Source of the DNA: Pseudomonadota bacterium
GTDB taxonomy: Bacteria > Pseudomonadota > Gammaproteobacteria > Acidiferrobacterales > UBA6901
DNA: 64,000 bases
Assembly: GCA_021785515.1 (NCBI GenBank)
Contig: JAJYEX010000003.1
Span: forward strand, 124,001 to 188,000
Direction of reading: 5' to 3'
The position numbers and the translations under genes were made by a program. The notes below the pieces were generated by a model. That model was not told where the DNA came from. It did no database searches and saw only the letters and a list, made by a program, of their open reading frames with translations. This document shows, piece after piece, positions 1 to 64,000 of the stretch (position 1 is its first letter; every line of letters starts with the position of its first letter).

Positions 1-1
1 C

Positions 2-1060
2 GACCTCATCAATGCCTATGGCGCCATGTTGCCGCAGGAGTACCGCCACGGGCGCCTGGCCTCCGACGCTGAACTGTGCGGCTTCCATACGCCGGAATAC
101 GTGCAGGCGCTCAAGCGCTGCGAAGCGCTTGGCGGTGTCAGCGACGCCTATCGCCAGAGGCATAACATCGGAAATCTGGAAAACCCCTGGTTTCCCGGAT
201 TCTTCAGCACGCCGGCGCTGGCGACGGGATCGAGCGTGCAGGGCGCGGAAGAAGTGCTCGGCGGGCGCCGGGCCTTCAGTCCCGCCGGCGGCATGCACCA
301 CGCGCGACCCGACCGCGCCCAGGGGTTTTGCTATTTCAACGATGCCGTGCTGGCCGTCCGGCGCCTGCGGCAGGCGGGGCTGCGGGTGCTCTACGTGGAC
401 ATTGATGCGCACCACGGCGACGGGGTCGAGGAAGCCTTCGCCGGCGATCCGGATGTGTTCACCCTGTCGCTGCACATGGACACCCGTTATGCCTACCCGT
501 TTCGCGGCGGTGCCGTGACCGATCAGGGGGCGGCGTCGGGTGCGGGGACCTGCCTTAACCTGCCGCTGCCGCGTGCGACCAACGACAGTGAGTACGCGCT
601 TGTGTTCGAGAGCCTGTGGCCGGCGGTGTTGTCCGTGTTTTCGCCTGGAGCCGTGGTGCTGCAGGCCGGCACCGATGTGCTCTATGGCGATCCCCTCGGC
701 AAGCTGCGGGTGTCGACCCAGCAGTTTCTGGCGGTGGTGGCGAGCATCGTCCGGGACAGCCCGCGCCTGCTGGTGATCGGCGGCGGCGGTTACCATCCGC
801 TGCTGCTCGCGCGCTGCTGGGCGGGAGTGTGGGCGCTGCTGTCGGGGCGCGAGCTGCCGGTGGCGCTGCCCGCAGCCGGGCAGGCGCTCATGCGTGCAAC
901 GGGCTGGGAGGACGACGATGACACCGACGAAGCCGAGGAGCGGCGGGAAACGCTGCTGCGCGCACGCCTCGACGCCGACCGTCGCGGACCGGTGCGCGCC
1001 GAGGTCTACGCGCTGCTCGACCAGGTGCGGCGCCTCCATCCATTGATGGCCAGTCTGTGA
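2..1060 (+). CDS. Histone deacetylase/AcuC-family deacetylase (5' partial)
   Basis: The reading frame is open to the window edge and already reads DLINAYGAM before the first ATG at 26, so the true start lies outside the window. It has the arginase/deacetylase-fold signatures in order: a GGMHHARPD loop, the zinc-ligand motif DIDAHHGDG, an HMDTRYAYPF segment and a GGGGYH loop with the catalytic-type tyrosine. These are the zinc ligands and general-base histidines of class I/II-like deacetylases, which in bacteria act on acetylated proteins (AcuC) or small acetylated amines. The substrate cannot be read from the sequence. The stop codon overlaps the GTG start of the next gene, so the two are probably translated together. 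Confidence 0.9.
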   Translation, partial: DLINAYGAMLPQEYRHGRLASDAELCGFHTPEYVQALKRCEALGGVSDAYRQRHNIGNLENPWFPGFFSTPALATGSSVQGAEEVLGGRRAFSPAGGMHHARPDRAQGFCYFNDAVLAVRRLRQAGLRVLYVDIDAHHGDGVEEAFAGDPDVFTLSLHMDTRYAYPFRGGAVTDQGAASGAGTCLNLPLPRATNDSEYALVFESLWPAVLSVFSPGAVVLQAGTDVLYGDPLGKLRVSTQQFLAVVASIVRDSPRLLVIGGGGYHPLLLARCWAGVWALLSGRELPVALPAAGQALMRATGWEDDDDTDEAEERRETLLRARLDADRRGPVRAEVYALLDQVRRLHPLMASL

Positions 1061-2226
1061 GCGAGGGCGCAGCGCCGGTCGGGGCAGGGGACGCGGTGGC
1101 GGGGTATGCCACGGCAGCCGCGACCCGGGCCTATGCGGCAGATGCCCGTTGCGCACCCGGCCACTACAGCGATTTTCCGGGCAGCGGACTGCGGCTGAGC
1201 TCCATCGGCATCGGCACCTTTCCGGGGGCGGCGACGGATGCGGTGGATCGGCAGATCGCCGCGATTGTTGCGCGCGGTCTGCAGGGCGGGATCAACGTCA
1301 TCGATACCGCGAGCCATTATCGCTACGGCCGGTCACTGCGGGCGGTGGGTGCGGGCCTGCGTACGGCGATGCAGGCCGGGGTCGAACGCGACGGCCTGTT
1401 TCTCATCTCCAAAGGCGGGTTTCTGCTGTTTCCGGACGGCCCCCCCGGGGATCTGCCGGCCTGGTTCGACCGGGAGGTGGCCGCCCGCGGACTGGGGACC
1501 TATGCCGAGCTGGCCGCCGGTGCGCACCTGCTGTCGCCGGCCTACCTCCGTCATCAGCTGGACCTGAGTTGTGCCTGGCTCGGGGTGCGCACGCTGGATG
1601 CATTCCTCATCGACCAGCCGGAGGTGCAGATTGCCGCGGTCGGCAAGGCGCAGATGCTGGAACGGCTGGAGGCGGCGTTCGCAGCGCTCGAGGAAGCGGT
1701 GCAGGCGGGACAGATCCGGTACTATGGCATATCGAGCTTCCACGCCCTGCGGGTCCACACGGACGATCCGGCCTTTCTGTCGCTGGCCTCGCTGCTCGGG
1801 CTGGCCGGGAAGGCGGCGTCCCGGGTCTGGGCCGATGAGCGCGCCCCGCACCACCTGAAACTCATCCAGCTGCCCTTCAACCAGGTCATGCCCGAGGCCT
1901 TTACGCGCTTCAACCAGGTCACCGGACAGGGTAATGAGGCCTCGGTGCTGCGGGCCGCGATGCAATTGAGCCTCTATGTCATGGCGAGCCACACCCTGTT
2001 CAAGGGCCACCTGGGAACGCAGTCGATCGACGGGGTCCGGCAGGCCCTGCCTGAGCTTTCCGGCGCGGCGGCGCGCGCCATCCAGTTCAACCGTTCCACG
2101 CCCGGCCTGGGCACCACCCTGGTCGGGGTCAGTACGCCGGCCCATCTGGACGACCTGCTGGCGGTCTCGCGCATACCGCCCATGGAGCGTGCACGCTACC
2201 TCGCCCTGTACGAACGGGCCGGCTGA
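1057..2226 (+). CDS. Aldo/keto reductase family protein
   Basis: A 389-residue TIM-barrel oxidoreductase of the aldo/keto reductase superfamily. The GTG start sits inside the GTGA overlap with the upstream deacetylase stop. Visible family features are GIGTFPG near the N-terminus, DTASHYRYG (catalytic Asp and Tyr region), a Lys in LFLISKGGF and YGISSF in the barrel. Where most family members have a His in a LLHNPE-like strand, this one reads FLIDQPE, so the usual catalytic His appears to be Asp. It is longer than the usual 280-330 residues. NADPH-dependent carbonyl reduction is the family role; the true substrate is unknown. Confidence 0.85.
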   Translation: MSEGAAPVGAGDAVAGYATAAATRAYAADARCAPGHYSDFPGSGLRLSSIGIGTFPGAATDAVDRQIAAIVARGLQGGINVIDTASHYRYGRSLRAVGAGLRTAMQAGVERDGLFLISKGGFLLFPDGPPGDLPAWFDREVAARGLGTYAELAAGAHLLSPAYLRHQLDLSCAWLGVRTLDAFLIDQPEVQIAAVGKAQMLERLEAAFAALEEAVQAGQIRYYGISSFHALRVHTDDPAFLSLASLLGLAGKAASRVWADERAPHHLKLIQLPFNQVMPEAFTRFNQVTGQGNEASVLRAAMQLSLYVMASHTLFKGHLGTQSIDGVRQALPELSGAAARAIQFNRSTPGLGTTLVGVSTPAHLDDLLAVSRIPPMERARYLALYERAG

Positions 2227-2280
2227 GGCCGGCGGGATGCCGGATTGCAGGGGCGGGCGCGTCGGCTACACTAAGCTGGT

Positions 2281-3429
2281 ATGAGCGATCCCAATAATGC
2301 AGTCACGGCGGTGGATGCCGCCGCATCGGCCACCGGCAGTCCAGCCACCAGCGATCCGCTGAAACTCCTCGGCCAGATTCTGGTTCTGGCAACGCGCCAC
2401 AACGCTTCCGACGTCCATCTGCGCACGCGCAATCATCCCATTATGCGCATCGATGGCGTTCTGCGGGCGGTACGCGAGTTTCCGCCACTGGCGCCCGATC
2501 TGATGGAACGCCTGGCGCGCACCATGATGTCGGCGCGTCTGGCCGCCCAGTTCGAGCGTGACCACCAGGTGGACCTGTCTATCGGATTCAAGGACATCGG
2601 GCGCGTGCGCGCCAACGTCTTTCATCAGCGCGGCTCGATTGGCATGGTGTTGCGGGTGATCAGCACGAACGTGCCGACTCTGGCGGAACTCAAGGTGCCG
2701 GAGATGGTGGGCAAGTTCGGGCGGCTTCCGCGCGGCCTGGTGCTGGTTACCGGCTCCACCGGGTCCGGAAAATCGACCACCCTGGCATCGCTCGTCAACG
2801 AGATCAATGCCACCCAGACCACACACGTCATTACGATCGAAGACCCTATCGAATTCCTGTTTTCGGAGAAACGCTCGATCATCACCCAGCGCGAGCTTGG
2901 CGTTGACACCAACAGCTTTGCCGATGCGATGAAGGCATCCTTGCGCGAGGACCCGGATGTGATCCTGCTGGGCGAGATGCGTGACCCGGAAACCATCGAG
3001 ACTGCCCTGACCGCAGCCGAGACCGGACACCTGGTGCTGTCGACCGTGCACTCACCGGCGGCCGCCGAAACCGTGTCGCGCATCATCTCGGCCTTCCCGC
3101 CCGAGACCCAGCAGACCATGCGCGCCAAGCTCGCCCAGAATCTGATGGCGGTGGTGAGCCAGCGCCTGCTGCCGCGCAAGGGCGGGCATGGCCGCACCGT
3201 CGCCTGCGAGGTCATGACGGTCTCCGCGCTGGTGCGCGAATACATCCTCGATCCCCTCAAGATCAAGGAAATCGGTGACCTCATCAAGAAGGGTACTGCG
3301 GCCGAAGGGATGCTGTCTTTCGATCAGAGCCTGCTGCAATTGTGCCGTGCCGGCGAAATTGATGTCGAGACGGCACTGCAGTATGCAAGCAGCCCGACCG
3401 ACCTCAGGCTGAAGCTCGACGGTTTCTGA
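2281..3429 (+). CDS. Type IV pilus retraction ATPase, PilT/PilU family
   Basis: A 382-residue hexameric-type secretion ATPase. An N-terminal PAS-like part contains ASDVHLR and MRIDG, as in PilT/PilU. The RecA-like core has Walker A GSTGSGKST at about residues 158-166, Asp-box IEDPIEF, Walker B VILLGEMRD and the His box GHLVLSTVHSP. The C-terminal part reads LVREYIL rather than the AIRNLIRE motif typical of canonical PilT, so this may be PilU or a third paralogue. It would power pilus disassembly for twitching at the inner-membrane base. No other pilus gene is adjacent, but a FimX-like c-di-GMP protein at 52771 belongs to the same process. Confidence 0.88.
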   Translation: MSDPNNAVTAVDAAASATGSPATSDPLKLLGQILVLATRHNASDVHLRTRNHPIMRIDGVLRAVREFPPLAPDLMERLARTMMSARLAAQFERDHQVDLSIGFKDIGRVRANVFHQRGSIGMVLRVISTNVPTLAELKVPEMVGKFGRLPRGLVLVTGSTGSGKSTTLASLVNEINATQTTHVITIEDPIEFLFSEKRSIITQRELGVDTNSFADAMKASLREDPDVILLGEMRDPETIETALTAAETGHLVLSTVHSPAAAETVSRIISAFPPETQQTMRAKLAQNLMAVVSQRLLPRKGGHGRTVACEVMTVSALVREYILDPLKIKEIGDLIKKGTAAEGMLSFDQSLLQLCRAGEIDVETALQYASSPTDLRLKLDGF

Positions 3430-3570
3430 CTTCGAGGCGGTTCCGGTCAGGCCTGCTGGCAGGCAGTCGGGTGTTATCCGGTTCCCCGACCGCCTTTCGG
3501 CCGGCCATCCGGCGGGTGGATGAGAACCCTCGGTAAATGTCGAGGCGTCGCGGTGAGGCTGGACGCCTCG

Positions 3571-3714
3571 TGAGGCAAAGGGAGTCACCAGACGCTTTAT
3601 TTTGGCAGACGGTTCACTGTGGTGCGCAACCCGAAGGATGAACTCAAGGATGGCACGTTCCACGGAATGTGCATCCAATTGGACATCAAGCCTGCCGATC
3701 TCGGAGGTGTGTGA
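3571..3714 (+). pseudogene. hicA-like toxin remnant
   Basis: The frame 3574-3711 reads KGSH, then FGRRFTVVRNPKDELK and GTFHGMCIQLDIKPADL. This matches the C-terminal two thirds of HicA mRNA-interferase toxins, including the Gly-Ser-His catalytic motif. The N-terminal part is missing: an in-frame TGA lies at 3571, just before the recognisable region, and no start follows. Its stop overlaps the next ATG as TGATG, the normal hicA-hicB junction. A dead toxin gene is inferred from the truncation. Confidence 0.6.
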
Positions 3715-4090
3715 TGGAACGATTCGAGTATGCCGTGGTGCTGAGACCGGCGAAGGAGGGCGGGTTCGTCGTGACCTGCCGCAGCTTGTGACCCGGAGTT
3801 GAGAATCTGACCGACTCCTTGGCGGCATCGGGCCGCGCGATGGATGAGGTCTTCGCCGCCTACATGCAGAACAGGCTCGCCTTTCCTCCGCCGAGCCGGG
3901 CGCGGCGGGGCGAGCGCCTGGTGGCTCCGCGCCAGGTGACGGTGGCGAAGATCGCACTCTACACGGTGATGCGGGAGGCGCGCATCACCAACGTGCAGCT
4001 TGCCCGGCGGCGCAGAGGTCATCTGGCGTGACCTCCAAAGTCTCGACAACATGGCCGGCATGCATTCGATATACATGCCAACACTTGCCT
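3714..4090 (+). pseudogene. hicB-like antitoxin, broken by an in-frame stop and a frameshift
   Basis: ATG 3714 follows a GGAGGT site and encodes MERFEYAVVLRPAKEGGFVV, the partial-RNaseH fold start of HicB. An in-frame TGA at 3789 interrupts it. The same frame then resumes with MDEVFAAYMQNRLAFPPPS and the DNA-binding tail AKIALYTVMREARITNVQL, characteristic of HicB antitoxins. After LARR the frame diverges to RRGHLA and a stop at about 4031, while a neighbouring frame continues GGAEVIWRDLQSLDNM. An intact HicB would neutralise HicA and repress the operon; this copy cannot be translated whole. Confidence 0.62.
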
Positions 4091-4215
4091 CCTGCCATGC
4101 CCCTGCCTACCGGATAGCTCAGATCCTGCCCACGGCGCTTGCCGCCCTCAGCAGTACCGCTCGCGCAGCGGAAAGATGTGGGTAATGCCAAGGGTTTTGC
4201 CGTGGGTCATTTTAA

Positions 4216-5757
4216 CTAGGGAAGCCCCTGATACCAGACAGACCCCGCTGGGGGGCTGCTCGGATTAGTTAATACGGACGTCAAATTGATGACAGCCATG
4301 CCCTGAAAAGCAGACGACATCCAAAGAACCATCGCATTTCCGCTGGCATTGAGATAGGCGGTGTTGGCGTGCGGGTCACCTGCACCAAGCCACGTGATTC
4401 CCGAACTAATGGCGGAGCACCCCGAAAAGGTGCAGTTTTGCGTATTAGCCGAGCTGGTAACCGGCATCGTCACCAGCGTGGGAGCCGTAGCAAATCCAAA
4501 TTTCGTCGCCGGATTATTTAGCACTCCAACCACAAATTCGTCTCCGGCGGTCCATAAACCGCCACCACCAATAAACACCGTGTGTGTGTTGCTTTCGACT
4601 ACAGCATTATCCATATCATATCCGGCCGATATATTCTGAGTCAGAAACGCGGTAATGGCGGAGGCTGGCAGCGTGTAAGTTCCATCTCCACCGGAAGTCG
4701 CAGGTGCGGTAAGAGTTATGGCATTCAGATTTAAAAGCATTGCGAAAGACTGATCTTCGCACCCCAAAACGACGACCTGATAAGACGTATCAATTCCGAT
4801 CTGATCTGTGTTGCAGGATGTAGCGGAAGGGTCGTCTGATGAAACATCAGCAGGGTGTGCGGCATAAAAAGCGCTCGCCGCGGCATTGAAATTGCTGACC
4901 GTTGCGGCATCAGGCTTGTAAATTATACTTGTTTTGGCATCGGCAAGCTCAAAAGAGTTGTTATCATAAGAAGTCCCGTAAAGAGAACTATCGGAATATC
5001 CACCGCTCAAAATCATCGGATCCGTTATGCCGCTCTGATTAAAAGTCGGGTCGAAGGCGAAGTTCTCCGCCATGTCAATGCCGGTACCCGTTGCCACGTT
5101 TGACGGAATCTCCTTGATTAGAGTAGGGGCTGAAGGGGTTGAATAACTAATGATCTGAAAGCCGTCCCCGGTAGACACGATGGCCCACTTGTCGGCGGAA
5201 TCCAGGATAACACCCCCTACGGCGGGATTGGCTCCGGAAAATGCAAGCGTATTGGTCGATGTCGTATTGAAATGTCCGACTTCAGTTAATGTGGATGTGG
5301 TTGGCGCGCAATTGGAGGGAAACCCAAAGAATGCAATAACGGAGCTATTATATGAATATGTAGCGCCGATGCTGTTTGCACAATCCAGACTGGTTCCAGA
5401 AACGAGAGCCGTCAAATCCGGAACACTGATCGGTTGAAACTGTGCAGAGCTGACCGTATAGCCGGTGACGGCACCCGTATTGGGAAGAGTGGTTAGATAA
5501 GCGCTTCCGTTGGAAGATGCGGACGGTGTGCTGGTTTCCGTCGTGCCGTCCACAACAGCAACCCCCATGGCCCCTGATTGATACGTGCTCGATGATTGAA
5601 CTGTGGGAGGAGGGGGAGAAGTACTTGTACTGCCACCCCCACTTCCACCTCCACCTCCACCGCCACAACCGGACAGGGTTAGAAAACCTGCCAGTAGAAA
5701 CGTCGCTGAAACAACCACGGAAAATCTGTAGTGGGTACGCCTGGAAGTGCTTTTCAT
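4216..5757 (-). CDS. Hypothetical exported lipoprotein with poly-Gly linker
   Basis: The start at 5757 (MKSTSRRTHYRF) is preferred over an ATG 50 codons upstream because a strong AGGAGGGGG site precedes it. The 513-residue product has a lipoprotein signal with lipobox LSGC, followed by a Gly run and a Ser/Thr/Pro linker. The mature part is rich in Ser, Thr, Asn and Gly with short beta-like segments, consistent with an outer-surface or periplasmic propeller-like protein. No named family is recognised. Base composition is clearly more AT-rich than the flanking genes, and it sits between two decayed loci, suggesting transferred DNA. It ends in WYQGLP, close to the WEYQP end of the broken gene upstream. 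Confidence 0.72.
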   Translation of the reverse strand: MKSTSRRTHYRFSVVVSATFLLAGFLTLSGCGGGGGGGSGGGSTSTSPPPPTVQSSSTYQSGAMGVAVVDGTTETSTPSASSNGSAYLTTLPNTGAVTGYTVSSAQFQPISVPDLTALVSGTSLDCANSIGATYSYNSSVIAFFGFPSNCAPTTSTLTEVGHFNTTSTNTLAFSGANPAVGGVILDSADKWAIVSTGDGFQIISYSTPSAPTLIKEIPSNVATGTGIDMAENFAFDPTFNQSGITDPMILSGGYSDSSLYGTSYDNNSFELADAKTSIIYKPDAATVSNFNAAASAFYAAHPADVSSDDPSATSCNTDQIGIDTSYQVVVLGCEDQSFAMLLNLNAITLTAPATSGGDGTYTLPASAITAFLTQNISAGYDMDNAVVESNTHTVFIGGGGLWTAGDEFVVGVLNNPATKFGFATAPTLVTMPVTSSANTQNCTFSGCSAISSGITWLGAGDPHANTAYLNASGNAMVLWMSSAFQGMAVINLTSVLTNPSSPPAGSVWYQGLP

Positions 5758-5881
5758 TTTCCCCCTCCTGATTAGCTTAGAATTAGTTTTGCCTGATTTC
5801 TTAAACTTAACGGGACAAAAATGCATATTTAATGATGCCCTGCAGTCCATTGTCGCAATGATGGCCGCTCCTGGTATCAGT

Positions 5882-6284
5882 CTAGGGCTGATACTCCCAG
5901 AGGTCATTGAGCGAGCGCTGTGTCCCGTTCACGTCATACCCGTATCCACCGAAGAGCCAGAAATTGCCGCTGCCATCGGTCCAAGACGCGTCACCAGCTC
6001 GCGCCCCCGCGGATGCTGCCTGGGGCGATTGTGCCGAGCGCGCCACAGACGCCTTGGGCGTTTGCGGTGCTGGACCCACCCTCCCAGGTCCACTGGTTGA
6101 CGATCGCGGTCGGCGTCGCGCCGTTCCCGCTACTGCTATTGCTACCCCCGCAACTCGGTTACCCTCCCCCACCCCCCCCGCAGGCAGTAAGCACGAGGCT
6201 CAAGGCCAGGGCGCTCCCGGACAGGATCCTGGCAGACAGATGAACGTGCTCAGCGCGGACGTCAGATGGGTTGCAGGTAGTCAT
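5882..6284 (-). pseudogene. Kelch-type lipoprotein gene, disrupted and truncated
   Basis: ATG 6284 starts a lipoprotein signal ending in LVLTAC followed by six glycines, then TAA. Past that stop the same frame reads SNSSSGNGATPT, then IVNQWTWEGGSSTANAQGV. A second frame then supplies GARAGDASWTDGSGNFW and LFGGYGYDVNG up to LNDLWEYQP and a stop. The WTW, GARAGDASWTD and LFGGYGYD pieces are one blade of the bacterial Kelch/galactose-oxidase-like repeat proteins. At least one nonsense change and one frameshift are needed to explain it, and only one of the several expected blades remains. Confidence 0.6.
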
Positions 6285-7084
6285 GGTGTGTGTCCCCCTT
6301 ATATTTCGAAGCATCATTCAGTTTTGTCGAAACTGTTGTGGCGTGTAACGTGCGCCACCCAAGGCCCTTGCACCCGTTATCCGGTCGTGGAGCGCACGCA
6401 GGCACCCCGTCTCAGCGACAGCCTCTGTCGTGACACCGCGCGATGCGCAGGCACCCCCGCCCCGGCGCATCCGACGATGGCGCTTGATGGTTCATGCCAT
6501 GAGTGGTGACCATGATAATGAGAGGCCACTTACGGATCGCTTACAGATTGGTGAGTACGGACAACATTTTTCTATCGGGGACAGCCGGCATTATGGATGG
6601 GTGGGGAGGTGCCTGACAGACGGCGCAGTTCTGGTCCGGGCGGGCAGGGTTCTTAAACTCATTATTGATATTTTCGTTCGATCCCTCAGACGACGAGACC
6701 CTCCATCTGCCCCACGCCGGGATGGTCGCGCGGGTTAAGATGCGTCTTGGAGCTATGGCCAGATCACAGCCCGCACAACTACCAACTACCCGGCAATCGC
6801 CGATCAATTAGGTGTCATCCCGTACAGGATGTGCCCAAGAAACACGAACTGCTTTGGGAGCAACAGTGGCTGGGATTAAAGTCCTGACAGCGGGGGCTGG
6901 CCAGGATTGCGGAAAACCGCGACTTTTATATTCCTTAAAGAGATCCGTCTCGTCTCTTTAAAATTGCCGAGCTTTGATCGTCGAGGCACACCTTGCGCTG
7001 CGGTGAATCGCCTATTGTCCCGGGTCCTGGAACCCTGGCGTTGTGAAACGCGCAAGGTTTATGAGTCTTTTAGATTAAGTACAG
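6285..7084. other. Intergenic stretch without a convincing gene
   Basis: About 800 bases between the broken Kelch gene and the TM2 gene. Only short overlapping frames with no family signature are present. The one clear structure is an AT-rich inverted repeat at 6935-6961. It is probably decayed accessory DNA. Confidence 0.5.
6935..6961. repeat. Inverted repeat, 9-bp arms
   Basis: TTAAAGAGA at 6935-6943 is the exact reverse complement of TCTCTTTAA at 6953-6961, with a 9-base loop. It could be an operator or a stem-loop; no gene is close. Confidence 0.4.
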
Positions 7085-7573
7085 TTACTTCTTCTGGGTC
7101 AGTTCGCGCAGCAGGCGCTCCTGTTCGGCGAACGACAGGACACGGCGGCTTTCAGCCCCCGCCGCCGGCGCAGCGGCCGTCTCCTCCGTATCGGTGAAGT
7201 GGCCGCGGAACCCGGCCGGCGCCTGGTTGCCCGGGCGCAGGTATTCCGCCAGACGGATCCGTTTGTTGAGGCGGGTGACGCGACGTTCGATCCAGACCAG
7301 ATCGTACACGGCCCAGAGGACCGCTGCCGCGGCCGGGATCAGCGCCCATGCCGCCCCCGGCAGGCTCAGACGCAGGATGATGGCGAGCGCCGTGAGGCCG
7401 GTGTACCCCAGGGCCAGTGGCAGGTCATCGAGGTAGATCCGGTGGGCGCCCACGGGGAATAAAAGCCACAGAAAATACGCGATTTTTCGTTGTTTCAGGT
7501 GCTGGACGAGGCGCAGGTTCGCGCTCTGCACGCCGCCTCCCTCGAGGTCCAGTTTTTGCCAGGCAGGAGCCAT
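7085..7573 (-). CDS. TM2-domain membrane protein
   Basis: A 162-residue protein. Residues about 29-90 form the TM2 unit: KQRKIAYFLWLLFPVGAHRI, a short loop, then a second hydrophobic helix through LGYTGLTALAIIL, with a further hydrophobic stretch LIPAAAAVLWAVYDLVWI. The C-terminus is soluble, Ala/Glu-rich and ends ELTQKK. TM2 proteins are small inner-membrane proteins of unknown biochemical role. It is divergent from the LysR-family gene at 7682 across a short AT-rich region that must hold both promoters. Confidence 0.8.
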   Translation of the reverse strand: MAPAWQKLDLEGGGVQSANLRLVQHLKQRKIAYFLWLLFPVGAHRIYLDDLPLALGYTGLTALAIILRLSLPGAAWALIPAAAAVLWAVYDLVWIERRVTRLNKRIRLAEYLRPGNQAPAGFRGHFTDTEETAAAPAAGAESRRVLSFAEQERLLRELTQKK

Positions 7574-7681
7574 TAATTAGTCGCAATTAACGAAAAATAT
7601 TTGCAATAAGCCGTGTTTATGCTGAAATGTTCACCCCTGTCCCAGCGCGCCTGATGGCGCCCGGTCCTCTGACAAGACGCC

Positions 7682-8608
7682 ATGGCTGATCGCAGACTCC
7701 AAGTTTTTCACACTGTAGCGCGTCTCCTGAGCTTTACCAAGGCGGCGGAAACGCTGCATATGACGCAGCCCGCAGTGACCTTCCAGATCCGCCAGCTCGA
7801 AGAGCATTTCAATACCCGCCTCTTTGACCGGACCCACAACCGCATCAGCCTCACCGCCGCCGGGGACCGGGTGTACGAATACGCCGAACAGATCATCGTG
7901 CTGTACAGCGAGATGGACAGCCGCGTGCGCGAGCTGACCGGCGACGTAAGCGGCATCCTGATCATCGGCGCCAGCACGACCATCGCCGAGTACGTGTTGC
8001 CCGGCTTGCTGGGAGAATTCCAGGTGCGCTACCCGGATGTCAACGTGCGCCTGAGCGTGTCCAATTCGCTCGGTATCGTCCATCTGGTCGAGAACAACTC
8101 GGTGGATGTGGGCATCGTCGAGTCACCGGTGACCAACAAGAATCTGGCGGTGGAGGTCTGCTGGCACGATGAGCTGGTCTTCATCTGTCCGCCGCACCAC
8201 GCCCTGGCCAAGAAGCAGTTGATTACGGTGGCCGAACTCGCGGACCTGCCCTTTCTCTCCCGGGAGGAGGGTTCGGGCACGCGTGAAGTCATCGCCGAAT
8301 ATCTGTCCCAGAATGGCATCCAGCTGCAGGATCTCAACCTGTGCATGGAGTTCGGCAGCCCGGAATCGATCAAGAGCGCGGTCGAGGCCGGGCTCGGTGT
8401 GTCGATCGTATCGCGCGCGACTGTGGGCAAGGAGCTCAAGCTCGGGACTCTGGTGGCGCTGCCGTTGCGCCCACAGCTGGAGCGGCCGTTCTCCTTCGTA
8501 TACCAGCGCCAGAAGTTCCGGCTGCGTGCCGTGGACGAGTTCATGAAGTTTGCCCACGAGCATTGCGAGCGCCGCGTCGCGCAGTCCAAGGACACGGCCG
8601 CGGACTGA
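7682..8608 (+). CDS. LysR-family transcriptional regulator
   Basis: 308 residues with the N-terminal winged HTH (LQVFHTVARLLSFTKAAETL, then MTQPAVTFQIRQLE) and a periplasmic-binding-like effector domain (GILIIGASTTIAEYVLP, DVGIVESP, AGLGVSIVSR). This is the standard length and order for LysR regulators that bind an anionic small-molecule inducer and act on a divergent or downstream promoter. Candidate targets are the divergent TM2 gene and the amidotransferase-like gene 46 bases downstream. The inducer cannot be read from the sequence. Confidence 0.92.
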   Translation: MADRRLQVFHTVARLLSFTKAAETLHMTQPAVTFQIRQLEEHFNTRLFDRTHNRISLTAAGDRVYEYAEQIIVLYSEMDSRVRELTGDVSGILIIGASTTIAEYVLPGLLGEFQVRYPDVNVRLSVSNSLGIVHLVENNSVDVGIVESPVTNKNLAVEVCWHDELVFICPPHHALAKKQLITVAELADLPFLSREEGSGTREVIAEYLSQNGIQLQDLNLCMEFGSPESIKSAVEAGLGVSIVSRATVGKELKLGTLVALPLRPQLERPFSFVYQRQKFRLRAVDEFMKFAHEHCERRVAQSKDTAAD

Positions 8609-8654
8609 GGCGCGCGCCTGCGCGCTGGGCCGGACGCGGTCACGGGATTTCGTC

Positions 8655-9401
8655 ATGAAACAGTTCGTTGTCGTACAGCATACCTATTCCGAATTCCTGG
8701 GCACCATAGAGAACCAGCTGGAAAAGCGCGACATCGGATTCGCCTACTTCCGGCCATTCGTGGGGCAGGAGTTGCCCGGCAGCGCCGGCCAGTTCGACGC
8801 GCTGTTTCTGCTGGGCGGGTCGCGCCCGACCGCCGATCGCCAGGCCTGCCCCTGGGTCGAGGACGAGTTGCGGCTGGTCGGGATGTTCCTGCAGGCGCAG
8901 CGGCCAGTCGTGGGTTTCGGGTTCGGTGCCATGGTGCTGGCCGAGTACGCGGGCGCCAGGATATCGGCCGAACCCTTTCATACCGCCTACTGGACAACCG
9001 GCCACAAGACTGCGGCCGGCGCCGGTGACGCCCTGGCCGAGGCTGTGGACGGACGACGGCTGTTCGTCATGTACAATGGCCGGGCGGTCCTGCCCCCGGG
9101 CATGGAACCGATCGTCGTCGACGATGACGGCAACTGGCTGGCGGTGCGCACGCAGAAGGAATGCTACGCCATGCTCTTCCGTCCGGAACTCAAGCCGGGC
9201 ATGATCGAGGACATGATCATGGAGGCCAAGCGCCCGGTTCCGGACAACGTGGAAGCGCTGCTGGCCGAGGCGCGCCGGGAATGGAAGGACACCGAACAGA
9301 CCAAGGACCGGGTGATTGTCGCCCTGGTGCGTGAACTTGATCTCATGCGGGAGCGGCACAAGATGCCCGTCTTCCGGCTGAACGTCCCGGATAATTCCTG
9401 A
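8655..9401 (+). CDS. Class I glutamine-amidotransferase-like protein lacking the catalytic Cys
   Basis: Starts at ATG 8655 (MKQFVVVQHTYSEF), 46 bases after the LysR-family gene; a longer frame from 8550 would lie inside that gene. The first ~180 residues follow the GATase1/GMP-synthase-like fold: FDALFLLGGSRPTADRQ, then VVGFGFGAMVLAEYAG at the nucleophile elbow, then FHTAYWTTG and MLFRPELKPGM. In active enzymes the elbow is G-x-C-x-G; here the Cys is Gly. Glutaminase activity is therefore unlikely and a binding or regulatory role is inferred. The C-terminal ~60 residues are helical and charged. It is followed after two bases by the next gene. Confidence 0.72.
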   Translation: MKQFVVVQHTYSEFLGTIENQLEKRDIGFAYFRPFVGQELPGSAGQFDALFLLGGSRPTADRQACPWVEDELRLVGMFLQAQRPVVGFGFGAMVLAEYAGARISAEPFHTAYWTTGHKTAAGAGDALAEAVDGRRLFVMYNGRAVLPPGMEPIVVDDDGNWLAVRTQKECYAMLFRPELKPGMIEDMIMEAKRPVPDNVEALLAEARREWKDTEQTKDRVIVALVRELDLMRERHKMPVFRLNVPDNS

Positions 9402-9403
9402 AC

Positions 9404-9814
9404 ATGGACAGCGTTGCGCGGAGAGCGGAAAACGTGACGAAGACCGACGAGAAACGTCTGCGTGACATCCTGAAGAGGCTGCCGGAGGCGCAGGCCCGTA
9501 CCCTGCTGGAATTTGCCGAATTCCTGGATGCGCGGACGGTGCAGCCGGCGGCGGGGTCCGGACTGGCGGTGGCGGAACCACCGGCGGTGCTGGCGCCCGG
9601 GGACATTCCGCGCCCGCCGCAGGAGAGCGTGGTAAAGGCCATCAAGCGCCTGGCTGTGACCTATCCGATGCTGGACCGTTCAAAGATGCTGAACGAGACC
9701 TCCACCCTCATGACCCAGCATGTCATCCAGGGACGGGATGCAACCGAGGTGATCGACGAACTCGAGGTTCTGTTCCGCAGCCACTACGAGAAGTTTGTCG
9801 ACAGCCGGAAGTGA
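9404..9814 (+). CDS. Conserved hypothetical protein, 136 aa
   Basis: Begins two bases after the amidotransferase-like gene and is probably co-translated with it. An alternative GTG start lies at the VTKTDEKRL segment. It is mostly helical with a Pro/Ala-rich central linker. The N-terminal part (LKRLPEAQARTLLEFAEFLD) resembles the small helical segment seen in many gammaproteobacterial proteins of unknown function. The C-terminal part (MLNETSTLMTQHVIQGRDAT, then DELEVLFRSHYEKF) is well ordered and acidic. No named family is recognised. Synteny suggests a function shared with the dead amidotransferase. Confidence 0.65.
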   Translation: MDSVARRAENVTKTDEKRLRDILKRLPEAQARTLLEFAEFLDARTVQPAAGSGLAVAEPPAVLAPGDIPRPPQESVVKAIKRLAVTYPMLDRSKMLNETSTLMTQHVIQGRDATEVIDELEVLFRSHYEKFVDSRK

Positions 9815-9824
9815 TTCCGGTTGC

Positions 9825-9841
9825 GGCCGGCGGCACCGGCC
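9825..9841. terminator. Short GC hairpin between convergent genes
   Basis: GGCCGG, a 5-base loop and CCGGCC lie between the ends of the 9404 gene and phoH. There is no T tract, so this is a weak bidirectional terminator candidate. Confidence 0.3.
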
Positions 9842-9866
9842 GTTGCGACCGCGGTCGGTCAGGGCG

Positions 9867-11264
9867 TCACAGGATCTCTGCCGCGTAGTCCGCCAGGCGT
9901 GAACGCTCGCCCCGCTGCAGCGTTACGTGCCCGCTGTGCTCCCAGTGCTTGAACCGGTCGACCGCGTAGGTCAGCCCCGAGGTGGTCTCGGTGAGATAGG
10001 GCGTATCGATCTGCGCGATATTGCCGAGGCAGACGATCTTGCTCCCCGGGCCGGCGCGGGTCACCAGGGTCTTGATCTGGTGCGGGGTGAGATTCTGGGC
10101 CTCATCGATGATGATGAGCTTCTTGAGGAACGTGCGTCCGCGCATGAAGTTGAGCGACTTGATGCGGATACGGCTGCGCACCAGATCGTGGGTTGCCGCC
10201 CGGCCCCAGGCGCCGCGTTCGGCGTGGTCGCTGGGGTTGAGCACGTCCAGGTTGTCCTCGAGCGCGCCCATCCACGGCCCCATCTTTTCCTCCTCGGTGC
10301 CCGGAAGGAAGCCGATGTCCTCGCCCACCGGAATGGTGACGCGGGTCATGATGATTTCGCTGTAACGCTTCTCCTCGAGGGTCTGGGTCAGGGCGGCTGC
10401 CAGCGTGAGCAGGGTCTTGCCGGTGCCGGCCTGCCCCATGAGGGTGATGAAGTCTATTTCCGGGTCCATCAGCAGGTTGAGCGCAAAATTCTGCTCGCGG
10501 TTGCGGGCGCTGATTCCCCAGACGCTGTGATGGGCGCCGCCATAGTCCTGGACGACCTCGATGACCGCGCTGTCGTTCTCGAGTTTTCGCACCACGGCCT
10601 CGAAGCCGCGCTCGCTCTCGTCGAACAGGAACTGGTTTGGCAGCCAGCTGCGCGCCAGCGGTCCGCGGATACGGTAGAACGTGCGGCCGTGATCGGCTTT
10701 CCATGACTCCATGTCCTTGGAATGGGTCTCCCAGAAATCCGCGCCGAGCCTGGCCATGCCCGTGTACAGCAGGTTCGCGTCATCGAGCACCTGATCGTTG
10801 GTGTAATCCTCGGCGCGGATCCCGAGCGCGTGCGCCTTGATGCGCAGGTTGATGTCCTTCGACACCAGCACCACGTCGGCCTCGGGGTGTTTTTTGCCCA
10901 GGTCGAGCGTTACGCCGATCAGGGTGTTGTCCGGACTGCCGTCGGCCATGCCGTTGGGCAGGTGGCTGTGTACGGCCTCCATGTGGAAATATAGCCGCCC
11001 GGATGGCAGCGATTCCGCGGCCGTCGGCAGCTTCAGGCCGCTGCTGATGTCGGCGTCGCGCTTCTCGATGAGGTCGTCGATGAACCGGCTGACCTGGCGC
11101 ACGTTGCGCGCCACCTCGGACATTCCTTTCTTGGCGTGGTCGAGCTCTTCCAGGACGACAATCGGCAGATAGATGTCGTGTTCCTTGAAGCGGAAGATCG
11201 CGGAAGGGTCGTGCATGAGGACGTTGGTGTCCAGCACGAAGATCTTTTTCCGGGGTTCAGGCAT
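9867..11264 (-). CDS. PhoH-family ATPase with N-terminal PIN domain
   Basis: The start is placed at 11264 (MPEPRKKIFVLDTNVLMHDP), since upstream codons belong to the end of bcp. 465 residues. The N-terminal PIN nuclease-like domain has acidic residues in LDTNVLM, VLEELDHAKK and SKDINLR. The C-terminal PhoH helicase-type ATPase has Walker A GQAGTGKT, LPGTEEEKMGPWM and Walker B IIIDEAQNLTP. PIN-PhoH proteins are RNA-linked ATPases (PhoH2 class) with proposed RNase and unwinding roles. It lies 23 bases behind bcp on the same strand and is probably in one operon with it and galT. Confidence 0.92.
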   Translation of the reverse strand: MPEPRKKIFVLDTNVLMHDPSAIFRFKEHDIYLPIVVLEELDHAKKGMSEVARNVRQVSRFIDDLIEKRDADISSGLKLPTAAESLPSGRLYFHMEAVHSHLPNGMADGSPDNTLIGVTLDLGKKHPEADVVLVSKDINLRIKAHALGIRAEDYTNDQVLDDANLLYTGMARLGADFWETHSKDMESWKADHGRTFYRIRGPLARSWLPNQFLFDESERGFEAVVRKLENDSAVIEVVQDYGGAHHSVWGISARNREQNFALNLLMDPEIDFITLMGQAGTGKTLLTLAAALTQTLEEKRYSEIIMTRVTIPVGEDIGFLPGTEEEKMGPWMGALEDNLDVLNPSDHAERGAWGRAATHDLVRSRIRIKSLNFMRGRTFLKKLIIIDEAQNLTPHQIKTLVTRAGPGSKIVCLGNIAQIDTPYLTETTSGLTYAVDRFKHWEHSGHVTLQRGERSRLADYAAEIL

Positions 11265-11287
11265 GAATGGCAGGGAAGGACTTGCAG

Positions 11288-11755
11288 TTACAGCGCGCGC
11301 AGCGCGTCGAGCACGTGGGCCACGTGGCCGTCGACCTTGACGCCCCGGAACTCGTTGCGCAGTATGCCGTCGCGGTCGATGATGAATGTGCTGCGCTCGA
11401 TTCCGATATGCGTCTTTCCGTAGAGTTTCTTTTCCCGCATGACATCGAACAGTGCACACAGGCTGCCGTCGGCGTCTGAGACGAGATCAAAGGGGAAGCA
11501 CTGCTTGCCCTTGAAATTCTCGTGGGACTTGATGCTGTCCCGGGACACGCCCAGTATTTCGGTGTTCAGGTTGCGGAACTCCTCGAAGCTGTCGCGGAAG
11601 TCCTGTCCCTCGGTCGTGCATCCCGGAGTGCTGTCCTTGGGATAGAAGTAAAGCACGAGGTTTTTTCCGCGCAGGTCGGAAAACCGGATGGTCTGGTCGT
11701 CGGTGGCCTGCAGTTCCATGTCTGGCACCGGCTGTCCGATTGCGATACTGCCCAT
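11288..11755 (-). CDS. bcp: Thioredoxin-dependent peroxiredoxin, Bcp/PrxQ type
   Basis: 155 residues, the usual length for PrxQ. The peroxidatic Cys is in YPKDSTPGCTTEGQDF; the resolving Cys found five residues later in E. coli Bcp is absent (Asp/Phe region), so this is a one-Cys-like or alternative-Cys variant. RSTFIIDRDGILR is the conserved C-terminal strand. It reduces organic hydroperoxides and H2O2 with thioredoxin or another thiol donor in the cytoplasm. It lies between galT (90 bases upstream) and phoH. Confidence 0.93.
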   Translation of the reverse strand: MGSIAIGQPVPDMELQATDDQTIRFSDLRGKNLVLYFYPKDSTPGCTTEGQDFRDSFEEFRNLNTEILGVSRDSIKSHENFKGKQCFPFDLVSDADGSLCALFDVMREKKLYGKTHIGIERSTFIIDRDGILRNEFRGVKVDGHVAHVLDALRAL

Positions 11756-11845
11756 TGTTTTTGCCTCCCCCCCAATACCCTTTCTGCCGTCAGCCGGCTA
11801 CGGCGTGAACGCCCGCCCGGCCCGCTTCTAGATTACAGGGGATGG

Positions 11846-12925
11846 TCAATCCAGCACAACCGCCCGCAGGGTCTCGGCCGCTTCTTCCGGACTGATGGTA
11901 TTGACGAACAGCCCCGATCCCAGCTCAAAGCCGGAGGGAATCGTGGTGCGCGGGCAGATTTCGAGGTGCCAGTGGAAGCTTGCGGCGTTTCCGCCGCTGT
12001 CTTCGCCATGCGGTACCGAATGCAGGAAGTAGTTGTACTGGGCTCCGCCGAGGACGGCGTCAAGGCGCGCCATGGTCCGGCGCAGTACCCGCGCCATGTC
12101 GGCGTGGTCCGCGGCGCTGCTCTGCAGAAAATCGGCCTGGTGCGCGAGCGGCAGGATGTGCACCTCCCATTCATAGCGGCTGGCGAAGGGCTTGATGGCG
12201 ATGAAGCGTTCCCCCCGTTCAATCACGAACTGGCCGACGTCGAGGCGGCGGCGGATCTCGCCGGATTCGCGGTCATAGAGCGTGGCCTCGAAGGTCAGCG
12301 CTTCGTCGATCAGGCTGCAGAAGATGCAGCGGTGATTCTTGGTGTAGTAGGCGCGGCTGTTCAGCACCTCCATCTGCACGTTGTCCGGCACCACCGGCAT
12401 GCCAATGATCTGGCTGTGGGTGTGGGCGATGCTGGCGCCGGCGGCCGGCCCGAAGTTCTTGAATACCAGCACGTAGCGCAGCCGCTGGTTGGAGCGGTAG
12501 AGCTGCTCCATGCGGGCGCGGTACGCACCGAACAGCAGGGTCAGATGCTCGGCGGTCATCTCGTGCACCGCTACGCCATGGAAGTTGTGGTCGATGATCA
12601 CTTCGTGGCGCCCGTAGCCGTCGATCGTCTGTTGCAGGCCGAGGTTCAGGTTGGGGTTTTCGCGGTCATCGCCCAGCACCGGGTAGAGGTTTTCGACGAT
12701 GCGGACCTTCCACGGTCCCTGTGCAGGGTAGGTGGCGATCGCCGGCGGTGTCATGGCTTCATTGCCCACGCAGAACGGGCAGGTGTCGACATGACGGCGG
12801 GTGTCGCGCGGTGCCGGAGCTTCATCCTTCTTGGGGCGCATGCTGCGGGCCGTGGCGACCAGCACCGATTCGCTCGGTACGATGGGATTGATTCGGATCT
12901 CTCGGACGACTTTTTCGGTTTTCAT
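11846..12925 (-). CDS. galT: Galactose-1-phosphate uridylyltransferase family protein
   Basis: 359 residues of the HIT superfamily. Zinc ligands are seen as CPFC near residue 50. The nucleotidyl-transfer motif is AHTHSQ in the middle, and a second CIFC pair follows it. FHWHLEICPR and the C-terminal ETLRAVVLD complete the fold. The enzyme exchanges UMP between UDP-glucose and galactose-1-phosphate in the Leloir pathway. No galK or galE is adjacent, so a role in nucleotide-sugar or storage-polysaccharide metabolism, or a related sugar-phosphate substrate, is possible. Confidence 0.85.
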   Translation of the reverse strand: MKTEKVVREIRINPIVPSESVLVATARSMRPKKDEAPAPRDTRRHVDTCPFCVGNEAMTPPAIATYPAQGPWKVRIVENLYPVLGDDRENPNLNLGLQQTIDGYGRHEVIIDHNFHGVAVHEMTAEHLTLLFGAYRARMEQLYRSNQRLRYVLVFKNFGPAAGASIAHTHSQIIGMPVVPDNVQMEVLNSRAYYTKNHRCIFCSLIDEALTFEATLYDRESGEIRRRLDVGQFVIERGERFIAIKPFASRYEWEVHILPLAHQADFLQSSAADHADMARVLRRTMARLDAVLGGAQYNYFLHSVPHGEDSGGNAASFHWHLEICPRTTIPSGFELGSGLFVNTISPEEAAETLRAVVLD

Positions 12926-13770
12926 GGACTCGATGTCTGGGCAGGGGGCGCAAAACAGGTCCGCGCATGGGCCCGGATACGGTAGGGAGTCGCGGCGGGC
13001 ACCGCCACCGGTATTCGCGCTGAACGAGACGGGTCTGGCTGGACCGGACCGGCTGCGGCCTGCTGGGGCACGGTCCGCGCAGGAGCATACTAGAACGCGG
13101 GTCGTTTTTCTAATGGGTCAATGTGCCCGCAGCGCCTCGACGTGAGTTTGGCTGCTCATCCGGAACGATCGATGAATAAGGCATATGTAAGGACTTACGC
13201 AAACCCGCCTATCTGCCTGGTCTGGGTCGTGCCACAAGACCCGCGGTGCACAATTTCCGGGGAGCCAGGTTATCGGAGTGCCCGTTGTTAAGGACTCGTT
13301 GCCTGCATCAGTTCACAACTATCAAGATTTTTGATGTGTCGATTTTTGTTTCTTATTCGGGGTGCCGGTCTTGGCTCGATTGATCATTCGTTTAACGGAG
13401 GAATTGGCTCGTATGGCAGACAGACGACAATTACCAAGGTGGCGGCCCTGCGACTGGCCTTTGCCGCAGGATGCATATGCCAGGGCGATTGGCGCCGGGA
13501 TGAAGCGGATCTCAGTGGCCGGGTCGACAGGCGGCAAGTGGAGTCCGTGAGATTCTCCGATTAACGGCAGTATCCGTCCCCGCACTCTCGTAAGCCGCTA
13601 ACCCTGTGCGGTCGGTGCGTCTGCGAGCCGTGGACGACGGCTCCGAATCAGCCATGAGCGCCATGCCAGCGGAGCGCTGTCGGTTGAGGTCTTGCAGGAC
13701 AACGCAACCCTGACGACCCGGGGTGATATCCGGTCGTCTGCGGGGCGGTCGTCTGCGCCGGGCGTATGGG
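12926..13770. other. Long intergenic region with no assignable gene
   Basis: About 845 bases between divergent galT and the tail of the cytochrome gene. A small frame, 13413-13550 (MADRRQLPRWRPCDWPLPQD), follows a GGAGGA site at about 13399 and could encode a peptide of 45 residues, but it matches nothing I recognise. An AT-rich patch sits near 13320-13350. The rest shows no coding signal. Confidence 0.4.
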
Positions 13771-14505
13771 CTAGTTATCGCCCGGAAAGCTCGGGTTCGG
13801 GTAGTGTGCCAGGTAGCTCCCCGCAGGCACCGAAAGACTGGAGACGTAGGCCGCGAGCGCCTGGATGTCGGAGTCGCTCAGGCTCGCGGTCGCGCTCGAC
13901 ATCACCACAGAGGGGCGGCTAGCCGCGTCCCGGCGGAAATTGCGGAGCGTGCGCATGACGTATTTTGGCTGTTGGCCTGCGATGCGCGGATATTCGCCGC
14001 GACCCATGCCGCTGCCGCCGTGGCAGGCCGCGCAATGCTGGACAAAGAGTGGAGCGCCTTGGGCTGCCAGGGTGGCGTTCGCTACCGGGTGCCGGGTGAG
14101 GGGCACGCTCGCGAAGTAGAGGGCAATCGTGACTTCCTGTGCGGGTGTGAAGGTGCCCGCGAGCTTCTGCATCACGCCCACGTATTCATCACGGCGCTGG
14201 CCGTCGGCAAACTGGCGCATCTGTGCGAGCAGGTAGGCCGGGTTCTGTTCAGCGAGATTGGGGATTTCGGGGTTGACGCTGTTGCCGGCGCTCCCGTGAC
14301 AATATACGCAGAAGCTGTCGGTCTGGTGGCGGCCGGCCTGGAGGAGGGACTGCAGGGCAGGGGGATTCTGTTCGACCGTCTGCAGCCGGGCGTCAAGCGC
14401 GGCGTACGGGCCGGCGGCCAGTGCTGCCACCGGCATTGCTGCTGCCAGCCCCAGAATCACCGCGACCGCCCCGCAGGTACGGACCCGCATGGCTGCCCTT
14501 TGCAT
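13771..14505 (-). CDS. Dihaem cytochrome c, c4-like
   Basis: Two haem-attachment motifs, CVYCH and CAACH, each start a separate cytochrome c domain, as in c4. An N-terminal signal peptide (VILGLAAAMPVAALAAGP) sends it to the periplasm. The start is taken as 14505 (MQRAAMRVRT). An ATG at 14490, preceded by AAGGG, is an equally good choice; a longer frame to 14565 would add a poor N-terminus. Axial Met candidates lie in YVGVMQKL and SVVMSSATASLSD. It would carry electrons between the bc1 complex or other donors and terminal oxidases. An inverted repeat upstream (14595-14619) may control it. Confidence 0.85.
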   Translation of the reverse strand: MQRAAMRVRTCGAVAVILGLAAAMPVAALAAGPYAALDARLQTVEQNPPALQSLLQAGRHQTDSFCVYCHGSAGNSVNPEIPNLAEQNPAYLLAQMRQFADGQRRDEYVGVMQKLAGTFTPAQEVTIALYFASVPLTRHPVANATLAAQGAPLFVQHCAACHGGSGMGRGEYPRIAGQQPKYVMRTLRNFRRDAASRPSVVMSSATASLSDSDIQALAAYVSSLSVPAGSYLAHYPNPSFPGDN

Positions 14506-14594
14506 GACTACCCGTGACAATCGACGCACAAATCCCCCCTTTGTATACGCCGGTCTGGCCGGCAAACGACCGCTAGTCTAGCTTCCGCAACCGG

Positions 14595-14619
14595 TTGCTG
14601 ATTTGATGCAGATCAGCAA
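14595..14619. promoter_or_regulatory. Inverted repeat/FNR-like site between cytochrome c and dapA
   Basis: TTGCTGAT at 14595-14602 and ATCAGCAA at 14612-14619 form a perfect 8-bp inverted repeat. The right side also reads TTGAT-GCAG-ATCAG, one base from the FNR/ANR consensus TTGAT-N4-ATCAA. An oxygen-responsive operator for the cytochrome gene is a reasonable inference. Confidence 0.45.
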
Positions 14620-14633
14620 TATTCCGGATGCAC

Positions 14634-14662
14634 TTGTGTTGAATGAGGGGTAAAAGTACTAT
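14634..14662 (+). promoter_or_regulatory. Putative sigma-70 promoter of dapA
   Basis: TTGTGT, a 17-base spacer and TACTAT end 43 bases before the dapA ATG. Both hexamers are reasonable matches and the leader would be short. Confidence 0.45.
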
Positions 14663-14705
14663 CGCCGCTCGACCTCAGTCATATTCGGCATCTCGTTAAA
14701 ATTCT

Positions 14706-15584
14706 ATGTTCCATGGCAGCATGGTTGCTCTGGTCACGCCGATGCATCCGGACGGCGCGCTTGACCGGGGGGCGCTACGCAGGTTAATCGATTTCCAGAT
14801 CGAGAACGGTACGACTGCCATTGTCGCGGTCGGCACGACCGGCGAGTCGGCCACCCTGGACATGGAGGAGCACTGCGAAGTCATACGCCTGTCTGTGGAA
14901 TACGCCCGCGGACGGGTTCCGGTCATTGCCGGCACCGGAGCCAACAGCACTACCGAGGCCGTCGAGCTGACCCGCTGCGCGCTGGCCGCCCGGGCCGATG
15001 CCTGTCTGCTGGTCACCCCATACTATAATAAGCCGACCCAGGAAGGGCTTTTCCTGCACTACCGCGCCATCGCCGAGGCGGTGCCCATTCCCCAAATCCT
15101 GTACAACGTGCCCGGACGCACTGCCTGCGACCTGTTGCCGGCGACGGTGGCGCGCCTCGCGCAGATCCCCAACATCATCGGCATCAAGGACGCAACCGGC
15201 AACCTTGACCGTAGCCGCGAGCTGATCGCCGGCTGCGGCCCGCAATTCGAGGTCTATTCGGGAGACGATGCCACCGCGCTGGAGACCATGCTGCTGGGCG
15301 GCAAGGGCGTCATTTCGGTGACGACCAACGTGGCGCCGCGTGCCATGGCGGACATGTGCGCTGCCGCCCTGGGCGGTGACGCCAAGACGGCGCGGGCGAT
15401 CAACGAACGGCTCATGGGCTTGCACCGCAACCTGTTCGTGGAGGCCAATCCGATCCCGGTAAAATGGGCCCTGCAGCAGATGGGGCTGATCGAGAGCGGC
15501 ATTCGTCTGCCCTTGACGGTGCTGTCGCCGCAATATCATCAGGTGGTGCGACAGTCGCTGCGCACCGCTGGCCTGGTGTCATGA
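14706..15584 (+). CDS. dapA: 4-hydroxy-tetrahydrodipicolinate synthase
   Basis: 292 residues, the standard length. A TIM-barrel lyase with GTTGESATL (pyruvate carboxylate binding), YYNKPTQEG, YNVPGRT with the catalytic Tyr and IIGIKDATGN with the Schiff-base Lys. It condenses pyruvate with aspartate semialdehyde in lysine and diaminopimelate synthesis. The start at 14706 fits family alignment (MFHGSMVALVTPM). The neighbouring bamC follows as in many gammaproteobacteria. Confidence 0.97.
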   Translation: MFHGSMVALVTPMHPDGALDRGALRRLIDFQIENGTTAIVAVGTTGESATLDMEEHCEVIRLSVEYARGRVPVIAGTGANSTTEAVELTRCALAARADACLLVTPYYNKPTQEGLFLHYRAIAEAVPIPQILYNVPGRTACDLLPATVARLAQIPNIIGIKDATGNLDRSRELIAGCGPQFEVYSGDDATALETMLLGGKGVISVTTNVAPRAMADMCAAALGGDAKTARAINERLMGLHRNLFVEANPIPVKWALQQMGLIESGIRLPLTVLSPQYHQVVRQSLRTAGLVS

Positions 15585-15636
15585 TCGCTTGTCCGGCACG
15601 AGCCGCGACCGCCCCACCCAGAAGGGAAACTTGCCT

Positions 15637-16662
15637 ATGAACGACCGACGAATCGCTACGGGCGCTGTCTGCGCCCTGGCATTGCTGCTGAGCGCCTGCG
15701 GGACCGTCTCGTCCTCCATGCCGCCCGCCTACCAGAACAGCTTCCTGCGCCCGCCGCTGGAAGTGCCCCCGGGGCTGTCGCATCCCGTGACCCAGGACGG
15801 CCTTGATAATGGCGTGTCCGCCCTCGGCGCCGGTTTCGGGAACGAACAGACCCAGCCGGTGCTGCCCCAGATTCCGGACATGCAGCTCGTACGCGCCGGC
15901 AGTGAGCGCTGGCTGGTGGCCAAGGCGCAGCCGGCACAGCTCTGGGATATGGTCCGGCAGTTTGTGAAGAAACAGGGATTGAAGGTTGCCCAGGAATCGC
16001 GTCGCGACGGTACCGTGGACACCGACTGGCAGCCGGTCGAGCCGTTTGCCGCGGCTGCCACCGCCGCCACGCCCAGGGTGCTGGGCGCACGCGCCGCCTA
16101 CCGGTTCCGGCTCGAGCGCGGCATGCATCCCGGAAATACCGAACTGTACATCAGCCGTCGCGGTGTCTACGAGGTGGCTACCGGGCATGGCAATGTGTGG
16201 GAGTCGGCGCCGCCTGATCCCGGCGCGGAAGCGCGCATGCTGCAGGCCTTCATGGTGTTCGCAGGCGCGAAGATGCAGGTGGCTACCGCCCTGGCCAAGG
16301 AGCAGGTCTCGCTGCAGGTCGATGCCCAGGGCAATACGGTGCTGAGCTTCCGCGACAGCCTCGACAACGGCTGGCGCCGGGTGGGAGTCGCTCTTGAGCG
16401 TGGCGGGTGGCTGGTGCGCGACCGCAACCGTTCGGAATGGACCTATCGCGTACAGCGGGCCCGCTCCGGCGGCGGCAAGCCGGGGTTCTTCGGACGGCTG
16501 TTCGGCCACCACGGCGTGAGCGGCGGACCGGTATACCGGGTGGTGCTGAGCGCGGCTGCCGGTGGCTGGGTCCATGTGGTGCTCACCCAGACCGACCGCA
16601 CGCCGGTGCCCACGGCGGTGGCCGAACCCCTGCTCAAGCAGCTTTACCAGCAGCTGCGATAG
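15637..16662 (+). CDS. bamC: Outer-membrane assembly lipoprotein BamC (NlpB/DapX)
   Basis: ATG 15637 follows GAAGGGA and gives a lipoprotein signal (ALALLLSACG) with lipobox LSAC. The mature protein has an unstructured N-terminal region (RPPLEVPPGLSHP, the BamD-binding lasso in known BamC) and two helix-grip domains. The second ends in VAEPLLKQLYQQLR. 341 residues match the family. It is an accessory component of the BAM complex. The dapA-bamC order is conserved, and the next gene starts 34 bases after it. Confidence 0.85.
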   Translation: MNDRRIATGAVCALALLLSACGTVSSSMPPAYQNSFLRPPLEVPPGLSHPVTQDGLDNGVSALGAGFGNEQTQPVLPQIPDMQLVRAGSERWLVAKAQPAQLWDMVRQFVKKQGLKVAQESRRDGTVDTDWQPVEPFAAAATAATPRVLGARAAYRFRLERGMHPGNTELYISRRGVYEVATGHGNVWESAPPDPGAEARMLQAFMVFAGAKMQVATALAKEQVSLQVDAQGNTVLSFRDSLDNGWRRVGVALERGGWLVRDRNRSEWTYRVQRARSGGGKPGFFGRLFGHHGVSGGPVYRVVLSAAAGGWVHVVLTQTDRTPVPTAVAEPLLKQLYQQLR

Positions 16663-16696
16663 CGGAGACGCGCAGCTGCCCGGACCGGACTGCGCT

Positions 16697-17467
16697 GTGC
16701 GTTTCGCGTCGCTGGGCAGCGGCAGCCGCGGCAATGCGACGCTGGTCGAGCATCGTTCTACCTGCCTGCTCATAGACTGCGGGTTCTCCGTGCGTGAGCT
16801 TACGCGACGGCTCGCACGCCTGCAGCGGGACGCCTCGCAGCTCAGCGCCATCGTCGTCACCCACGAGCACGGCGATCATATCCGGGGCGTGGCGGCCTGT
16901 GCGCGGCAGTTCGGGCTGCCGGTATGGATGACGCCGGGCACACTGTGCGCCGTCACGGACCAGGCGTTCGGCGACCTGCCCGACATCAGGCTGTTCAGCT
17001 GCCACGAACCGTTTGCGGTCGGTGACCTCGAGGTGCAGCCCTTCCCGGTTCCGCATGACGCGCGCGAACCGAGCCAGTTTGTCGTGTCCGACGGGAATTA
17101 CCGGCTGGGTGTGCTGACCGATACCGGCTGTGCAACGCGCCACATCGAGGCAAGCCTGAGCGGTTGCCATGCGCTGATCCTGGAATGCAACCACGACCGT
17201 GACATGCTGGCGCACGGCGATTACCCGGATGCGCTCAAGCAGCGCGTGGGTGGCCCCCTGGGTCATCTGGACAATGAATCGGCCGCGGCGCTGCTGGCGC
17301 GGCTCGATACCTCGCGGCTGCAGCACCTGGTTGCCGCCCACCTCAGCGAGAAGAACAACACCCCCTATCTGGCGCGGTCGTGTCTTAGTGCCGCGGTCGG
17401 TTGTCTTGATTCCTGGGTGCAGGTCGCGGACCAGGACGATGGGCTGCCGTGGCGCGACCTGCGGTGA
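16697..17467 (+). CDS. Metallo-beta-lactamase-fold hydrolase, YycJ/VicX-like
   Basis: The start is GTG 16697 (MRFASLGSGSRGN), since this motif is the family N-terminus; longer frames run into bamC. 256 residues. The metal-binding signature is THEHGDHIRG. Further ligands are in FPVPHDA, VLTDTG and AAHLSEKNN. YycJ-like proteins are predicted phosphodiesterases or exonucleases of the MBL superfamily. The gene sits between bamC and purL; in many gammaproteobacteria the same gene follows dapA-bamC, so it probably belongs to this transcription unit. Confidence 0.85.
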   Translation: MRFASLGSGSRGNATLVEHRSTCLLIDCGFSVRELTRRLARLQRDASQLSAIVVTHEHGDHIRGVAACARQFGLPVWMTPGTLCAVTDQAFGDLPDIRLFSCHEPFAVGDLEVQPFPVPHDAREPSQFVVSDGNYRLGVLTDTGCATRHIEASLSGCHALILECNHDRDMLAHGDYPDALKQRVGGPLGHLDNESAAALLARLDTSRLQHLVAAHLSEKNNTPYLARSCLSAAVGCLDSWVQVADQDDGLPWRDLR

Positions 17468-17515
17468 CGCTTCTGCCCTGAGCGACCCTCCCGTATAATG
17501 CCGGAAGGAAATTTC

Positions 17516-20500
17516 ATGGAAAGCGCCAAGATCGACACAGCTTCCAGGACGGTATCCACACAGGCCAGTGGGGCGCCCGCGACCATCGTGAAGCTGGGCG
17601 GCCTGCCGGCGCTGTCGGCATTCCGCCAGCAGCGCCTGCTCGAACGCATGCGCCGGGCGGTTCCGGAACTGGTCAGTGTCCACGCCCGCTACTGGCACTT
17701 CGCCGCATTCCCTTCGGTTCCCGGTGCCGACGAGCAGTCGGTGCTCGAGCGGCTGCTCGGTGCCGGGCCGACGCCGGAGACCGGCGGCCGGCTGCTGCTG
17801 GTCGTGCCGCGCATCGGCACCATCTCCCCCTGGTCCACCAAGGCCACCGACATCGCCCGCCATTGCGGACTGCGGGAGGTTTTGAGGCTGGAGCGTGGCG
17901 TGGTCTGGCACCTGGTCACCGCCGCCGGTGTGCTCACGCCCGCGCAACAGGCAGCGCTGCTGCCCTTTGTCCACGATCGCATGACCGAGTCCGTGCTGGA
18001 TGGGTTCGAGGGTGTGGCAGCGATGTTCCGCGACGACCAGCCAGCCCCGCCCGCGACAGTCGACATCCTCAGCGGGGGCCGGGCTGCGCTCGAGGAGGCG
18101 AATGGGGCGCTGGGGCTGGCCCTGTCGGACGAGGAGATCGGCTATCTCCTGGACAACTTCACCCGTCTTGACCGCAACCCCACCGATGTCGAACTCATGA
18201 TGTTTGCGCAGGCCAACTCCGAGCATTGCCGGCACAAGATCTTCAACGCCGACTGGATCATAGACGGACGCCGCCAGGAACGTTCGCTGTTTGCCATGAT
18301 CCGTCATACCCACGAACTGCAGGCCCGCGGCACGCTGGTCGCATACCGCGACAACGCCGCCGTGATCGAGGGGGTCCGCGCGGACCGGTTTTTTGCCGAC
18401 CCGGCGTCGCACGAATACGCCTATGAGGCCGACGACACCCACATCCTGATGAAGGTCGAGACCCACAATCATCCGACCGCGATCTCGCCGTTTCCCGGTG
18501 CGGCGACCGGAAGCGGCGGTGAGATCCGTGATGAAGGCGCGACCGGCCGTGGGGCGAAACCGAAAGCGGGAATTACCGGCTTTTCCGTATCGAACCTGCG
18601 CATACCGGGCGCGGAGCAGCCGTGGGAGACCGATCACGGCAGACCGGGGCGCATCGCGAGCGCCCTCGAGATCATGATCGATGGGCCGCTGGGCGGGGCG
18701 TCGTTCAACAATGAATTCGGCCGGCCGGGCATAGGCGGCTATTTCCGGACCTACGAAGAGCGGGTGGACGGCGCGGTGCGCGGCTACCACAAGCCGATCA
18801 TGCTGGCCGGCGGCCTCGGCAACATCCGCGCGCAACACGTGCACAAGACGCGCTTCGGTGCCGGCGCCTGCATCGTGGTGCTCGGCGGTCCGGCGATGCT
18901 CATCGGCCTTGGCGGCGGCGCGGCCTCCAGCGTGGCGACGGGCCGCAGCAGCGAGGAGCTGGATTTCGCGTCGGTGCAGCGCGGTAACCCGGAAATGCAG
19001 CGCCGCTGCCAGGAAGTGATCGACCAGTGCTGGGCGCTCGGGACCGACAACCCGATTCTTTCCATTCACGACGTCGGAGCCGGCGGACTGTCGAACGCCG
19101 TACCGGAGCTCGTCAACGACGCCGGGCTCGGCGGCCATTTCGAGCTGCGCAGCGTGCCCAACGACCAGCGCGGCATGTCGCCCATGCAGATCTGGTGCAA
19201 CGAGGCGCAGGAACGCTATGTCGTGGCGGTGGATGCCGGCCGTCTGCCCGCATTCGAGGCGCTGTGCGAGCGCGAGCGCTGTCCGGTTGCGGTGATCGGT
19301 CATGCCACCCCGCAGCCGCGCCTGGTGGTGGAGGACAGCTACTTCAGGGATATCGCCGGACCTGCGGCCGATGCGCAGCGCGCAGCCCGTCCGATCGACA
19401 TGGACATGGCGCTGCTGCTCGGCAAGCCTCCAAGGATGCTGCGCGACGTGCGCCGGGTCCGGCGGCGCGGCTCGGCGTTCAGCACTTCGAGGATCGACAT
19501 CGCCGATGCGGCGCAGCGCGTGCTGCGCCTGCCGGGCGTCGCCCACAAGGGCTTCCTCATCACCATCGGCGATCGCAGCGTCAGCGGCCTGGTCTGCCGC
19601 GACCAGATGGTGGGGCCGTGGCAGGTTCCGGTGGCCGATGTGGCGGTGACCGCAAGCGGGTACCGCGGGCATACCGGCGAGGCCATGGCGGTGGGTGAGC
19701 GGGCGCCGGTCGCGCTGATCGATCCGGCCGCGAGCGGGCGCATGGCGGTTGCCGAGGCTCTCACTAACATCGCGGCCGCCCGCATCGAGAAGCTTCCGGA
19801 CGTGAAGCTGTCGGCCAACTGGATGGCGGCCGCCGGCCATCCCGGCGAGGACGCCGCACTCTATGACACGGTGCGCGCCGTGGCCGAGGAACTGTGTCCG
19901 GCGCTCGGCATCAGCATTCCAGTCGGCAAGGACTCCATGTCGATGAAAACCGTATGGCGCGATGCCGAAGGCGCCGAGCACGCCGTGACTGCGCCGCTGT
20001 CGCTCGTGGTGTCCGCCTTTGCGCCGGTAACGGACGTGCGCAAGACACTCACGCCGCAGCTGCGCACCGACTGCGGGGAAACCGATCTGATCCTGATCGA
20101 TCTCGGCAAGGGCCGCAACCGCCTCGGGGGTTCGGCGCTGGCGCAGGTATACAAGCAGGCGGGGGGCGAGGCTCCGGATGTCGATGATCCGCGCGTGCTG
20201 AAACTGTTTTTTGCGGTCATCCAGGCGCTCAACGAGCTCGGTTTTCTGCTCGCCTACCACGACCGTTCAGACGGCGGACTGTTTGCCACGATCTGCGAGA
20301 TGGCGTTCTGCGGACGCACCGGGGTTTCCGTCGACTTGAGCGATCTCGGGCGCGACCCGGTGGCGGCGCTGTTCAACGAGGAGCTGGGCGCGGTGCTCCA
20401 GGTACCGCACGAGCGGCGCGACGGCATCCTCGGTGCCTTCAAGAAGGCCGGCCTGCTGCGCTATACCCGCTGCATCGGCGCGGTCAACGGCGAGGACCGC

Positions 20501-21505
20501 ATCAGCTTCACGCGCCACGGCCGTACCGTGTTCAGCGACAGCCGCGTCAGTCTGCAGCGGATCTGGACCGAGACCAGCTATCGCATGCAGGCCCTGCGCG
20601 ACAATCCGCAGTGCGCCCAGGAGGAGTACGACCGCATACTCGATGACACTGATCCCGGGCTGAGCGTGCATCCGAGCTTCGATCCGCAGGACAATGTGGC
20701 CGCCCCGTTCATCGCGCGCGGGTCGCGGCCGTCGGTTGCGATTCTGCGTGAGCAGGGCGTGAACGGACAGGTGGAGATGGCGGCCGCCTTCGACCGCGCC
20801 GGCTTCCGCGCGGTGGACGTGACCATGAGCGACATCATGGCGGGGCGGGCGCGGCTGGAGGATTTCGCGGGGTTCGCCGCCTGCGGCGGATTTTCCTACG
20901 GGGATGTGCTCGGGGCGGGGGAGGGGTGGGCGAAATCCGTCCTGTTCAATGCCCGTGCCCGCGATGAGTTCAGCGCGTTTTTCGCCCGATCCGACAGTTT
21001 CGCGCTCGGCGTCTGTAACGGCTGTCAGATGATGTCCGGTCTGCACGAACTGATTCCCGGTGCCGGACACTGGCCGCGGTTTGTCCGCAACACCTCGGAG
21101 CAGTTCGAGGCGCGGGTGTGCATGGTGCAGATCCCGCAGAATCCCTCGATATTCTTCAGTGGCATGATCGGATCGTTTCTGCCGGTGGTGGTGGCACACG
21201 GCGAGGGCCGGGCGCAGTTCCGCAGCGACGGTGACCTCGACGCCGTGCTCGATGCACGGCTGGTGGCACTGCGCTTCATGGACAACCGTGGCCGGACGAC
21301 CGGGGCTTATCCCGCCAATCCAAACGGTTCACCCCAGGGCGTGACCGGTCTGACCACGGAAGATGGCCGGTTCACGATACTCATGCCCCATCCCGAACGC
21401 GTGGTGCGTTCGGCGTCGAATTCGTGGCTGCCGGATGCGTATCGTGCGCACGAGGACGGTCCGTGGATGCGGATGTTCCGTAACGCCCGGCTGTGGGTGG
21501 GTTGA
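17516..21505 (+). CDS. purL: Phosphoribosylformylglycinamidine synthase
   Basis: 1329 residues from ATG 17516, which has GGAAGGAAA upstream; an ATG six codons earlier has no such site. Single-chain large PurL layout: N-terminal PurS-like domain, linker, two AIRS-type halves ([39 protein letters not shown]) and a C-terminal class I glutaminase. The glutaminase has the nucleophile in [12 protein letters not shown] and His/Glu in PHPERV. It converts FGAR to FGAM with glutamine and ATP in purine synthesis. All signature residues look intact. Confidence 0.97.
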
Positions 21506-21653
21506 GCGCTGCGGCCGGACTGCGGTTGTTTCGACCGGATGGCGCGCGTATGATCCCCGCGGGGTACAGGGAGCGCCGGGTCCGGCCCGCAGCCGGGCAA
21601 GCAGGGATCCGCACCTCTGTGCCGACGGTCCATTCGACTGTAAGGAGCTTTCG

Positions 21654-21950
21654 ATGACCGACTTGAATTCCCAGACGTCACGGGACCTGCTGGCGCGCCG
21701 CGTGCGGTTGTTACGGGCAGCGCGCGGCTGGTCGCAGGAAGTGTTGGCGGAGCTGAGCGGGGTACACCGCAACTACATCGGCCACGTCGAGCGGGCCGAG
21801 ATAAACGCCGGCCTAGACCATATCGAGAAGATCGCCCAAGCCTTCGACATGCAGGTGCACGCGCTTCTCGATTTCCACGATCTCAGCGAGTTTGCCGGTC
21901 TTCTGAAGCTGGAAGACGGCACCGGTTCCTACCTGTCCGCATTGGCCTGA
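21654..21950 (+). CDS. XRE-family HTH regulator, 98 aa
   Basis: ATG 21654 follows AAGGAGC. One Cro/C1-type helix-turn-helix fills residues about 12-65 (RVRLLRAARGWSQEVLAELS, then GVHRNYIGHVERAE). A short C-terminal tail follows (FAGLLKLEDGTGSYLSALA). It is the size of stand-alone regulators rather than phage repressors. It lies between purL and a convergent thioredoxin gene; targets are unknown. Confidence 0.88.
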   Translation: MTDLNSQTSRDLLARRVRLLRAARGWSQEVLAELSGVHRNYIGHVERAEINAGLDHIEKIAQAFDMQVHALLDFHDLSEFAGLLKLEDGTGSYLSALA

Positions 21951-21953
21951 ACA

Positions 21954-21986
21954 GCCCGGGCGGCGCCCACCGGACGCCGCCCGGGC
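21954..21986. terminator. Hairpin between convergent xre and thioredoxin genes
   Basis: GCCCGGGCGGCG and CGCCGCCCGGGC form a perfect 12-bp stem with a 9-base loop at the junction of two convergent genes. There is no T run, but position and strength suggest a bidirectional terminator. Confidence 0.55.
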
Positions 21987-21991
21987 GGACA

Positions 21992-22375
21992 TCAGTTTGC
22001 AGTGCCGGCCTTGGTGGCCTTCTTCGATTCGATGTCGTTGCGCACGGTATCCATGTCGAGCGCCTTGGCCTTGCCGATGAGATCCTCGAACGCGCTGGCC
22101 GGAAGGGCTCCCGGCTGGGAGAAGATCAGGATCTGGTCGCGGAAGATCATCAGCGTCGGTATGGACCGGATCTGGAACGCGGCCGCAAGCTCCTGCTGCT
22201 CCTCGGTGTTGATCTTCGCGAAGACCACATCCGGGTGCTGCTCGCTGGACTGTTCGAATACCGGTGCGAAGGAACGGCAGGGTCCGCACCATGGCGCCCA
22301 GAAGTCCAGGATGACCATGGCGTTGCCATTGATGGTGTCGTTGAAGTTCTCGCTGGTGATGGTCACGATGCTCAC
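21992..22375 (-). CDS. Thioredoxin family protein
   Basis: 127 residues. The thioredoxin fold has the classical active site FWAPWCGPC near residue 30, cis-Pro in RSIPTLMIF, and a C-terminal extension of about 20 charged residues (DIESKKATKAGTAN) not present in TrxA. It should act as a cytoplasmic disulfide reductase. The N-terminus MSIVTITSENFND fixes the start. It is convergent with the XRE gene. Confidence 0.92.
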   Translation of the reverse strand: MSIVTITSENFNDTINGNAMVILDFWAPWCGPCRSFAPVFEQSSEQHPDVVFAKINTEEQQELAAAFQIRSIPTLMIFRDQILIFSQPGALPASAFEDLIGKAKALDMDTVRNDIESKKATKAGTAN

Positions 22376-22738
22376 GATGCGGGCTCCTATTGCGTTGTCG
22401 GTTCCGGGGGCAGCCGGGAAATCAAGGACAGGCTGGACATCATAGTACCAGCCCTAGCCTATATAAGATTATTCTAATACAACTGGACCTCCGGCGCATC
22501 GATTGCGGGGGGGTCGATTTCCGTCCGGAAGTGCCCTTGCCCGTCCAAGATCCGTACGGTGCCTGTTCCGTATGCCGGCCGGCCGGTTCTCGCCTGGTCC
22601 TGTAATCCATTTTTATTCATGTACTTATCCAGAGCTCTGGGCAGAGCAGGGCGGGTCTGACCGGCTTGTGGCACAGGCATTGCACGCCTTTCTCGTGGGG
22701 TTCGCAGCGCCCCGTAGCGACAAGGGAGGTGGCACGGC
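22376..22738. other. Intergenic region between divergent genes
   Basis: Contains an AT-rich patch at about 22458-22482, the likely promoter zone for the thioredoxin gene. No coding frame with family signal is seen. Confidence 0.4.
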
Positions 22739-23377
22739 ATGGTGCGGGGACCGCAACATGTGCGCAGGTGGTTCATGGCGGGAGTCGCGGTTGCCGGCTT
22801 CGGCCTGGCGACGGCCCATGCGCAGTGGTATGTCTATCAGAAGCCGGACGGCTCCCGGTTGCTGACGGACCATGTTCTGGGTCGTCCCGGCTATCGCATC
22901 ATCCGCGAGAGCGGCTCGATACGTGGCATGGGCGCCTTGCTGGCGCAGCGCGGGGTCCCGTTCATCCCGAACCCATATTCCTACGACCGGCTGATCCGGC
23001 GTGATGCCGCGGCCGCGCATCTGAGTGTGGCGCTCGTCAAGGCCGTGGTGCACGTGGAATCGGGATTCGATCCCGACGCCGTGTCTTCCAAGGGGGCTTC
23101 CGGGCTGATGCAGCTCATGCCCGCCACCGCTGCGCGTTACGGTGTACTGAATGTCTTCAGTCCGGCGCAGAACCTGCGCGCCGGCGTCTACTATCTCCGG
23201 GACCTTCTGGTCGAGTTCAATGACAATCATCGCCTGGCGCTCGCCGCGTACAACGCGGGCGTCGGCGCGGTGTTGCGCTACGGCGGGGTGCCGCCCTACG
23301 GCGAGACCCAGGCCTATGTGCGCCGGGTGCTGCGTGACCGCCGCTACTACTCAGGCAGCGGTTTGACCTCCCGCTGA
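22739..23377 (+). CDS. Lytic transglycosylase, SLT domain
   Basis: 212 residues. An N-terminal signal peptide (MAGVAVAGFGLATAHAQ) precedes a short DUF4124-like region (WYVYQKPDGSRLLTD). The lysozyme-like SLT domain has catalytic Glu in VVHVESGFDP, then SSKGASGLMQLMPATA and LAAYNAGVGAV. It cleaves peptidoglycan glycan strands in the periplasm. It is compact and lacks other domains. It is convergent with the DUF1614 gene. Confidence 0.93.
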   Translation: MVRGPQHVRRWFMAGVAVAGFGLATAHAQWYVYQKPDGSRLLTDHVLGRPGYRIIRESGSIRGMGALLAQRGVPFIPNPYSYDRLIRRDAAAAHLSVALVKAVVHVESGFDPDAVSSKGASGLMQLMPATAARYGVLNVFSPAQNLRAGVYYLRDLLVEFNDNHRLALAAYNAGVGAVLRYGGVPPYGETQAYVRRVLRDRRYYSGSGLTSR

Positions 23378-23432
23378 CCTGCCGTTCCCGCCGCCGCCCG
23401 AGGCGGCCGGCATGCTGCCCGCCGGGGCCTGT

Positions 23433-24119
23433 TCAGGCGAGCAGCACGGCCACGATACCGGTGATGAAGATTCCATCGAAGGTTCCGGCGCCGCCGATGG
23501 AGGCGATCGGGGCCCCCATGCGCCGTATGTCGGGCAGGTGCAGGAGGTCGGCGCCGATGAGGACCCCGAGCGTCCCGCCGATGTAGGCGAGCGGTGCTGA
23601 ACGGGATGGATCGAGCAGCAGGGCGATGAGCGCCGCGCAGATGGGTGCGACGAAGACCGGCATGCCGATGCCTACGCCGCGTATCGGCCTGCTCATCCGG
23701 TAACTCACCGCCGCCACACCCAGTACCGACACCAGCACCTTCCATGCCGGCAGGGGCTGGTGTGCCAGCAGATAGAGCGAGAATCCGATGGGTACCAGGC
23801 AGCCCCCGACGTTCACGGCGATGAGCGTCCGGCCGCGGTATTCGTTGACAGCCTGGCGCAACAGTCCGCGCAGGGGTGGCGGCAGTGCGGCATCCGGAGG
23901 CATCTCGGTGCGGATGGACAGCAGCGGCAGGTTGAGGGCGCTGCCGAACAGCGAGGCAAACAGCAACAGCAGAGTCGAGCCCAGAGACAGGCCGAGCTTG
24001 CCGAAGGCGATCGACAGCACCCCCAGCTGCACCAGGGCGAGCAGCATGCCCACGGCAAAAAGGAACAGGGCGAGCTGTATGGGCGAGTAGGGGGATCGCA
24101 CCGGTCGTACCTCCCGCAC
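23433..24119 (-). CDS. DUF1614 integral membrane protein
   Basis: 228 residues with about six to seven hydrophobic segments. The family signature is the C-terminal half: [51 protein letters not shown] and the end [23 protein letters not shown]1614 proteins occur in archaea and scattered bacteria and have no established function. Start [13 protein letters not shown] fits a cytoplasmic N-terminus. Confidence 0.85.
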
Positions 24120-24229
24120 GGACCATCCGCGCGCTATTCCTGAAGGGCTGTGGCCTCATTGTGGGCCGGCGGGTGGACCGGGTCTATGCGTGGGCCATTT
24201 TGGCCGGGGGTGGTTCCAGTGTCTGTTGC

Positions 24230-24258
24230 TTGCAACCGGGTGCGGGTTTGCGTAGTAT
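24230..24258 (+). promoter_or_regulatory. Promoter of the cold-shock gene
   Basis: TTGCAA, a 17-base spacer and TAGTAT. Initiation near 24265 would give a leader of about 170 bases before the csp ATG, like the long structured leaders of cspA-type mRNAs. Confidence 0.55.
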
Positions 24259-24436
24259 TTTCCGCCGGCCCTGGTTGTATGGGGGTTGGGAGGGCGTTGA
24301 AGCAGCTGTACTCAAGACCGGTTGTCGTCCCAGGCTTTATAAAAAGCGAGCTGGTTGTGTCACCTTTCTTAGTCTCTTCTTCCGCCGCAATCATCCGGGA
24401 TATTCCCGTTTATGTTCCGAGGAACGAGAGGTAATT

Positions 24437-24640
24437 ATGCAAAGCGGTACCGTAAAGTGGTTTAACGACGCGAAGGGTTTTGGCTTTATCACCCCGAAAG
24501 ATGGCAGCGCGGATGTGTTCGTGCATTTCTCCGTGGTGCAGGGCGAGGGCTTCAAGAGCCTGGCCGAGGGCCAGCAGGTGGAATTCGAGTCCACCAAGGG
24601 TCCTAAGGGCATGCAGGCAACCAAGGTCGTGCCACGCTGA
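24437..24640 (+). CDS. Cold-shock protein, CspA family
   Basis: 67 residues, a single cold-shock domain. RNP1 is KGFGFI and RNP2 is VFVHFS. It is an RNA/ssDNA-binding chaperone. GAGGTAATT precedes the ATG. The upstream leader is long and the gene is followed by a strong hairpin, so it is likely monocistronic and controlled through its leader. The paralogue class (cold-induced or constitutive) cannot be decided. Confidence 0.96.
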
Positions 24641-24697
24641 GGCAGGCCTGTCCGGATCCCCTGCGGGATTTCCGGACCTAAGCCAACAGACAGCATC

Positions 24698-24725
24698 GCA
24701 GAACCCCGCTCCGGCGGGGTTCTGC
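24698..24725 (+). terminator. Terminator after the cold-shock gene
   Basis: A perfect 12-bp stem (GCAGAACCCCGC / GCGGGGTTCTGC) closes a TCCG tetraloop, 57 bases after the stop. The following ACATTTGTC is only moderately T-rich. Confidence 0.7.
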
Positions 24726-24978
24726 ACATTTGTCACTGGGGCGCGCAGGGCGGCCACCGACCTGCCGAGCAGGTGTGTGTCTGCAGTGCGGCCCATCGCG
24801 GGCGTTCCGTGCCGCTGCGTCGCAGCGGATGCCCGTGCCGGGCTCGCGCGAAGCCCCGTGGTTGCGGCTGCAGTTCTGGCCGGCCGCCAGCGGGATATCC
24901 CATTTCCCGGCAGATTTCTGCATAATGCGCCACCGCCGCCGGGTTTAAGGCCCGCCGGATTCACTTTGATGTGGAGCA

Positions 24979-27111
24979 ATGTCTGACACGAACGGGCCCG
25001 AGGATTCGATTCCACCAGCGCCGGTGACGGACGACAGCGCCTTCCCGGTAACGCGGGTGTTGCATTTCCTGCGTGTGCTGTTGCTGGGACCGCCCCGCGA
25101 CCCTCTTTCGCCCGAGACCCGCCAGCACATCACCCTCATTGCTTTCCTGGCGTGGGTTGGACTCGGCGCCGACGGACTGTCCTCCTCCTGTTACGGTCCC
25201 GAAGAATCCTTTCTCGCGCTGTTGCCGCGCACCGACCCGGCCATCTTTCTCGCGGTTGCCACCGCCCTCACCGTTTTCATTATCGCCGTTGCCTACAATC
25301 AGGTGATCGAGCTGTTCCCGGGTGGCGGGGGCGGCTACAAGGTGGCGACCCGGCTGCTCGGCCGGCACGTGGGGCTGGTCTCGGGAAGCGCCCTGGTGGT
25401 CGACTACATGCTCACGATCGCCATTTCCATCGCGGCCGGTGTCGACGCCCTGTTCAGCTTCCTGCCGCGCTCCTGGGACGCGTACGGACTGGAAGCGAAG
25501 ATCCTGCTGCTGGTCGTGCTCCTGGTGCTGAACCTGCGCGGCGTCAAGGAGTCGATCCGGGTTCTGCTTCCCCTGTTTCTGGGCTTCGTCCTCACCCACA
25601 CGTTTCTGATCGTATATGGCGTGGGCCGGCACGTCGGGGATCTGTCCACCGTGCTGCACAAGAGCGTCGGGCAGTTCGGGTCCATGTCCCGCGATCTGGG
25701 CTGGGTCGGGGCGATGGCGGTGATTCTGCGGGCCTATGCCCTCGGTGGCGGTACTTATACCGGCATCGAGGCCGTATCCAACAGCGTCAACTTGCTGAAG
25801 GAACCGCGGGTGAGGACCGGAAAATGGACCATGTTCTACATGGCCTTGTCGCTGTCGTTCACCGCGGGCGGCATCATCCTGCTCTACCTCCTGTGGCATG
25901 TGCACCCGGTCGCCGGGCAGACCCTAAACGCAGTGGTGTTCTCCGCAATCCTTTCGGGCTGGCATGTCGGGGGGGTGAACGCCGGTCATGCCGCGATGGT
26001 GGTGACCATGCTGCTCGAGGCTGCGCTGCTGTTCGTGGCCGCGAATACCGGCTACCTGGGCGGTCCGGCGGTGCTCGCCAACATGGCCGTGGACCACTGG
26101 CTGCCGCACCGCTTCTCGCAGCTGTCGGACCGGCTGGTGACAAAGAATGGCATTCTGCTCATGGGCCTGTCGGCGCTTATCATCCTGCTCGCGACTGCCG
26201 GACGGGTCGAGCTGCTGGTGGTGCTGTACAGCATCAACGTGTTTCTCACCTTCAGCCTCACCCTGCTGGGGTTGACCGTATACTGGTGGCGCCACCGCGG
26301 CAGCGAGCCGGGATGGCGCTGGCGCCTGCCGCTGTCGCTGCTCGGACTGGTCGTGACCGCCAGCATCCTGGTGGTCACGCTCATGGAGAAGTTCTACCAG
26401 GGCGGCTGGGTGACGATGCTCGTGACCGGCTCGCTGATCGGCCTGTGCGTGCTGGTGAGCCGCCACTATGACATGGTGCACCACCAGCTCGAATCGCTGG
26501 ACGAGGTGCTCACCTCGCTGCCGGCGCCGGCCGCCCGGAGCGCGGCGCCGCAGCTTGCCGAGGGCGAACCGGCGGCGGTGTTTTTTGTCTCGAGCTACCG
26601 CGGGATCGGCATTCACACCCTGCTCAACTCGCAGCGCCTGTTCCCGGGCCGGTTCCGGAATTTCGTGTTCCTGACGGTAGGCGAGGTGGATACTGCCGGC
26701 TTCAAGGAGGACGAGACGATAGAACGCTTGCAGCAGAACGCCGATGAACAGATCGAGAACTACGTGAATTTCTGCCGGGCGCACGGCCTTGCGGCCACCG
26801 GCTACGTCGGCTTCGGCACCGACCCGGTCGAGGTCGCGCTGCGGCTTGCCGACCGCACCTTGCAGCGCTTCCCGGGAAGCGTGTTCTTTGCCGGTACGCT
26901 GGTATTCCGCCGCGAGAACTGGCTTACGCGCATGCTGCACAACTACACCGCGCTCGCCATCCAGCGCAAGCTGCACCTGCGTGGCGTGCCGCTGGTGATC
27001 ATGCCGATGCTGGTGGAGGGCCGCTCGCCGGGAAGCGCGGTACCCAGGGCCCGCGACCCGGCCGCCGGTGCAGCGTCTGACGCGGACCTGGACCACCGGC
27101 AGACGCCATGA
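24979..27111 (+). CDS. APC-superfamily transporter with C-terminal cytosolic domain
   Basis: 710 residues. About 12 transmembrane helices occupy residues 45-500. The first unwound-helix region is GADGLSSSCYGPEE, typical of APC permeases of the KimA-like class (K+ or amino-acid symporters). Another conserved stretch is GGGGGYKVATRLLG. The last ~190 residues are soluble (VFFVSSYRGIGIHTLLN onward) and USP-like or regulatory. The exact substrate is unknown. The stop overlaps the ATG of the next gene, so the small receiver-like protein is probably made with it. Confidence 0.85.
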   Translation: MSDTNGPEDSIPPAPVTDDSAFPVTRVLHFLRVLLLGPPRDPLSPETRQHITLIAFLAWVGLGADGLSSSCYGPEESFLALLPRTDPAIFLAVATALTVFIIAVAYNQVIELFPGGGGGYKVATRLLGRHVGLVSGSALVVDYMLTIAISIAAGVDALFSFLPRSWDAYGLEAKILLLVVLLVLNLRGVKESIRVLLPLFLGFVLTHTFLIVYGVGRHVGDLSTVLHKSVGQFGSMSRDLGWVGAMAVILRAYALGGGTYTGIEAVSNSVNLLKEPRVRTGKWTMFYMALSLSFTAGGIILLYLLWHVHPVAGQTLNAVVFSAILSGWHVGGVNAGHAAMVVTMLLEAALLFVAANTGYLGGPAVLANMAVDHWLPHRFSQLSDRLVTKNGILLMGLSALIILLATAGRVELLVVLYSINVFLTFSLTLLGLTVYWWRHRGSEPGWRWRLPLSLLGLVVTASILVVTLMEKFYQGGWVTMLVTGSLIGLCVLVSRHYDMVHHQLESLDEVLTSLPAPAARSAAPQLAEGEPAAVFFVSSYRGIGIHTLLNSQRLFPGRFRNFVFLTVGEVDTAGFKEDETIERLQQNADEQIENYVNFCRAHGLAATGYVGFGTDPVEVALRLADRTLQRFPGSVFFAGTLVFRRENWLTRMLHNYTALAIQRKLHLRGVPLVIMPMLVEGRSPGSAVPRARDPAAGAASDADLDHRQTP

Positions 27112-27425
27112 AGATCCTGCTGCTGACGGATGACCTGATGAGCCGTGTGCGCATCGAGTCACGCTGGAAGGTGGCCGGTGCGCAGCTGCTCACAGACCGG
27201 GCCGCGGCCGATGCCGATCTGATCGTGGTGGATCTCGGTGCCCGGGGAGCGCTCGAGCGCATCCGCAGCCTGCGCGAGGCGTATCCGGCAATGGAAATTC
27301 TGGCCTTCGGTCCGCATGTCGATGCCGACCGTTTTCGCGAAGCGAAGGCCGCCGGCGCAACGCAACTGGTTGCGCGCGGAGCGGTGACGGACAAGGTGCT
27401 GACGCGGATTGCGGCCCGCGCCTAG
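27108..27425 (+). CDS. Receiver-like (REC fold) small protein
   Basis: 105 residues, starting in an ATGA overlap with the transporter. The pattern follows a CheY-type fold: MKILLLTDDL (acidic pocket), LIVVDLGARG (possible phospho-acceptor Asp) and AAGATQLVARG. The conserved Thr/Ser and Lys of active receivers are not evident, so it is an atypical or pseudo-receiver. Co-translation suggests it senses or gates the transporter; this is inference. Confidence 0.6.
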   Translation: MKILLLTDDLMSRVRIESRWKVAGAQLLTDRAAADADLIVVDLGARGALERIRSLREAYPAMEILAFGPHVDADRFREAKAAGATQLVARGAVTDKVLTRIAARA

Positions 27426-27451
27426 CGGCCGCCGTGCCGCCCGTTCGCGGC

Positions 27452-28651
27452 CTAGCGCATGTTCCCGGTGTGTCCGAGCGAATAGCGTCCCGGCTGCGGC
27501 CACACGGTCAGTCCGTGCGGTTCGCGGCCTACGGCAACGCTGCGGACGTGGCCGGTGGCCGTGTTGAAACGGTAGACCACATTGTCGAACCGGCCGGACA
27601 GCCACAGATATCTGCCGTCCGCGCTCACGTTCCCCATGTCCGGACTGCCGCCGCCGGGAATCGGCCAGTTGGCCACGACCTTGTTGGTGGCGAAGTCGAT
27701 GACGGATATGCTGCCGGGGCCATGGGCGGGAGCCGGTATGGTGTTCGATCCGCGGTTGGAAACGTACAGGTACTTGGCATTGCGGCTGGGGTACAGCCCG
27801 TGCGCACCGATGCCGGTGTGAATGAAGCCGACTTTGCGGAACGTCCGGCCGTCCACGATGAACACGCCATTGGCCACGAGATCGGCCACGTAGAATACCT
27901 TGCCGTCAGGCGCAATGCGGATGTCCTGGGGACGGCTGTGGCGCGCAAGCCTCAGATAGCCGAGCACCTTGTGGTGCACCAGATCGATCTTCGCCAGGCT
28001 GCCGTCGAACTCGCAGGTGAAGATGGCATAGCGGCCGTCGATCGAGAAGTCCCCGTGGTCGATGCCGCTGCATCCGGGGGTCGGGATGGAATACTGCAGC
28101 GCCATGGTGTGCGGGTTGCGGAAATCCAGGCGCTTGCGCGCCTCGGCCACGACGACGGCCGAACGGCCGTCCGGTGTGAAGTACATGTTGTACGGGTCGT
28201 CGACCGGAATGGCGCGCCCCGGCTTTGCGGTCCAGGGGTTGATCGGTGTGAGGCTGCCGTCGCTGCGGTTCTCGGCGTTATTCGTCACCCACAGGGTCTT
28301 CAGGTCCCAGGACGGAACGATGTGCTGGGGGTTGAATCCGACCTTGAAGTGATCGACCACCTTGAGGGTCGCGGGATTGATGACGTAGACATCGTTCGAC
28401 GAGACATCCGGAACGTAGACGCGCGCCAGCGCACCGGCAACGGCCGGACTGAGGTCGCCGGCAGCAGTCTGGCTGTACACATTGTCGGGGTTCACGACCG
28501 GCGGCATGCCCGGCACAGTGTCAATCGCGGGCGTAGCCGCCCCGGCCCCGGCGGTCCATCCCCACAGACCCAGGAGCAGGGCCCGGCACAGGGTCCCTGC
28601 GGCACGGCCACCGGGCCTGTGCGTTTGCATGTTCGAGTGGTTTCTGTTCAT
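27452..28651 (-). CDS. Exported YVTN-type beta-propeller protein
   Basis: 399 residues. A signal peptide (LLGLWGWTAGAGAA) precedes repeated blades of about 40-45 residues such as VYVPDVSSNDVYVINPATLK, VFYVADLVANGVFIVDG, LYVSNRGSNTI and ISVIDFATNKVV. This is the YncE/cytochrome-cd1-like propeller family. No CxxCH motif is present, so no covalent haem. It is periplasmic. Its ATG overlaps the stop of the upstream creatininase gene (ATGA), so the pair is one unit. Confidence 0.82.
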   Translation of the reverse strand: MNRNHSNMQTHRPGGRAAGTLCRALLLGLWGWTAGAGAATPAIDTVPGMPPVVNPDNVYSQTAAGDLSPAVAGALARVYVPDVSSNDVYVINPATLKVVDHFKVGFNPQHIVPSWDLKTLWVTNNAENRSDGSLTPINPWTAKPGRAIPVDDPYNMYFTPDGRSAVVVAEARKRLDFRNPHTMALQYSIPTPGCSGIDHGDFSIDGRYAIFTCEFDGSLAKIDLVHHKVLGYLRLARHSRPQDIRIAPDGKVFYVADLVANGVFIVDGRTFRKVGFIHTGIGAHGLYPSRNAKYLYVSNRGSNTIPAPAHGPGSISVIDFATNKVVANWPIPGGGSPDMGNVSADGRYLWLSGRFDNVVYRFNTATGHVRSVAVGREPHGLTVWPQPGRYSLGHTGNMR

Positions 28652-29511
28652 TTCCGGCTACCTCTGACAAAGTTGGCGCGCGTCTGTGTACGGCGGGTGG
28701 TCTCGCGCCTGATTACGGCCACCGTCTGCGACACGATTTCTCTGACGCCCAGCCGACCGAGCGCGGCGCTGGATCGGCGTGGATCCCCATAGACCCCGTC
28801 GGCCGGACCCGGTTCCGGTGCCGAGCGCAGGGCGCGCAGGCGGACCATGCCCGGATCGAGTGCGAGTGTCAGTGAGGTATCGGCGACCCCGGCGTGGGTT
28901 CCGATCTGTTCGTTGCTGTAGCCGAGGCGGCGCAGCGTGCGCACATACTGGGTCTGGGTGACCCGATAATAGGTCAGCAGGGCATGCGCCCGCACCGAAG
29001 TGTGCGCCCAGCGGTGGTTCAACCGGTCTGCCACCACCGCCTCGTATCGCTGGTAGCCCCCGTGGTCGCCGAGGAAGACGATGTCCTGAAAGCCGGCATG
29101 CTTGAAGCTGCGCGCCGCATACTCAAGCGTCTGTTCGAAGGTATCCACCGGGATGGTGATGGTGCCCGGGAATCCCATGTGTCCCGTCGGCGGATGGATG
29201 TGGCCCTCGGGGACATAGGAGAGGACCGGTGCGACCAGGGCATTGCCGAGGCGCTGCGCGATGCGTTCGCAGAGCAGGTGCGCGCGCATGTTGTGTTTGC
29301 CCAGCGCCATGTACGGCCCGTTCTGTTCCGTGCCGCCGATCGGAATGAGGATGGTCGTTTTGCCGGAGCGGATATCCTGCCGCAGCTCGGTCCAGGTAAG
29401 ATTCTGGAGAAACACGGAATCCGCAGCCCGTGCCGCGGCCGCGCACACTCGGGGCAGAAAAGCGCACAGCAGCAGGGAGAGGCGGAATACGGAACGCAGC
29501 GGCGGTTGCAT
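28648..29511 (-). CDS. Exported creatininase-family amidohydrolase
   Basis: The start is placed at 29511 (MQPPLRSVFRLSLLLCAF), giving a signal peptide; the frame extends further upstream without good support. 287 residues. Creatininase fold motifs are LIPIGGTEQNGPYM, HNMRAHLLC, GHIHPPTGHMGFPGTI and GDHGGYQ, with Glu, Asp and His metal ligands. Families include creatininase, MftE peptidase and riboflavin-pathway amidohydrolases, almost all cytoplasmic; a signal peptide here is unusual. It overlaps the propeller gene by four bases. Confidence 0.82.
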   Translation of the reverse strand: MQPPLRSVFRLSLLLCAFLPRVCAAAARAADSVFLQNLTWTELRQDIRSGKTTILIPIGGTEQNGPYMALGKHNMRAHLLCERIAQRLGNALVAPVLSYVPEGHIHPPTGHMGFPGTITIPVDTFEQTLEYAARSFKHAGFQDIVFLGDHGGYQRYEAVVADRLNHRWAHTSVRAHALLTYYRVTQTQYVRTLRRLGYSNEQIGTHAGVADTSLTLALDPGMVRLRALRSAPEPGPADGVYGDPRRSSAALGRLGVREIVSQTVAVIRRETTRRTQTRANFVRGSRK

Positions 29512-30159
29512 TGAGCCATAATAGGCTATAGGCGCTGGATCCGCCAGCGCGTGGTCTGTGTTCCAGGCACCGGAGGGGCTTCTATTCGGGCGGTGTGACC
29601 GCCGCTCAGGATTCCTTAAGAATCCGGTGCTATTTTTGGGAAGGAAGTACATATATAGGTGCGCTGCGGTGGTACGGGCGCGTGCGGTGCAGTCTGCGCG
29701 TTGAACAAACATCGGTATGCTGCCTCTAAGCAGTGGGCCGGCATGCCGCGGTCAGTCCGATTGACTGACCCATTTCCGACAACCCGATGTCTTGGGTTCC
29801 CGGCGGTACCGTTTTCAGCGCGGTGGAAATCCACGGGCCAGGGGCGCGTGCAGCGCCGCAACGGTGATTGCATCCCCGGATGCGGGCGGCGGGTCCGGTG
29901 CGGTTGACTATTATTTGATCCATGCGAAATTCATTCGGAGCGTTCGCCCCATCATCCCCGCGGCGGCGGTCGCGACCCGGCGCAGGCGGGCGGGATCTGG
30001 GGTGCGGTGTGCACCACCAGCCGTGCCAGCCGACCGGATAGGGATCCGGGCGGCGGGGGCGTTTCCGCGCAAGCGGCGGTGGTGTCCTCGGGCCTGTCCC
30101 GTTCACGCATGAGGCATCGCACGATTCTCGATGGAGACGGTTCATTCAGGTTGCATGTC
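29512..30159. other. Intergenic region between divergent operons
   Basis: About 650 bases separate the creatininase pair from the efflux operon and hold both promoter zones. An AT-rich patch TACATATATAGG lies near 29648. No gene is seen. Confidence 0.4.
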
Positions 30160-31533
30160 GTGAAGCCAAACCGGATTTTTTGCGCAGCTGTCATCGGGCT
30201 TGCCCTGTTTCTGGGGGGCTGCGCGACCTATCACGCCCTGCCGCTGGCAAAAAGATCGAATCTCAGGACCAGCCTCGGGCAGCTTGATCTCACGATGCCG
30301 TCTGAGGGTGCGCACAAGAACCCGATGCGGATCGATCCGGCAAAACCGCTCTCAGCGGATGAAGTCGGGCTGCTCGCGGTACTCAACAGCCCGTATCTCG
30401 CCTCTCAGCCCGGACAGCTCAGCGCGGCCCGGGCGCAGCTGCTCTCGGCGACGATCCTGCCCAATCCTGCGCTCAGCGTCGATTATGAGTTTTATCTGAG
30501 CGGCCCCGGTACCAGCAACTCGCTGGCCGCCTCCCTCACCGAGGATCTCCGCTCTATTGTCACGTACCGTCCGCGCGTCAAGGCTGCCCGGGCCCGGCTC
30601 CGGCAGGTGCGGGCGGATCTGCTTTGGCAGGACTGGCTGGTCGCCCAGCGGGCGCGTCTGCTTGCGGTGGACATCTATTCCGACGGGCGCGCGCTGAAAA
30701 TCCGCAGCAGGGAGCTCAGACTTCTGGATGACGAGGTGCAGCGGGTGCGCGCGGCGACCGCAGCCGGCAACCTGACGCTATCGGCCGAAGCGCCACTGCT
30801 GGCGGCGAGGGCCAGCGCGCAGATCTCCACCGCTGCGACGCGGATGACGCTCCTCCGGGACTGGCAGCATCTCGATGCGCTGATCGGCCTTGACCCGTCG
30901 GTGCAATTTGCCATCAGCCGGCCGGTTCCCGTCGGTCTGCCGGCCCATATCGATTCCCTGATCGGGACGCTGCCGGAGCGCCGGCCGGATCTGGTGGCGC
31001 TACGACGCGGGTACGAGGCATCCGATGAGGACGTGCGCGCGGCCATTCTCGGACAGTTTCCCGCTTTCGCGATCGGTCCGGCCGGAGGCTGGGATACCTC
31101 GCACGTCTATTCCGCAGGGCCCATCATCAGCATGAGTCTGCCGATCTTCAACCGTAACCAGGGGCAGATCGCTTCGGCCCGGGCGACGCGGGCCGTGCTG
31201 CATGCGGATTATCAGGCGCGGCTTGACCGTGCCGTGGGCACCAGCAAAGCCCTGGTCACGCGCATACGGATGATCAGCGCCGGTCTGAAGAAGGCGCGGT
31301 CGGCTTCGGCGGCCGCCGGTTCGCTGGCAGGCTCCGCGCTACAGGCCCTCCAGGACGGAAACCTTGATGAGCGCTCGCTGACGGATTATCAGACCATGGC
31401 GCTCCAGCGCCAGCTGGATGTGCTCGCCTACCAGCGGGCGCTCGATGAGACCACCCTTGCCCTGTCGATCGAGCTGGGTACCGGTTTTCCCGAGACACTG
31501 TCCGCTTCCCCAGACAAAGTGAAACGCCGATGA
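30160..31533 (+). CDS. TolC-like outer-membrane factor (lipoprotein) of an RND pump
   Basis: The start is GTG 30160 (MKPNRIFCAAVIGLALFLGG then C), which gives a proper lipoprotein signal; ATG 30109 is a longer alternative. 457 residues with two outer-membrane-efflux repeats, including LLAVLNSPYLASQPGQL and LPERRPDLVALRRGYEASDED. Coiled-coil helices form the channel. It links the inner-membrane pump to the outside. The stop overlaps the ATG of the adaptor gene (ATGA). Confidence 0.88.
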   Translation: MKPNRIFCAAVIGLALFLGGCATYHALPLAKRSNLRTSLGQLDLTMPSEGAHKNPMRIDPAKPLSADEVGLLAVLNSPYLASQPGQLSAARAQLLSATILPNPALSVDYEFYLSGPGTSNSLAASLTEDLRSIVTYRPRVKAARARLRQVRADLLWQDWLVAQRARLLAVDIYSDGRALKIRSRELRLLDDEVQRVRAATAAGNLTLSAEAPLLAARASAQISTAATRMTLLRDWQHLDALIGLDPSVQFAISRPVPVGLPAHIDSLIGTLPERRPDLVALRRGYEASDEDVRAAILGQFPAFAIGPAGGWDTSHVYSAGPIISMSLPIFNRNQGQIASARATRAVLHADYQARLDRAVGTSKALVTRIRMISAGLKKARSASAAAGSLAGSALQALQDGNLDERSLTDYQTMALQRQLDVLAYQRALDETTLALSIELGTGFPETLSASPDKVKRR

Positions 31534-32612
31534 AAAAACTTTCCGTTATCGCCCTCGCCGCTGTCGGCGCCTTCATCATGGGCGCGACCGCCGCGCTTGC
31601 CGGTGGGGGTGGCGTCGCGGTGGCGGTCGATCTGATTCCCCTGCAGCAGGGAAGCCTCCCGACGAGCGTTATGACCTACGGCCGCGTGGTGCCGTCCCGG
31701 AAGGCGCGGGAAACCCTGTCCGCGCCGGTTGCCACCGTGGAAAGCGAGGTCGATGTCCGGGATGGGGAGAGGGTAAACAGGGGTGCGCCGCTGCTGACGC
31801 TGGTCCCGAGTCCGCAGACGCGCTCGACCTACCGGCAGGCCGAGCTGGCGCTCAAGGTTGCCCGGCAGCTGCTGGCCCGCAGCCGCCAGCTGGCCGCCGC
31901 CCATCTTGAAACGGCAGCCCAGCTGGCGCAGGACGAGAAGACGCAAGCCGACGCGCAGACGGTCCTGGAAACCCTGCGGGCGGAGGGCGCGGACGGCCCG
32001 AATACGCTGAGAGCGCCATTCGACGCGGTGGTCATGCGCATTGATGCGAGTTCCGGTTCATTCATTGCGCCGGGTGCGCCGGTGATCGAACTGGCCCGCC
32101 CGACGGAGCTGGTATTCAAGACCGGGGTGGTGCCTGCGCAAGCCGCACGGATCAAGCAGGGCGACCAGGCCACCATCACGCCGTTCAGCGGAAGCGGGAG
32201 CTATCACGGCAAGGTGGTCCTGAGCGGGGCCATGGTGTCGGCGGCAAACGGTCTCGTGCCCATCGAGATTTCATTGCCCGAGGGCCGGCTGCTCACCGGA
32301 GAAATGGGCAAGGTCGTCATCGACACGGGCATCAGCAAGGGGTACATCGTTCCGCACGACGCGCTGCTGCTCAACACCAGCGGGCAGACCTATGTCGTGC
32401 AGTCGATTCACGGCGTCGCCAAGCTGGTTCCGGTCACCGAGGTCAGTTCGAGGGGCGACCGGATCCTGGTCGAAGGCAATCTGGTTGCCGGTGCGCCGGT
32501 GGTGGGTACGGGCAACTATGAGCTCGAGAACGGCACGCAGATACGCGCAACCGGCGACCATCAGGGTACACTTGACCGCGGCAGCGCGACGTCCGGGAAA
32601 AGCGGGCAATGA
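31530..32612 (+). CDS. RND periplasmic adaptor (membrane-fusion protein)
   Basis: 360 residues. A signal peptide (MKKLSVIALAAVGAFIM) leads to a lipoyl/barrel-sandwich half (ESEVDVRDGERVNRGAPLLT), a coiled-coil hairpin rich in Arg/Gln/Ala, the returning half (LRAPFDAVVMRIDASSGSFI), a beta-barrel and a membrane-proximal domain. It fits HlyD/AcrA-type adaptors. ATGA overlaps join it to both neighbours, so the three pump genes are translated as a block. Confidence 0.92.
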   Translation: MKKLSVIALAAVGAFIMGATAALAGGGGVAVAVDLIPLQQGSLPTSVMTYGRVVPSRKARETLSAPVATVESEVDVRDGERVNRGAPLLTLVPSPQTRSTYRQAELALKVARQLLARSRQLAAAHLETAAQLAQDEKTQADAQTVLETLRAEGADGPNTLRAPFDAVVMRIDASSGSFIAPGAPVIELARPTELVFKTGVVPAQAARIKQGDQATITPFSGSGSYHGKVVLSGAMVSAANGLVPIEISLPEGRLLTGEMGKVVIDTGISKGYIVPHDALLLNTSGQTYVVQSIHGVAKLVPVTEVSSRGDRILVEGNLVAGAPVVGTGNYELENGTQIRATGDHQGTLDRGSATSGKSGQ

Positions 32613-35600
32613 ACTTTGTCGACATGGTGGAGCGCCACCGGCGCGTTCTTCTGTTTATTGCCTTTGGCGCGACCGTCGCCGGGGCGATGGCGGCGATCAA
32701 GCTGCCGATACAGCTGTTCCCGACCGTCAGTTTTCCGCGGATCCGGGTGGAGATCGACAGCGGCAAGATGCCGGCCAAAACCATGCTGATCAAGGTGACG
32801 GAGCCCCTGGAGAAGGTGGCGCGCGCCGTGCCGGGTGCGGTCAACGTCCAGTCGACCACCACCCGCGGATCGGCCCAGATCTACGTCGATTTCCCGTGGG
32901 GCAGCAACATGACGAATGCCTTCCTGCGGGTCGAGACAGCCTTCGCGCAGAAACTGCCGGACCTGCCCCCGGGGACGGCCTACCATGTGCTCCAGATGGC
33001 GCCGAACGCGCTCATGCAGTTCATTTCCTTCGCCTTGATTTCCCGCACCGTGCCGCCGGCGCAGCTCCAGACCATCGCGAAATACCAGATTGCGCCGTTG
33101 CTGACGGGAATCCCGGGCGTCCGGAAGGTGAGCACGCTCGGTGGACAGACCAGCGAGGTTGAGGTCTATGTCAGCCCCCAGCAGCTCCAGACCTACGGGC
33201 TGACGTCGGGCGACGTTGCCCGGGCCATATCCGGGTCGAACTCGCTGGCGGCGGTGGGCCGTCTTGAGGACAACGATCTGCTCTATCTGGTGCTGACGAG
33301 CAACCAGTTCCGGTCGATCCGGTCGGTTCGCAACGTTACGCTGCGCACAAAAAATGGCGACATCGTACGCCTGGGCAACATCGCCACGGTGGAGATGGGG
33401 TCGATTCCGCAGTATCTGTTGGTGGACGATGACGGGCAGCCGTCGGTCAACATCAGCGTCTTCCAGCAGGACAGCGCGGACTCGCTGAAGCTGAAGAAGG
33501 AGGTAATCTCCAAGCTCGACGCGTTCATGAAGAGGGCGCCCAAAGGGATCACCGTCCACAAGTGGTACGACCAGACCGATCTCGTCAGTTCCTCGATCGG
33601 CGCCATGGAAGAGGCGATTGTGATCGGCCTCATATTCGCCGCCTGCGTGGTGCTCGGATTCCTGCGCAACTGGCGGGCGGCACTGGTGGCGATGATCACC
33701 GTGCCCATGTCCGTGCTGGCCACCTGTGTGCTGCTGTTCGCATTCGGCATGACGTTCAACATCATGACCCTGGGCGGTATCGCTGCCGCCATCGGTCTGC
33801 TGATCGATGACGCGATCGTCATGGTCGAGCAGATCTCGCGGCGGGCGGGTGTTCCGGAACTGGATGAGCCGCACCGGGCCGTACTCGGTGCGGCGCGCGA
33901 GTTTCTGGCTCCGCTGACCGGTTCCAGCAGCGCCACCGTCATCATGTTTGTCCCGCTGGCGTTTCTCTCCGGACTGACCGGGGCATTCTTCAAGTTCCTG
34001 TCGATCACGATGGCATCGTCGCTCATCATATCCTACGGGTTTACCGCCCTGCTGGTGCCGGTGATGGCGCGCGGACTCATCGATTTCACGAAGTGGCACG
34101 ATCCGTCGCACGACCAGGAGAACTGGATGCGGCGTGCGCATGCGCGCCTGCTGCACAGGCTTTTCGCAAAGCCATCGCTGGCCGTGATCATTCTCGCCGT
34201 GGTCGCCGGGATCGGCTATGTCGGCCAGCGCCACGTTGGATCGGCCTTTCTTCCGAAGATGGACGAGGGTGGCTTCGTGCTCGATTACCAGACCGCGCCC
34301 AGCACGTCGCTTTTCGAGACCAACCGGGAACTTGAGAAGGTCGAGGCCATCCTCAAAAAGGATCCGTACGTCGATACCTTTTCGCGACGTACGGGAGCGG
34401 GTCTGGGGGGCGACCTCAACCTGCCCTACCAGGGCGATTTTTTTGTCGAGCTGGTTCCGCCATCCAAGCGGCCGCCGATCTGGACCGTGATGGCCCAGAT
34501 CCGCAAGAAGATCAACGCCGCTGTTCCCGGACTGAGCTATGACACCCATCAGCTTCTGAGCGACATGATCGGGGACATGGTCGGCCGGCGACAGCCGGTG
34601 GTGATCAATCTGAGCGCGCAGAATCCGGACGTTCTGCCGGGTGTGGCCGCCAAGGTTGCACAGGCGATTGCGCGTGTCCCTGGCGTCCAGCCATCATCCG
34701 TGAATCCGGGAACGCTTCCGACCGGCGACGCCCTGGACATCCACGTCAATGAGGCGCAGGCGGCCATGAACGACCTTACCGTGGCCGAGGTCAAGGATCA
34801 GATCGCCCGCTATCTCAGGGGCGATGTGGTGACGGACTACATGGGGGTCGTGCAGCCGGTCGGCGTGCGGATCTGGTCGCAGCCGCAGGATGCGCGCTAC
34901 CGGGAATACAGCCGCCTGTACCGCGAGGATATCGGGAACCTGCTGATCCGGGCGCCGAACGGGCGTACCTTCCCCCTCGGGTCGATGGCGACCGTCAGGT
35001 TCGTCTATGGACAGCCGGCGCTCTTCCGGGAAAACCTGGCGCAGATCATTCCGGTGACGGCCGAGACCAGCGGTGAACTGGCGTTGAGCACCACCATCGC
35101 GTCGGTGAAGAGAATCCTAAACAAGGTGGTTCCGCACGGGGTCTATTACACGCTGGGCGGCGCTTACAAGCAGGAGGCCAAGGCGGCGCACGGGATGATG
35201 ATGGTTTTCGCCGCGGTGGTGTTGGCCGAGATCATCCTGCTGCTGTTCCTCTATCAGAACTGGTGGTTCCCGGTCATCATCCTGGGTACGTCCATCCTGT
35301 CTGCCGGCGCGGTTTTCTTCGGACTGTGGGTGACGGGTGTGGAGCTCAACATCACCGCGATGATGGGCATGGTGATGATTCTCGGGATTGCGGTGGAGAT
35401 GTCGATTTTCCTTTTCTCCGAGTTTCAGAATCTCCGCCAGACCATGCCATCGCGGCAGGCGATCTACGAAGCAGCCCTCAACCGCTTCCGCCCGATCATC
35501 ATGAGCACGCTGGCGATGATCCTGGCGCTGCTGCCGCTCGGTGCGGCGATCAGCGGTTCCGGAGACCAGATGCTCCAGCCGCTCGCGGTGGCGATCATTG

Positions 35601-35701
35601 CGGGCATCCTGGTGCAGCTGCCGCTGGTCGTTCTGGTGCAGCCGGTCCTGGTGCGGTGGACCCTGCCGAAGGACGAACCCCCGCCGGTGCCGACAGCGTA
35701 A
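32609..35701 (+). CDS. RND-family inner-membrane efflux permease
   Basis: 1030 residues, 12 predicted transmembrane helices and two large periplasmic loops. The TM4 proton-relay motif GLLIDDAIVMVEQISRR with paired Asp is intact. In TM10 the Lys of HAE-1 drug pumps is not present (GIAVEMSIFLFSEF), so the substrate class is not settled between hydrophobic drugs and metals. Operon order is outer-membrane factor, adaptor, pump. No regulator gene is adjacent. Confidence 0.93.
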   Translation: MNFVDMVERHRRVLLFIAFGATVAGAMAAIKLPIQLFPTVSFPRIRVEIDSGKMPAKTMLIKVTEPLEKVARAVPGAVNVQSTTTRGSAQIYVDFPWGSNMTNAFLRVETAFAQKLPDLPPGTAYHVLQMAPNALMQFISFALISRTVPPAQLQTIAKYQIAPLLTGIPGVRKVSTLGGQTSEVEVYVSPQQLQTYGLTSGDVARAISGSNSLAAVGRLEDNDLLYLVLTSNQFRSIRSVRNVTLRTKNGDIVRLGNIATVEMGSIPQYLLVDDDGQPSVNISVFQQDSADSLKLKKEVISKLDAFMKRAPKGITVHKWYDQTDLVSSSIGAMEEAIVIGLIFAACVVLGFLRNWRAALVAMITVPMSVLATCVLLFAFGMTFNIMTLGGIAAAIGLLIDDAIVMVEQISRRAGVPELDEPHRAVLGAAREFLAPLTGSSSATVIMFVPLAFLSGLTGAFFKFLSITMASSLIISYGFTALLVPVMARGLIDFTKWHDPSHDQENWMRRAHARLLHRLFAKPSLAVIILAVVAGIGYVGQRHVGSAFLPKMDEGGFVLDYQTAPSTSLFETNRELEKVEAILKKDPYVDTFSRRTGAGLGGDLNLPYQGDFFVELVPPSKRPPIWTVMAQIRKKINAAVPGLSYDTHQLLSDMIGDMVGRRQPVVINLSAQNPDVLPGVAAKVAQAIARVPGVQPSSVNPGTLPTGDALDIHVNEAQAAMNDLTVAEVKDQIARYLRGDVVTDYMGVVQPVGVRIWSQPQDARYREYSRLYREDIGNLLIRAPNGRTFPLGSMATVRFVYGQPALFRENLAQIIPVTAETSGELALSTTIASVKRILNKVVPHGVYYTLGGAYKQEAKAAHGMMMVFAAVVLAEIILLLFLYQNWWFPVIILGTSILSAGAVFFGLWVTGVELNITAMMGMVMILGIAVEMSIFLFSEFQNLRQTMPSRQAIYEAALNRFRPIIMSTLAMILALLPLGAAISGSGDQMLQPLAVAIIAGILVQLPLVVLVQPVLVRWTLPKDEPPPVPTA

Positions 35702-35897
35702 GACCGCGTACCTGGAACCTGTCCAGGGATCGTCGTCCGTGGGGCCGACTTTGCGGTCGTCCGTCGCGCGCCACTCCGTGCTCACGATTTCTGTTCGTCC
35801 GGGTCTGCAGCGCGCGATGGGACTGACCACGATTGGGTGTTGGCGCGGGGTCGGAGCGCAGCAAAGCATATTTCTCACCGGTGTTTGACGCGCGGGC

Positions 35898-35928
35898 TTG
35901 ACACGGTTTGTCTGGCCCGCCCTATACT
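35898..35928 (+). promoter_or_regulatory. Promoter upstream of the 36016 gene
   Basis: TTGACA and TATACT are near-consensus hexamers, 19 bases apart, 87 bases before the ATG. The region 35702-36015 holds no other feature. Confidence 0.5.
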
Positions 35929-36015
35929 CACGCTGCGACGCAGGCCGCTGGCCTATGCGTCCGGATGGCGCCAGGCACCCAGGCGCCGGGAACAGTCCAT
36001 CACGGAGGATTAATA

Positions 36016-36378
36016 ATGTTATCAGCGATAAAGAAAGGTCTGCTGGCCGGAAGTCTTTTCGTTCTCGGCGCAGCGAGTGCATCGGCGGCGCCGTTTTGCG
36101 TCTTCTCCGGAGCCTGGCATGGTCAGCGCGTGTGTCTGCGCAACGTACGCAACGTGACGGTCGAGCGCCTTCCGGGGGTGAGACAGGTGGGGCAGATCGC
36201 GAATTTCCGGGCATTCGAGCCCGCGGCGGCGCGTCCGCCGTTTCGTTGCCTCAATGGGAAGCAGCTCAATGTGTGGCGGACTCCCAGATTGTTCCATGGT
36301 CGCCCGGTCGTACACAACGGCGACCAGGGTCCACAGTGCACCTATGGCACTTGGCTGATTACCCGTATCCGACCGTAA
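36016..36378 (+). CDS. Small exported Cys-containing protein
   Basis: ATG 36016 follows ACGGAGGAT. 120 residues with a clear signal peptide (GLLAGSLFVLGAASASA, cut before APFC). The mature part has four Cys (FCVF, VCLR, RCLN, QCTY), enough for two disulfides, and is basic. No family is recognised. It is expressed from its own promoter and may belong with the exported-protein cluster downstream. Confidence 0.72.
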   Translation: MLSAIKKGLLAGSLFVLGAASASAAPFCVFSGAWHGQRVCLRNVRNVTVERLPGVRQVGQIANFRAFEPAAARPPFRCLNGKQLNVWRTPRLFHGRPVVHNGDQGPQCTYGTWLITRIRP

Positions 36379-36564
36379 GCCTGTCCGACAGCGGTAGACT
36401 CTGTCCGGCCAATAGTCATAGCGCGGTCGGGGCCACATGCGTGTGAGCGCACTTTCGGGATAGCGATGGCTCACTCCGCCGCGCAGCCAGATGGCCTGCG
36501 ATACCGTGATTCTGTTGCCGTTCTAAATGTGACACGAATCAGGAGCCGGCAATAACCCTTGCTA

Positions 36565-36593
36565 TTGACAGGGAATGTCTGCAGCGCTAGGTT
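36565..36593 (+). promoter_or_regulatory. Promoter upstream of the YkgJ gene
   Basis: TTGACA, a 17-base spacer and TAGGTT, ending 62 bases before the ATG at 36656. Likely the start of the YkgJ-to-barrel unit. Confidence 0.45.
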
Positions 36594-36655
36594 TTTTTGG
36601 GCAACGTATTCCTGTCAGGTCGCGAGACGCGTAGAGATGCTCGCGAGGGCTGGTC

Positions 36656-37345
36656 ATGACGAACAGGGTGCGGGACAACGGGGGGAGAGATGAGCGCTTC
36701 GGCTATCGCTGTGGCCGATGCGGAAAGTGTTGCCGCGGTAAACTGATTCAGGTCAATCCCTACGAGGTCGGGCGTCTCGCGCGGTGCCTGCAGCAGAGCA
36801 CAACGCAGTTTCGCACCGCCTGGACCGACGCGGGTGCCGGCAACTATCTGCGGCGCAACCCCGACGGTACCTGTGTATTTCTCACACCCGCTGGCTGCGG
36901 CGTATACGCCGACCGGCCACTGGTCTGCCGAATTTATCCCCTGGGTCGGCACGTGTCGGCGGCCGGCGCGGAACGCTGGTCGCATGTGCCGCCGCACTTT
37001 CTGTCGGAGGGCCGGTACACCCATGAGGGCACCATCGCCGATTTTCTTGCTACGCAGGGGGCAGAGCCATTCATGGATGCCTGCGACCAGTATCACCGGT
37101 GGGTGCTCCGGGCCGCAGAAGTCCTGGGTCAAGGCAGTCCCGATGGCGATGGTGAACAGGGCGAAGCGCTTGCAGATCTGACCGACATGGATGCCGCAAT
37201 CAGTGCCTATTGCGATGCGCTAAAGCAGGCAGAGCCCGGTGATATCGAGGTCCGCAAGGATCTTCATCTCGAAATTCTTTATCAGCGACTCGAAGAGGTC
37301 GCAGGAGGCAACGATGAACGCAGACATTCCGCAGCACCCGGATGA
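36656..37345 (+). CDS. YkgJ-family Cys-cluster protein
   Basis: 229 residues. The N-terminal cluster CGRCGKCCRG and later CVFLTPAGCGVY and CRIYPLGRH are the CxxCxxCC metal-binding signature of YkgJ/UPF0153 proteins (zinc or iron). The flagellin lysine methylase FliB carries a related cluster, so protein modification is a possible role. The gene overlaps the start of the next one by 32 bases, linking it to an exported protein. Confidence 0.85.
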   Translation: MTNRVRDNGGRDERFGYRCGRCGKCCRGKLIQVNPYEVGRLARCLQQSTTQFRTAWTDAGAGNYLRRNPDGTCVFLTPAGCGVYADRPLVCRIYPLGRHVSAAGAERWSHVPPHFLSEGRYTHEGTIADFLATQGAEPFMDACDQYHRWVLRAAEVLGQGSPDGDGEQGEALADLTDMDAAISAYCDALKQAEPGDIEVRKDLHLEILYQRLEEVAGGNDERRHSAAPG

Positions 37346-37880
37346 GGCCGCCTCTGCGGCAACGGTGGATGGCCGGAAGCTTCGGCCGGGCCAGATCGCG
37401 GCGGCGGCCGCGGCAATAGGTATTTCCCTGGGGATGTATGCCGTGCCGTCGCAGGCGGCGTTCGACAGCTATAGCGTTCACCCTGCGGCCCAGGGCCAAC
37501 CGCATGCTCCAGCGCCGAATCCGCAAAACAGTGTCAACGGACAACATTCGGCTCCATCGCCCGGTGGTACCGGTGAGACGATTACCCGCAAAGTGGATGC
37601 CCCCAATGGCGAGGCGATCTATCTAAAAATGGACTCGTCGGGCCAGACTGGAGCACAACCAGGATCTGGGACCTCATCCGACACTTCTTTTGAGTACGGG
37701 TCCAAGCCAGCCCCGCCGACGCCGGCTTCTCGCGGTTCGGGAACGGCCAATGTCCAGAAGGCGCGCGAGTCTTTGTCGGGCGATCCGCACGAGCGCCCGA
37801 GTTCGGGTTCGGCAAGCCATCCGGGTAGCAAGGAGACAGGAGTGGGATGGTCCTGGGGCGCTTCAAAGCCCCAAAAGTAG
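37314..37880 (+). CDS. Exported low-complexity protein
   Basis: ATG 37314 follows GCAGGAGGCAACG. 188 residues. An unusually long ~27-residue N-region (MNADIPQHPDEAASAATVDG and on) precedes a hydrophobic helix (IAAAAAAIGISLGMYAV) and a PSQA-A cleavage-like site. The mature protein is Ser/Gly/Pro-rich and largely disordered, with one ordered island (ETITRKVDAPNGEAIYLKMD). No family is recognised. It overlaps the YkgJ gene, so the two are made together; a substrate or modification partner is a fair inference. Confidence 0.65.
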   Translation: MNADIPQHPDEAASAATVDGRKLRPGQIAAAAAAIGISLGMYAVPSQAAFDSYSVHPAAQGQPHAPAPNPQNSVNGQHSAPSPGGTGETITRKVDAPNGEAIYLKMDSSGQTGAQPGSGTSSDTSFEYGSKPAPPTPASRGSGTANVQKARESLSGDPHERPSSGSASHPGSKETGVGWSWGASKPQK

Positions 37881-38078
37881 AAATTCGGGGACAGCAGACC
37901 CGGCGCGCCGGTTCCCGCCATCGGTCCACAGCCGATGGGGCGGCAAGGCGGCAGTGATGCTGGGCGGGGAGGATTGCCGGAGCAGGCGCGCTGGCGGTCA
38001 TGGTCGGATGGACTGGTCGCGCAGGAGGGTATCGTGCGGCATCAGAAAAATTGCGGAATCTGCCGGAATCAGACCGGC

Positions 38079-38375
38079 ATGAAAGTGCTGTTCCGTATTG
38101 CCGCGACAATAGGGATGCTGGGTTTTGCAGCTCCGGTCCTGGCGCATGGTGGGGCGCGCGCAGTGACCCCGCCGCCTCCACTCAGCCATTTCACCACCCG
38201 GTACGGATTCCCGACCTTCCCGCGACTTGCGCATCGCGCCAGCCGGTACAAGGCTCCGGTGATCTATAACGGGCCCGACTACACGGCGTCGCGCATCGGC
38301 GACCTCAGCAAGGCGCCCATCGTGGAGAATGCCAAGCCCCCGCCCCCACCCCCGCCGCCCCCGCCACGCGTGTAA
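38079..38375 (+). CDS. Small exported proline-rich protein
   Basis: 98 residues. A signal peptide (LFRIAATIGMLGFAAPVLA, cut before HGG). The mature chain carries VTPPPPLSHFTTRYGFP and ends in a run of ten prolines followed by RV. It is 56 bases before the barrel gene. No family is recognised; the Pro-rich end suggests a wall- or surface-spanning or unfolded role. Confidence 0.6.
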   Translation: MKVLFRIAATIGMLGFAAPVLAHGGARAVTPPPPLSHFTTRYGFPTFPRLAHRASRYKAPVIYNGPDYTASRIGDLSKAPIVENAKPPPPPPPPPPRV

Positions 38376-38430
38376 CGCGGGTCGCGTTCGGCCGGTTTTC
38401 AAGGTTCCGCAGTCGACAGGTAACCGAGGG

Positions 38431-39762
38431 ATGAAAAAAAACGCTGCGTGCAGCGCTGCAGCCGGGAGGGTTTTCATCGCGGTGTTTCTGGCAACCGTAT
38501 GGCTGCCAAGGACCGCGGTTGCCTCCGCGGCCGACGTCACGGCAGTGAAGGCGCAGGCAAGCCAGCTGCTGGAGGCCGGTCACGCCCGCCAGGCCTGCGC
38601 CATCCTGGAGCCGAAGCTCGCGGCGCACTCAGAGGATCTCGTGCTCCGCTTTCTGATCGGCCAGTGTCTGGCGGGCGAACGCCGCCCCCGCGCCGCCATT
38701 ATCGAGTATCGCTACATCCTGGCCCGCAAGCCACAGGCCCTGCGCGTCCGTGCCGAGATGGCTTCCGCCGAATTCGCGGCGGGCGATACCGCGGCCGCCC
38801 GGACCGATCTGCAGCGGGTGCTGGCTCATCCGCTGCCGTCCGCGGTGCGTGTCCGGCTTCAGGCACTCTTGCGGACAATTCCGCGGCGACCGCAATGGTC
38901 GGGGGGGATTTCGCTCGGCTTGATGTATGACAGCAATGCCGACCTTGGCCCGCTGAACAACGTCGTCACCCTGTTCGGTGCACCCGTCCAGCTGGTCGGC
39001 AAACCGCCCCGAAAGGTTGGCGCCTGGGCGGTACTGCCGACCGTCAACCTCAATTACAGCTATCCGGTCAACAGCCGGTGGACGTGGACGGCAAATGCGG
39101 CGGCGAACGATGTGACCTATGCCGGGGCATCCCAGTACGATTTCGATTCGTACTCGATATTTGCAGGGCCCGCGTTTCATACCGACCGGATGAGCATTTT
39201 GAGCAACTTCGGAGCGAATCTGGCCCGCCTCGGCAATGTACGGTACAGCACCTCGTGGGGCGCCTCGCCCGCCATTTACGTCCAGGTGTCGCGGAGCGTG
39301 CGTTTCGATCAGCAGTTCAACATCCAGAAGAACCGCTATTACAGTACGAGCCTTACCGATGGCTGGTCGTCGTATTCCGTCACGGGGCTGCAATGGCATT
39401 TCTCGGGAACGGCAGCCTATATCGAACCCAGCGTTGTGCTCGCGGACCAGAGTGCCCGCAACGCCCTTTATGGCGATGACCAGGTGGGCGGGTTGCTCTC
39501 CTGGTTCCAGCCACTGGGCGCGCGATTTTCACTGTGGATTGTCCCGGCCGTGAACGAACTCCATTACCATGCGTTCAACCCCGCATTCGGCAGCACCCGG
39601 CACGACAAGACCTACACCCTGACCGCCAATCTGGGATATCAGCCCGGGTTTCACCACAGCCAGATTTCGCTGGGCACAACGCTGACGGAAAATCGCTCGA
39701 ACCAGAGTCTCTACAGCTACGATCGCACCCAAACCACCCTGCAGTGGCAGATGTCGTTCTGA
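38431..39762 (+). CDS. Slam-like outer-membrane protein (TPR plus DUF560-type barrel)
   Basis: ATG 38431 follows ACCGAGGG. 443 residues. A signal peptide (GRVFIAVFLATVWLP) is followed by a TPR-like helical domain (residues ~35-145: QLLEAGHARQACAILEPKL, LIGQCLAGERRPRAAIIEYR). A C-terminal 14-strand-type beta-barrel runs from WSGGISLGLMYDSNADLG to the final aromatic LQWQMSF. This order is that of Slam translocons, which move lipoproteins or secreted proteins to the surface. Similarity is by architecture and the barrel-entry motif; the substrate is unknown. Confidence 0.7.
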   Translation: MKKNAACSAAAGRVFIAVFLATVWLPRTAVASAADVTAVKAQASQLLEAGHARQACAILEPKLAAHSEDLVLRFLIGQCLAGERRPRAAIIEYRYILARKPQALRVRAEMASAEFAAGDTAAARTDLQRVLAHPLPSAVRVRLQALLRTIPRRPQWSGGISLGLMYDSNADLGPLNNVVTLFGAPVQLVGKPPRKVGAWAVLPTVNLNYSYPVNSRWTWTANAAANDVTYAGASQYDFDSYSIFAGPAFHTDRMSILSNFGANLARLGNVRYSTSWGASPAIYVQVSRSVRFDQQFNIQKNRYYSTSLTDGWSSYSVTGLQWHFSGTAAYIEPSVVLADQSARNALYGDDQVGGLLSWFQPLGARFSLWIVPAVNELHYHAFNPAFGSTRHDKTYTLTANLGYQPGFHHSQISLGTTLTENRSNQSLYSYDRTQTTLQWQMSF

Positions 39763-40113
39763 CATCGGCCGGAACGGATGGCGTACTACGCCTTCACCGG
39801 CCTGCCTTTGTGCGCCCCTCGTCTTCAGGGTCAACCGCGGTTGCGGCCGCCCCGGAGAATTCTGCCGGCGGACAATTTCCGGGATGATGAGGCATGCCCT
39901 GTGCGGGCCGTGATCCGTGGGCGGTCCGGCGGCGCCGTCCCGACGATGCGGGTGGGGTCCCACCAAATGCGCCTTGCTTGATCCAGGTCAATGCGCAATC
40001 CGCCCGGCGGCCTAAGTTTAGAATAGCAATAGTGATCTACATTCCCCGGCCGCCGGTTTCGTGTTATGCGCAGCGGCGGAGGAGCGGGCGGGTAGCGGAC
40101 AGGAGGAATGGTC
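39763..40113. other. Intergenic region, no gene
   Basis: About 350 bases between the barrel gene and the small HIG1-like gene; only short shadow frames are present. Confidence 0.4.
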
Positions 40114-40308
40114 ATGACGATTCTGACGTGGTTCATCGTTCTGGGCTTGCTGGCAACCATAGCGACCCTGACAACCGGAATTACCTCGATGGCTCATGGC
40201 GGGACTTTTGACCGCAAGCATGAGGTTCAGTTGATGAGCATGCGGGTCGCGACCCAGGCGATCACGGTGCTGCTGGTACTGCTGACCCTCTATCTCGCCG
40301 CGCATTGA
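40114..40308 (+). CDS. Small twin-transmembrane protein, HIG1-like
   Basis: The ATG at 40114 is favoured over 40108, which abuts the AGGAGGA site. 64 residues with two transmembrane helices (ILTWFIVLGLLATIATLTTG and TQAITVLLVLLTLYLAA) joined by a short basic loop (HGGTFDRKHEVQLMSMR). This matches the bacterial HIG1/hypoxia-induced twin-helix family, linked in some species to cytochrome oxidase assembly. No oxidase genes are adjacent. Confidence 0.75.
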   Translation: MTILTWFIVLGLLATIATLTTGITSMAHGGTFDRKHEVQLMSMRVATQAITVLLVLLTLYLAAH

Positions 40309-41015
40309 GCCGGGGCCGCATCGCCGGCCAGAGCCGCACTCGCCGCACCGGTGGATGCGGCCCGGGGCGTTTGTGGCAATCCGGCTGGACCCGTGTTGTA
40401 ATGGAATGGACGACACGTTGGCGTTTCACTGATGTTTTTGCGGGCGGAACGGCACAAAACGACCGAAAGTGACGTTGGTGCGGGCATGTTCCTGTGACCC
40501 TCAGGCACTCCCGGGCTGTTCTGCAGCGGCATCAGGCGCAACGGTGGTTCACAGCTCATTATTTCGCGTTTTCCTGAGATTTCTGGTGACGTCAGTGCCC
40601 GGTGGTCCCCGGGACGACGTTCTGTTGCGTGTGGCCCCGGGAAAACCGCGGTCGCCGCTTGTCATAGGGCTGTTACAACAGGCAGAGAGGGCGGCTTTTG
40701 TGAGGCAGCGATGGGGCCCGCTGGCTGGGGCAGGTATGGAGCCGGCGGATCTATTTTGACACCCCGGTGTGCTATATCCGGCATCTATCTTGCAAGGCGC
40801 GCCCAGATCGCCCGATAAGGGCCTGAACCCAGATCAGCAGAAGGCTTGAACATGTGCAAAACCGCGGCTTTGTCTTGCAGTGTGCCCACATCCGTCCGGG
40901 ATGAATGCCCGGGCCTGATTCATGCTGCAATGCGCCGCCTGGGGCCGTCCAGGCGGTCGGAGGCCGGAGTTGCCGGCCAGCGCCGTGCCGCTGCGTATGG
41001 GGAGAGCCGAAACCC
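40309..41015. other. Intergenic region, no assignable gene
   Basis: About 700 bases. A frame at 40469-40759 has no family signal. A TTGACA lies near 40756 but lacks a -10 at proper spacing. No riboswitch of the GEMM type is recognised upstream of the GGDEF-EAL gene. Confidence 0.4.
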
Positions 41016-43055
41016 ATGACGTGGTGCACCGTGTCCGAGCTGCCGTTCCTGCGCGCACGACACGTCCAGGCTGATGAATGCTATGGTGATGCCGCGGACG
41101 GTGCCGATGCCTCCGTGGTCTTTGTGGTGGTCGACGACCATCGCTATCTGGGCCTGGTCGCAGAACACCACGCGGTGCGGGCGCCGGCAACCCGGTTTGG
41201 CGACCTGGTTGTGCTGCATCCGGTGGTGCCGTTGCCGAGCAGCGCCGACCTGGATCAAGCGCTGGATTACCTCGCCAAAACCCGCGAGGAATACATTCCG
41301 CTGGTCGACGGAGAGAGTCGGTTTCTCGGTGTGGTCTCCAGGGCGTCGCTGTTCGCATCCCTGGGTAGCGAGATCGGGGCGGTGCTGCGGCATCACGCGA
41401 TCGCCGCCACCGTGTTCGACAATACCAGCGACGGCATCGTGGTGACCGATGCGTTTGCCAACATCGTCCTCGTGAACCGCGCATTTACCCAGACCACCGG
41501 ATACACGCTGGAGGATGTCCGGGGAGGCAAACCGAGCCTGCTCAGTTCCGGTCACCATGACCGGGATTTCTACCAGTCGATGTGGCAGTCGCTGAACGAA
41601 GCGGGCGCCTGGAGCGGGGAGATCTGGAACCGGCGCAAGAATGGGGAAATCTATCCGGAGTGGTTGCGCGTCAACGCGGTACGCAATGAACGCGGCGAGG
41701 TCACGAACTACGTGGGCATCTTCGCCGACATCAGCAGCCAGCACCATTTGCAACGCCAGCTGCACCAGCTGGCGTACTACGATGCCCTGACGGGCTTGCC
41801 GAACCGGCAGTTGTTCTACGACCGGATCGGACAGGCGATCGTGCATGCCAAACGCGACAACACCGGGTTTGCGGTCCTGTTCATTGATTTCGACCGCTTC
41901 AAGCTGGTCAACGACACGTTCGGGCACAGCTTCGGAGACAAACTGCTGCAGGCGATGGCGTTCCGGCTGGGGCAGGTTGTGCGGGAATCAGACACCGTCT
42001 CGCGTCTTGGTGGCGACGAGTTCACGGTGCTTCTGACCGAGGCCAGCTCGGAGCGGGATGTTGCGGCGATCGCATCCAAGGTTGTGCAGTCGGGCGAGTC
42101 CGCGATCGAGGTGGAGGGGCGCAAGATATTCGTCACGTTGAGCGTCGGGATTGCGCGCTATCCCAATGACGGCGGGGACATCGATACCCTGTTGAAGAAC
42201 GCGGATGCGGCCATGTACCGCGCCAAGCAGGAGGGCCGCAACCGCTACTGTTTCTGCACCGGGGAGCTGAATGTGCAGGTCTCGGAGCGCCTGTCGCTGG
42301 AGAGCGCCCTGCGTTCCGGTCTGCGCAGCGGCGCGCTGCGCATGGTGTGGCAGCCACAGGTACGCCTTGACGACGGCAAGATGGTCGGACTCGAGGCCCT
42401 CGCCCGCTGGCATCATCCGCAGCAGGGCCAGGTGGATCCGACCCGTTTCATACGTCTGGCGGAGGAGTCCGGGTTGATGCCCGAATTTGGCAGTTGGATG
42501 CTCGATACCGTGGCCGAGGCCGCCGCCGGTCTCGCCCGGGTATTCCGGCAGCGACCCATGCGTCTGGGGATCAACATCTCCGCCTCGCAGCTGTTCGACG
42601 GAGACGTGCTGAAACGCGACATCCTGCAGGCGCTGGAGCGCTCCGGCCTCAGGCTGGACTGTTTCGAGCTCGAGCTGAGCGAGGCGACATTGATGGGTCG
42701 CGGACGGTCCTTCAAGGCTACCCTGCGCAGCCTGCAGGACCTTGGTCTGAAGATTGTGGTCGACGATTTTGGTACCGGGTTTTCGAAGCTCTCCTGTCTC
42801 ACGCAGCTGGACGTGCAGAGGGTGAAGATCGATGTCAGGCTGATCCGTGGCTTGACGGTGGACGATGTGGGCCGCAAGCTGGTTGCCGCCATCATCAGCA
42901 TGGCCCACAGTCTCGACATCTGTGTCACGGCTGAGGGCGTGGAAACCGAGGAACAGCGCAACATCCTGCTCGATCTCGGCTGCGATGAGGGTCAGGGTCA
43001 TCTGTTCGCCGAGCCCATGGAACTCGCCGCTCTGGTCGAGCGGTTCCTGGTCTAG
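41016..43055 (+). CDS. GGDEF-EAL c-di-GMP enzyme with CBS and PAS domains
   Basis: The start is set at ATG 41016 (MTWCTVSELPFLR); upstream codons are poor. 679 residues in the order CBS-like (~60-125, LDYLAKTREEYIPLVDGES), PAS with PAC (~135-245, TSDGIVVTDAFANIVLVNR), GGDEF (RLGGDEFTVLL, active-site motif intact) and EAL (GLEALARWHHP intact; DDFGTGFSKLSC). Both cyclase and phosphodiesterase active sites look complete, so it may have either or both activities. Probably cytoplasmic: no transmembrane helix is seen. Confidence 0.9.
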   Translation: MTWCTVSELPFLRARHVQADECYGDAADGADASVVFVVVDDHRYLGLVAEHHAVRAPATRFGDLVVLHPVVPLPSSADLDQALDYLAKTREEYIPLVDGESRFLGVVSRASLFASLGSEIGAVLRHHAIAATVFDNTSDGIVVTDAFANIVLVNRAFTQTTGYTLEDVRGGKPSLLSSGHHDRDFYQSMWQSLNEAGAWSGEIWNRRKNGEIYPEWLRVNAVRNERGEVTNYVGIFADISSQHHLQRQLHQLAYYDALTGLPNRQLFYDRIGQAIVHAKRDNTGFAVLFIDFDRFKLVNDTFGHSFGDKLLQAMAFRLGQVVRESDTVSRLGGDEFTVLLTEASSERDVAAIASKVVQSGESAIEVEGRKIFVTLSVGIARYPNDGGDIDTLLKNADAAMYRAKQEGRNRYCFCTGELNVQVSERLSLESALRSGLRSGALRMVWQPQVRLDDGKMVGLEALARWHHPQQGQVDPTRFIRLAEESGLMPEFGSWMLDTVAEAAAGLARVFRQRPMRLGINISASQLFDGDVLKRDILQALERSGLRLDCFELELSEATLMGRGRSFKATLRSLQDLGLKIVVDDFGTGFSKLSCLTQLDVQRVKIDVRLIRGLTVDDVGRKLVAAIISMAHSLDICVTAEGVETEEQRNILLDLGCDEGQGHLFAEPMELAALVERFLV

Positions 43056-43079
43056 TTTTGCAGCAGGCCCCGGTCCGGC

Positions 43080-44900
43080 TCAGCCCGCCGGCGCCAGGCT
43101 CCCCACCGCCCGCAGCTGTGGTTCCCGGTCTTCCTGCTGTTGCAGCGCCCACAGGTGCGCGTACACGCCCTTGCGGGCGATGAGTTCCGCGTGGGTGCCG
43201 CGCTCGACGATATGTCCGTGGTCCATGACCAGGATCTGGTCGGCATCCATTACCGTGGACAGGCGGTGGGCGACGACCAGCGTGGTGTGATTGCGGGCGA
43301 TTTCCTGCAGTTCGGCCTGTATCGCGCGTTCGGTCTTGGAATCCAGGGCCGATGTGGCCTCGTCGAATATCAGAATGTGCGGATTCTTCAGCAGCGTGCG
43401 TGCGATCGCGACACGCTGCTTTTCCCCGCCGGAGAGCTTCAGGCCGCGTTCGCCGACGAGCGTGTCGTACCGGTCCGGCAGCGACTCGATGAATTCGTGG
43501 ATGTGGGCCGCCCTGGCCACCTGAATGATTTCCGCGCGTGTTGCATCCGGACGGCCATAGGAGATGTTGTAGTAGATCGTGTCGTTGAACAGCACCGTGT
43601 CCTGGGGCACGATGCCGATGGCGGCGCGCACGCTCGCCTGGGTTACATCCCGGATATCCTGGTCGTCGATGAGGATCCGGCCGTCGCCGACATCGTAGAA
43701 GCGGAACAGCAGCCGGGCCAGTGTCGACTTGCCGGCCCCGCTGGCGCCGACCACCGCGACCTTGTGGCCGGCGGGTACCTGGAAGTTGATGTCCGCAAGG
43801 ATCTGGCGCCGCACATCGTAGCCGAAGTTGACGTGCTCGAAGCGGATGGTGCCATTCCTGATATCAAGGGCGCGTGCCCCGGGCTTGTCACGCACTTCCG
43901 GCGCCTGCTCCAGCAGGTTAAACATCCGCTCCATATCGGCGAGCGAATGGCGGATTTCGCGGTAGACGAAACCGAGAAAGTGCAGCGGCATGTACAGCTG
44001 GATGAGGAAGGAATTGACCAGAACCAGGTCCCCGATCGTCATCGTTCCCCGGGTGACCCCCTTGGCGGCCATGATCATGAGTATGGTCACCCCGGCGGCA
44101 ATGATCGTGCCCTGTCCGACGTTGAGCACGGACAGCGAGGTCTGGTTGCGTACCGCCGCGCTCTCCCAGGTGGACAGGGTCGTGTCGTAGCGCTGCGCCT
44201 CATAGGATTCGTTGCCGAAATACTTCACCGTCTCGTAGTTGAGGAGGCTGTCTACGGCGCGCGTGTTGGCCTTGGAATCCATCTCGTTCATCGTGCGCCG
44301 GAACACCATGCGCCACTCGGTGATGGCCAGCGTATAGACAACGTAGGCGATGAGCGTGATCAGGGTTACCCCGCAGAACCAGGGGTTGTACTTGACCAGC
44401 AGAATCACCATGACCAGGCCCATCTCGAACATCGTGGGCAGTATGTTGAACAGCATGAAGTTCAGCAGGAAGCGGATGCCCGCCGTACCACGTTCGATGT
44501 CGCGTGACATGCCGCCGGTTTGGCGTTCCAGGTGGAAACGCAGAGCCAGATCGTGCAGATGGCGAAAGACCTTGAGCGCCACGCGCCGTATGGAACGTTG
44601 TAATGCCTTGGCAAACACCACGTCGCGCAGTTCAGCGAACAGCGTATTGCACAGACGCAGGCCGCCGTAGGCGATGAGCAGGAACAGCGGCAGCATCAGT
44701 AGCGCCTTGGGGCGGTTGAGGGCGTCGACGATGCGCTTCAGCAGCAGCGGGACGCCCACGTTGGCCAGTTTGGCCAGGATCAGGAAGATCATGGACAGGC
44801 TGATGCGTCCGCGGAACTCCCAAAGGTAGGGCAGGAGAGTGCGGATCGTCTTCCAGTCTTTGCGGTCGGACGGTGGTTTTCCGGTATGGGTGATGCGCAT
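43080..44900 (-). CDS. ABC exporter, Atm1/HMT1 type
   Basis: The start is 44900 (MRITHTGKPPSDRKDW), giving 606 residues; an upstream extension to 45131 overlaps the PPK2 promoter region. Six transmembrane helices precede a nucleotide-binding domain with Walker A GASGAGKST, signature LSGGEKQR, Walker B ILIFDEATSALD and an H-loop in VVAHRLST. The transmembrane part has the Atm1-type NYETVKYFGNE motif. Atm1-like exporters move glutathione-linked sulfur or metals across the inner membrane. Confidence 0.9.
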   Translation of the reverse strand: MRITHTGKPPSDRKDWKTIRTLLPYLWEFRGRISLSMIFLILAKLANVGVPLLLKRIVDALNRPKALLMLPLFLLIAYGGLRLCNTLFAELRDVVFAKALQRSIRRVALKVFRHLHDLALRFHLERQTGGMSRDIERGTAGIRFLLNFMLFNILPTMFEMGLVMVILLVKYNPWFCGVTLITLIAYVVYTLAITEWRMVFRRTMNEMDSKANTRAVDSLLNYETVKYFGNESYEAQRYDTTLSTWESAAVRNQTSLSVLNVGQGTIIAAGVTILMIMAAKGVTRGTMTIGDLVLVNSFLIQLYMPLHFLGFVYREIRHSLADMERMFNLLEQAPEVRDKPGARALDIRNGTIRFEHVNFGYDVRRQILADINFQVPAGHKVAVVGASGAGKSTLARLLFRFYDVGDGRILIDDQDIRDVTQASVRAAIGIVPQDTVLFNDTIYYNISYGRPDATRAEIIQVARAAHIHEFIESLPDRYDTLVGERGLKLSGGEKQRVAIARTLLKNPHILIFDEATSALDSKTERAIQAELQEIARNHTTLVVAHRLSTVMDADQILVMDHGHIVERGTHAELIARKGVYAHLWALQQQEDREPQLRAVGSLAPAG

Positions 44901-45148
44901 GATTGTAGGCGCCTGGCTGATCTGTAATTCTAACCCCCGCCGGGGCGGGCGGCCATCGGTGCGGCCCCGGGGCCGGAATCTGCGCCGTGTCCCATACCCC
45001 CTTTTTTCGTGTGGCTCGTGCTTTACACTAGCGCCTGAAGTCGTCCGGGAATGCGCCCAGGTCGGCATTCCGCCCGTGGGCATTGCGGGTGAGGGCGGCG
45101 ATCGCGGCCCGCACAGCTGATCGGGTACCATCTCTCAAGGGAGGCCGA

Positions 45149-46018
45149 ATGAAGATCAATCCCGCGAAGTTCCGCGTGCAGGAGGGTGCGCGCGTCAGGC
45201 TCGACGCCTGGCCGACTCTGGTCAGGCCGGCGTACCGCTCAAAGGAGCAGTACCAGAAACATCTGGATGCGGACGTAGCGAGGCTGAGTTCTCTGCAGCA
45301 GCTCCTGTATGCGTCCAATCGCTACGCGTTGCTGCTGATCTTCCAGGCGATGGATGCCGCCGGCAAGGACGGTGCCATCCGGCACGTGATGTCGGGGGTG
45401 AATCCGCAGGGATGCCAGGTGTTCAGCTTCAAGCACCCGAGCGCCACCGAACTTGAACACGATTTCCTGTGGCGCACGACCCGCAGTCTGCCGGAGCGCG
45501 GCCGCATCGGGATCTTCAACCGGTCCTATTACGAGGAGGTGCTGGTGGCACGGGTCCATCCGGAAATCCTGCGCGGGGAGAATCTGCCGCCGGAACTGCT
45601 CGACGACCAAACCATATGGAAGCGGCGTTACCGCTCGATGGTGGATCTGGAGCGGCATCTGTTTCACAATGGGACGCGGATCATCAAGTTCTTTCTTCAT
45701 CTTTCAAAGGAAGAGCAGCGCCGGCGTCTGCTCGAGCGCATCGACAACCCCGAGAAGAACTGGAAATTCAGTCTGGCCGATATCCAGGAGCGGAAATTCT
45801 GGGACCAGTACATGCAGGCCTACGAGGATTGCCTGACGGCGACCAGCACGCGCCATGCGCCCTGGTACGTGGTTCCGGCCGACGACAAGGAGAACGCCCG
45901 TCTGATCATTTCCCGGATCATTCTCGACACTCTGGACGCGCTCGACATGCGCTATCCGCGTTTCGGTGCCAAGCGCAGACGGGAGCTGCTGTCGATCCGC
46001 AGGCAGCTTGCCCGCTAG
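45149..46018 (+). CDS. ppk2: Polyphosphate kinase 2 family protein
   Basis: ATG 45149 after GGGAGGCCGA. 289 residues. Walker A-like [11 protein letters not shown], then [19 protein letters not shown], the lid region [16 protein letters not shown] and [14 protein letters not shown]2 enzymes transfer phosphate from polyphosphate to nucleoside mono- or diphosphates. This single-domain form lies in the class III size range. Divergent from the ABC exporter. Confidence 0.95.
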
Positions 46019-46111
46019 CTGCGGGAGGGCGGTCGGACCCGCATGCGTTCGGGGGTGTGGGGGATGACGGCGGCGATTCGCCGGTGACAGGGCTATTTAC
46101 GGGAGGCGCAC

Positions 46112-46924
46112 ATGGCATCACTTGGCAAAGAGCAGGGCAGGGCGGCGTTGCGCCGGCGCATGGTGCTGAAGCAGGTGGTGCCCGATTTTCTCGACCCGAC
46201 GCTGGAATGGCGGCGGCTGTTCGCCGAGATCTGGGGGACGTTTCTGCTGGTCCTGGTCGCCGCCGGCGGCGGGGTTGTCGCCGCGCGCAGCGGGGGTGCT
46301 GTCAGCGCCGGCATGGTGGCGGTCGCGCCCGGTCTGATGGTGATGGCGATCATCTATTTCATGGGCACGGTAAGCGGTGCGCACCTCAACCCGGCGGTCA
46401 CCCTGGCGTTTGCCGTGCGCCGCAATTTTCCGTGGCGGCGGGTGCCCGGGTATATGCTGGCGCAGGTGATTGGCGGCATGGCCGCGGCGCTGTTTCTGCG
46501 TACGATGTTCGGAACGGCGGGGGCGCTCGGTGCGACCGTGCCAGGCAGGGGGATCGGTGATGCGGCCGCGTTCGCCATGGAGGTCGTGCTGACCGCAGGC
46601 CTGGTGAATACGATCCTCGGCACTGCCTCGGGGGCGCGCAATATCGGCACCAATGGGGCCATCGCGGTAGGCGGCTACATCGCCCTCGCGGGGCTGTGGG
46701 CCGGGCCGGTCAGTGGCGCCTCGATGAATCCGGTGCGATCGTTTGCGCCCGATCTGGTGCGCGGCGACCTGCACACCACCTGGATCTATGTGGTGGCGCC
46801 GGTGGTCGGCGCCCTGATCGGGGTTGCCTTCGAGTGGATACTCAAGGGGCCGCCCACGGTTGCGGGCGCCATCGCAGCGCAGGGTTCCCTCGACCTTGAT
46901 GAACCGGGCGCGTCGGGCGGCTAG
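46112..46924 (+). CDS. MIP-family channel (aquaporin/glycerol facilitator-like)
   Basis: 270 residues, six transmembrane helices and two pore loops. The first is SGAHLNPAVT (standard NPA). The second reads SGASMNPVRSF, i.e. NPV instead of NPA. A basic N-terminal extension (MASLGKEQGRAALRRR) precedes the first helix. It should pass water or small neutral solutes; the substitution may alter selectivity. GGAGGCGCAC precedes the ATG. Convergent with ettA. Confidence 0.9.
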   Translation: MASLGKEQGRAALRRRMVLKQVVPDFLDPTLEWRRLFAEIWGTFLLVLVAAGGGVVAARSGGAVSAGMVAVAPGLMVMAIIYFMGTVSGAHLNPAVTLAFAVRRNFPWRRVPGYMLAQVIGGMAAALFLRTMFGTAGALGATVPGRGIGDAAAFAMEVVLTAGLVNTILGTASGARNIGTNGAIAVGGYIALAGLWAGPVSGASMNPVRSFAPDLVRGDLHTTWIYVVAPVVGALIGVAFEWILKGPPTVAGAIAAQGSLDLDEPGASGG

Positions 46925-46941
46925 CGTCCACGTCCCCGGAG

Positions 46942-48618
<1,677 letters not shown>

Positions 48619-48837
48619 GATGCCTTCAGCGCTAGTGGGCAGGGAATGGCCGGGATGTGTAATGTCCGGGGGCTAGAGGGTACCCTCTGCCCGGCATCCG
48701 TGGCAAGGATTGTGGAATTACCCTCAATGTCACTGATATGTATTGACCCGTCAAATCGGCAGCGGGTTTGCGTATTGCCACATGGCAATGTCCTCGGTGG
48801 TGGCAGTGCATGGACAGCGGAACGGACGGCTGTTCGC

Positions 48838-50001
48838 TAGTTATCGTGCTTCGTTCTTCCTGGAACCAATGCGGCGATTGGCGCGAATGACCTTCTGGAG
48901 AAGGTCACTGGCCTTGGCGGTCCAGACGAACGGTTTGGGGTTCTCGTTATGCGCGGCGATGTACTCCTCGATAGCGGCAATGAGTTCGGGCGCGCTGCGA
49001 AAGACGCTGCGTTTCAGGCGATCCGTGGAAATGCCACGGAAGAAGCGCTCGACCATGTTGAGCCAGGAAGCGGACGTTGGTGCGGAATGGACATGGAAAC
49101 GCGGATGTTTCTCAAGCCATTTCTTGACCTTGGGATGCTTGTGCGTCGCGTGGTTGTCGCAGACCAAATGCAGTTTCTTGTCCTTGGGCGTCTCGTGGTT
49201 GATCCGCCGCAGGAAGTCGAGCCATTCGGCAGGGCGGTGGCGCTCGGCACAGCAAGAGATCACCGAACCATCCAGTGTGCTCATTGCCGCGAACAGCGTG
49301 GTCGTGCCGTTGCGCTTGTAGTCGTGGGTCATCGTTTCCGCTTACCCCTTCTTCCGCGGCAAACCGGGCTGGGTGCGGTCGAGTGTCTGCGCCCGGGGTT
49401 TCTCCCCGCCGCACAGCACCAAGGCGTGCTGCGGTGGAGAGATGTACAGGCCGACGATGTCTTCGAGCTTCTCCATGAACTTTGGATCGCGCGACACCTT
49501 GAAGGGCTCGATGAGATGCGGCTTAAGACTGTTAGCCTTCCACACCTTGAGTACCGTGGTATCCGAGATGCCGAGCTCGGCGGCGAGCTTGCGGGTGCTC
49601 CAGTGGGCCGCCCCCTGCGGCTTGGTCTGTGTGGTGATGCGCACGATTTCGGCCGCGTCGATGCGCGGTTTGCGCCCGCTGCGCGGCAAGTCCGCCAGAA
49701 TGGCCTCGATGCCGCCTGCAGCGAACCGGCCGCGCCAACGCGCCGCCTGAATCCGGCCGATGCCCAGTTGCCGCGCGATGTCACGATCTCCCAAGCCTTC
49801 GCCGGCGAGCAGCACAATGCGCGCTCGCCTGGCGGCCCGCACATCAATCGTCCGGGATCGAAGCATGCGCTTTAACATGGCTTGCTGTTCTTCGCTCACC
49901 ACAATTGCCTTTGCCGTTCTCATCGTGCGTTCCGCTCATGGGACGCACGTAGGACATCAGCAACGGTAAGCTGGTTTCATTAATTAGCAAGCACTACACT
50001 A
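48838..50001 (-). mobile_element. IS630-family element, inactivated
   Basis: Ends are set by TA dinucleotides (48838-48839 and 50000-50001) flanking imperfect inverted ends: GTTATCGTGCTT on the left and GTGTAGTGCTT as the reverse complement of the right. The length of about 1.16 kb fits IS630 elements, which duplicate TA. The transposase is interrupted; see the pseudogene entry. Confidence 0.65.
48841..49923 (-). pseudogene. IS630-family transposase, interrupted by an in-frame stop
   Basis: The first part starts at 49923 (MRTAKAIVVSEEQQAML) and has the HTH region AARWRGRFAAGGIEA. It runs to DRTQPGLPRKKG, then TAA at 49342-49344. The same frame continues AETMTHDYKRNG and reaches the catalytic Asp in VCDNHATHKHPKV and Glu in WLNMVERFFRG. 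The first catalytic Asp, normally C-x-D-E-K, reads CGGEK, so it is missing. With a stop codon and a lost Asp the enzyme should be inactive. Confidence 0.8.
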
Positions 50002-50449
50002 GGCTGCTGTCCGGAAATTGGGGTCCGCTTGTAGCTGCCGGATAGGGGGGTTCGTCCGCTGGATGGCAACGTCTTTTCGCGGCGCACTTCAGCATGTCCT
50101 TAAATGTCTTTTACCCCTTAAATGGCATGCTTCAGTGGGACCGTCGCAGGCGCCGACTGTGCAGGTTCCGTGCTGATGAATTGCCCGGTGACCCGGGGTA
50201 TCTTATAATCCACTCGCTTTTTGATTTACCAGTCAGTAAAAGATGCCACTCTTGTCCAACGCAAATCTTGAGAAACCTGCCCTGGACAGCATCTGACGGG
50301 TCTCGCTGGCCCCGTCATGGGCATCAGGGCGCGCAAAGGGTTCCAGAAATGCCCATTTTGCAACCGTTGCGGCTGTCCCTGCTGTTTTGGACCGCAGTGA
50401 AAAGATGCTTTGCTTATAACAATTAAGGATCTGCTCCGCTAGTACCCAC
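50002..50449. other. Intergenic DNA between the IS and the propeller remnant
   Basis: About 450 bases. One frame at 50094-50426 has no recognisable family and an odd composition. Nothing else is supported. Confidence 0.35.
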
Positions 50450-50700
50450 GCCTTGGACGGCATGCTTGCCGTGTCTGAGATGGAGTTCATCGGACCCCGG
50501 TCTCCGTTGACGACTGCGCCCTATACCCAGGGTGCCCTGTCGTACGGGATCGCGGTCGACGGTTCCGGCAAAGTGGGGGTTTGGAGCCACGGTAACGGAA
50601 AGCCGGACACGTTGGCAGGGGCAGTAACCTCACCGAGTTCATGAACTGCAGTGCAGCCGTGCCCACACCACCGGTGAAACAGCCAAAATTGTGGGCGACC
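50450..50700 (+). pseudogene. Propeller-lipoprotein paralogue remnant (C-terminal piece)
   Basis: The frame from ATG 50480 reads MEF, APYTQGALSYGIAVDGSGK and on to GNGKPDTLAG. A neighbouring frame then reads GSNLTEFMNC and PPVKQPKL. The last blade of the intact gene at 50890 reads IAGALPYAIAIDGSGN and ends ESNLTEIMN and LVNQPK. The same order with one frameshift shows a decayed copy just upstream of the intact gene. Confidence 0.62.
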
Positions 50701-50889
50701 CGTGAGGTTGGGACGACGGGTTTTCCGTTGCACAACCGCGTGGCCGGACACATCGTCCGTGAATGAGGATCTTGGCGTCGAACGTGAGAAGATCATGCGC
50801 TGAGTCTTACCGGCTTCAGGGAGAGTGTGATCCCGGCCATGATATACAACCGATACACACAGCCATCCATAACGATCGAGGGGAGTCTT

Positions 50890-52119
50890 ATGTCATTCCG
50901 TTTCCGCACTGTCTGGTTTGCGTTTCGGGCGTTGTTTCTCATGGCGACGACACTTGCTCTTACGGCCTGTGGGGGTGGCGGAGGGAGTTCGGCAGCAGCC
51001 CCAACGTCCTCGACTTCCTCAACTTCCTCAACGGGCCCCACCATTGCGACCTATGTCACGGGCGAGCATCCCTGGGGGATTGCCATCGATGCCTCCGGCA
51101 ATGTGTGGGTCGCGAACTATGGTAATGGGACGGGCGCGACAGGTACTACGACCGGGGACAGCAATATCATGGAGTTCAGTTCAAGCGGCACGCTGCTTAA
51201 TACCTACATTGCGGGTAGTGAGCCGGGGGCGATGGCCATCGACGGCTCCGGCAACGTGTGGGTCCCGAACTGGGGCAACGGTATTGCCGGTAGCGCGGCG
51301 GGGAACAGCAACATCATGGAGTTGAATTCAAGCGGTGTGAAACTTGGAACCGACATCGCTGGGGTTCATCCTGACTTCATCACCATCGACGGCTCCGGCG
51401 ATGCGTGGGTCGCAAACTGGGGCGCGACGGGGACCAGCGTCGCCGGCACTGCGAGCGGCGACAGCAACATCATGAAATTCAGTCCGACGGGTGCGAATCT
51501 TGGGACCTACACCGCCGGGGTTCATCCGACTTCGATCGCCATCGACAGCACCGGCAATGTATGGGTCGTGAACAATGGCAACGGCACGCCAGGCACCGCG
51601 ACCGGGGACAGCAACATCATGGAGTTAAGCTCAAGCGGCACGCTGCTTAATACCGACGTTGCGGGTGCATATCCGGTCATGATCGCCATCGACGGCGCTG
51701 GCAACATGTGGGTCGTGAACTTTGGCAACGGCACGCCAGGCACCGCGACCGGGGACAGCAATGTCATGGAGTTCAGTTCAAGCGGCACGTTGCTTAATAC
51801 CTACGTTGCGGGTGCATATCCGTACTGGCTCGCCATCGACGGCTCCGGCAACGTGTGGGTCGTGGACAATGGCAACGACACGCCAGGCACCGCGACCGGG
51901 GACAGCAATGTCATGGAGTTGAGTCCAAGCGGCACGGTGCTTCATACCTACATCGCCGGTGCCCTTCCGTATGCGATTGCCATCGACGGCTCCGGCAACG
52001 TGTGGGTGCCGAACTGGGGCAACGGCACACCCGGCACCGCAAGCTTAGAGAGCAACCTAACCGAGATCATGAACTCCGCAACCGGCGTGCTTACGCCGCT
52101 GGTGAACCAGCCGAAATAG
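50890..52119 (+). CDS. Seven-blade NHL/Vgb-type propeller lipoprotein
   Basis: ATG 50890 after GAGGGGAGTCTT. 409 residues. A lipoprotein signal (LMATTLALTAC, lipobox LTAC), Gly/Ser linker, then seven repeats of 45-50 residues, each with an IAIDGSGNVWV-type core. The repeats are near-identical at DNA level around 51597, 51747 and 51891 (period 144-150), implying recent internal duplication. NHL/Vgb propellers are usually extracytoplasmic binding or lyase scaffolds. A remnant paralogue lies just upstream. Confidence 0.85.
   Translation: MSFRFRTVWFAFRALFLMATTLALTACGGGGGSSAAAPTSSTSSTSSTGPTIATYVTGEHPWGIAIDASGNVWVANYGNGTGATGTTTGDSNIMEFSSSGTLLNTYIAGSEPGAMAIDGSGNVWVPNWGNGIAGSAAGNSNIMELNSSGVKLGTDIAGVHPDFITIDGSGDAWVANWGATGTSVAGTASGDSNIMKFSPTGANLGTYTAGVHPTSIAIDSTGNVWVVNNGNGTPGTATGDSNIMELSSSGTLLNTDVAGAYPVMIAIDGAGNMWVVNFGNGTPGTATGDSNVMEFSSSGTLLNTYVAGAYPYWLAIDGSGNVWVVDNGNDTPGTATGDSNVMELSPSGTVLHTYIAGALPYAIAIDGSGNVWVPNWGNGTPGTASLESNLTEIMNSATGVLTPLVNQPK
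51597..51930 (+). repeat. Internal tandem DNA repeats of the propeller gene
   Basis: The string ACCGCGACCGGGGACAGCAA recurs at 51597, 51747 and 51891. Spacing of 150 and 144 bases equals one blade, so blades can gain or lose copies by slippage or recombination. Confidence 0.75.
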
Positions 52120-52540
52120 CAGGCTTCCGCAGAGTCGGGTATAAAGCGCCTGTCACCGGGAAAGCCGCGCACGGTGCCGATCCAAAGCCTTCGCATGTTG
52201 GTATCGGCACCGTGCGCCACACACGTGGATGCCAGGGATCACGGGACAGCATCCCACCCAGGATAATCCTGCGTCCAGCAGTGCCTATCGGCTTACCGGG
52301 AGACGCAGGTGCTGTCCGCTACCGTGCTCGGGTGCTCATCTGCCGGCGCTGCGTGTCGTCTGCCGGCGCTACTGCACAAAGGGGCTTGTGCGTGGCGGGG
52401 ATGTGTGCCGGAAACGACAGTCTGCGGCAGCGCAGCGTTACCGCCCGCAGCTACCAGAGCCCCTGAAGCAGACGGCCCGCACGCGCCGCTACCGCGCGCA
52501 CTGCGCGGATGCTTCCATGGCGTCCATGCGCTCCCTTTCC
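52120..52540. other. Spacer between propeller gene and ettA fragment
   Basis: Holds the long hairpin at 52167-52217 and a small duplicated TCTGCCGGCGCT (near 52340 and 52360). No gene is supported. Confidence 0.4.
52167..52217. terminator. Long near-perfect hairpin after the propeller gene
   Basis: GCGCACGGTGCCGAT (52167-52181) pairs exactly with ATCGGCACCGTGCGC (52203-52217). An inner CCAA/TTGG extends the stem with one bulge, 48 bases after the stop. There is no T tract, so a terminator or the end of a transposable fragment are both possible. Confidence 0.5.
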
Positions 52541-52759
52541 GGAACCGTTCAGTCCGGGTACGCCGATCTTCGCTCCGGGAAAGAATGACAGCGAAATGTC
52601 CTTGAGGATTTCGCGTTTTGGCGGCACCACTTTGCCGACGCGGTGCATGGTATAGATATATTGCTGTGACAGGATGCCTTCAGCGCTAGTGGGCAGGGAA
52701 TGGCCGGGGTGTGTGATGTCCGGGGGCTAGAGGGTACCCTCTGCCCGGCATCCGTGGCA
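52541..52759. repeat. 219-bp direct repeat, copy 2 (ettA 5' fragment, truncated)
   Basis: Matches 48487-48705. It encodes the first residues of EttA on the minus strand ([16 protein letters not shown] and on to GLNGSGK) and then stops matching at 52541. The start codon of the copy is changed (CTG for ATG), so it makes no product. Its downstream neighbour is the FimX-like gene. Confidence 0.9.
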
Positions 52760-52770
52760 CGGACCGCGGG

Positions 52771-54903
52771 TTAGCGTTCGGGGCGTGTCCAGCCGGCCGT
52801 GGCCTGGTCCGAATCGATGGACTCGCCGGCGAAATTGTAGTTCAAATCCATGTCCGGAAGCTGGAAATAGTTGCCCTGCACGTATTCGATGCCGTAATTC
52901 CACAGTACCGCGAGACTGGCGGCATCTTCGACGTTTTTGATGATGACGCGGCGGTTTTCCTTGCCGGCGTCTTCGATCAGTTGCTGCACCACCGCTGCGC
53001 CACCAACCTTTTCGATCAGCGCGTGCACCAGCGTATTGTCGATCTTGAGGTAATCCAGGGATTGCGGCAACGGTGGCTTGCCGAGCCTGCGGCCAAAGTC
53101 ATCGGCGGCAAAGCGGCAGCCCAGCTTGCGCAGGGCGGCCATGAAGCCCAGGGATTTCTGTGTTTCCTCGGCCAGGACCATCTCGTTGATTTCGAAGACC
53201 AGCGATCCCCCCTTTACGCCCGTCTCGCGCAGGGCCTCGAGTATGATGATCGGCAGTTCCACGTCGAGCACGGCCGCGCGCGACAGGTTGACGAACAGCG
53301 TCGCCCGGCGGTGGGCGGTACGCAGGTTGCGCAGAGACTCGAGAGCCCGCCGCACCACCTGACGGTCTATGTCCCCGGACAGCCCGGCCTGTTCGGCGGT
53401 GGGCATGAATTCACCCGCGGTCATCAGTTCGGTGCTGCCGGTCGCCAGGCGAACCAGCACTTCGTAGTTTTCCGACGGGTTGCCGTGCAAGTTCACGATC
53501 GGTTGATATAACAGTCGCAGACCGTCATTGCGCAGCGCGTTCTCGATGGCCTTTGGGATCGGGGTGCCGCGATCGATACGGTGAACCGTGGCGGATGGAC
53601 GGTCTGGTACGGCCTCGACGACGACCGGCGGAGCCTCGGCCGCGCTCTGCAGTTCCGCGGCCCGCGCCTGGTAGGCGAGCGCCAGCACCTGTTCCACGCC
53701 GTTGATCGAAGCGTCTATGACGGCAACCCCGGCGGCACAACGGCAGGTGAGGGGTTTGCCGTCATGGGCCATGCTGATTTCCTCGAATTCGCCGCTGATC
53801 GTGGCCGCCGCGTCCGCCCCGGGCCGTTCGGTGTAATCCGGCAGCAGCACGGCGAATTCATCGGGGCCCAGGCGCGCCAGGATGTCTCCGTCGCGCAGCT
53901 TTGCGCGCAGGTGCTCGGCCAGCTGTACGATCAGGCGGTCGCCGACGGCATATCCGTGCCGGTCGTTGATCTCGCGCAGCTGCACGAGGTCAAGATGCAG
54001 CGCGACCGCGGTCCGGCCGCCCCCCTTTGCTGTGGTGACGGCATCGCCCAGTGCTTTCAGAAAATAGTCCCGGTTGTACAGGCCCGTGAGCGGATCGTGG
54101 TCGTGCAGGAACTGCAACCGGTCCTCGATGTGTTTCTGCCGCGAGACGTCGGTCACCCTGATTTGGTGCCAGCTCTCGCCGTCCATGCGGATTGCCGAAA
54201 TCGTGATCTCGGCCGGAAACTGTGAGCCGTCCTTGCGGATCGCCGTGAGTTCATCGACCCGCACGCCATCGGGGGTGCGTGCCGCCTTGCGGAATTGTTC
54301 CTTCAGGCGCACATGCTGGGAGCGGTCGATCAGATTGAGAACCGGGATTTCCTCGAGTTCCTTGACATCGTTGTATCCGAACAGGCCGAGATAGGCGCGA
54401 TTCGCGCTGGTGTGCATGCCGTCCTGGCTGTAGCAGATGGCGTCGTGCGAACCGTCTACGAGTGCCTGGTAGCGCTCCTGCATTTCCGCGAGCATCTGTC
54501 GCGTTTCGTTCAGGGCATCGCGGTCGCGAAAGACGGCGAGCTCACGTTCTATGACCGGTGCCAGGCGGGAGGCCTGGTTCTTGAAGACGATGTCCCGCGC
54601 ACCGGCCGCCATCAGTTCGGCCATGTCCGCAGCGCTGATCGTGCGCGTCATGAGGATGCAGGGGGGCGTGTGCTGCGTGTGCCTCAGGGCGTCGAGAATG
54701 GCGGGAACGGCAAGGTGCGGGACATCCGTCTCCGCGATGACCACGTCCCAGGACTCCCGTCCCAGTGCCGTGTGCAGCCCGGAAACATCCTGGATCCGCT
54801 GGCTCTTGGGCAGGTAGCCGGCATGGCGCAGCGCCTCGACAACCAGCTCGGCGTCATCCGGGGAATCGTCAATGATCAAGACGTGCAACAGTTTCTTGTC
54901 CAA
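52771..54903 (-). CDS. FimX-like REC-PAS-GGDEF-EAL protein with degenerate motifs
   Basis: The start is TTG 54903 (MDKKLLHVLIIDDSPDDAEL) with AGAGGT upstream; ATG alternatives add non-conserved residues. 710 residues. REC domain has a DDSPDD pocket, but the phospho-acceptor position reads IAETD, Glu for Asp. PAS, then a GGDEF domain whose motif is GPDEF, then an EAL domain whose motif is EVL (YEVLVRLATG). FimX of Pseudomonas, which binds c-di-GMP through an EVL domain and controls type IV pili, has the same layout. It is likely a c-di-GMP effector, not an enzyme. Confidence 0.8.
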   Translation of the reverse strand: MDKKLLHVLIIDDSPDDAELVVEALRHAGYLPKSQRIQDVSGLHTALGRESWDVVIAETDVPHLAVPAILDALRHTQHTPPCILMTRTISAADMAELMAAGARDIVFKNQASRLAPVIERELAVFRDRDALNETRQMLAEMQERYQALVDGSHDAICYSQDGMHTSANRAYLGLFGYNDVKELEEIPVLNLIDRSQHVRLKEQFRKAARTPDGVRVDELTAIRKDGSQFPAEITISAIRMDGESWHQIRVTDVSRQKHIEDRLQFLHDHDPLTGLYNRDYFLKALGDAVTTAKGGGRTAVALHLDLVQLREINDRHGYAVGDRLIVQLAEHLRAKLRDGDILARLGPDEFAVLLPDYTERPGADAAATISGEFEEISMAHDGKPLTCRCAAGVAVIDASINGVEQVLALAYQARAAELQSAAEAPPVVVEAVPDRPSATVHRIDRGTPIPKAIENALRNDGLRLLYQPIVNLHGNPSENYEVLVRLATGSTELMTAGEFMPTAEQAGLSGDIDRQVVRRALESLRNLRTAHRRATLFVNLSRAAVLDVELPIIILEALRETGVKGGSLVFEINEMVLAEETQKSLGFMAALRKLGCRFAADDFGRRLGKPPLPQSLDYLKIDNTLVHALIEKVGGAAVVQQLIEDAGKENRRVIIKNVEDAASLAVLWNYGIEYVQGNYFQLPDMDLNYNFAGESIDSDQATAGWTRPER

Positions 54904-55126
54904 CGAACGACCTCTAAAACGTGAAATTCCGGCGATGTGGCGGGCGGTTGCGTGCGTCTGCGGGTGGCTTCCGGGCCACGAAGGTCTCGCGAGCATGAGC
55001 CGTTCGGAATCGCGATGATTAAGCGCAATTATAACACACGCCCGCGGGGCGGGTGCGGGGGGCGGATACGCCACCGGCTGGCGTCGTCATTGACCCCGGC
55101 GCGGTCCACCGACCAAAATAGAAACA

Positions 55127-55762
55127 ATGCACTCGAACATCGCCATGCTGGGCAAAGAGCTGATCTCGCTGCTCACGATTCTGAGCCCATTCAATGTCTT
55201 GCCGGTGTACGTAACGCTGACCGTCGGCATGTCGGCACGGGCGCGCGAGTACGCCCTGCGCAAGACCCTGTCCGCCGTGTTCCTGACGCTGCTGCTGTTC
55301 CAGCTCGGCGGCCTGTATCTGTTTCAGATGCTGGGGATCCAGTTGCCGAGTTTCCAGATCGCCGGGGGGCTGATCATCGCCTCGGTGGCCTGGTCCATGC
55401 TGCACGCCAATCTATCGCGCACCCAGACCAGCCGCACGGAAGGGGCGGAGACCATGGAAAAGGACGACTTTTCCATCGTTCCGCTGGCCATCCCCATGCT
55501 CTCGGGTCCGGGGGCGATCACTACCGTGATCCTGCTGTCGCAGCAGCAGCACGGGGTGCGCGGCGATCTGACGCTCACCGCCGTGATCGCGTTGTCGACC
55601 TTGATACTTTACCCGGTGTTCCGCCTTGCCCAGCCGCTGTTCAGCTGGATGGGCGTGACCGGCACACGCATCCTCACGCGCATCATGGGGATGCTGCTTC
55701 TGGCCATTGCGGTGGAATTCATCATCCGGGGTATCGGGTACTCGTTCCCCGGAATGCGCTAG
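55127..55762 (+). CDS. MarC-family integral membrane protein
   Basis: 211 residues with six predicted transmembrane helices. The family signatures are LLTILSPFNVLPVYVTL in the first helix region, GGLIIASVAWSML, and IVPLAIPMLSGPGAITTVI in the centre. MarC/NAAT proteins are membrane proteins of uncertain substrate. Divergent from the FimX-like gene; convergent with argF 14 bases away. Confidence 0.92.
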   Translation: MHSNIAMLGKELISLLTILSPFNVLPVYVTLTVGMSARAREYALRKTLSAVFLTLLLFQLGGLYLFQMLGIQLPSFQIAGGLIIASVAWSMLHANLSRTQTSRTEGAETMEKDDFSIVPLAIPMLSGPGAITTVILLSQQQHGVRGDLTLTAVIALSTLILYPVFRLAQPLFSWMGVTGTRILTRIMGMLLLAIAVEFIIRGIGYSFPGMR

Positions 55763-55776
55763 GCGCGGCGCCGGCT

Positions 55777-56703
55777 TCAGTGTTCGCGACAGGCGCCGGT
55801 TGGGGCGAGCAGGAATTCGAGCAGGGCTTTCTGGGCATGGAGCCGGTTTTCGGCCTCGTCCCAGACCACGCTCTGGGGGCCGTCGATTACCGCTGCGTCC
55901 ACTTCATAGCCGCGATAGGCCGGCAGGCAGTGCATGAACACCGCATCCTTATGGGCCAGCCGCATGAGTTTGGAATCCACCATGTAGCCGGAAAAATCCT
56001 TCAGGCGCTGGGCCTTCTCGTCTTCCTGACCCATGCTGGCCCAGGTGTCGGTAATGACGATGTCAGCCCCCTGCGCCGCCGCCCGCGGGTCGTGCGTCAG
56101 GGTCACACAGTCGCTGGCGGTCGCGACGATGTCGGCGACCGGCTCGTAACCGGCCGGCGTGGCGATGATCAGCTTGAATCCGAAGCGCCTGGCGGCGTTG
56201 ATCCAGGAATTGCACACATTGTTGCCATCCCCGATCCACGCCGCGGTGCGCCCGGCAATCGGGCCGCGCGCCTCCACATAGGTCTGGATGTCGGCCAGGA
56301 GCTGGCAGGGGTGGTAGAGGTCGGTGAGCGCATTGATCACCGGCACGCGCGAATGCTCGGCGAAGCGAACCACCATCTCGTGCTCGTAGGCGCGGATGAC
56401 GATGACGTCGACCATGCGCGACATGACGCGTGCTGTGTCCTCGATCGGCTCGCCGCGGCCGAGATGCGTGTCCCGCGGGGACAGGAACAGACTGCTGCCC
56501 CCGAGCTGGCTCATGCCGGCTTCAAACGACACGCGTGTGCGTGTCGATGACTTCTCGAAGATCATCGCCATGGTTCGCTGCCGCAGAGGGATGTGCGCCG
56601 CACCCCGCCGGTGCATCGCCTTCAATTCAATGGCGCGCCCGAGCAGCTGTTCCAGTTCGGCGCTGCTCAAATCGAGCAGCGTGAGGAAGTGTCTTGGCTT
56701 CAC
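55777..56703 (-). CDS. argF: Ornithine carbamoyltransferase
   Basis: 308 residues. Carbamoyl-phosphate motif [21 protein letters not shown], ornithine-binding region with DTWASMGQ and the catalytic Cys in HCLPAYRG. Converts ornithine and carbamoyl phosphate to citrulline. The ATG overlaps the argD stop by four bases (ATGA), so argD and argF form one operon of arginine synthesis. Confidence 0.97.
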
Positions 56704-57902
56704 GATGCTGCGCCCCGGGCAGGGGCCGATGCAAGGAAATCCCGCGTCAGCCAGCCCACCATCCGCACGATCTCGTCTGCCTCCGCATCCGAGATGATCA
56801 GCGGCGGCAGCAGCCGCACCACCCGTTCGCTGGTGACGTTGATCAGTAGCCCGGCGTCCAGGGCGAGACGCATGAGTTCCTTGCAGGGACGGTCGAGTTC
56901 CACCGCAAGCATCAAGCCCTTGCCGCGAATGTCCTTGACCCCGGGCACGGATGCCAGTTCTTGCCGCAGTCCGTCGAGCATACGCGTGCCGAGCTCGGCG
57001 GCGCGCCGGTCGAGCTGTTCACTGCGGAGGATGTCCAGGACTTCGAGCGCAACCCGGCAGACCAGCGGGTTGCCACTGAAGGTCGACCCGTGATTACCCG
57101 CCTGGAATACACCCGCGGCAGTGCCGCGGGCGAGACAGGCCCCGATCGGCACGCCGTTGCCCAGACCCTTCGCCAAGGTCATAACGTCTGGCGTGACCCC
57201 CTCGTGCTGGCAGGCGAACCATCTGCCCGTGCGACCCATGCCGGTCTGGATCTCGTCGAACATGAGCAGCCAGCCGCGCTCGTCGCAGATGCGGCGTAGC
57301 TCGCGGAGGTATCCCGCGTCCGGCACGACAATGCCGCCTTCGCCGGTTATGGGTTCCACCAGCACGGCCACGACGTCCTGGTTGCGTTCGCCGACCTGCG
57401 CGACCGATGCCGCATCGTTGTATGGCACCCGGTAGAATCCCTGTACGAGCGGCTCGAACCCGGCCTGGATCTTGCGGTTGCCGGTGGCGCTGAGTGTAGC
57501 CAGGGTACGTCCGTGGAAGCTGCCTTCCGTGACGATGATTCCCGGCGTGAGGATCTTGCGCTGATGCCCATAAAGGCGGGCAAGCTTGATGGCGGCCTCG
57601 TTGGCTTCGGCGCCCGAGTTGCAGAAGAATACGTTGTCCATGCCGGCCAGACTGCAAAGCTCATCCGCCAGCTGCGCCTGCAGCGGCACCTCGTACCAGT
57701 TGGAGGTGTGGAGCAGCTTTGCGGCCTGGTCGCACAGCGCGCTGGTAATGCGCGGATGCGCGTGCCCGAGACCGCACACCGCGATTCCCGCCAGCGCATC
57801 CAGATATTTGCGGCCGTTCACGTCCCACAGCGATGCCCCCTGTCCGCGCGCGAAGGCGACGGGCAGCGGGCTGAACACTGGCATCTGGTGGGAGGTCGTC
57901 AT
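56700..57902 (-). CDS. argD: Acetylornithine aminotransferase
   Basis: 400 residues from 57902 ([18 protein letters not shown]). Fold-type I PLP enzyme: [34 protein letters not shown], and the PLP Lys in [11 protein letters not shown]. It also may act as succinyl-diaminopimelate aminotransferase. No strong Shine-Dalgarno is seen before the ATG. A hairpin and T tract end 16 bases upstream of it. The gene is first of the argD-argF operon. Confidence 0.95.
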
Positions 57903-57916
57903 CAGTTTTGCCAACA

Positions 57917-57950
57917 CCAAAAACATAAAAGCGCCCTGCAAGCAGGGCGC
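57917..57950 (-). terminator. Hairpin plus T tract in the argD leader (possible attenuator)
   Basis: On the minus strand GCGCCCTGC, a two-base loop and GCAGGGCGC are followed by TTTTATGTTTTTGG, ending 14 bases before the argD ATG. This is the form of an intrinsic terminator, but the divergent gene upstream leaves nothing else to terminate, so attenuation of argDF is likely. Confidence 0.6.
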
Positions 57951-57988
57951 CGCGATCATCGCCAGTAGCGGTCACAATGGTGCTGTTA

Positions 57989-58017
57989 ACAATAACTCAA
58001 ACTCAGGGATTAGCCAA
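57989..58017 (-). promoter_or_regulatory. Putative argD promoter
   Basis: On the minus strand TTGGCT, a 17-base spacer and TATTGT, at 58017-57989. Transcription would begin near 57982 and pass through the hairpin at 57950-57917. Confidence 0.4.
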
Positions 58018-58175
58018 ATGCGGCGCCCAGGTTTTTCTTGGTCGTCGCCACGGCCCGGCATGAAGGATTGCCACCGCCGGCGCGAAACGCCCGGAACCTG
58101 CGTCCGGCTCCGTGGCGATTGTCACTTGGCTTGCGGTAAGATGTCGGCGGCAGCCACTTCGCAGGGGGGGGTCGC

Positions 58176-58799
58176 ATGGCCAGGTTCTACGAGTGCCTGA
58201 ACACCGGCTTGCGGGAATTCATCCAGCGACAGCACGTGTTCTTTGTCGCCACCACCGCGCGATCGGGACGTATCAACATTTCGCCGAAGGGCGCCGACAC
58301 GCTGCGGATCATTGACGAGCGGTGCGTGGCGTACCAGGATCTGACCGGCAGCGGCAATGAGACGGCTGCCCATCTGCTGGATGACGGCAGGATGACGGTC
58401 ATGTTCTGCAGTTTTGATCCGGACCCGCTCATCTTGCGGCTTTACGGGCATGGCCAGGCGCTGCAGCCGGACGATGAGGGCTGGCCGCAGCTCGCCGGCC
58501 AGTTCATCGCGCATCCGGGCGTGCGGCAGATCATGCGGCTGCAGATCGAATCAATCCAGACCTCCTGCGGCTATGCCGTGCCATGCTACGGCTACGAGGG
58601 CGAGCGGGACACCTACCCGCGCTGGGCTGAAAAGAAAGGTCCACGGGGGCTTGTGGCCTACCAGAGTGAAAAGAACCGGATCAGCATAGACGGACTGCCC
58701 ACGGGGCTGCGCGTACCGACGGATAGGGCAGGCGTGCCCGAGGGTGCGTCGCAGACCAGCGGGGAGGGGCCGCCTGAAACCTTCCGCAACCCGTCTTGA
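58176..58799 (+). CDS. Pyridoxamine 5'-phosphate oxidase-like FMN-binding protein
   Basis: 207 residues. N-terminal split-barrel motif FFVATTARSGRINISPKG, followed by GSGNETAAHLLDDGRMTVMF, is typical of the PNPOx-like general family (not PdxH). The C-terminal portion has CGYAVPCYGYEGERDTYPRW. These small flavoproteins or their apo-relatives bind FMN or F420-like cofactors; the substrate is unknown. Divergent from argD. Confidence 0.85.
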   Translation: MARFYECLNTGLREFIQRQHVFFVATTARSGRINISPKGADTLRIIDERCVAYQDLTGSGNETAAHLLDDGRMTVMFCSFDPDPLILRLYGHGQALQPDDEGWPQLAGQFIAHPGVRQIMRLQIESIQTSCGYAVPCYGYEGERDTYPRWAEKKGPRGLVAYQSEKNRISIDGLPTGLRVPTDRAGVPEGASQTSGEGPPETFRNPS

Positions 58800-59114
58800 C
58801 CCGGGATGCGGCACCATGCGGGCCGCCACGGGCGGGTCGCAACCGCCCCGTCTGGTGTGGCGTTGAATCCTCTACGCCGGTTTCCGCGATTGTTTTCCTA
58901 GATGCCCGGAATTTCCCGGACTGCCCAAGCGCACACTGACCTGCGCAGACCGGCCCTTCCAACCCGATTGCCCGCGCGGCTTCCAGCCGATGCTGCGCAG
59001 GCTTAGACATGCGCCCAAAACCGGCCTATGCTGGGTCTCTTTGCACCCGGCTCGCGGATTTGCCGCATGCTTGGGTGTCCACCCACCGGAAGCGTTTACC
59101 GTCGGACAGGAGCC
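58800..59114. other. Intergenic region, no gene
   Basis: About 315 bases with no supported coding frame. Confidence 0.35.
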
Positions 59115-59597
59115 ATGATCCCGGGGAATAATACGCGGCAGATCGCTACCGCCATCATCATGGCGGCCATCATCGGTATCGTGTTCTACGCCGCCGGATA
59201 CGGTCATGCGTCAAGCCGGGCGGTGCGCCGGGAGCAGCAGCTGAAAGACAGGGTTCGCGCCGGGCAGGAAATCCTCACGGCGGTCGAGAGCCGTACGGCG
59301 CTGCTGCGGGCGCGGATCGCGCTGTACCAGGCGGCGAATGATTCCGGGGCGCAGGACGCTGCGACGGCCAACGCCCGCATCGAGCAGGCGTCAGCCGATC
59401 TGGCGGCGGTGAACGCGCAGGCGGCGGGTGTTGATCCGGCGCGCCTGAACGTCGTGGTGGATCAGCTGCGGAACTTCGAGATGCAGCAGCCCAAAGATCC
59501 CCAGGCCCAGAACGCCCAGATCCGGCAGCTCGAGCGGGAGCTGGGCGGACTCATCACGGCACCGGCCGTCGCGAATGCCGCTGCGGGCGGGCACTAA
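59115..59597 (+). CDS. Membrane-anchored coiled-coil hypothetical protein
   Basis: ATG 59115 with GGACAGGAG upstream. 160 residues: one N-terminal transmembrane helix (ATAIIMAAIIGIVFYAAGYG) and a long Arg/Gln/Ala helix likely to form a coiled coil (RREQQLKDRVRAGQEILTAV through RIEQASADLAAVNAQ). No family is recognised. It ends four bases into the convergent glycosyltransferase gene. Confidence 0.6.
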   Translation: MIPGNNTRQIATAIIMAAIIGIVFYAAGYGHASSRAVRREQQLKDRVRAGQEILTAVESRTALLRARIALYQAANDSGAQDAATANARIEQASADLAAVNAQAAGVDPARLNVVVDQLRNFEMQQPKDPQAQNAQIRQLERELGGLITAPAVANAAAGGH

Positions 59598-60637
59598 GCA
59601 TCCTCCGTGACTGAGGGCGCCGTGGTTCGTGCCTGGGAACGGGCGCTGGCGCGCAGGGTGTCCAGGAACTGATGGGTGCACGCGCTCCAGGAATAGTTCA
59701 GTGCGGCTTGCCGGCAGCGCTGCGGATCGAGGGCCAGCGCGGCCAGCGCGGCACGCTCCAGGTTTTCGTCGAGGAATCCGGTAACGCCGTTTTCGATGAT
59801 GTCGCCCGGTCCCTGCACCGGATACGCGGCCACCGGCACGCCGCAGGCCAGCGCTTCGATCAGCACCAGGCCGAAGGTGTCGGTGCGGCTTGGAAAAACG
59901 AAGACATCGGCGGCCGCCACCCATTGTGCGAGATCCTCACCGGTTTTGAAACCGGTGAACAGGACCTGCGGGTAGCGGCGGCGCAGGCGGTCCAGGTCGG
60001 GACCACCGCCGACCACGCAGCGCGTGCCGGGAAGATGCAGATTTAGGAAGGCCTCGATGTTCTTCTCAACGGCGACGCGGCCGACGTACATGAATATCGG
60101 GCGTGGCGAGTCCATGGATTGTCTCGGGCGTGGCCGGAACAGTCCGGTATCCACGCCCCGCGACCACATCTGCAGGTTGCTGAACCCGCGTTGCGCCAGG
60201 TGTGACCGTACGCTCTGCGTGGGCACCAGAGTCGCTGCGGCGCGGCCGTGGAACCAGCGGCTGAGCGCGTAGCCTGCCCGCAGCGGTATGCCGGTCCGCA
60301 GTTTCAGGTACTCCGGGAACTGGGTGTGGAAGGAAGTGGTGAACGGGAAGCCATGGCGGATGCACCAGCGGCGTGCAGCCAGCCCTATCGGGCCCTCGGT
60401 GGCAATGTGCACGGCATCGGGCGCCAGCCGGTCCAGGGCGGTATCTATCCGGCGTCCCGGAAACAGGGCCAGACGGATCTCGGGGTAGGTCGGACAGGGC
60501 ACGGTCGTAAAACCCTGCGGCGTGAGCAGTGTGACCTCATGGCCGGCGGCCTTGAGTTCGCGCTCGGTGTGGTCGAGCGTTGTCACGACGCCGTTAATTT
60601 GCGGAAACCAGGCGTCGGTCGCGATCACTATGTTCAT
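59594..60637 (-). CDS. GT4 glycosyltransferase, Agt/MgtA-like
   Basis: 347 residues from 60637 (MNIVIATDAWFPQINGVV). GT-B fold: N-terminal NGVVTTLDHTERELKAAGHE, FTTSFHTQFPEY, nucleotide-sugar region MYVGRVAVEKNIEAFL, VVGGGPDLDRLRRRYP and the EX7E-type FPSRTDTFGLVLIEALACG. Related enzymes add a sugar to diacylglycerol. It starts 44 bases inside the upstream phosphoesterase gene, so the two are translationally tied. This pairing is that of plcP-agt lipid-remodelling loci. Confidence 0.85.
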   Translation of the reverse strand: MNIVIATDAWFPQINGVVTTLDHTERELKAAGHEVTLLTPQGFTTVPCPTYPEIRLALFPGRRIDTALDRLAPDAVHIATEGPIGLAARRWCIRHGFPFTTSFHTQFPEYLKLRTGIPLRAGYALSRWFHGRAAATLVPTQSVRSHLAQRGFSNLQMWSRGVDTGLFRPRPRQSMDSPRPIFMYVGRVAVEKNIEAFLNLHLPGTRCVVGGGPDLDRLRRRYPQVLFTGFKTGEDLAQWVAAADVFVFPSRTDTFGLVLIEALACGVPVAAYPVQGPGDIIENGVTGFLDENLERAALAALALDPQRCRQAALNYSWSACTHQFLDTLRASARSQARTTAPSVTEDA

Positions 60638-61403
60638 CTGAACCCTCGGATAGAAGCAGGACACTTTCATCTGCCCAGCGGATTACAGCCAGGCTTCCGT
60701 CCGCCCTTTCAACAAGAGCGGTGCAGCTCTCAACCCAGTCGCCGTCGTTGCAGTAGAGGATGCCCTGGCGCATTTCTATCAGGGCATGGTGGATGTGGCC
60801 GCAGACCACGCCGTCGAAATTTCTCCTGCGGGCCTCACGTATTACTGCATCCTCGAAGTTGGTGATGAAATTCACCGCGTTCTTCACTTTGTGCTTGAGA
60901 TAGGCGGACAGCGACCAGTACGGAAAGCCAAGCCGTCGACGTACCAGGTTGAACCAGCGGTTGACGGCGAGCAGCACGTCATAGGCGTGACTGCCGAGCA
61001 CCGCCAGCCAGCGGCTGTTGGTGACGACGCCGTCGAATTCGTCGCCGTGCAGTATCAGCAGGCGTCGTCCGTCGGCGGTGCGATGAGTTGCCTCGGCGCA
61101 GATGCGGATGCCGCCGAATGCATTCCCGATGTAATTTCGGAACAATTCGTCGTGATTGCCCGGAACGTAGGTAACGCGGGTGCCGCGGGCGGCCTTGTCC
61201 ATCACCGCCTGAATCACGCTGTTATGCAGCGGCGGCCAGTAGGCGCCGCGTTTCATGCTCCAGAAGTCGATCGCGTCGCCCACCAGATACAGATGATCGG
61301 ACTCGGTGTGCTTCAGAAAGTCGAGCAGGAATTCCGCCCGGCAGGACCGCAGTCCGAGGTGCATGTCCGAGATCCAGATGGCATTGAATCGCAGTGTGTT
61401 CAT
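60594..61403 (-). CDS. Calcineurin-like phosphoesterase, PlcP-like (LpxH-related)
   Basis: 269 residues. Metal-ligand motifs: ISDMHLG, VGDAIDFW, VPGNHDELFR, LHGDEFDGV and CGHIHHA. It would usually be named UDP-2,3-diacylglucosamine diphosphatase by similarity to LpxH. The length and overlap with an Agt-type glycosyltransferase instead fit PlcP, a phospholipase C-like enzyme that makes diacylglycerol from phospholipids under phosphate starvation. A Pho-type box and -10 lie in its promoter. LpxH activity is not excluded. Confidence 0.78.
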   Translation of the reverse strand: MNTLRFNAIWISDMHLGLRSCRAEFLLDFLKHTESDHLYLVGDAIDFWSMKRGAYWPPLHNSVIQAVMDKAARGTRVTYVPGNHDELFRNYIGNAFGGIRICAEATHRTADGRRLLILHGDEFDGVVTNSRWLAVLGSHAYDVLLAVNRWFNLVRRRLGFPYWSLSAYLKHKVKNAVNFITNFEDAVIREARRRNFDGVVCGHIHHALIEMRQGILYCNDGDWVESCTALVERADGSLAVIRWADESVLLLSEGSDEHSDRDRRLVSAN

Positions 61404-61435
61404 CGCTGGAACCCCGCTCGCTTCGACACGGGCGA

Positions 61436-61469
61436 AGTATCCGCGGCTTGTTTGACGCTATCTTGACCG
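61436..61469 (-). promoter_or_regulatory. Pho-box-type promoter of the phosphoesterase-glycosyltransferase operon
   Basis: On the minus strand the 18-mer CGGTCAAGATAGCGTCAA (61469-61452) carries GTCA twice at 11-base spacing, as in the PhoB consensus of two CTGTCAT repeats. Ten bases on is GATACT (61441-61436), one change from TATACT. The spacing equals that of PhoB-dependent promoters. The ATG is 32 bases after the -10. Confidence 0.6.
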
Positions 61470-61505
61470 ACTTGCGTCAGTTCGGTGACGACCGGCTCCA
61501 GGACG

Positions 61506-61523
61506 TGTCACAATCAGGTCACA
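61506..61523 (+). promoter_or_regulatory. Second Pho-like direct repeat, toward dgkA
   Basis: GTGTCAC-AATC-AGGTCAC, with TCA of each half 11 bases apart. About 12 of 18 positions fit the PhoB consensus. No strong -10 lies at the standard distance on the plus strand, so this is the weaker of the two. Confidence 0.4.
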
Positions 61524-61622
61524 CCGCGATGTTAGCGTTCGCTATCGTACTGGTGCTGTTCCTGGGCATCGCGCCGGAACAGTGCTGTGGCGGCCGTACA
61601 GACGACCCAACAAGATCAGGGA

Positions 61623-62000
61623 ATGCGTTTCCGTAAGACTGAGCAACGCAGTACCGACCTCGGCCGAATCGTGCGGGCAGCCGGATACTCGCTGTCCGGG
61701 CTGCGTGCGGCCTTCCGCAAGGAAGCCGCGTTCCGGCAGGAGGTCATTGTCTTCGCACTGCTTGCCCCGCTGGGCCTGTGGCTCGGGCGCAACGGCGTGG
61801 AGCGGGCGCTGCTGCTCGGCAGCCTGCTGCAGGTGTTGGTCGTGGAGCTGCTCAACTCCGCGGTCGAGGCCACCGTGGATCGCGTGGGGCGGCGATGGCA
61901 CAAGCTTGCCGGACGCGCCAAGGACATGGGTTCGGCTGCCGTCGCGCTTGCGCTGATTCTGGCGGTGGTGACCTGGGCGCTGGTGCTGACCGGGCGCTGA
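61623..62000 (+). CDS. dgkA: Diacylglycerol kinase DgkA
   Basis: Starts at ATG 61623 (MRFRKTEQRSTDLGRIV); a GTG at 61587 is an alternative. 125 residues with three transmembrane helices. The catalytic-helix motif is VELLNSAVEATVDRVG, and FRKEAAFRQEVIVFALL is the membrane-entry helix. It phosphorylates diacylglycerol to phosphatidic acid with ATP at the inner membrane. It is divergent from the phosphoesterase gene. Confidence 0.93.
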   Translation: MRFRKTEQRSTDLGRIVRAAGYSLSGLRAAFRKEAAFRQEVIVFALLAPLGLWLGRNGVERALLLGSLLQVLVVELLNSAVEATVDRVGRRWHKLAGRAKDMGSAAVALALILAVVTWALVLTGR

Positions 62001-62006
62001 CGCCGG

Positions 62007-62486
62007 TCAGCCGTCGAACAGACCGAGCAGGCGGGTGAGATAGGCGGGGGCCGCCGGGTCCTGTTCCGCCGGCGACCAGCCGGCCCGCTCGTCCGCACGT
62101 AGCGGCCGGTACGGCCCGGCCTTGGACTCAAAGAACACCCCGGCCGGCGCGAGCGACACGATGGTGTGAAAAACGCCATAGGGAATCGTGATGCCGATTG
62201 TCGGGCCGCCAGGTTCGAGCATGGCGGTACCGGTCACCGTTCCGGTCTGGTCAAAAAATATCACCCCGAACCGGCCGCGTAGCGCGATGATGGTCTCATC
62301 CTTCGCCGGGTCGCCATGGCAGTGCGGCTGGATATAGGAATCCGGTTCCATGGCGTTGAGCAAGCGGTGGCTGAGGTCGTCATCGGTGCCGTGAAAGTTG
62401 TAGTTCTTGCGCCGCCGCGGCGACTCGCTGGCCGCGCGCGCTACCTCATCGAGCAACGCGCGGTCGATCAGCCGGACATCCTTCAT
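62007..62486 (-). CDS. WbuC-family cupin metalloprotein
   Basis: 159 residues. The N-terminal RRKNYNFHGTDDDLSHRLLN and the cupin core YIQPHCHGDPAKDETIIALRG (His/His/Glu ligands) define the WbuC family, often beside surface polysaccharide genes but of unknown reaction. ITIPYGVFHTIVSL closes the fold. Convergent with dgkA six bases away. Confidence 0.88.
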   Translation of the reverse strand: MKDVRLIDRALLDEVARAASESPRRRKNYNFHGTDDDLSHRLLNAMEPDSYIQPHCHGDPAKDETIIALRGRFGVIFFDQTGTVTGTAMLEPGGPTIGITIPYGVFHTIVSLAPAGVFFESKAGPYRPLRADERAGWSPAEQDPAAPAYLTRLLGLFDG

Positions 62487-62817
62487 CTGTTTCCCGTCCT
62501 GTCCTGAACCAGGGTCGATGATAGCAGGGCACGCGCCGCGCCGTCCCGTGCTGACCGAAGGCAGAAACCAAGGTGGGGTGGTTATGGTCTGGCCCGAAGC
62601 GGTCGGTGTCGGGCGCCACAGACGCGTGCCGCCGACCCTTTGCTGGCGGTCACGCCGAGGGAATAAACTCGGATGCTCTGTACGTCATCAACTGGATAGT
62701 CCGGCAGACTGCACGCGCCGGACCAGTGGTCCTTATGGACGAGGAATCTTGCCGCCACATCGGGCGGGTGTCGTTCCGCCAAGCGGCCGTGAAAATCGAT
62801 GGTCTTCGGAGGAGCAT

Positions 62818-63324
62818 ATGATGAATATCAATGACGGGGTTTGGAGCTGGAAGGCAGCACGCCGCACCTTGGGTGCCGCGGCGGCGGTGGCGGTGCTGGG
62901 CATTCCGGGGCAGGCTGCGGCCGCCGGATTCCATGGGGCCGTTGCGACCAAATCCAGCTACGGCGTGATTTTCCAGATCGACAACGGCAGCAACGGGGCA
63001 ATCAAGAAAACGATCAACAATGTGCAAAACCTGCTGCAGGATCCGAGGCTCAAAGGGAAGGTAAAGGTGGAGCTCATTGCCAACAGCAAGGGTTACGCGA
63101 TCTATGTCAAGAATAACGGTTTCGAGAAGAAACTGCTCAAGCTCAAGAAGGAAGGGGTGATTCTGGCCCAGTGCAACAACACCCTGCACGAATTGCACGT
63201 GAACCGCAACAGCCTCTATCCCTTCGTGGCCGTCGTTCCCTCAGGAATGGGCGAGATCGCGCTGCGCGAATCAGAGGGCTGGGCATACATCCATCCCGGT
63301 GCGCCTACCCACGCATCCTTCTAG
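62818..63324 (+). CDS. Exported DsrE-like protein
   Basis: ATG 62818 after GGAGGAGCAT. 168 residues. A signal peptide (LGAAAAVAVLGIPGQAAA) precedes a DsrE/DsrF-type fold: FQIDNGSNGAIKKTINNVQN, VELIANSKGYAIYVKNN and a Cys in ILAQCNNTLHEL at the position of the sulfur-carrying residue. Cytoplasmic DsrE proteins transfer sulfur; this exported one would act in the periplasm. The fold assignment is by motif, so moderate. Confidence 0.72.
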   Translation: MMNINDGVWSWKAARRTLGAAAAVAVLGIPGQAAAAGFHGAVATKSSYGVIFQIDNGSNGAIKKTINNVQNLLQDPRLKGKVKVELIANSKGYAIYVKNNGFEKKLLKLKKEGVILAQCNNTLHELHVNRNSLYPFVAVVPSGMGEIALRESEGWAYIHPGAPTHASF

Positions 63325-63350
63325 CCGACTCCTGGTTTGTTCCGGTGCGC

Positions 63351-63389
63351 ATCGTTCCGGTCGCGTCATGTCCACGCGACCGGAACGAT
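63351..63389. terminator. Perfect 16-bp hairpin after the DsrE-like gene
   Basis: ATCGTTCCGGTCGCGT and ACGCGACCGGAACGAT form an exact 16-bp stem with a 7-base loop, 27 bases after the stop. No T run follows. A terminator is the likely role. Confidence 0.6.
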
Positions 63390-63463
63390 GTCTGTGTGGC
63401 GCAGAGTCTCTCCCGGAACAGAATAACCCGGGCTTGTCTTCGGGGAAGCTCAGCCGGTCACAG

Positions 63464-63673
63464 TCAGTGTACCCGGTTGAGCCGTCCCTCGATCTCTGCT
63501 TCCGCGGTCAGCCAGTCTTCGATGGGGTCCCCGCCGACGAATCCGCGACGTTCGGCCCTATAATAGGCTGCTTCCGCGATCATCTGGCGGCGTTCCTCTA
63601 CTGAGAGGATGAGAGAAGCGACGGGTGCTGCTTTGGGCGTCCGTTCGCCGGATACGGCCTTTGCCTTAGCCAT
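63464..63673 (-). CDS. DUF2934-domain small protein
   Basis: The start is 63673 (MAKAKAVSGERTP) with GGAGGGC upstream; an ATG 5 codons earlier is possible. 69 residues. The C-terminal half VEERRQMIAEAAYYRAERRG then DPIEDWLTAEAEIEGRL is the DUF2934 motif of environmental bacteria, of unknown function. A Lys/Ala-rich N-terminus precedes it. Confidence 0.82.
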   Translation of the reverse strand: MAKAKAVSGERTPKAAPVASLILSVEERRQMIAEAAYYRAERRGFVGGDPIEDWLTAEAEIEGRLNRVH

Positions 63674-63805
63674 GCCAATGCCCTCCATGAGAGAAGTAAA
63701 GATTACGACTTCCTGATCCACCCTGCTGCCCACCCCTGCGTACTGTGCGCCGAACCGGCCGCGGATTACAAGGGCATGCGGCAGCCCCGACAAAGGGTGC
63801 CGGCG

Positions 63806-64000
63806 CTACTGAAGCTGTTCGATGATGCGCTGCAGGATGCGTCGTGGTGGTGCTCCCTGGATCACTATGGGCGTGCCGCCCTGAACCCGGAAGACCATGG
63901 CCGGCACTGCCTCCTGGCCGGCACGCTGCAGCAATGCTTCATTGGCGCGCAGATCTTTTATGATCGCCGGTTTTGGCATAGGTTCCTCCTTGATCTGTCC
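63806..64000 (-). CDS. DsbC/DsbG-like thioredoxin-fold C-terminus (partial)
   Basis: The frame is open to the window edge. It reads MPKPAIIKDLRANEALLQRA then AVPAMVFRVQGGTPIVI and ends ILQRIIEQLQ. N-ALLQRAG-x-AVPAMVF with a cis-Pro site and a C-terminal helix looks like the last third of a DsbC/DsbG-type thiol oxidoreductase. An ATG at 63979 has a strong AAGGAGGA site, so a separate 57-residue protein is the alternative. Confidence 0.5.
   Translation of the reverse strand, partial: GQIKEEPMPKPAIIKDLRANEALLQRAGQEAVPAMVFRVQGGTPIVIQGAPPRRILQRIIEQLQ

Follow-up and report, generated by a model that had tools for sequence, protein, structure and literature searches.

The window analysed here, a stretch of 64,000 nucleotides, contains between positions 36656 and 39762 four adjacent genes on the plus strand that raise the question of whether they work together to bring small proteins to the cell surface and whether those proteins are also modified on the way. 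An earlier note on this DNA had proposed precisely such a unit of export and modification. We have recovered all four genes where that note had placed them. The first (36656..37345) codes for a YkgJ-type CxxCxxCC protein of 229 aa that matches PF03692 with 47.4 bits (cut-off 23), and its end overlaps by exactly 32 nt, as had been described, the gene of an exported low-complexity protein of 188 aa (37314..37880, with its ATG at 37314). They are followed by the genes of an exported proline-rich protein of 98 aa (38079..38375) and of a DUF560/SlipAM-type TPR-plus-barrel protein of 443 aa (38431..39762), for which the ATG at 38431 appears to be the better start since a signal peptide follows it.

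These four open reading frames are true genes. When compared with a second genome that carries the same set (see below), the third codon positions were the most diverged in all of them, and the codon comparison indicated purifying selection in the four cases. The dN/dS values were 0.21 for the YkgJ-type gene, 0.27 for the proline-rich, 0.18 for the barrel and 0.48 for the low-complexity one, where selection was weakest, all of them rough ratios because synonymous sites are close to saturation. To be the fastest evolving of the set is what is expected of the gene of a surface-exposed product. Promoter and terminator scans of the cassette gave no signal above chance.

The second copy belongs to G033, a genome from the same order but a different family, and lies on contig JAJYDT010000070.1 of MAG DBS1-1.bin113 (locus L015), with the four genes in identical order. 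The YkgJ-type homologue (6289-7002) is 63% identical to the window protein, the low-complexity one (6944-7495) 36%, the proline-rich one (7513-7791) 59% and the barrel (7793-9133) about 71-73%, and the first two genes overlap here too, by 59 nt. Conservation of the neighbours, on which the earlier proposal had been made to depend, was therefore seen in one other genome, and since the genes are kept there as one block they are likely a functional unit. The known copies are thus two, the second on a 9.4-kb MAG contig that is possibly misbinned. Beyond them the cassette proved to be very scarce. A search of 60 relatives gave a single close barrel (73%, in G033), and the two small proteins occurred together with such a barrel in only 2 of the 57 genomes of the order. 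Among these 57 the low-complexity protein was not found convincingly outside the two genomes; two matches with E about 0.009 in that search, and one with E 0.002 in another, were short and are probably low-complexity noise. No third cassette came to light when the proline-rich profile was run against 369 class-level and 349 phylum-level genomes, the barrel search of GTDB species contigs returned the G033 MAG only, viral contigs and plasmids contained none, and all the wider searches gave just one distant DUF560 protein.

The site of the cassette has another content in related genomes. In four congeners (G001-G004, at loci L044, L045, L046 and L048) this site, flanked by genes for an RND pump and a HIG1-domain protein, carries the genes of a two-component system (a sensor kinase and a response regulator). 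The RND gene is in three of the four a paralogue, 44-45% identical to that of the window, and in G002 there is a gene of the window type (89%) followed by a remnant of the paralogue. The DNA similarity between the window and G002 ends at 35708 and restarts at 40098, so that the exchanged segment (35709..40097) comprises the cassette plus one more small exported gene (36017-36378). This gene, upstream of the cassette, codes for a small exported cysteine-containing protein and is absent beside the G033 cassette; its longer reading (35908-36378) had no match in Pfam or NCBIfam. The G033 cassette is away from the genes that flank it in the window, as HIG1 and GGDEF are on a separate contig there (C82). 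About 120 bases upstream of this cassette lies a gene that resembles a transposase and contains an rve integrase core (L015, 4829-6163, minus strand). In the window the first two genes of the cassette have a GC3 of 0.65, compared to 0.80-0.84 for the RND, GGDEF and ABC genes around them, and no repeats resembling a transposon end were detected inside the segment. The same set of genes within different flanks and beside a transposase-like gene, together with the alternative content of the congeners, indicates that the cassette is mobile and co-inherited, besides being very rare.

The barrel protein, like the YkgJ-type one, could be assigned to a family. Its predicted layout is a signal peptide, a TPR domain at about residues 33-150 and an outer-membrane barrel at 156-443, with the terminus ...LQWQMSF. 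Residues 156-443 align to the SlipAM profile (PF04575) from 1 to 288 of its 288 positions with 38.7 bits (cut-off 22); in the genome search the score was 40.1 bits, and TPR_Slam matched with 25.6 bits, under its cut-off of 35.2. This is the family of the T11SS or Slam proteins (DUF560), with members such as Slam1/2, NilB and HrpB-HrpC. By hhalign, the two cassette barrels matched five environmental DUF560-type proteins (99.8%, 383 columns) and, in 360 columns that reach the last residue, four canonical Slam-type proteins (98.9%). Among plasmid proteins the closest annotated relative (tblastn) was a Novosphingobium surface lipoprotein assembly modifier, 27% identical over 90% (E 3e-20), whose gene adjoins a transferrin-binding-protein-like gene. 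In a tree of 35 barrels the canonical types and the Novosphingobium row formed one clade (96/98), and the cassette pair appeared weakly beside it (84/75) on a long, separate branch that is not part of a 23-row clade of FecR-partnered DUF560 proteins (100/98). By its sequence the cassette barrel is a member of the DUF560/SlipAM family, a divergent Slam relative that stands as a separate lineage in the tree.

Of the TPR-plus-barrel architecture that had been claimed, the TPR part was modelled by AlphaFold with confidence: it has seven helices, and pLDDT was mostly 82-95 for mature residues 1-120. With a two-row alignment the barrel part had a pLDDT of about 25 and no confident barrel was obtained in which the 14 strands of the Slam fold could be recognised. 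Solved structures provided no useful relative for either of the cassette proteins queried, and NCBIfam added no specific family for the cassette proteins, only weak TPR matches of the barrel protein to BcsC and PrsT. TPR-plus-barrel proteins also serve polysaccharide export, a reading that we rank below DUF560 because the SlipAM match spans the whole profile.

The two small proteins are of a different nature. The signal peptide of the low-complexity protein would extend to about residue 48 (PSQA|AFD, by inspection), leaving a mature product of 140 aa rich in S, G, P and A and devoid of Cys. That of the proline-rich protein would end at about residue 22 (VLA|HGG, also by inspection) and the mature product, of 76 aa and equally free of cysteine, has a conserved core (FxxxYGFPTFPxL ... 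PxIxNGP ... RIxDxxKxPI) and a C-terminal proline run. In a charge-hydropathy plot, a crude measure, both mature proteins lie beyond the line towards disorder and are apparently disordered, and neither has a family or domain in Pfam or NCBIfam. Characterised T11SS cargo carries a C-terminal eight-stranded barrel (TbpB_B_D), as a usual though not universal trait. This domain was absent from both small proteins and from both cassette genomes, in a search in which the positive control and genome G011 did give matches. An orphan copy of the proline-rich gene, about 42-44% identical, was found in the same genome on another contig (C16; L016, 9748-10107, minus strand), away from any of the other cassette genes. 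It has no clear in-frame signal peptide, overlaps the end of a putative AbiEii-type nucleotidyltransferase gene and is possibly a remnant.

How could these products work together? The reading that we prefer, to which we would give a probability of roughly 0.45, is a horizontally moving T11SS-like (Slam/DUF560) exporter with atypical cargo, and it seems reasonable, if still tentative, to suppose that the small proteins are exported by the barrel. They would cross the inner membrane by Sec, as suggested by the signal peptides read from the sequence, after which the periplasmic TPR domain would take one or both of them, perhaps through the conserved short stretches that the proline-rich protein carries, and the barrel would deliver this cargo, without lipidation and for the most part unfolded, to the cell surface or beyond it. 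The YkgJ-type protein would stay in the cytoplasm and bind zinc or a Fe-S cluster at its CX2CX2CC site, as is inferred from its family. Its gene is probably translationally coupled to the low-complexity gene and the protein might therefore conceivably act on this first exported product, hold it or regulate it before export. In favor of such an exporter are the conservation of the four genes, their order and the overlap in another family and in a different neighbourhood, and the DUF560 identity on which Pfam, tblastn and hhalign (against two separate groups) agree. Besides, some T11SS members export soluble cargo that is not lipidated (PMC8406197), and TbpBBD cargo is rare next to the DUF560 proteins of cluster 3 (PMC12282271). 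Against it we must count two small proteins with neither TbpB_B_D nor another known domain, a barrel fold with no confident model, a proline-rich protein that also appears alone in the same genome with no barrel nearby, and the existence of two cassette copies only, one of them possibly misbinned. Some of these points would suit better a barrel that acts as an outer-membrane pore or structural protein, with the small proteins as periplasmic partners or plugs that bind to it or to the cell wall. The lack of canonical cargo, the resemblance of the proline-rich core to a binding peptide and the TPR matches to BcsC and PrsT, weak as they are, that recall the polysaccharide-export proteins go in this direction. 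However, the whole-profile match to PF04575, the 360-column hhalign alignment with the canonical Slam-type rows and the absence of polysaccharide synthesis genes from the cassette make this possibility rather unlikely.

The role of the YkgJ-type protein is a partly separate matter, and two further proposals about it are compatible with export by the barrel. The protein lacks a signal peptide and is predicted to be cytoplasmic. Its site is formed by Cys19-X2-Cys22-X2-Cys25-Cys26, and there are five additional cysteines (44, 73, 81, 91 and 186), the arrangement being kept in the second genome. It matches only the general PF03692 family, and NCBIfam gave no match even at E=1. The earlier note saw it as a modifier of the small proteins, displayed afterwards by the barrel, on the analogy of the FliB methylase, which likewise uses a cysteine-rich site, CX4CX3CC, to bind a [4Fe-4S] cluster (PMC8598068). 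The overlap with the low-complexity gene in both genomes is consistent with a FliB-like methylase or another modifying enzyme. However, the spacing in the cassette protein is CX2CX2CC, so that the methylase idea is a matter of resemblance only, no NCBIfam family supports it, and lysines are few in the mature low-complexity protein (7, of which one is invariant across both genomes). The association with DUF560 did not recur either. In the sample of 369 genomes of the class, DUF560 was present in 35 and a YkgJ relative in at least 82, and among the matches listed YkgJ was beside DUF560 in 0 of the 34 other DUF560-bearing genomes; the window had the only pair within 10 kb, the nearest other (G192) being about 13 kb apart. 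The closest relative in this sample, again among the matches listed, was in G128 (37% over residues 91-212), a truncated gene without exported neighbours. We consider modification by the YkgJ-type protein improbable. Better placed, if somewhat doubtful, is the idea that it is a captured metal-binding or Fe-S protein unrelated to export, the unit proper consisting of the three exported products. Its relatives are widespread without an adjoining DUF560 gene (at least 82 of the 369 genomes) and it would be the only cytoplasmic product of the four, but its gene heads both cassettes, overlapping the next one, with a dN/dS of 0.21. There is little chance that the cassette represents a T11SS variant whose recognition signal is a short proline-rich peptide in place of a folded eight-stranded barrel, and which exports disordered cargo prepared in the cytoplasm by a dedicated Fe-S or zinc protein of the YkgJ type.

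All in all, the cassette looks like a known secretion system in a rare and unusual form and not like a proven modification machine. Of the unit first proposed, the export side has gained a family for the barrel and a conserved block, and the modification side has found no support. No characterised protein falls in nine of the ten DUF560 clusters, which come mainly from water and soil (PMC8406197), and the T11SS tested experimentally belong to cluster 1 only, all from animal-associated bacteria (PMC12282271). Such a compact cassette could show whether a DUF560 barrel exports proteins that lack the usual targeting barrel, and provides a small, testable case of cargo choice beyond cluster 1. Along the same lines, a FecR-domain exported protein directly adjoins the DUF560 barrel at four loci (L049, L050, L051 and L052) and at 19 of 29 class-level loci (L090-L118), and in the 23-row clade of the tree (support 100/98) 22 barrels had a FecR-domain neighbour. 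These FecR proteins look like T11SS cargo, because the one of L052 (7964-9400) ends in a TbpB_B_D domain above the cut-off. We found no description of FecR together with DUF560 in the literature searched. This pattern is more general than the cassette and may merit more attention.

The comparison with known systems summarizes what is familiar and what is peculiar here. With the T11SS or Slam systems the cassette shares the signal peptide, N-terminal TPR and DUF560 barrel, with genes of exported proteins adjoining. It differs in that the neighbours are small, apparently disordered and without an eight-stranded C-terminal barrel, in the additional YkgJ-type gene and in the long branch of its barrel. 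Soluble non-lipidated cargo, as proposed here for the small proteins, is known in T11SS subcluster 1B. The FecR-partnered DUF560 clade resembles it in having a divergent barrel with TPR and members in the same family and order, but its barrels adjoin exported FecR-domain proteins, of which one ends in TbpB_B_D, and the cassette has neither. Like other YkgJ (PF03692) proteins, that of the cassette has a CX2CX2CC site followed by a RPxxCRxYP segment, but it carries about 100 extra residues past the cluster, kept in L015 and in one truncated relative, and is located in an export-like cassette. FliB has in common with it a cysteine-rich N-terminal site, although with CX4CX3CC in place of CX2CX2CC, and the cassette contains no flagellin-like substrate.
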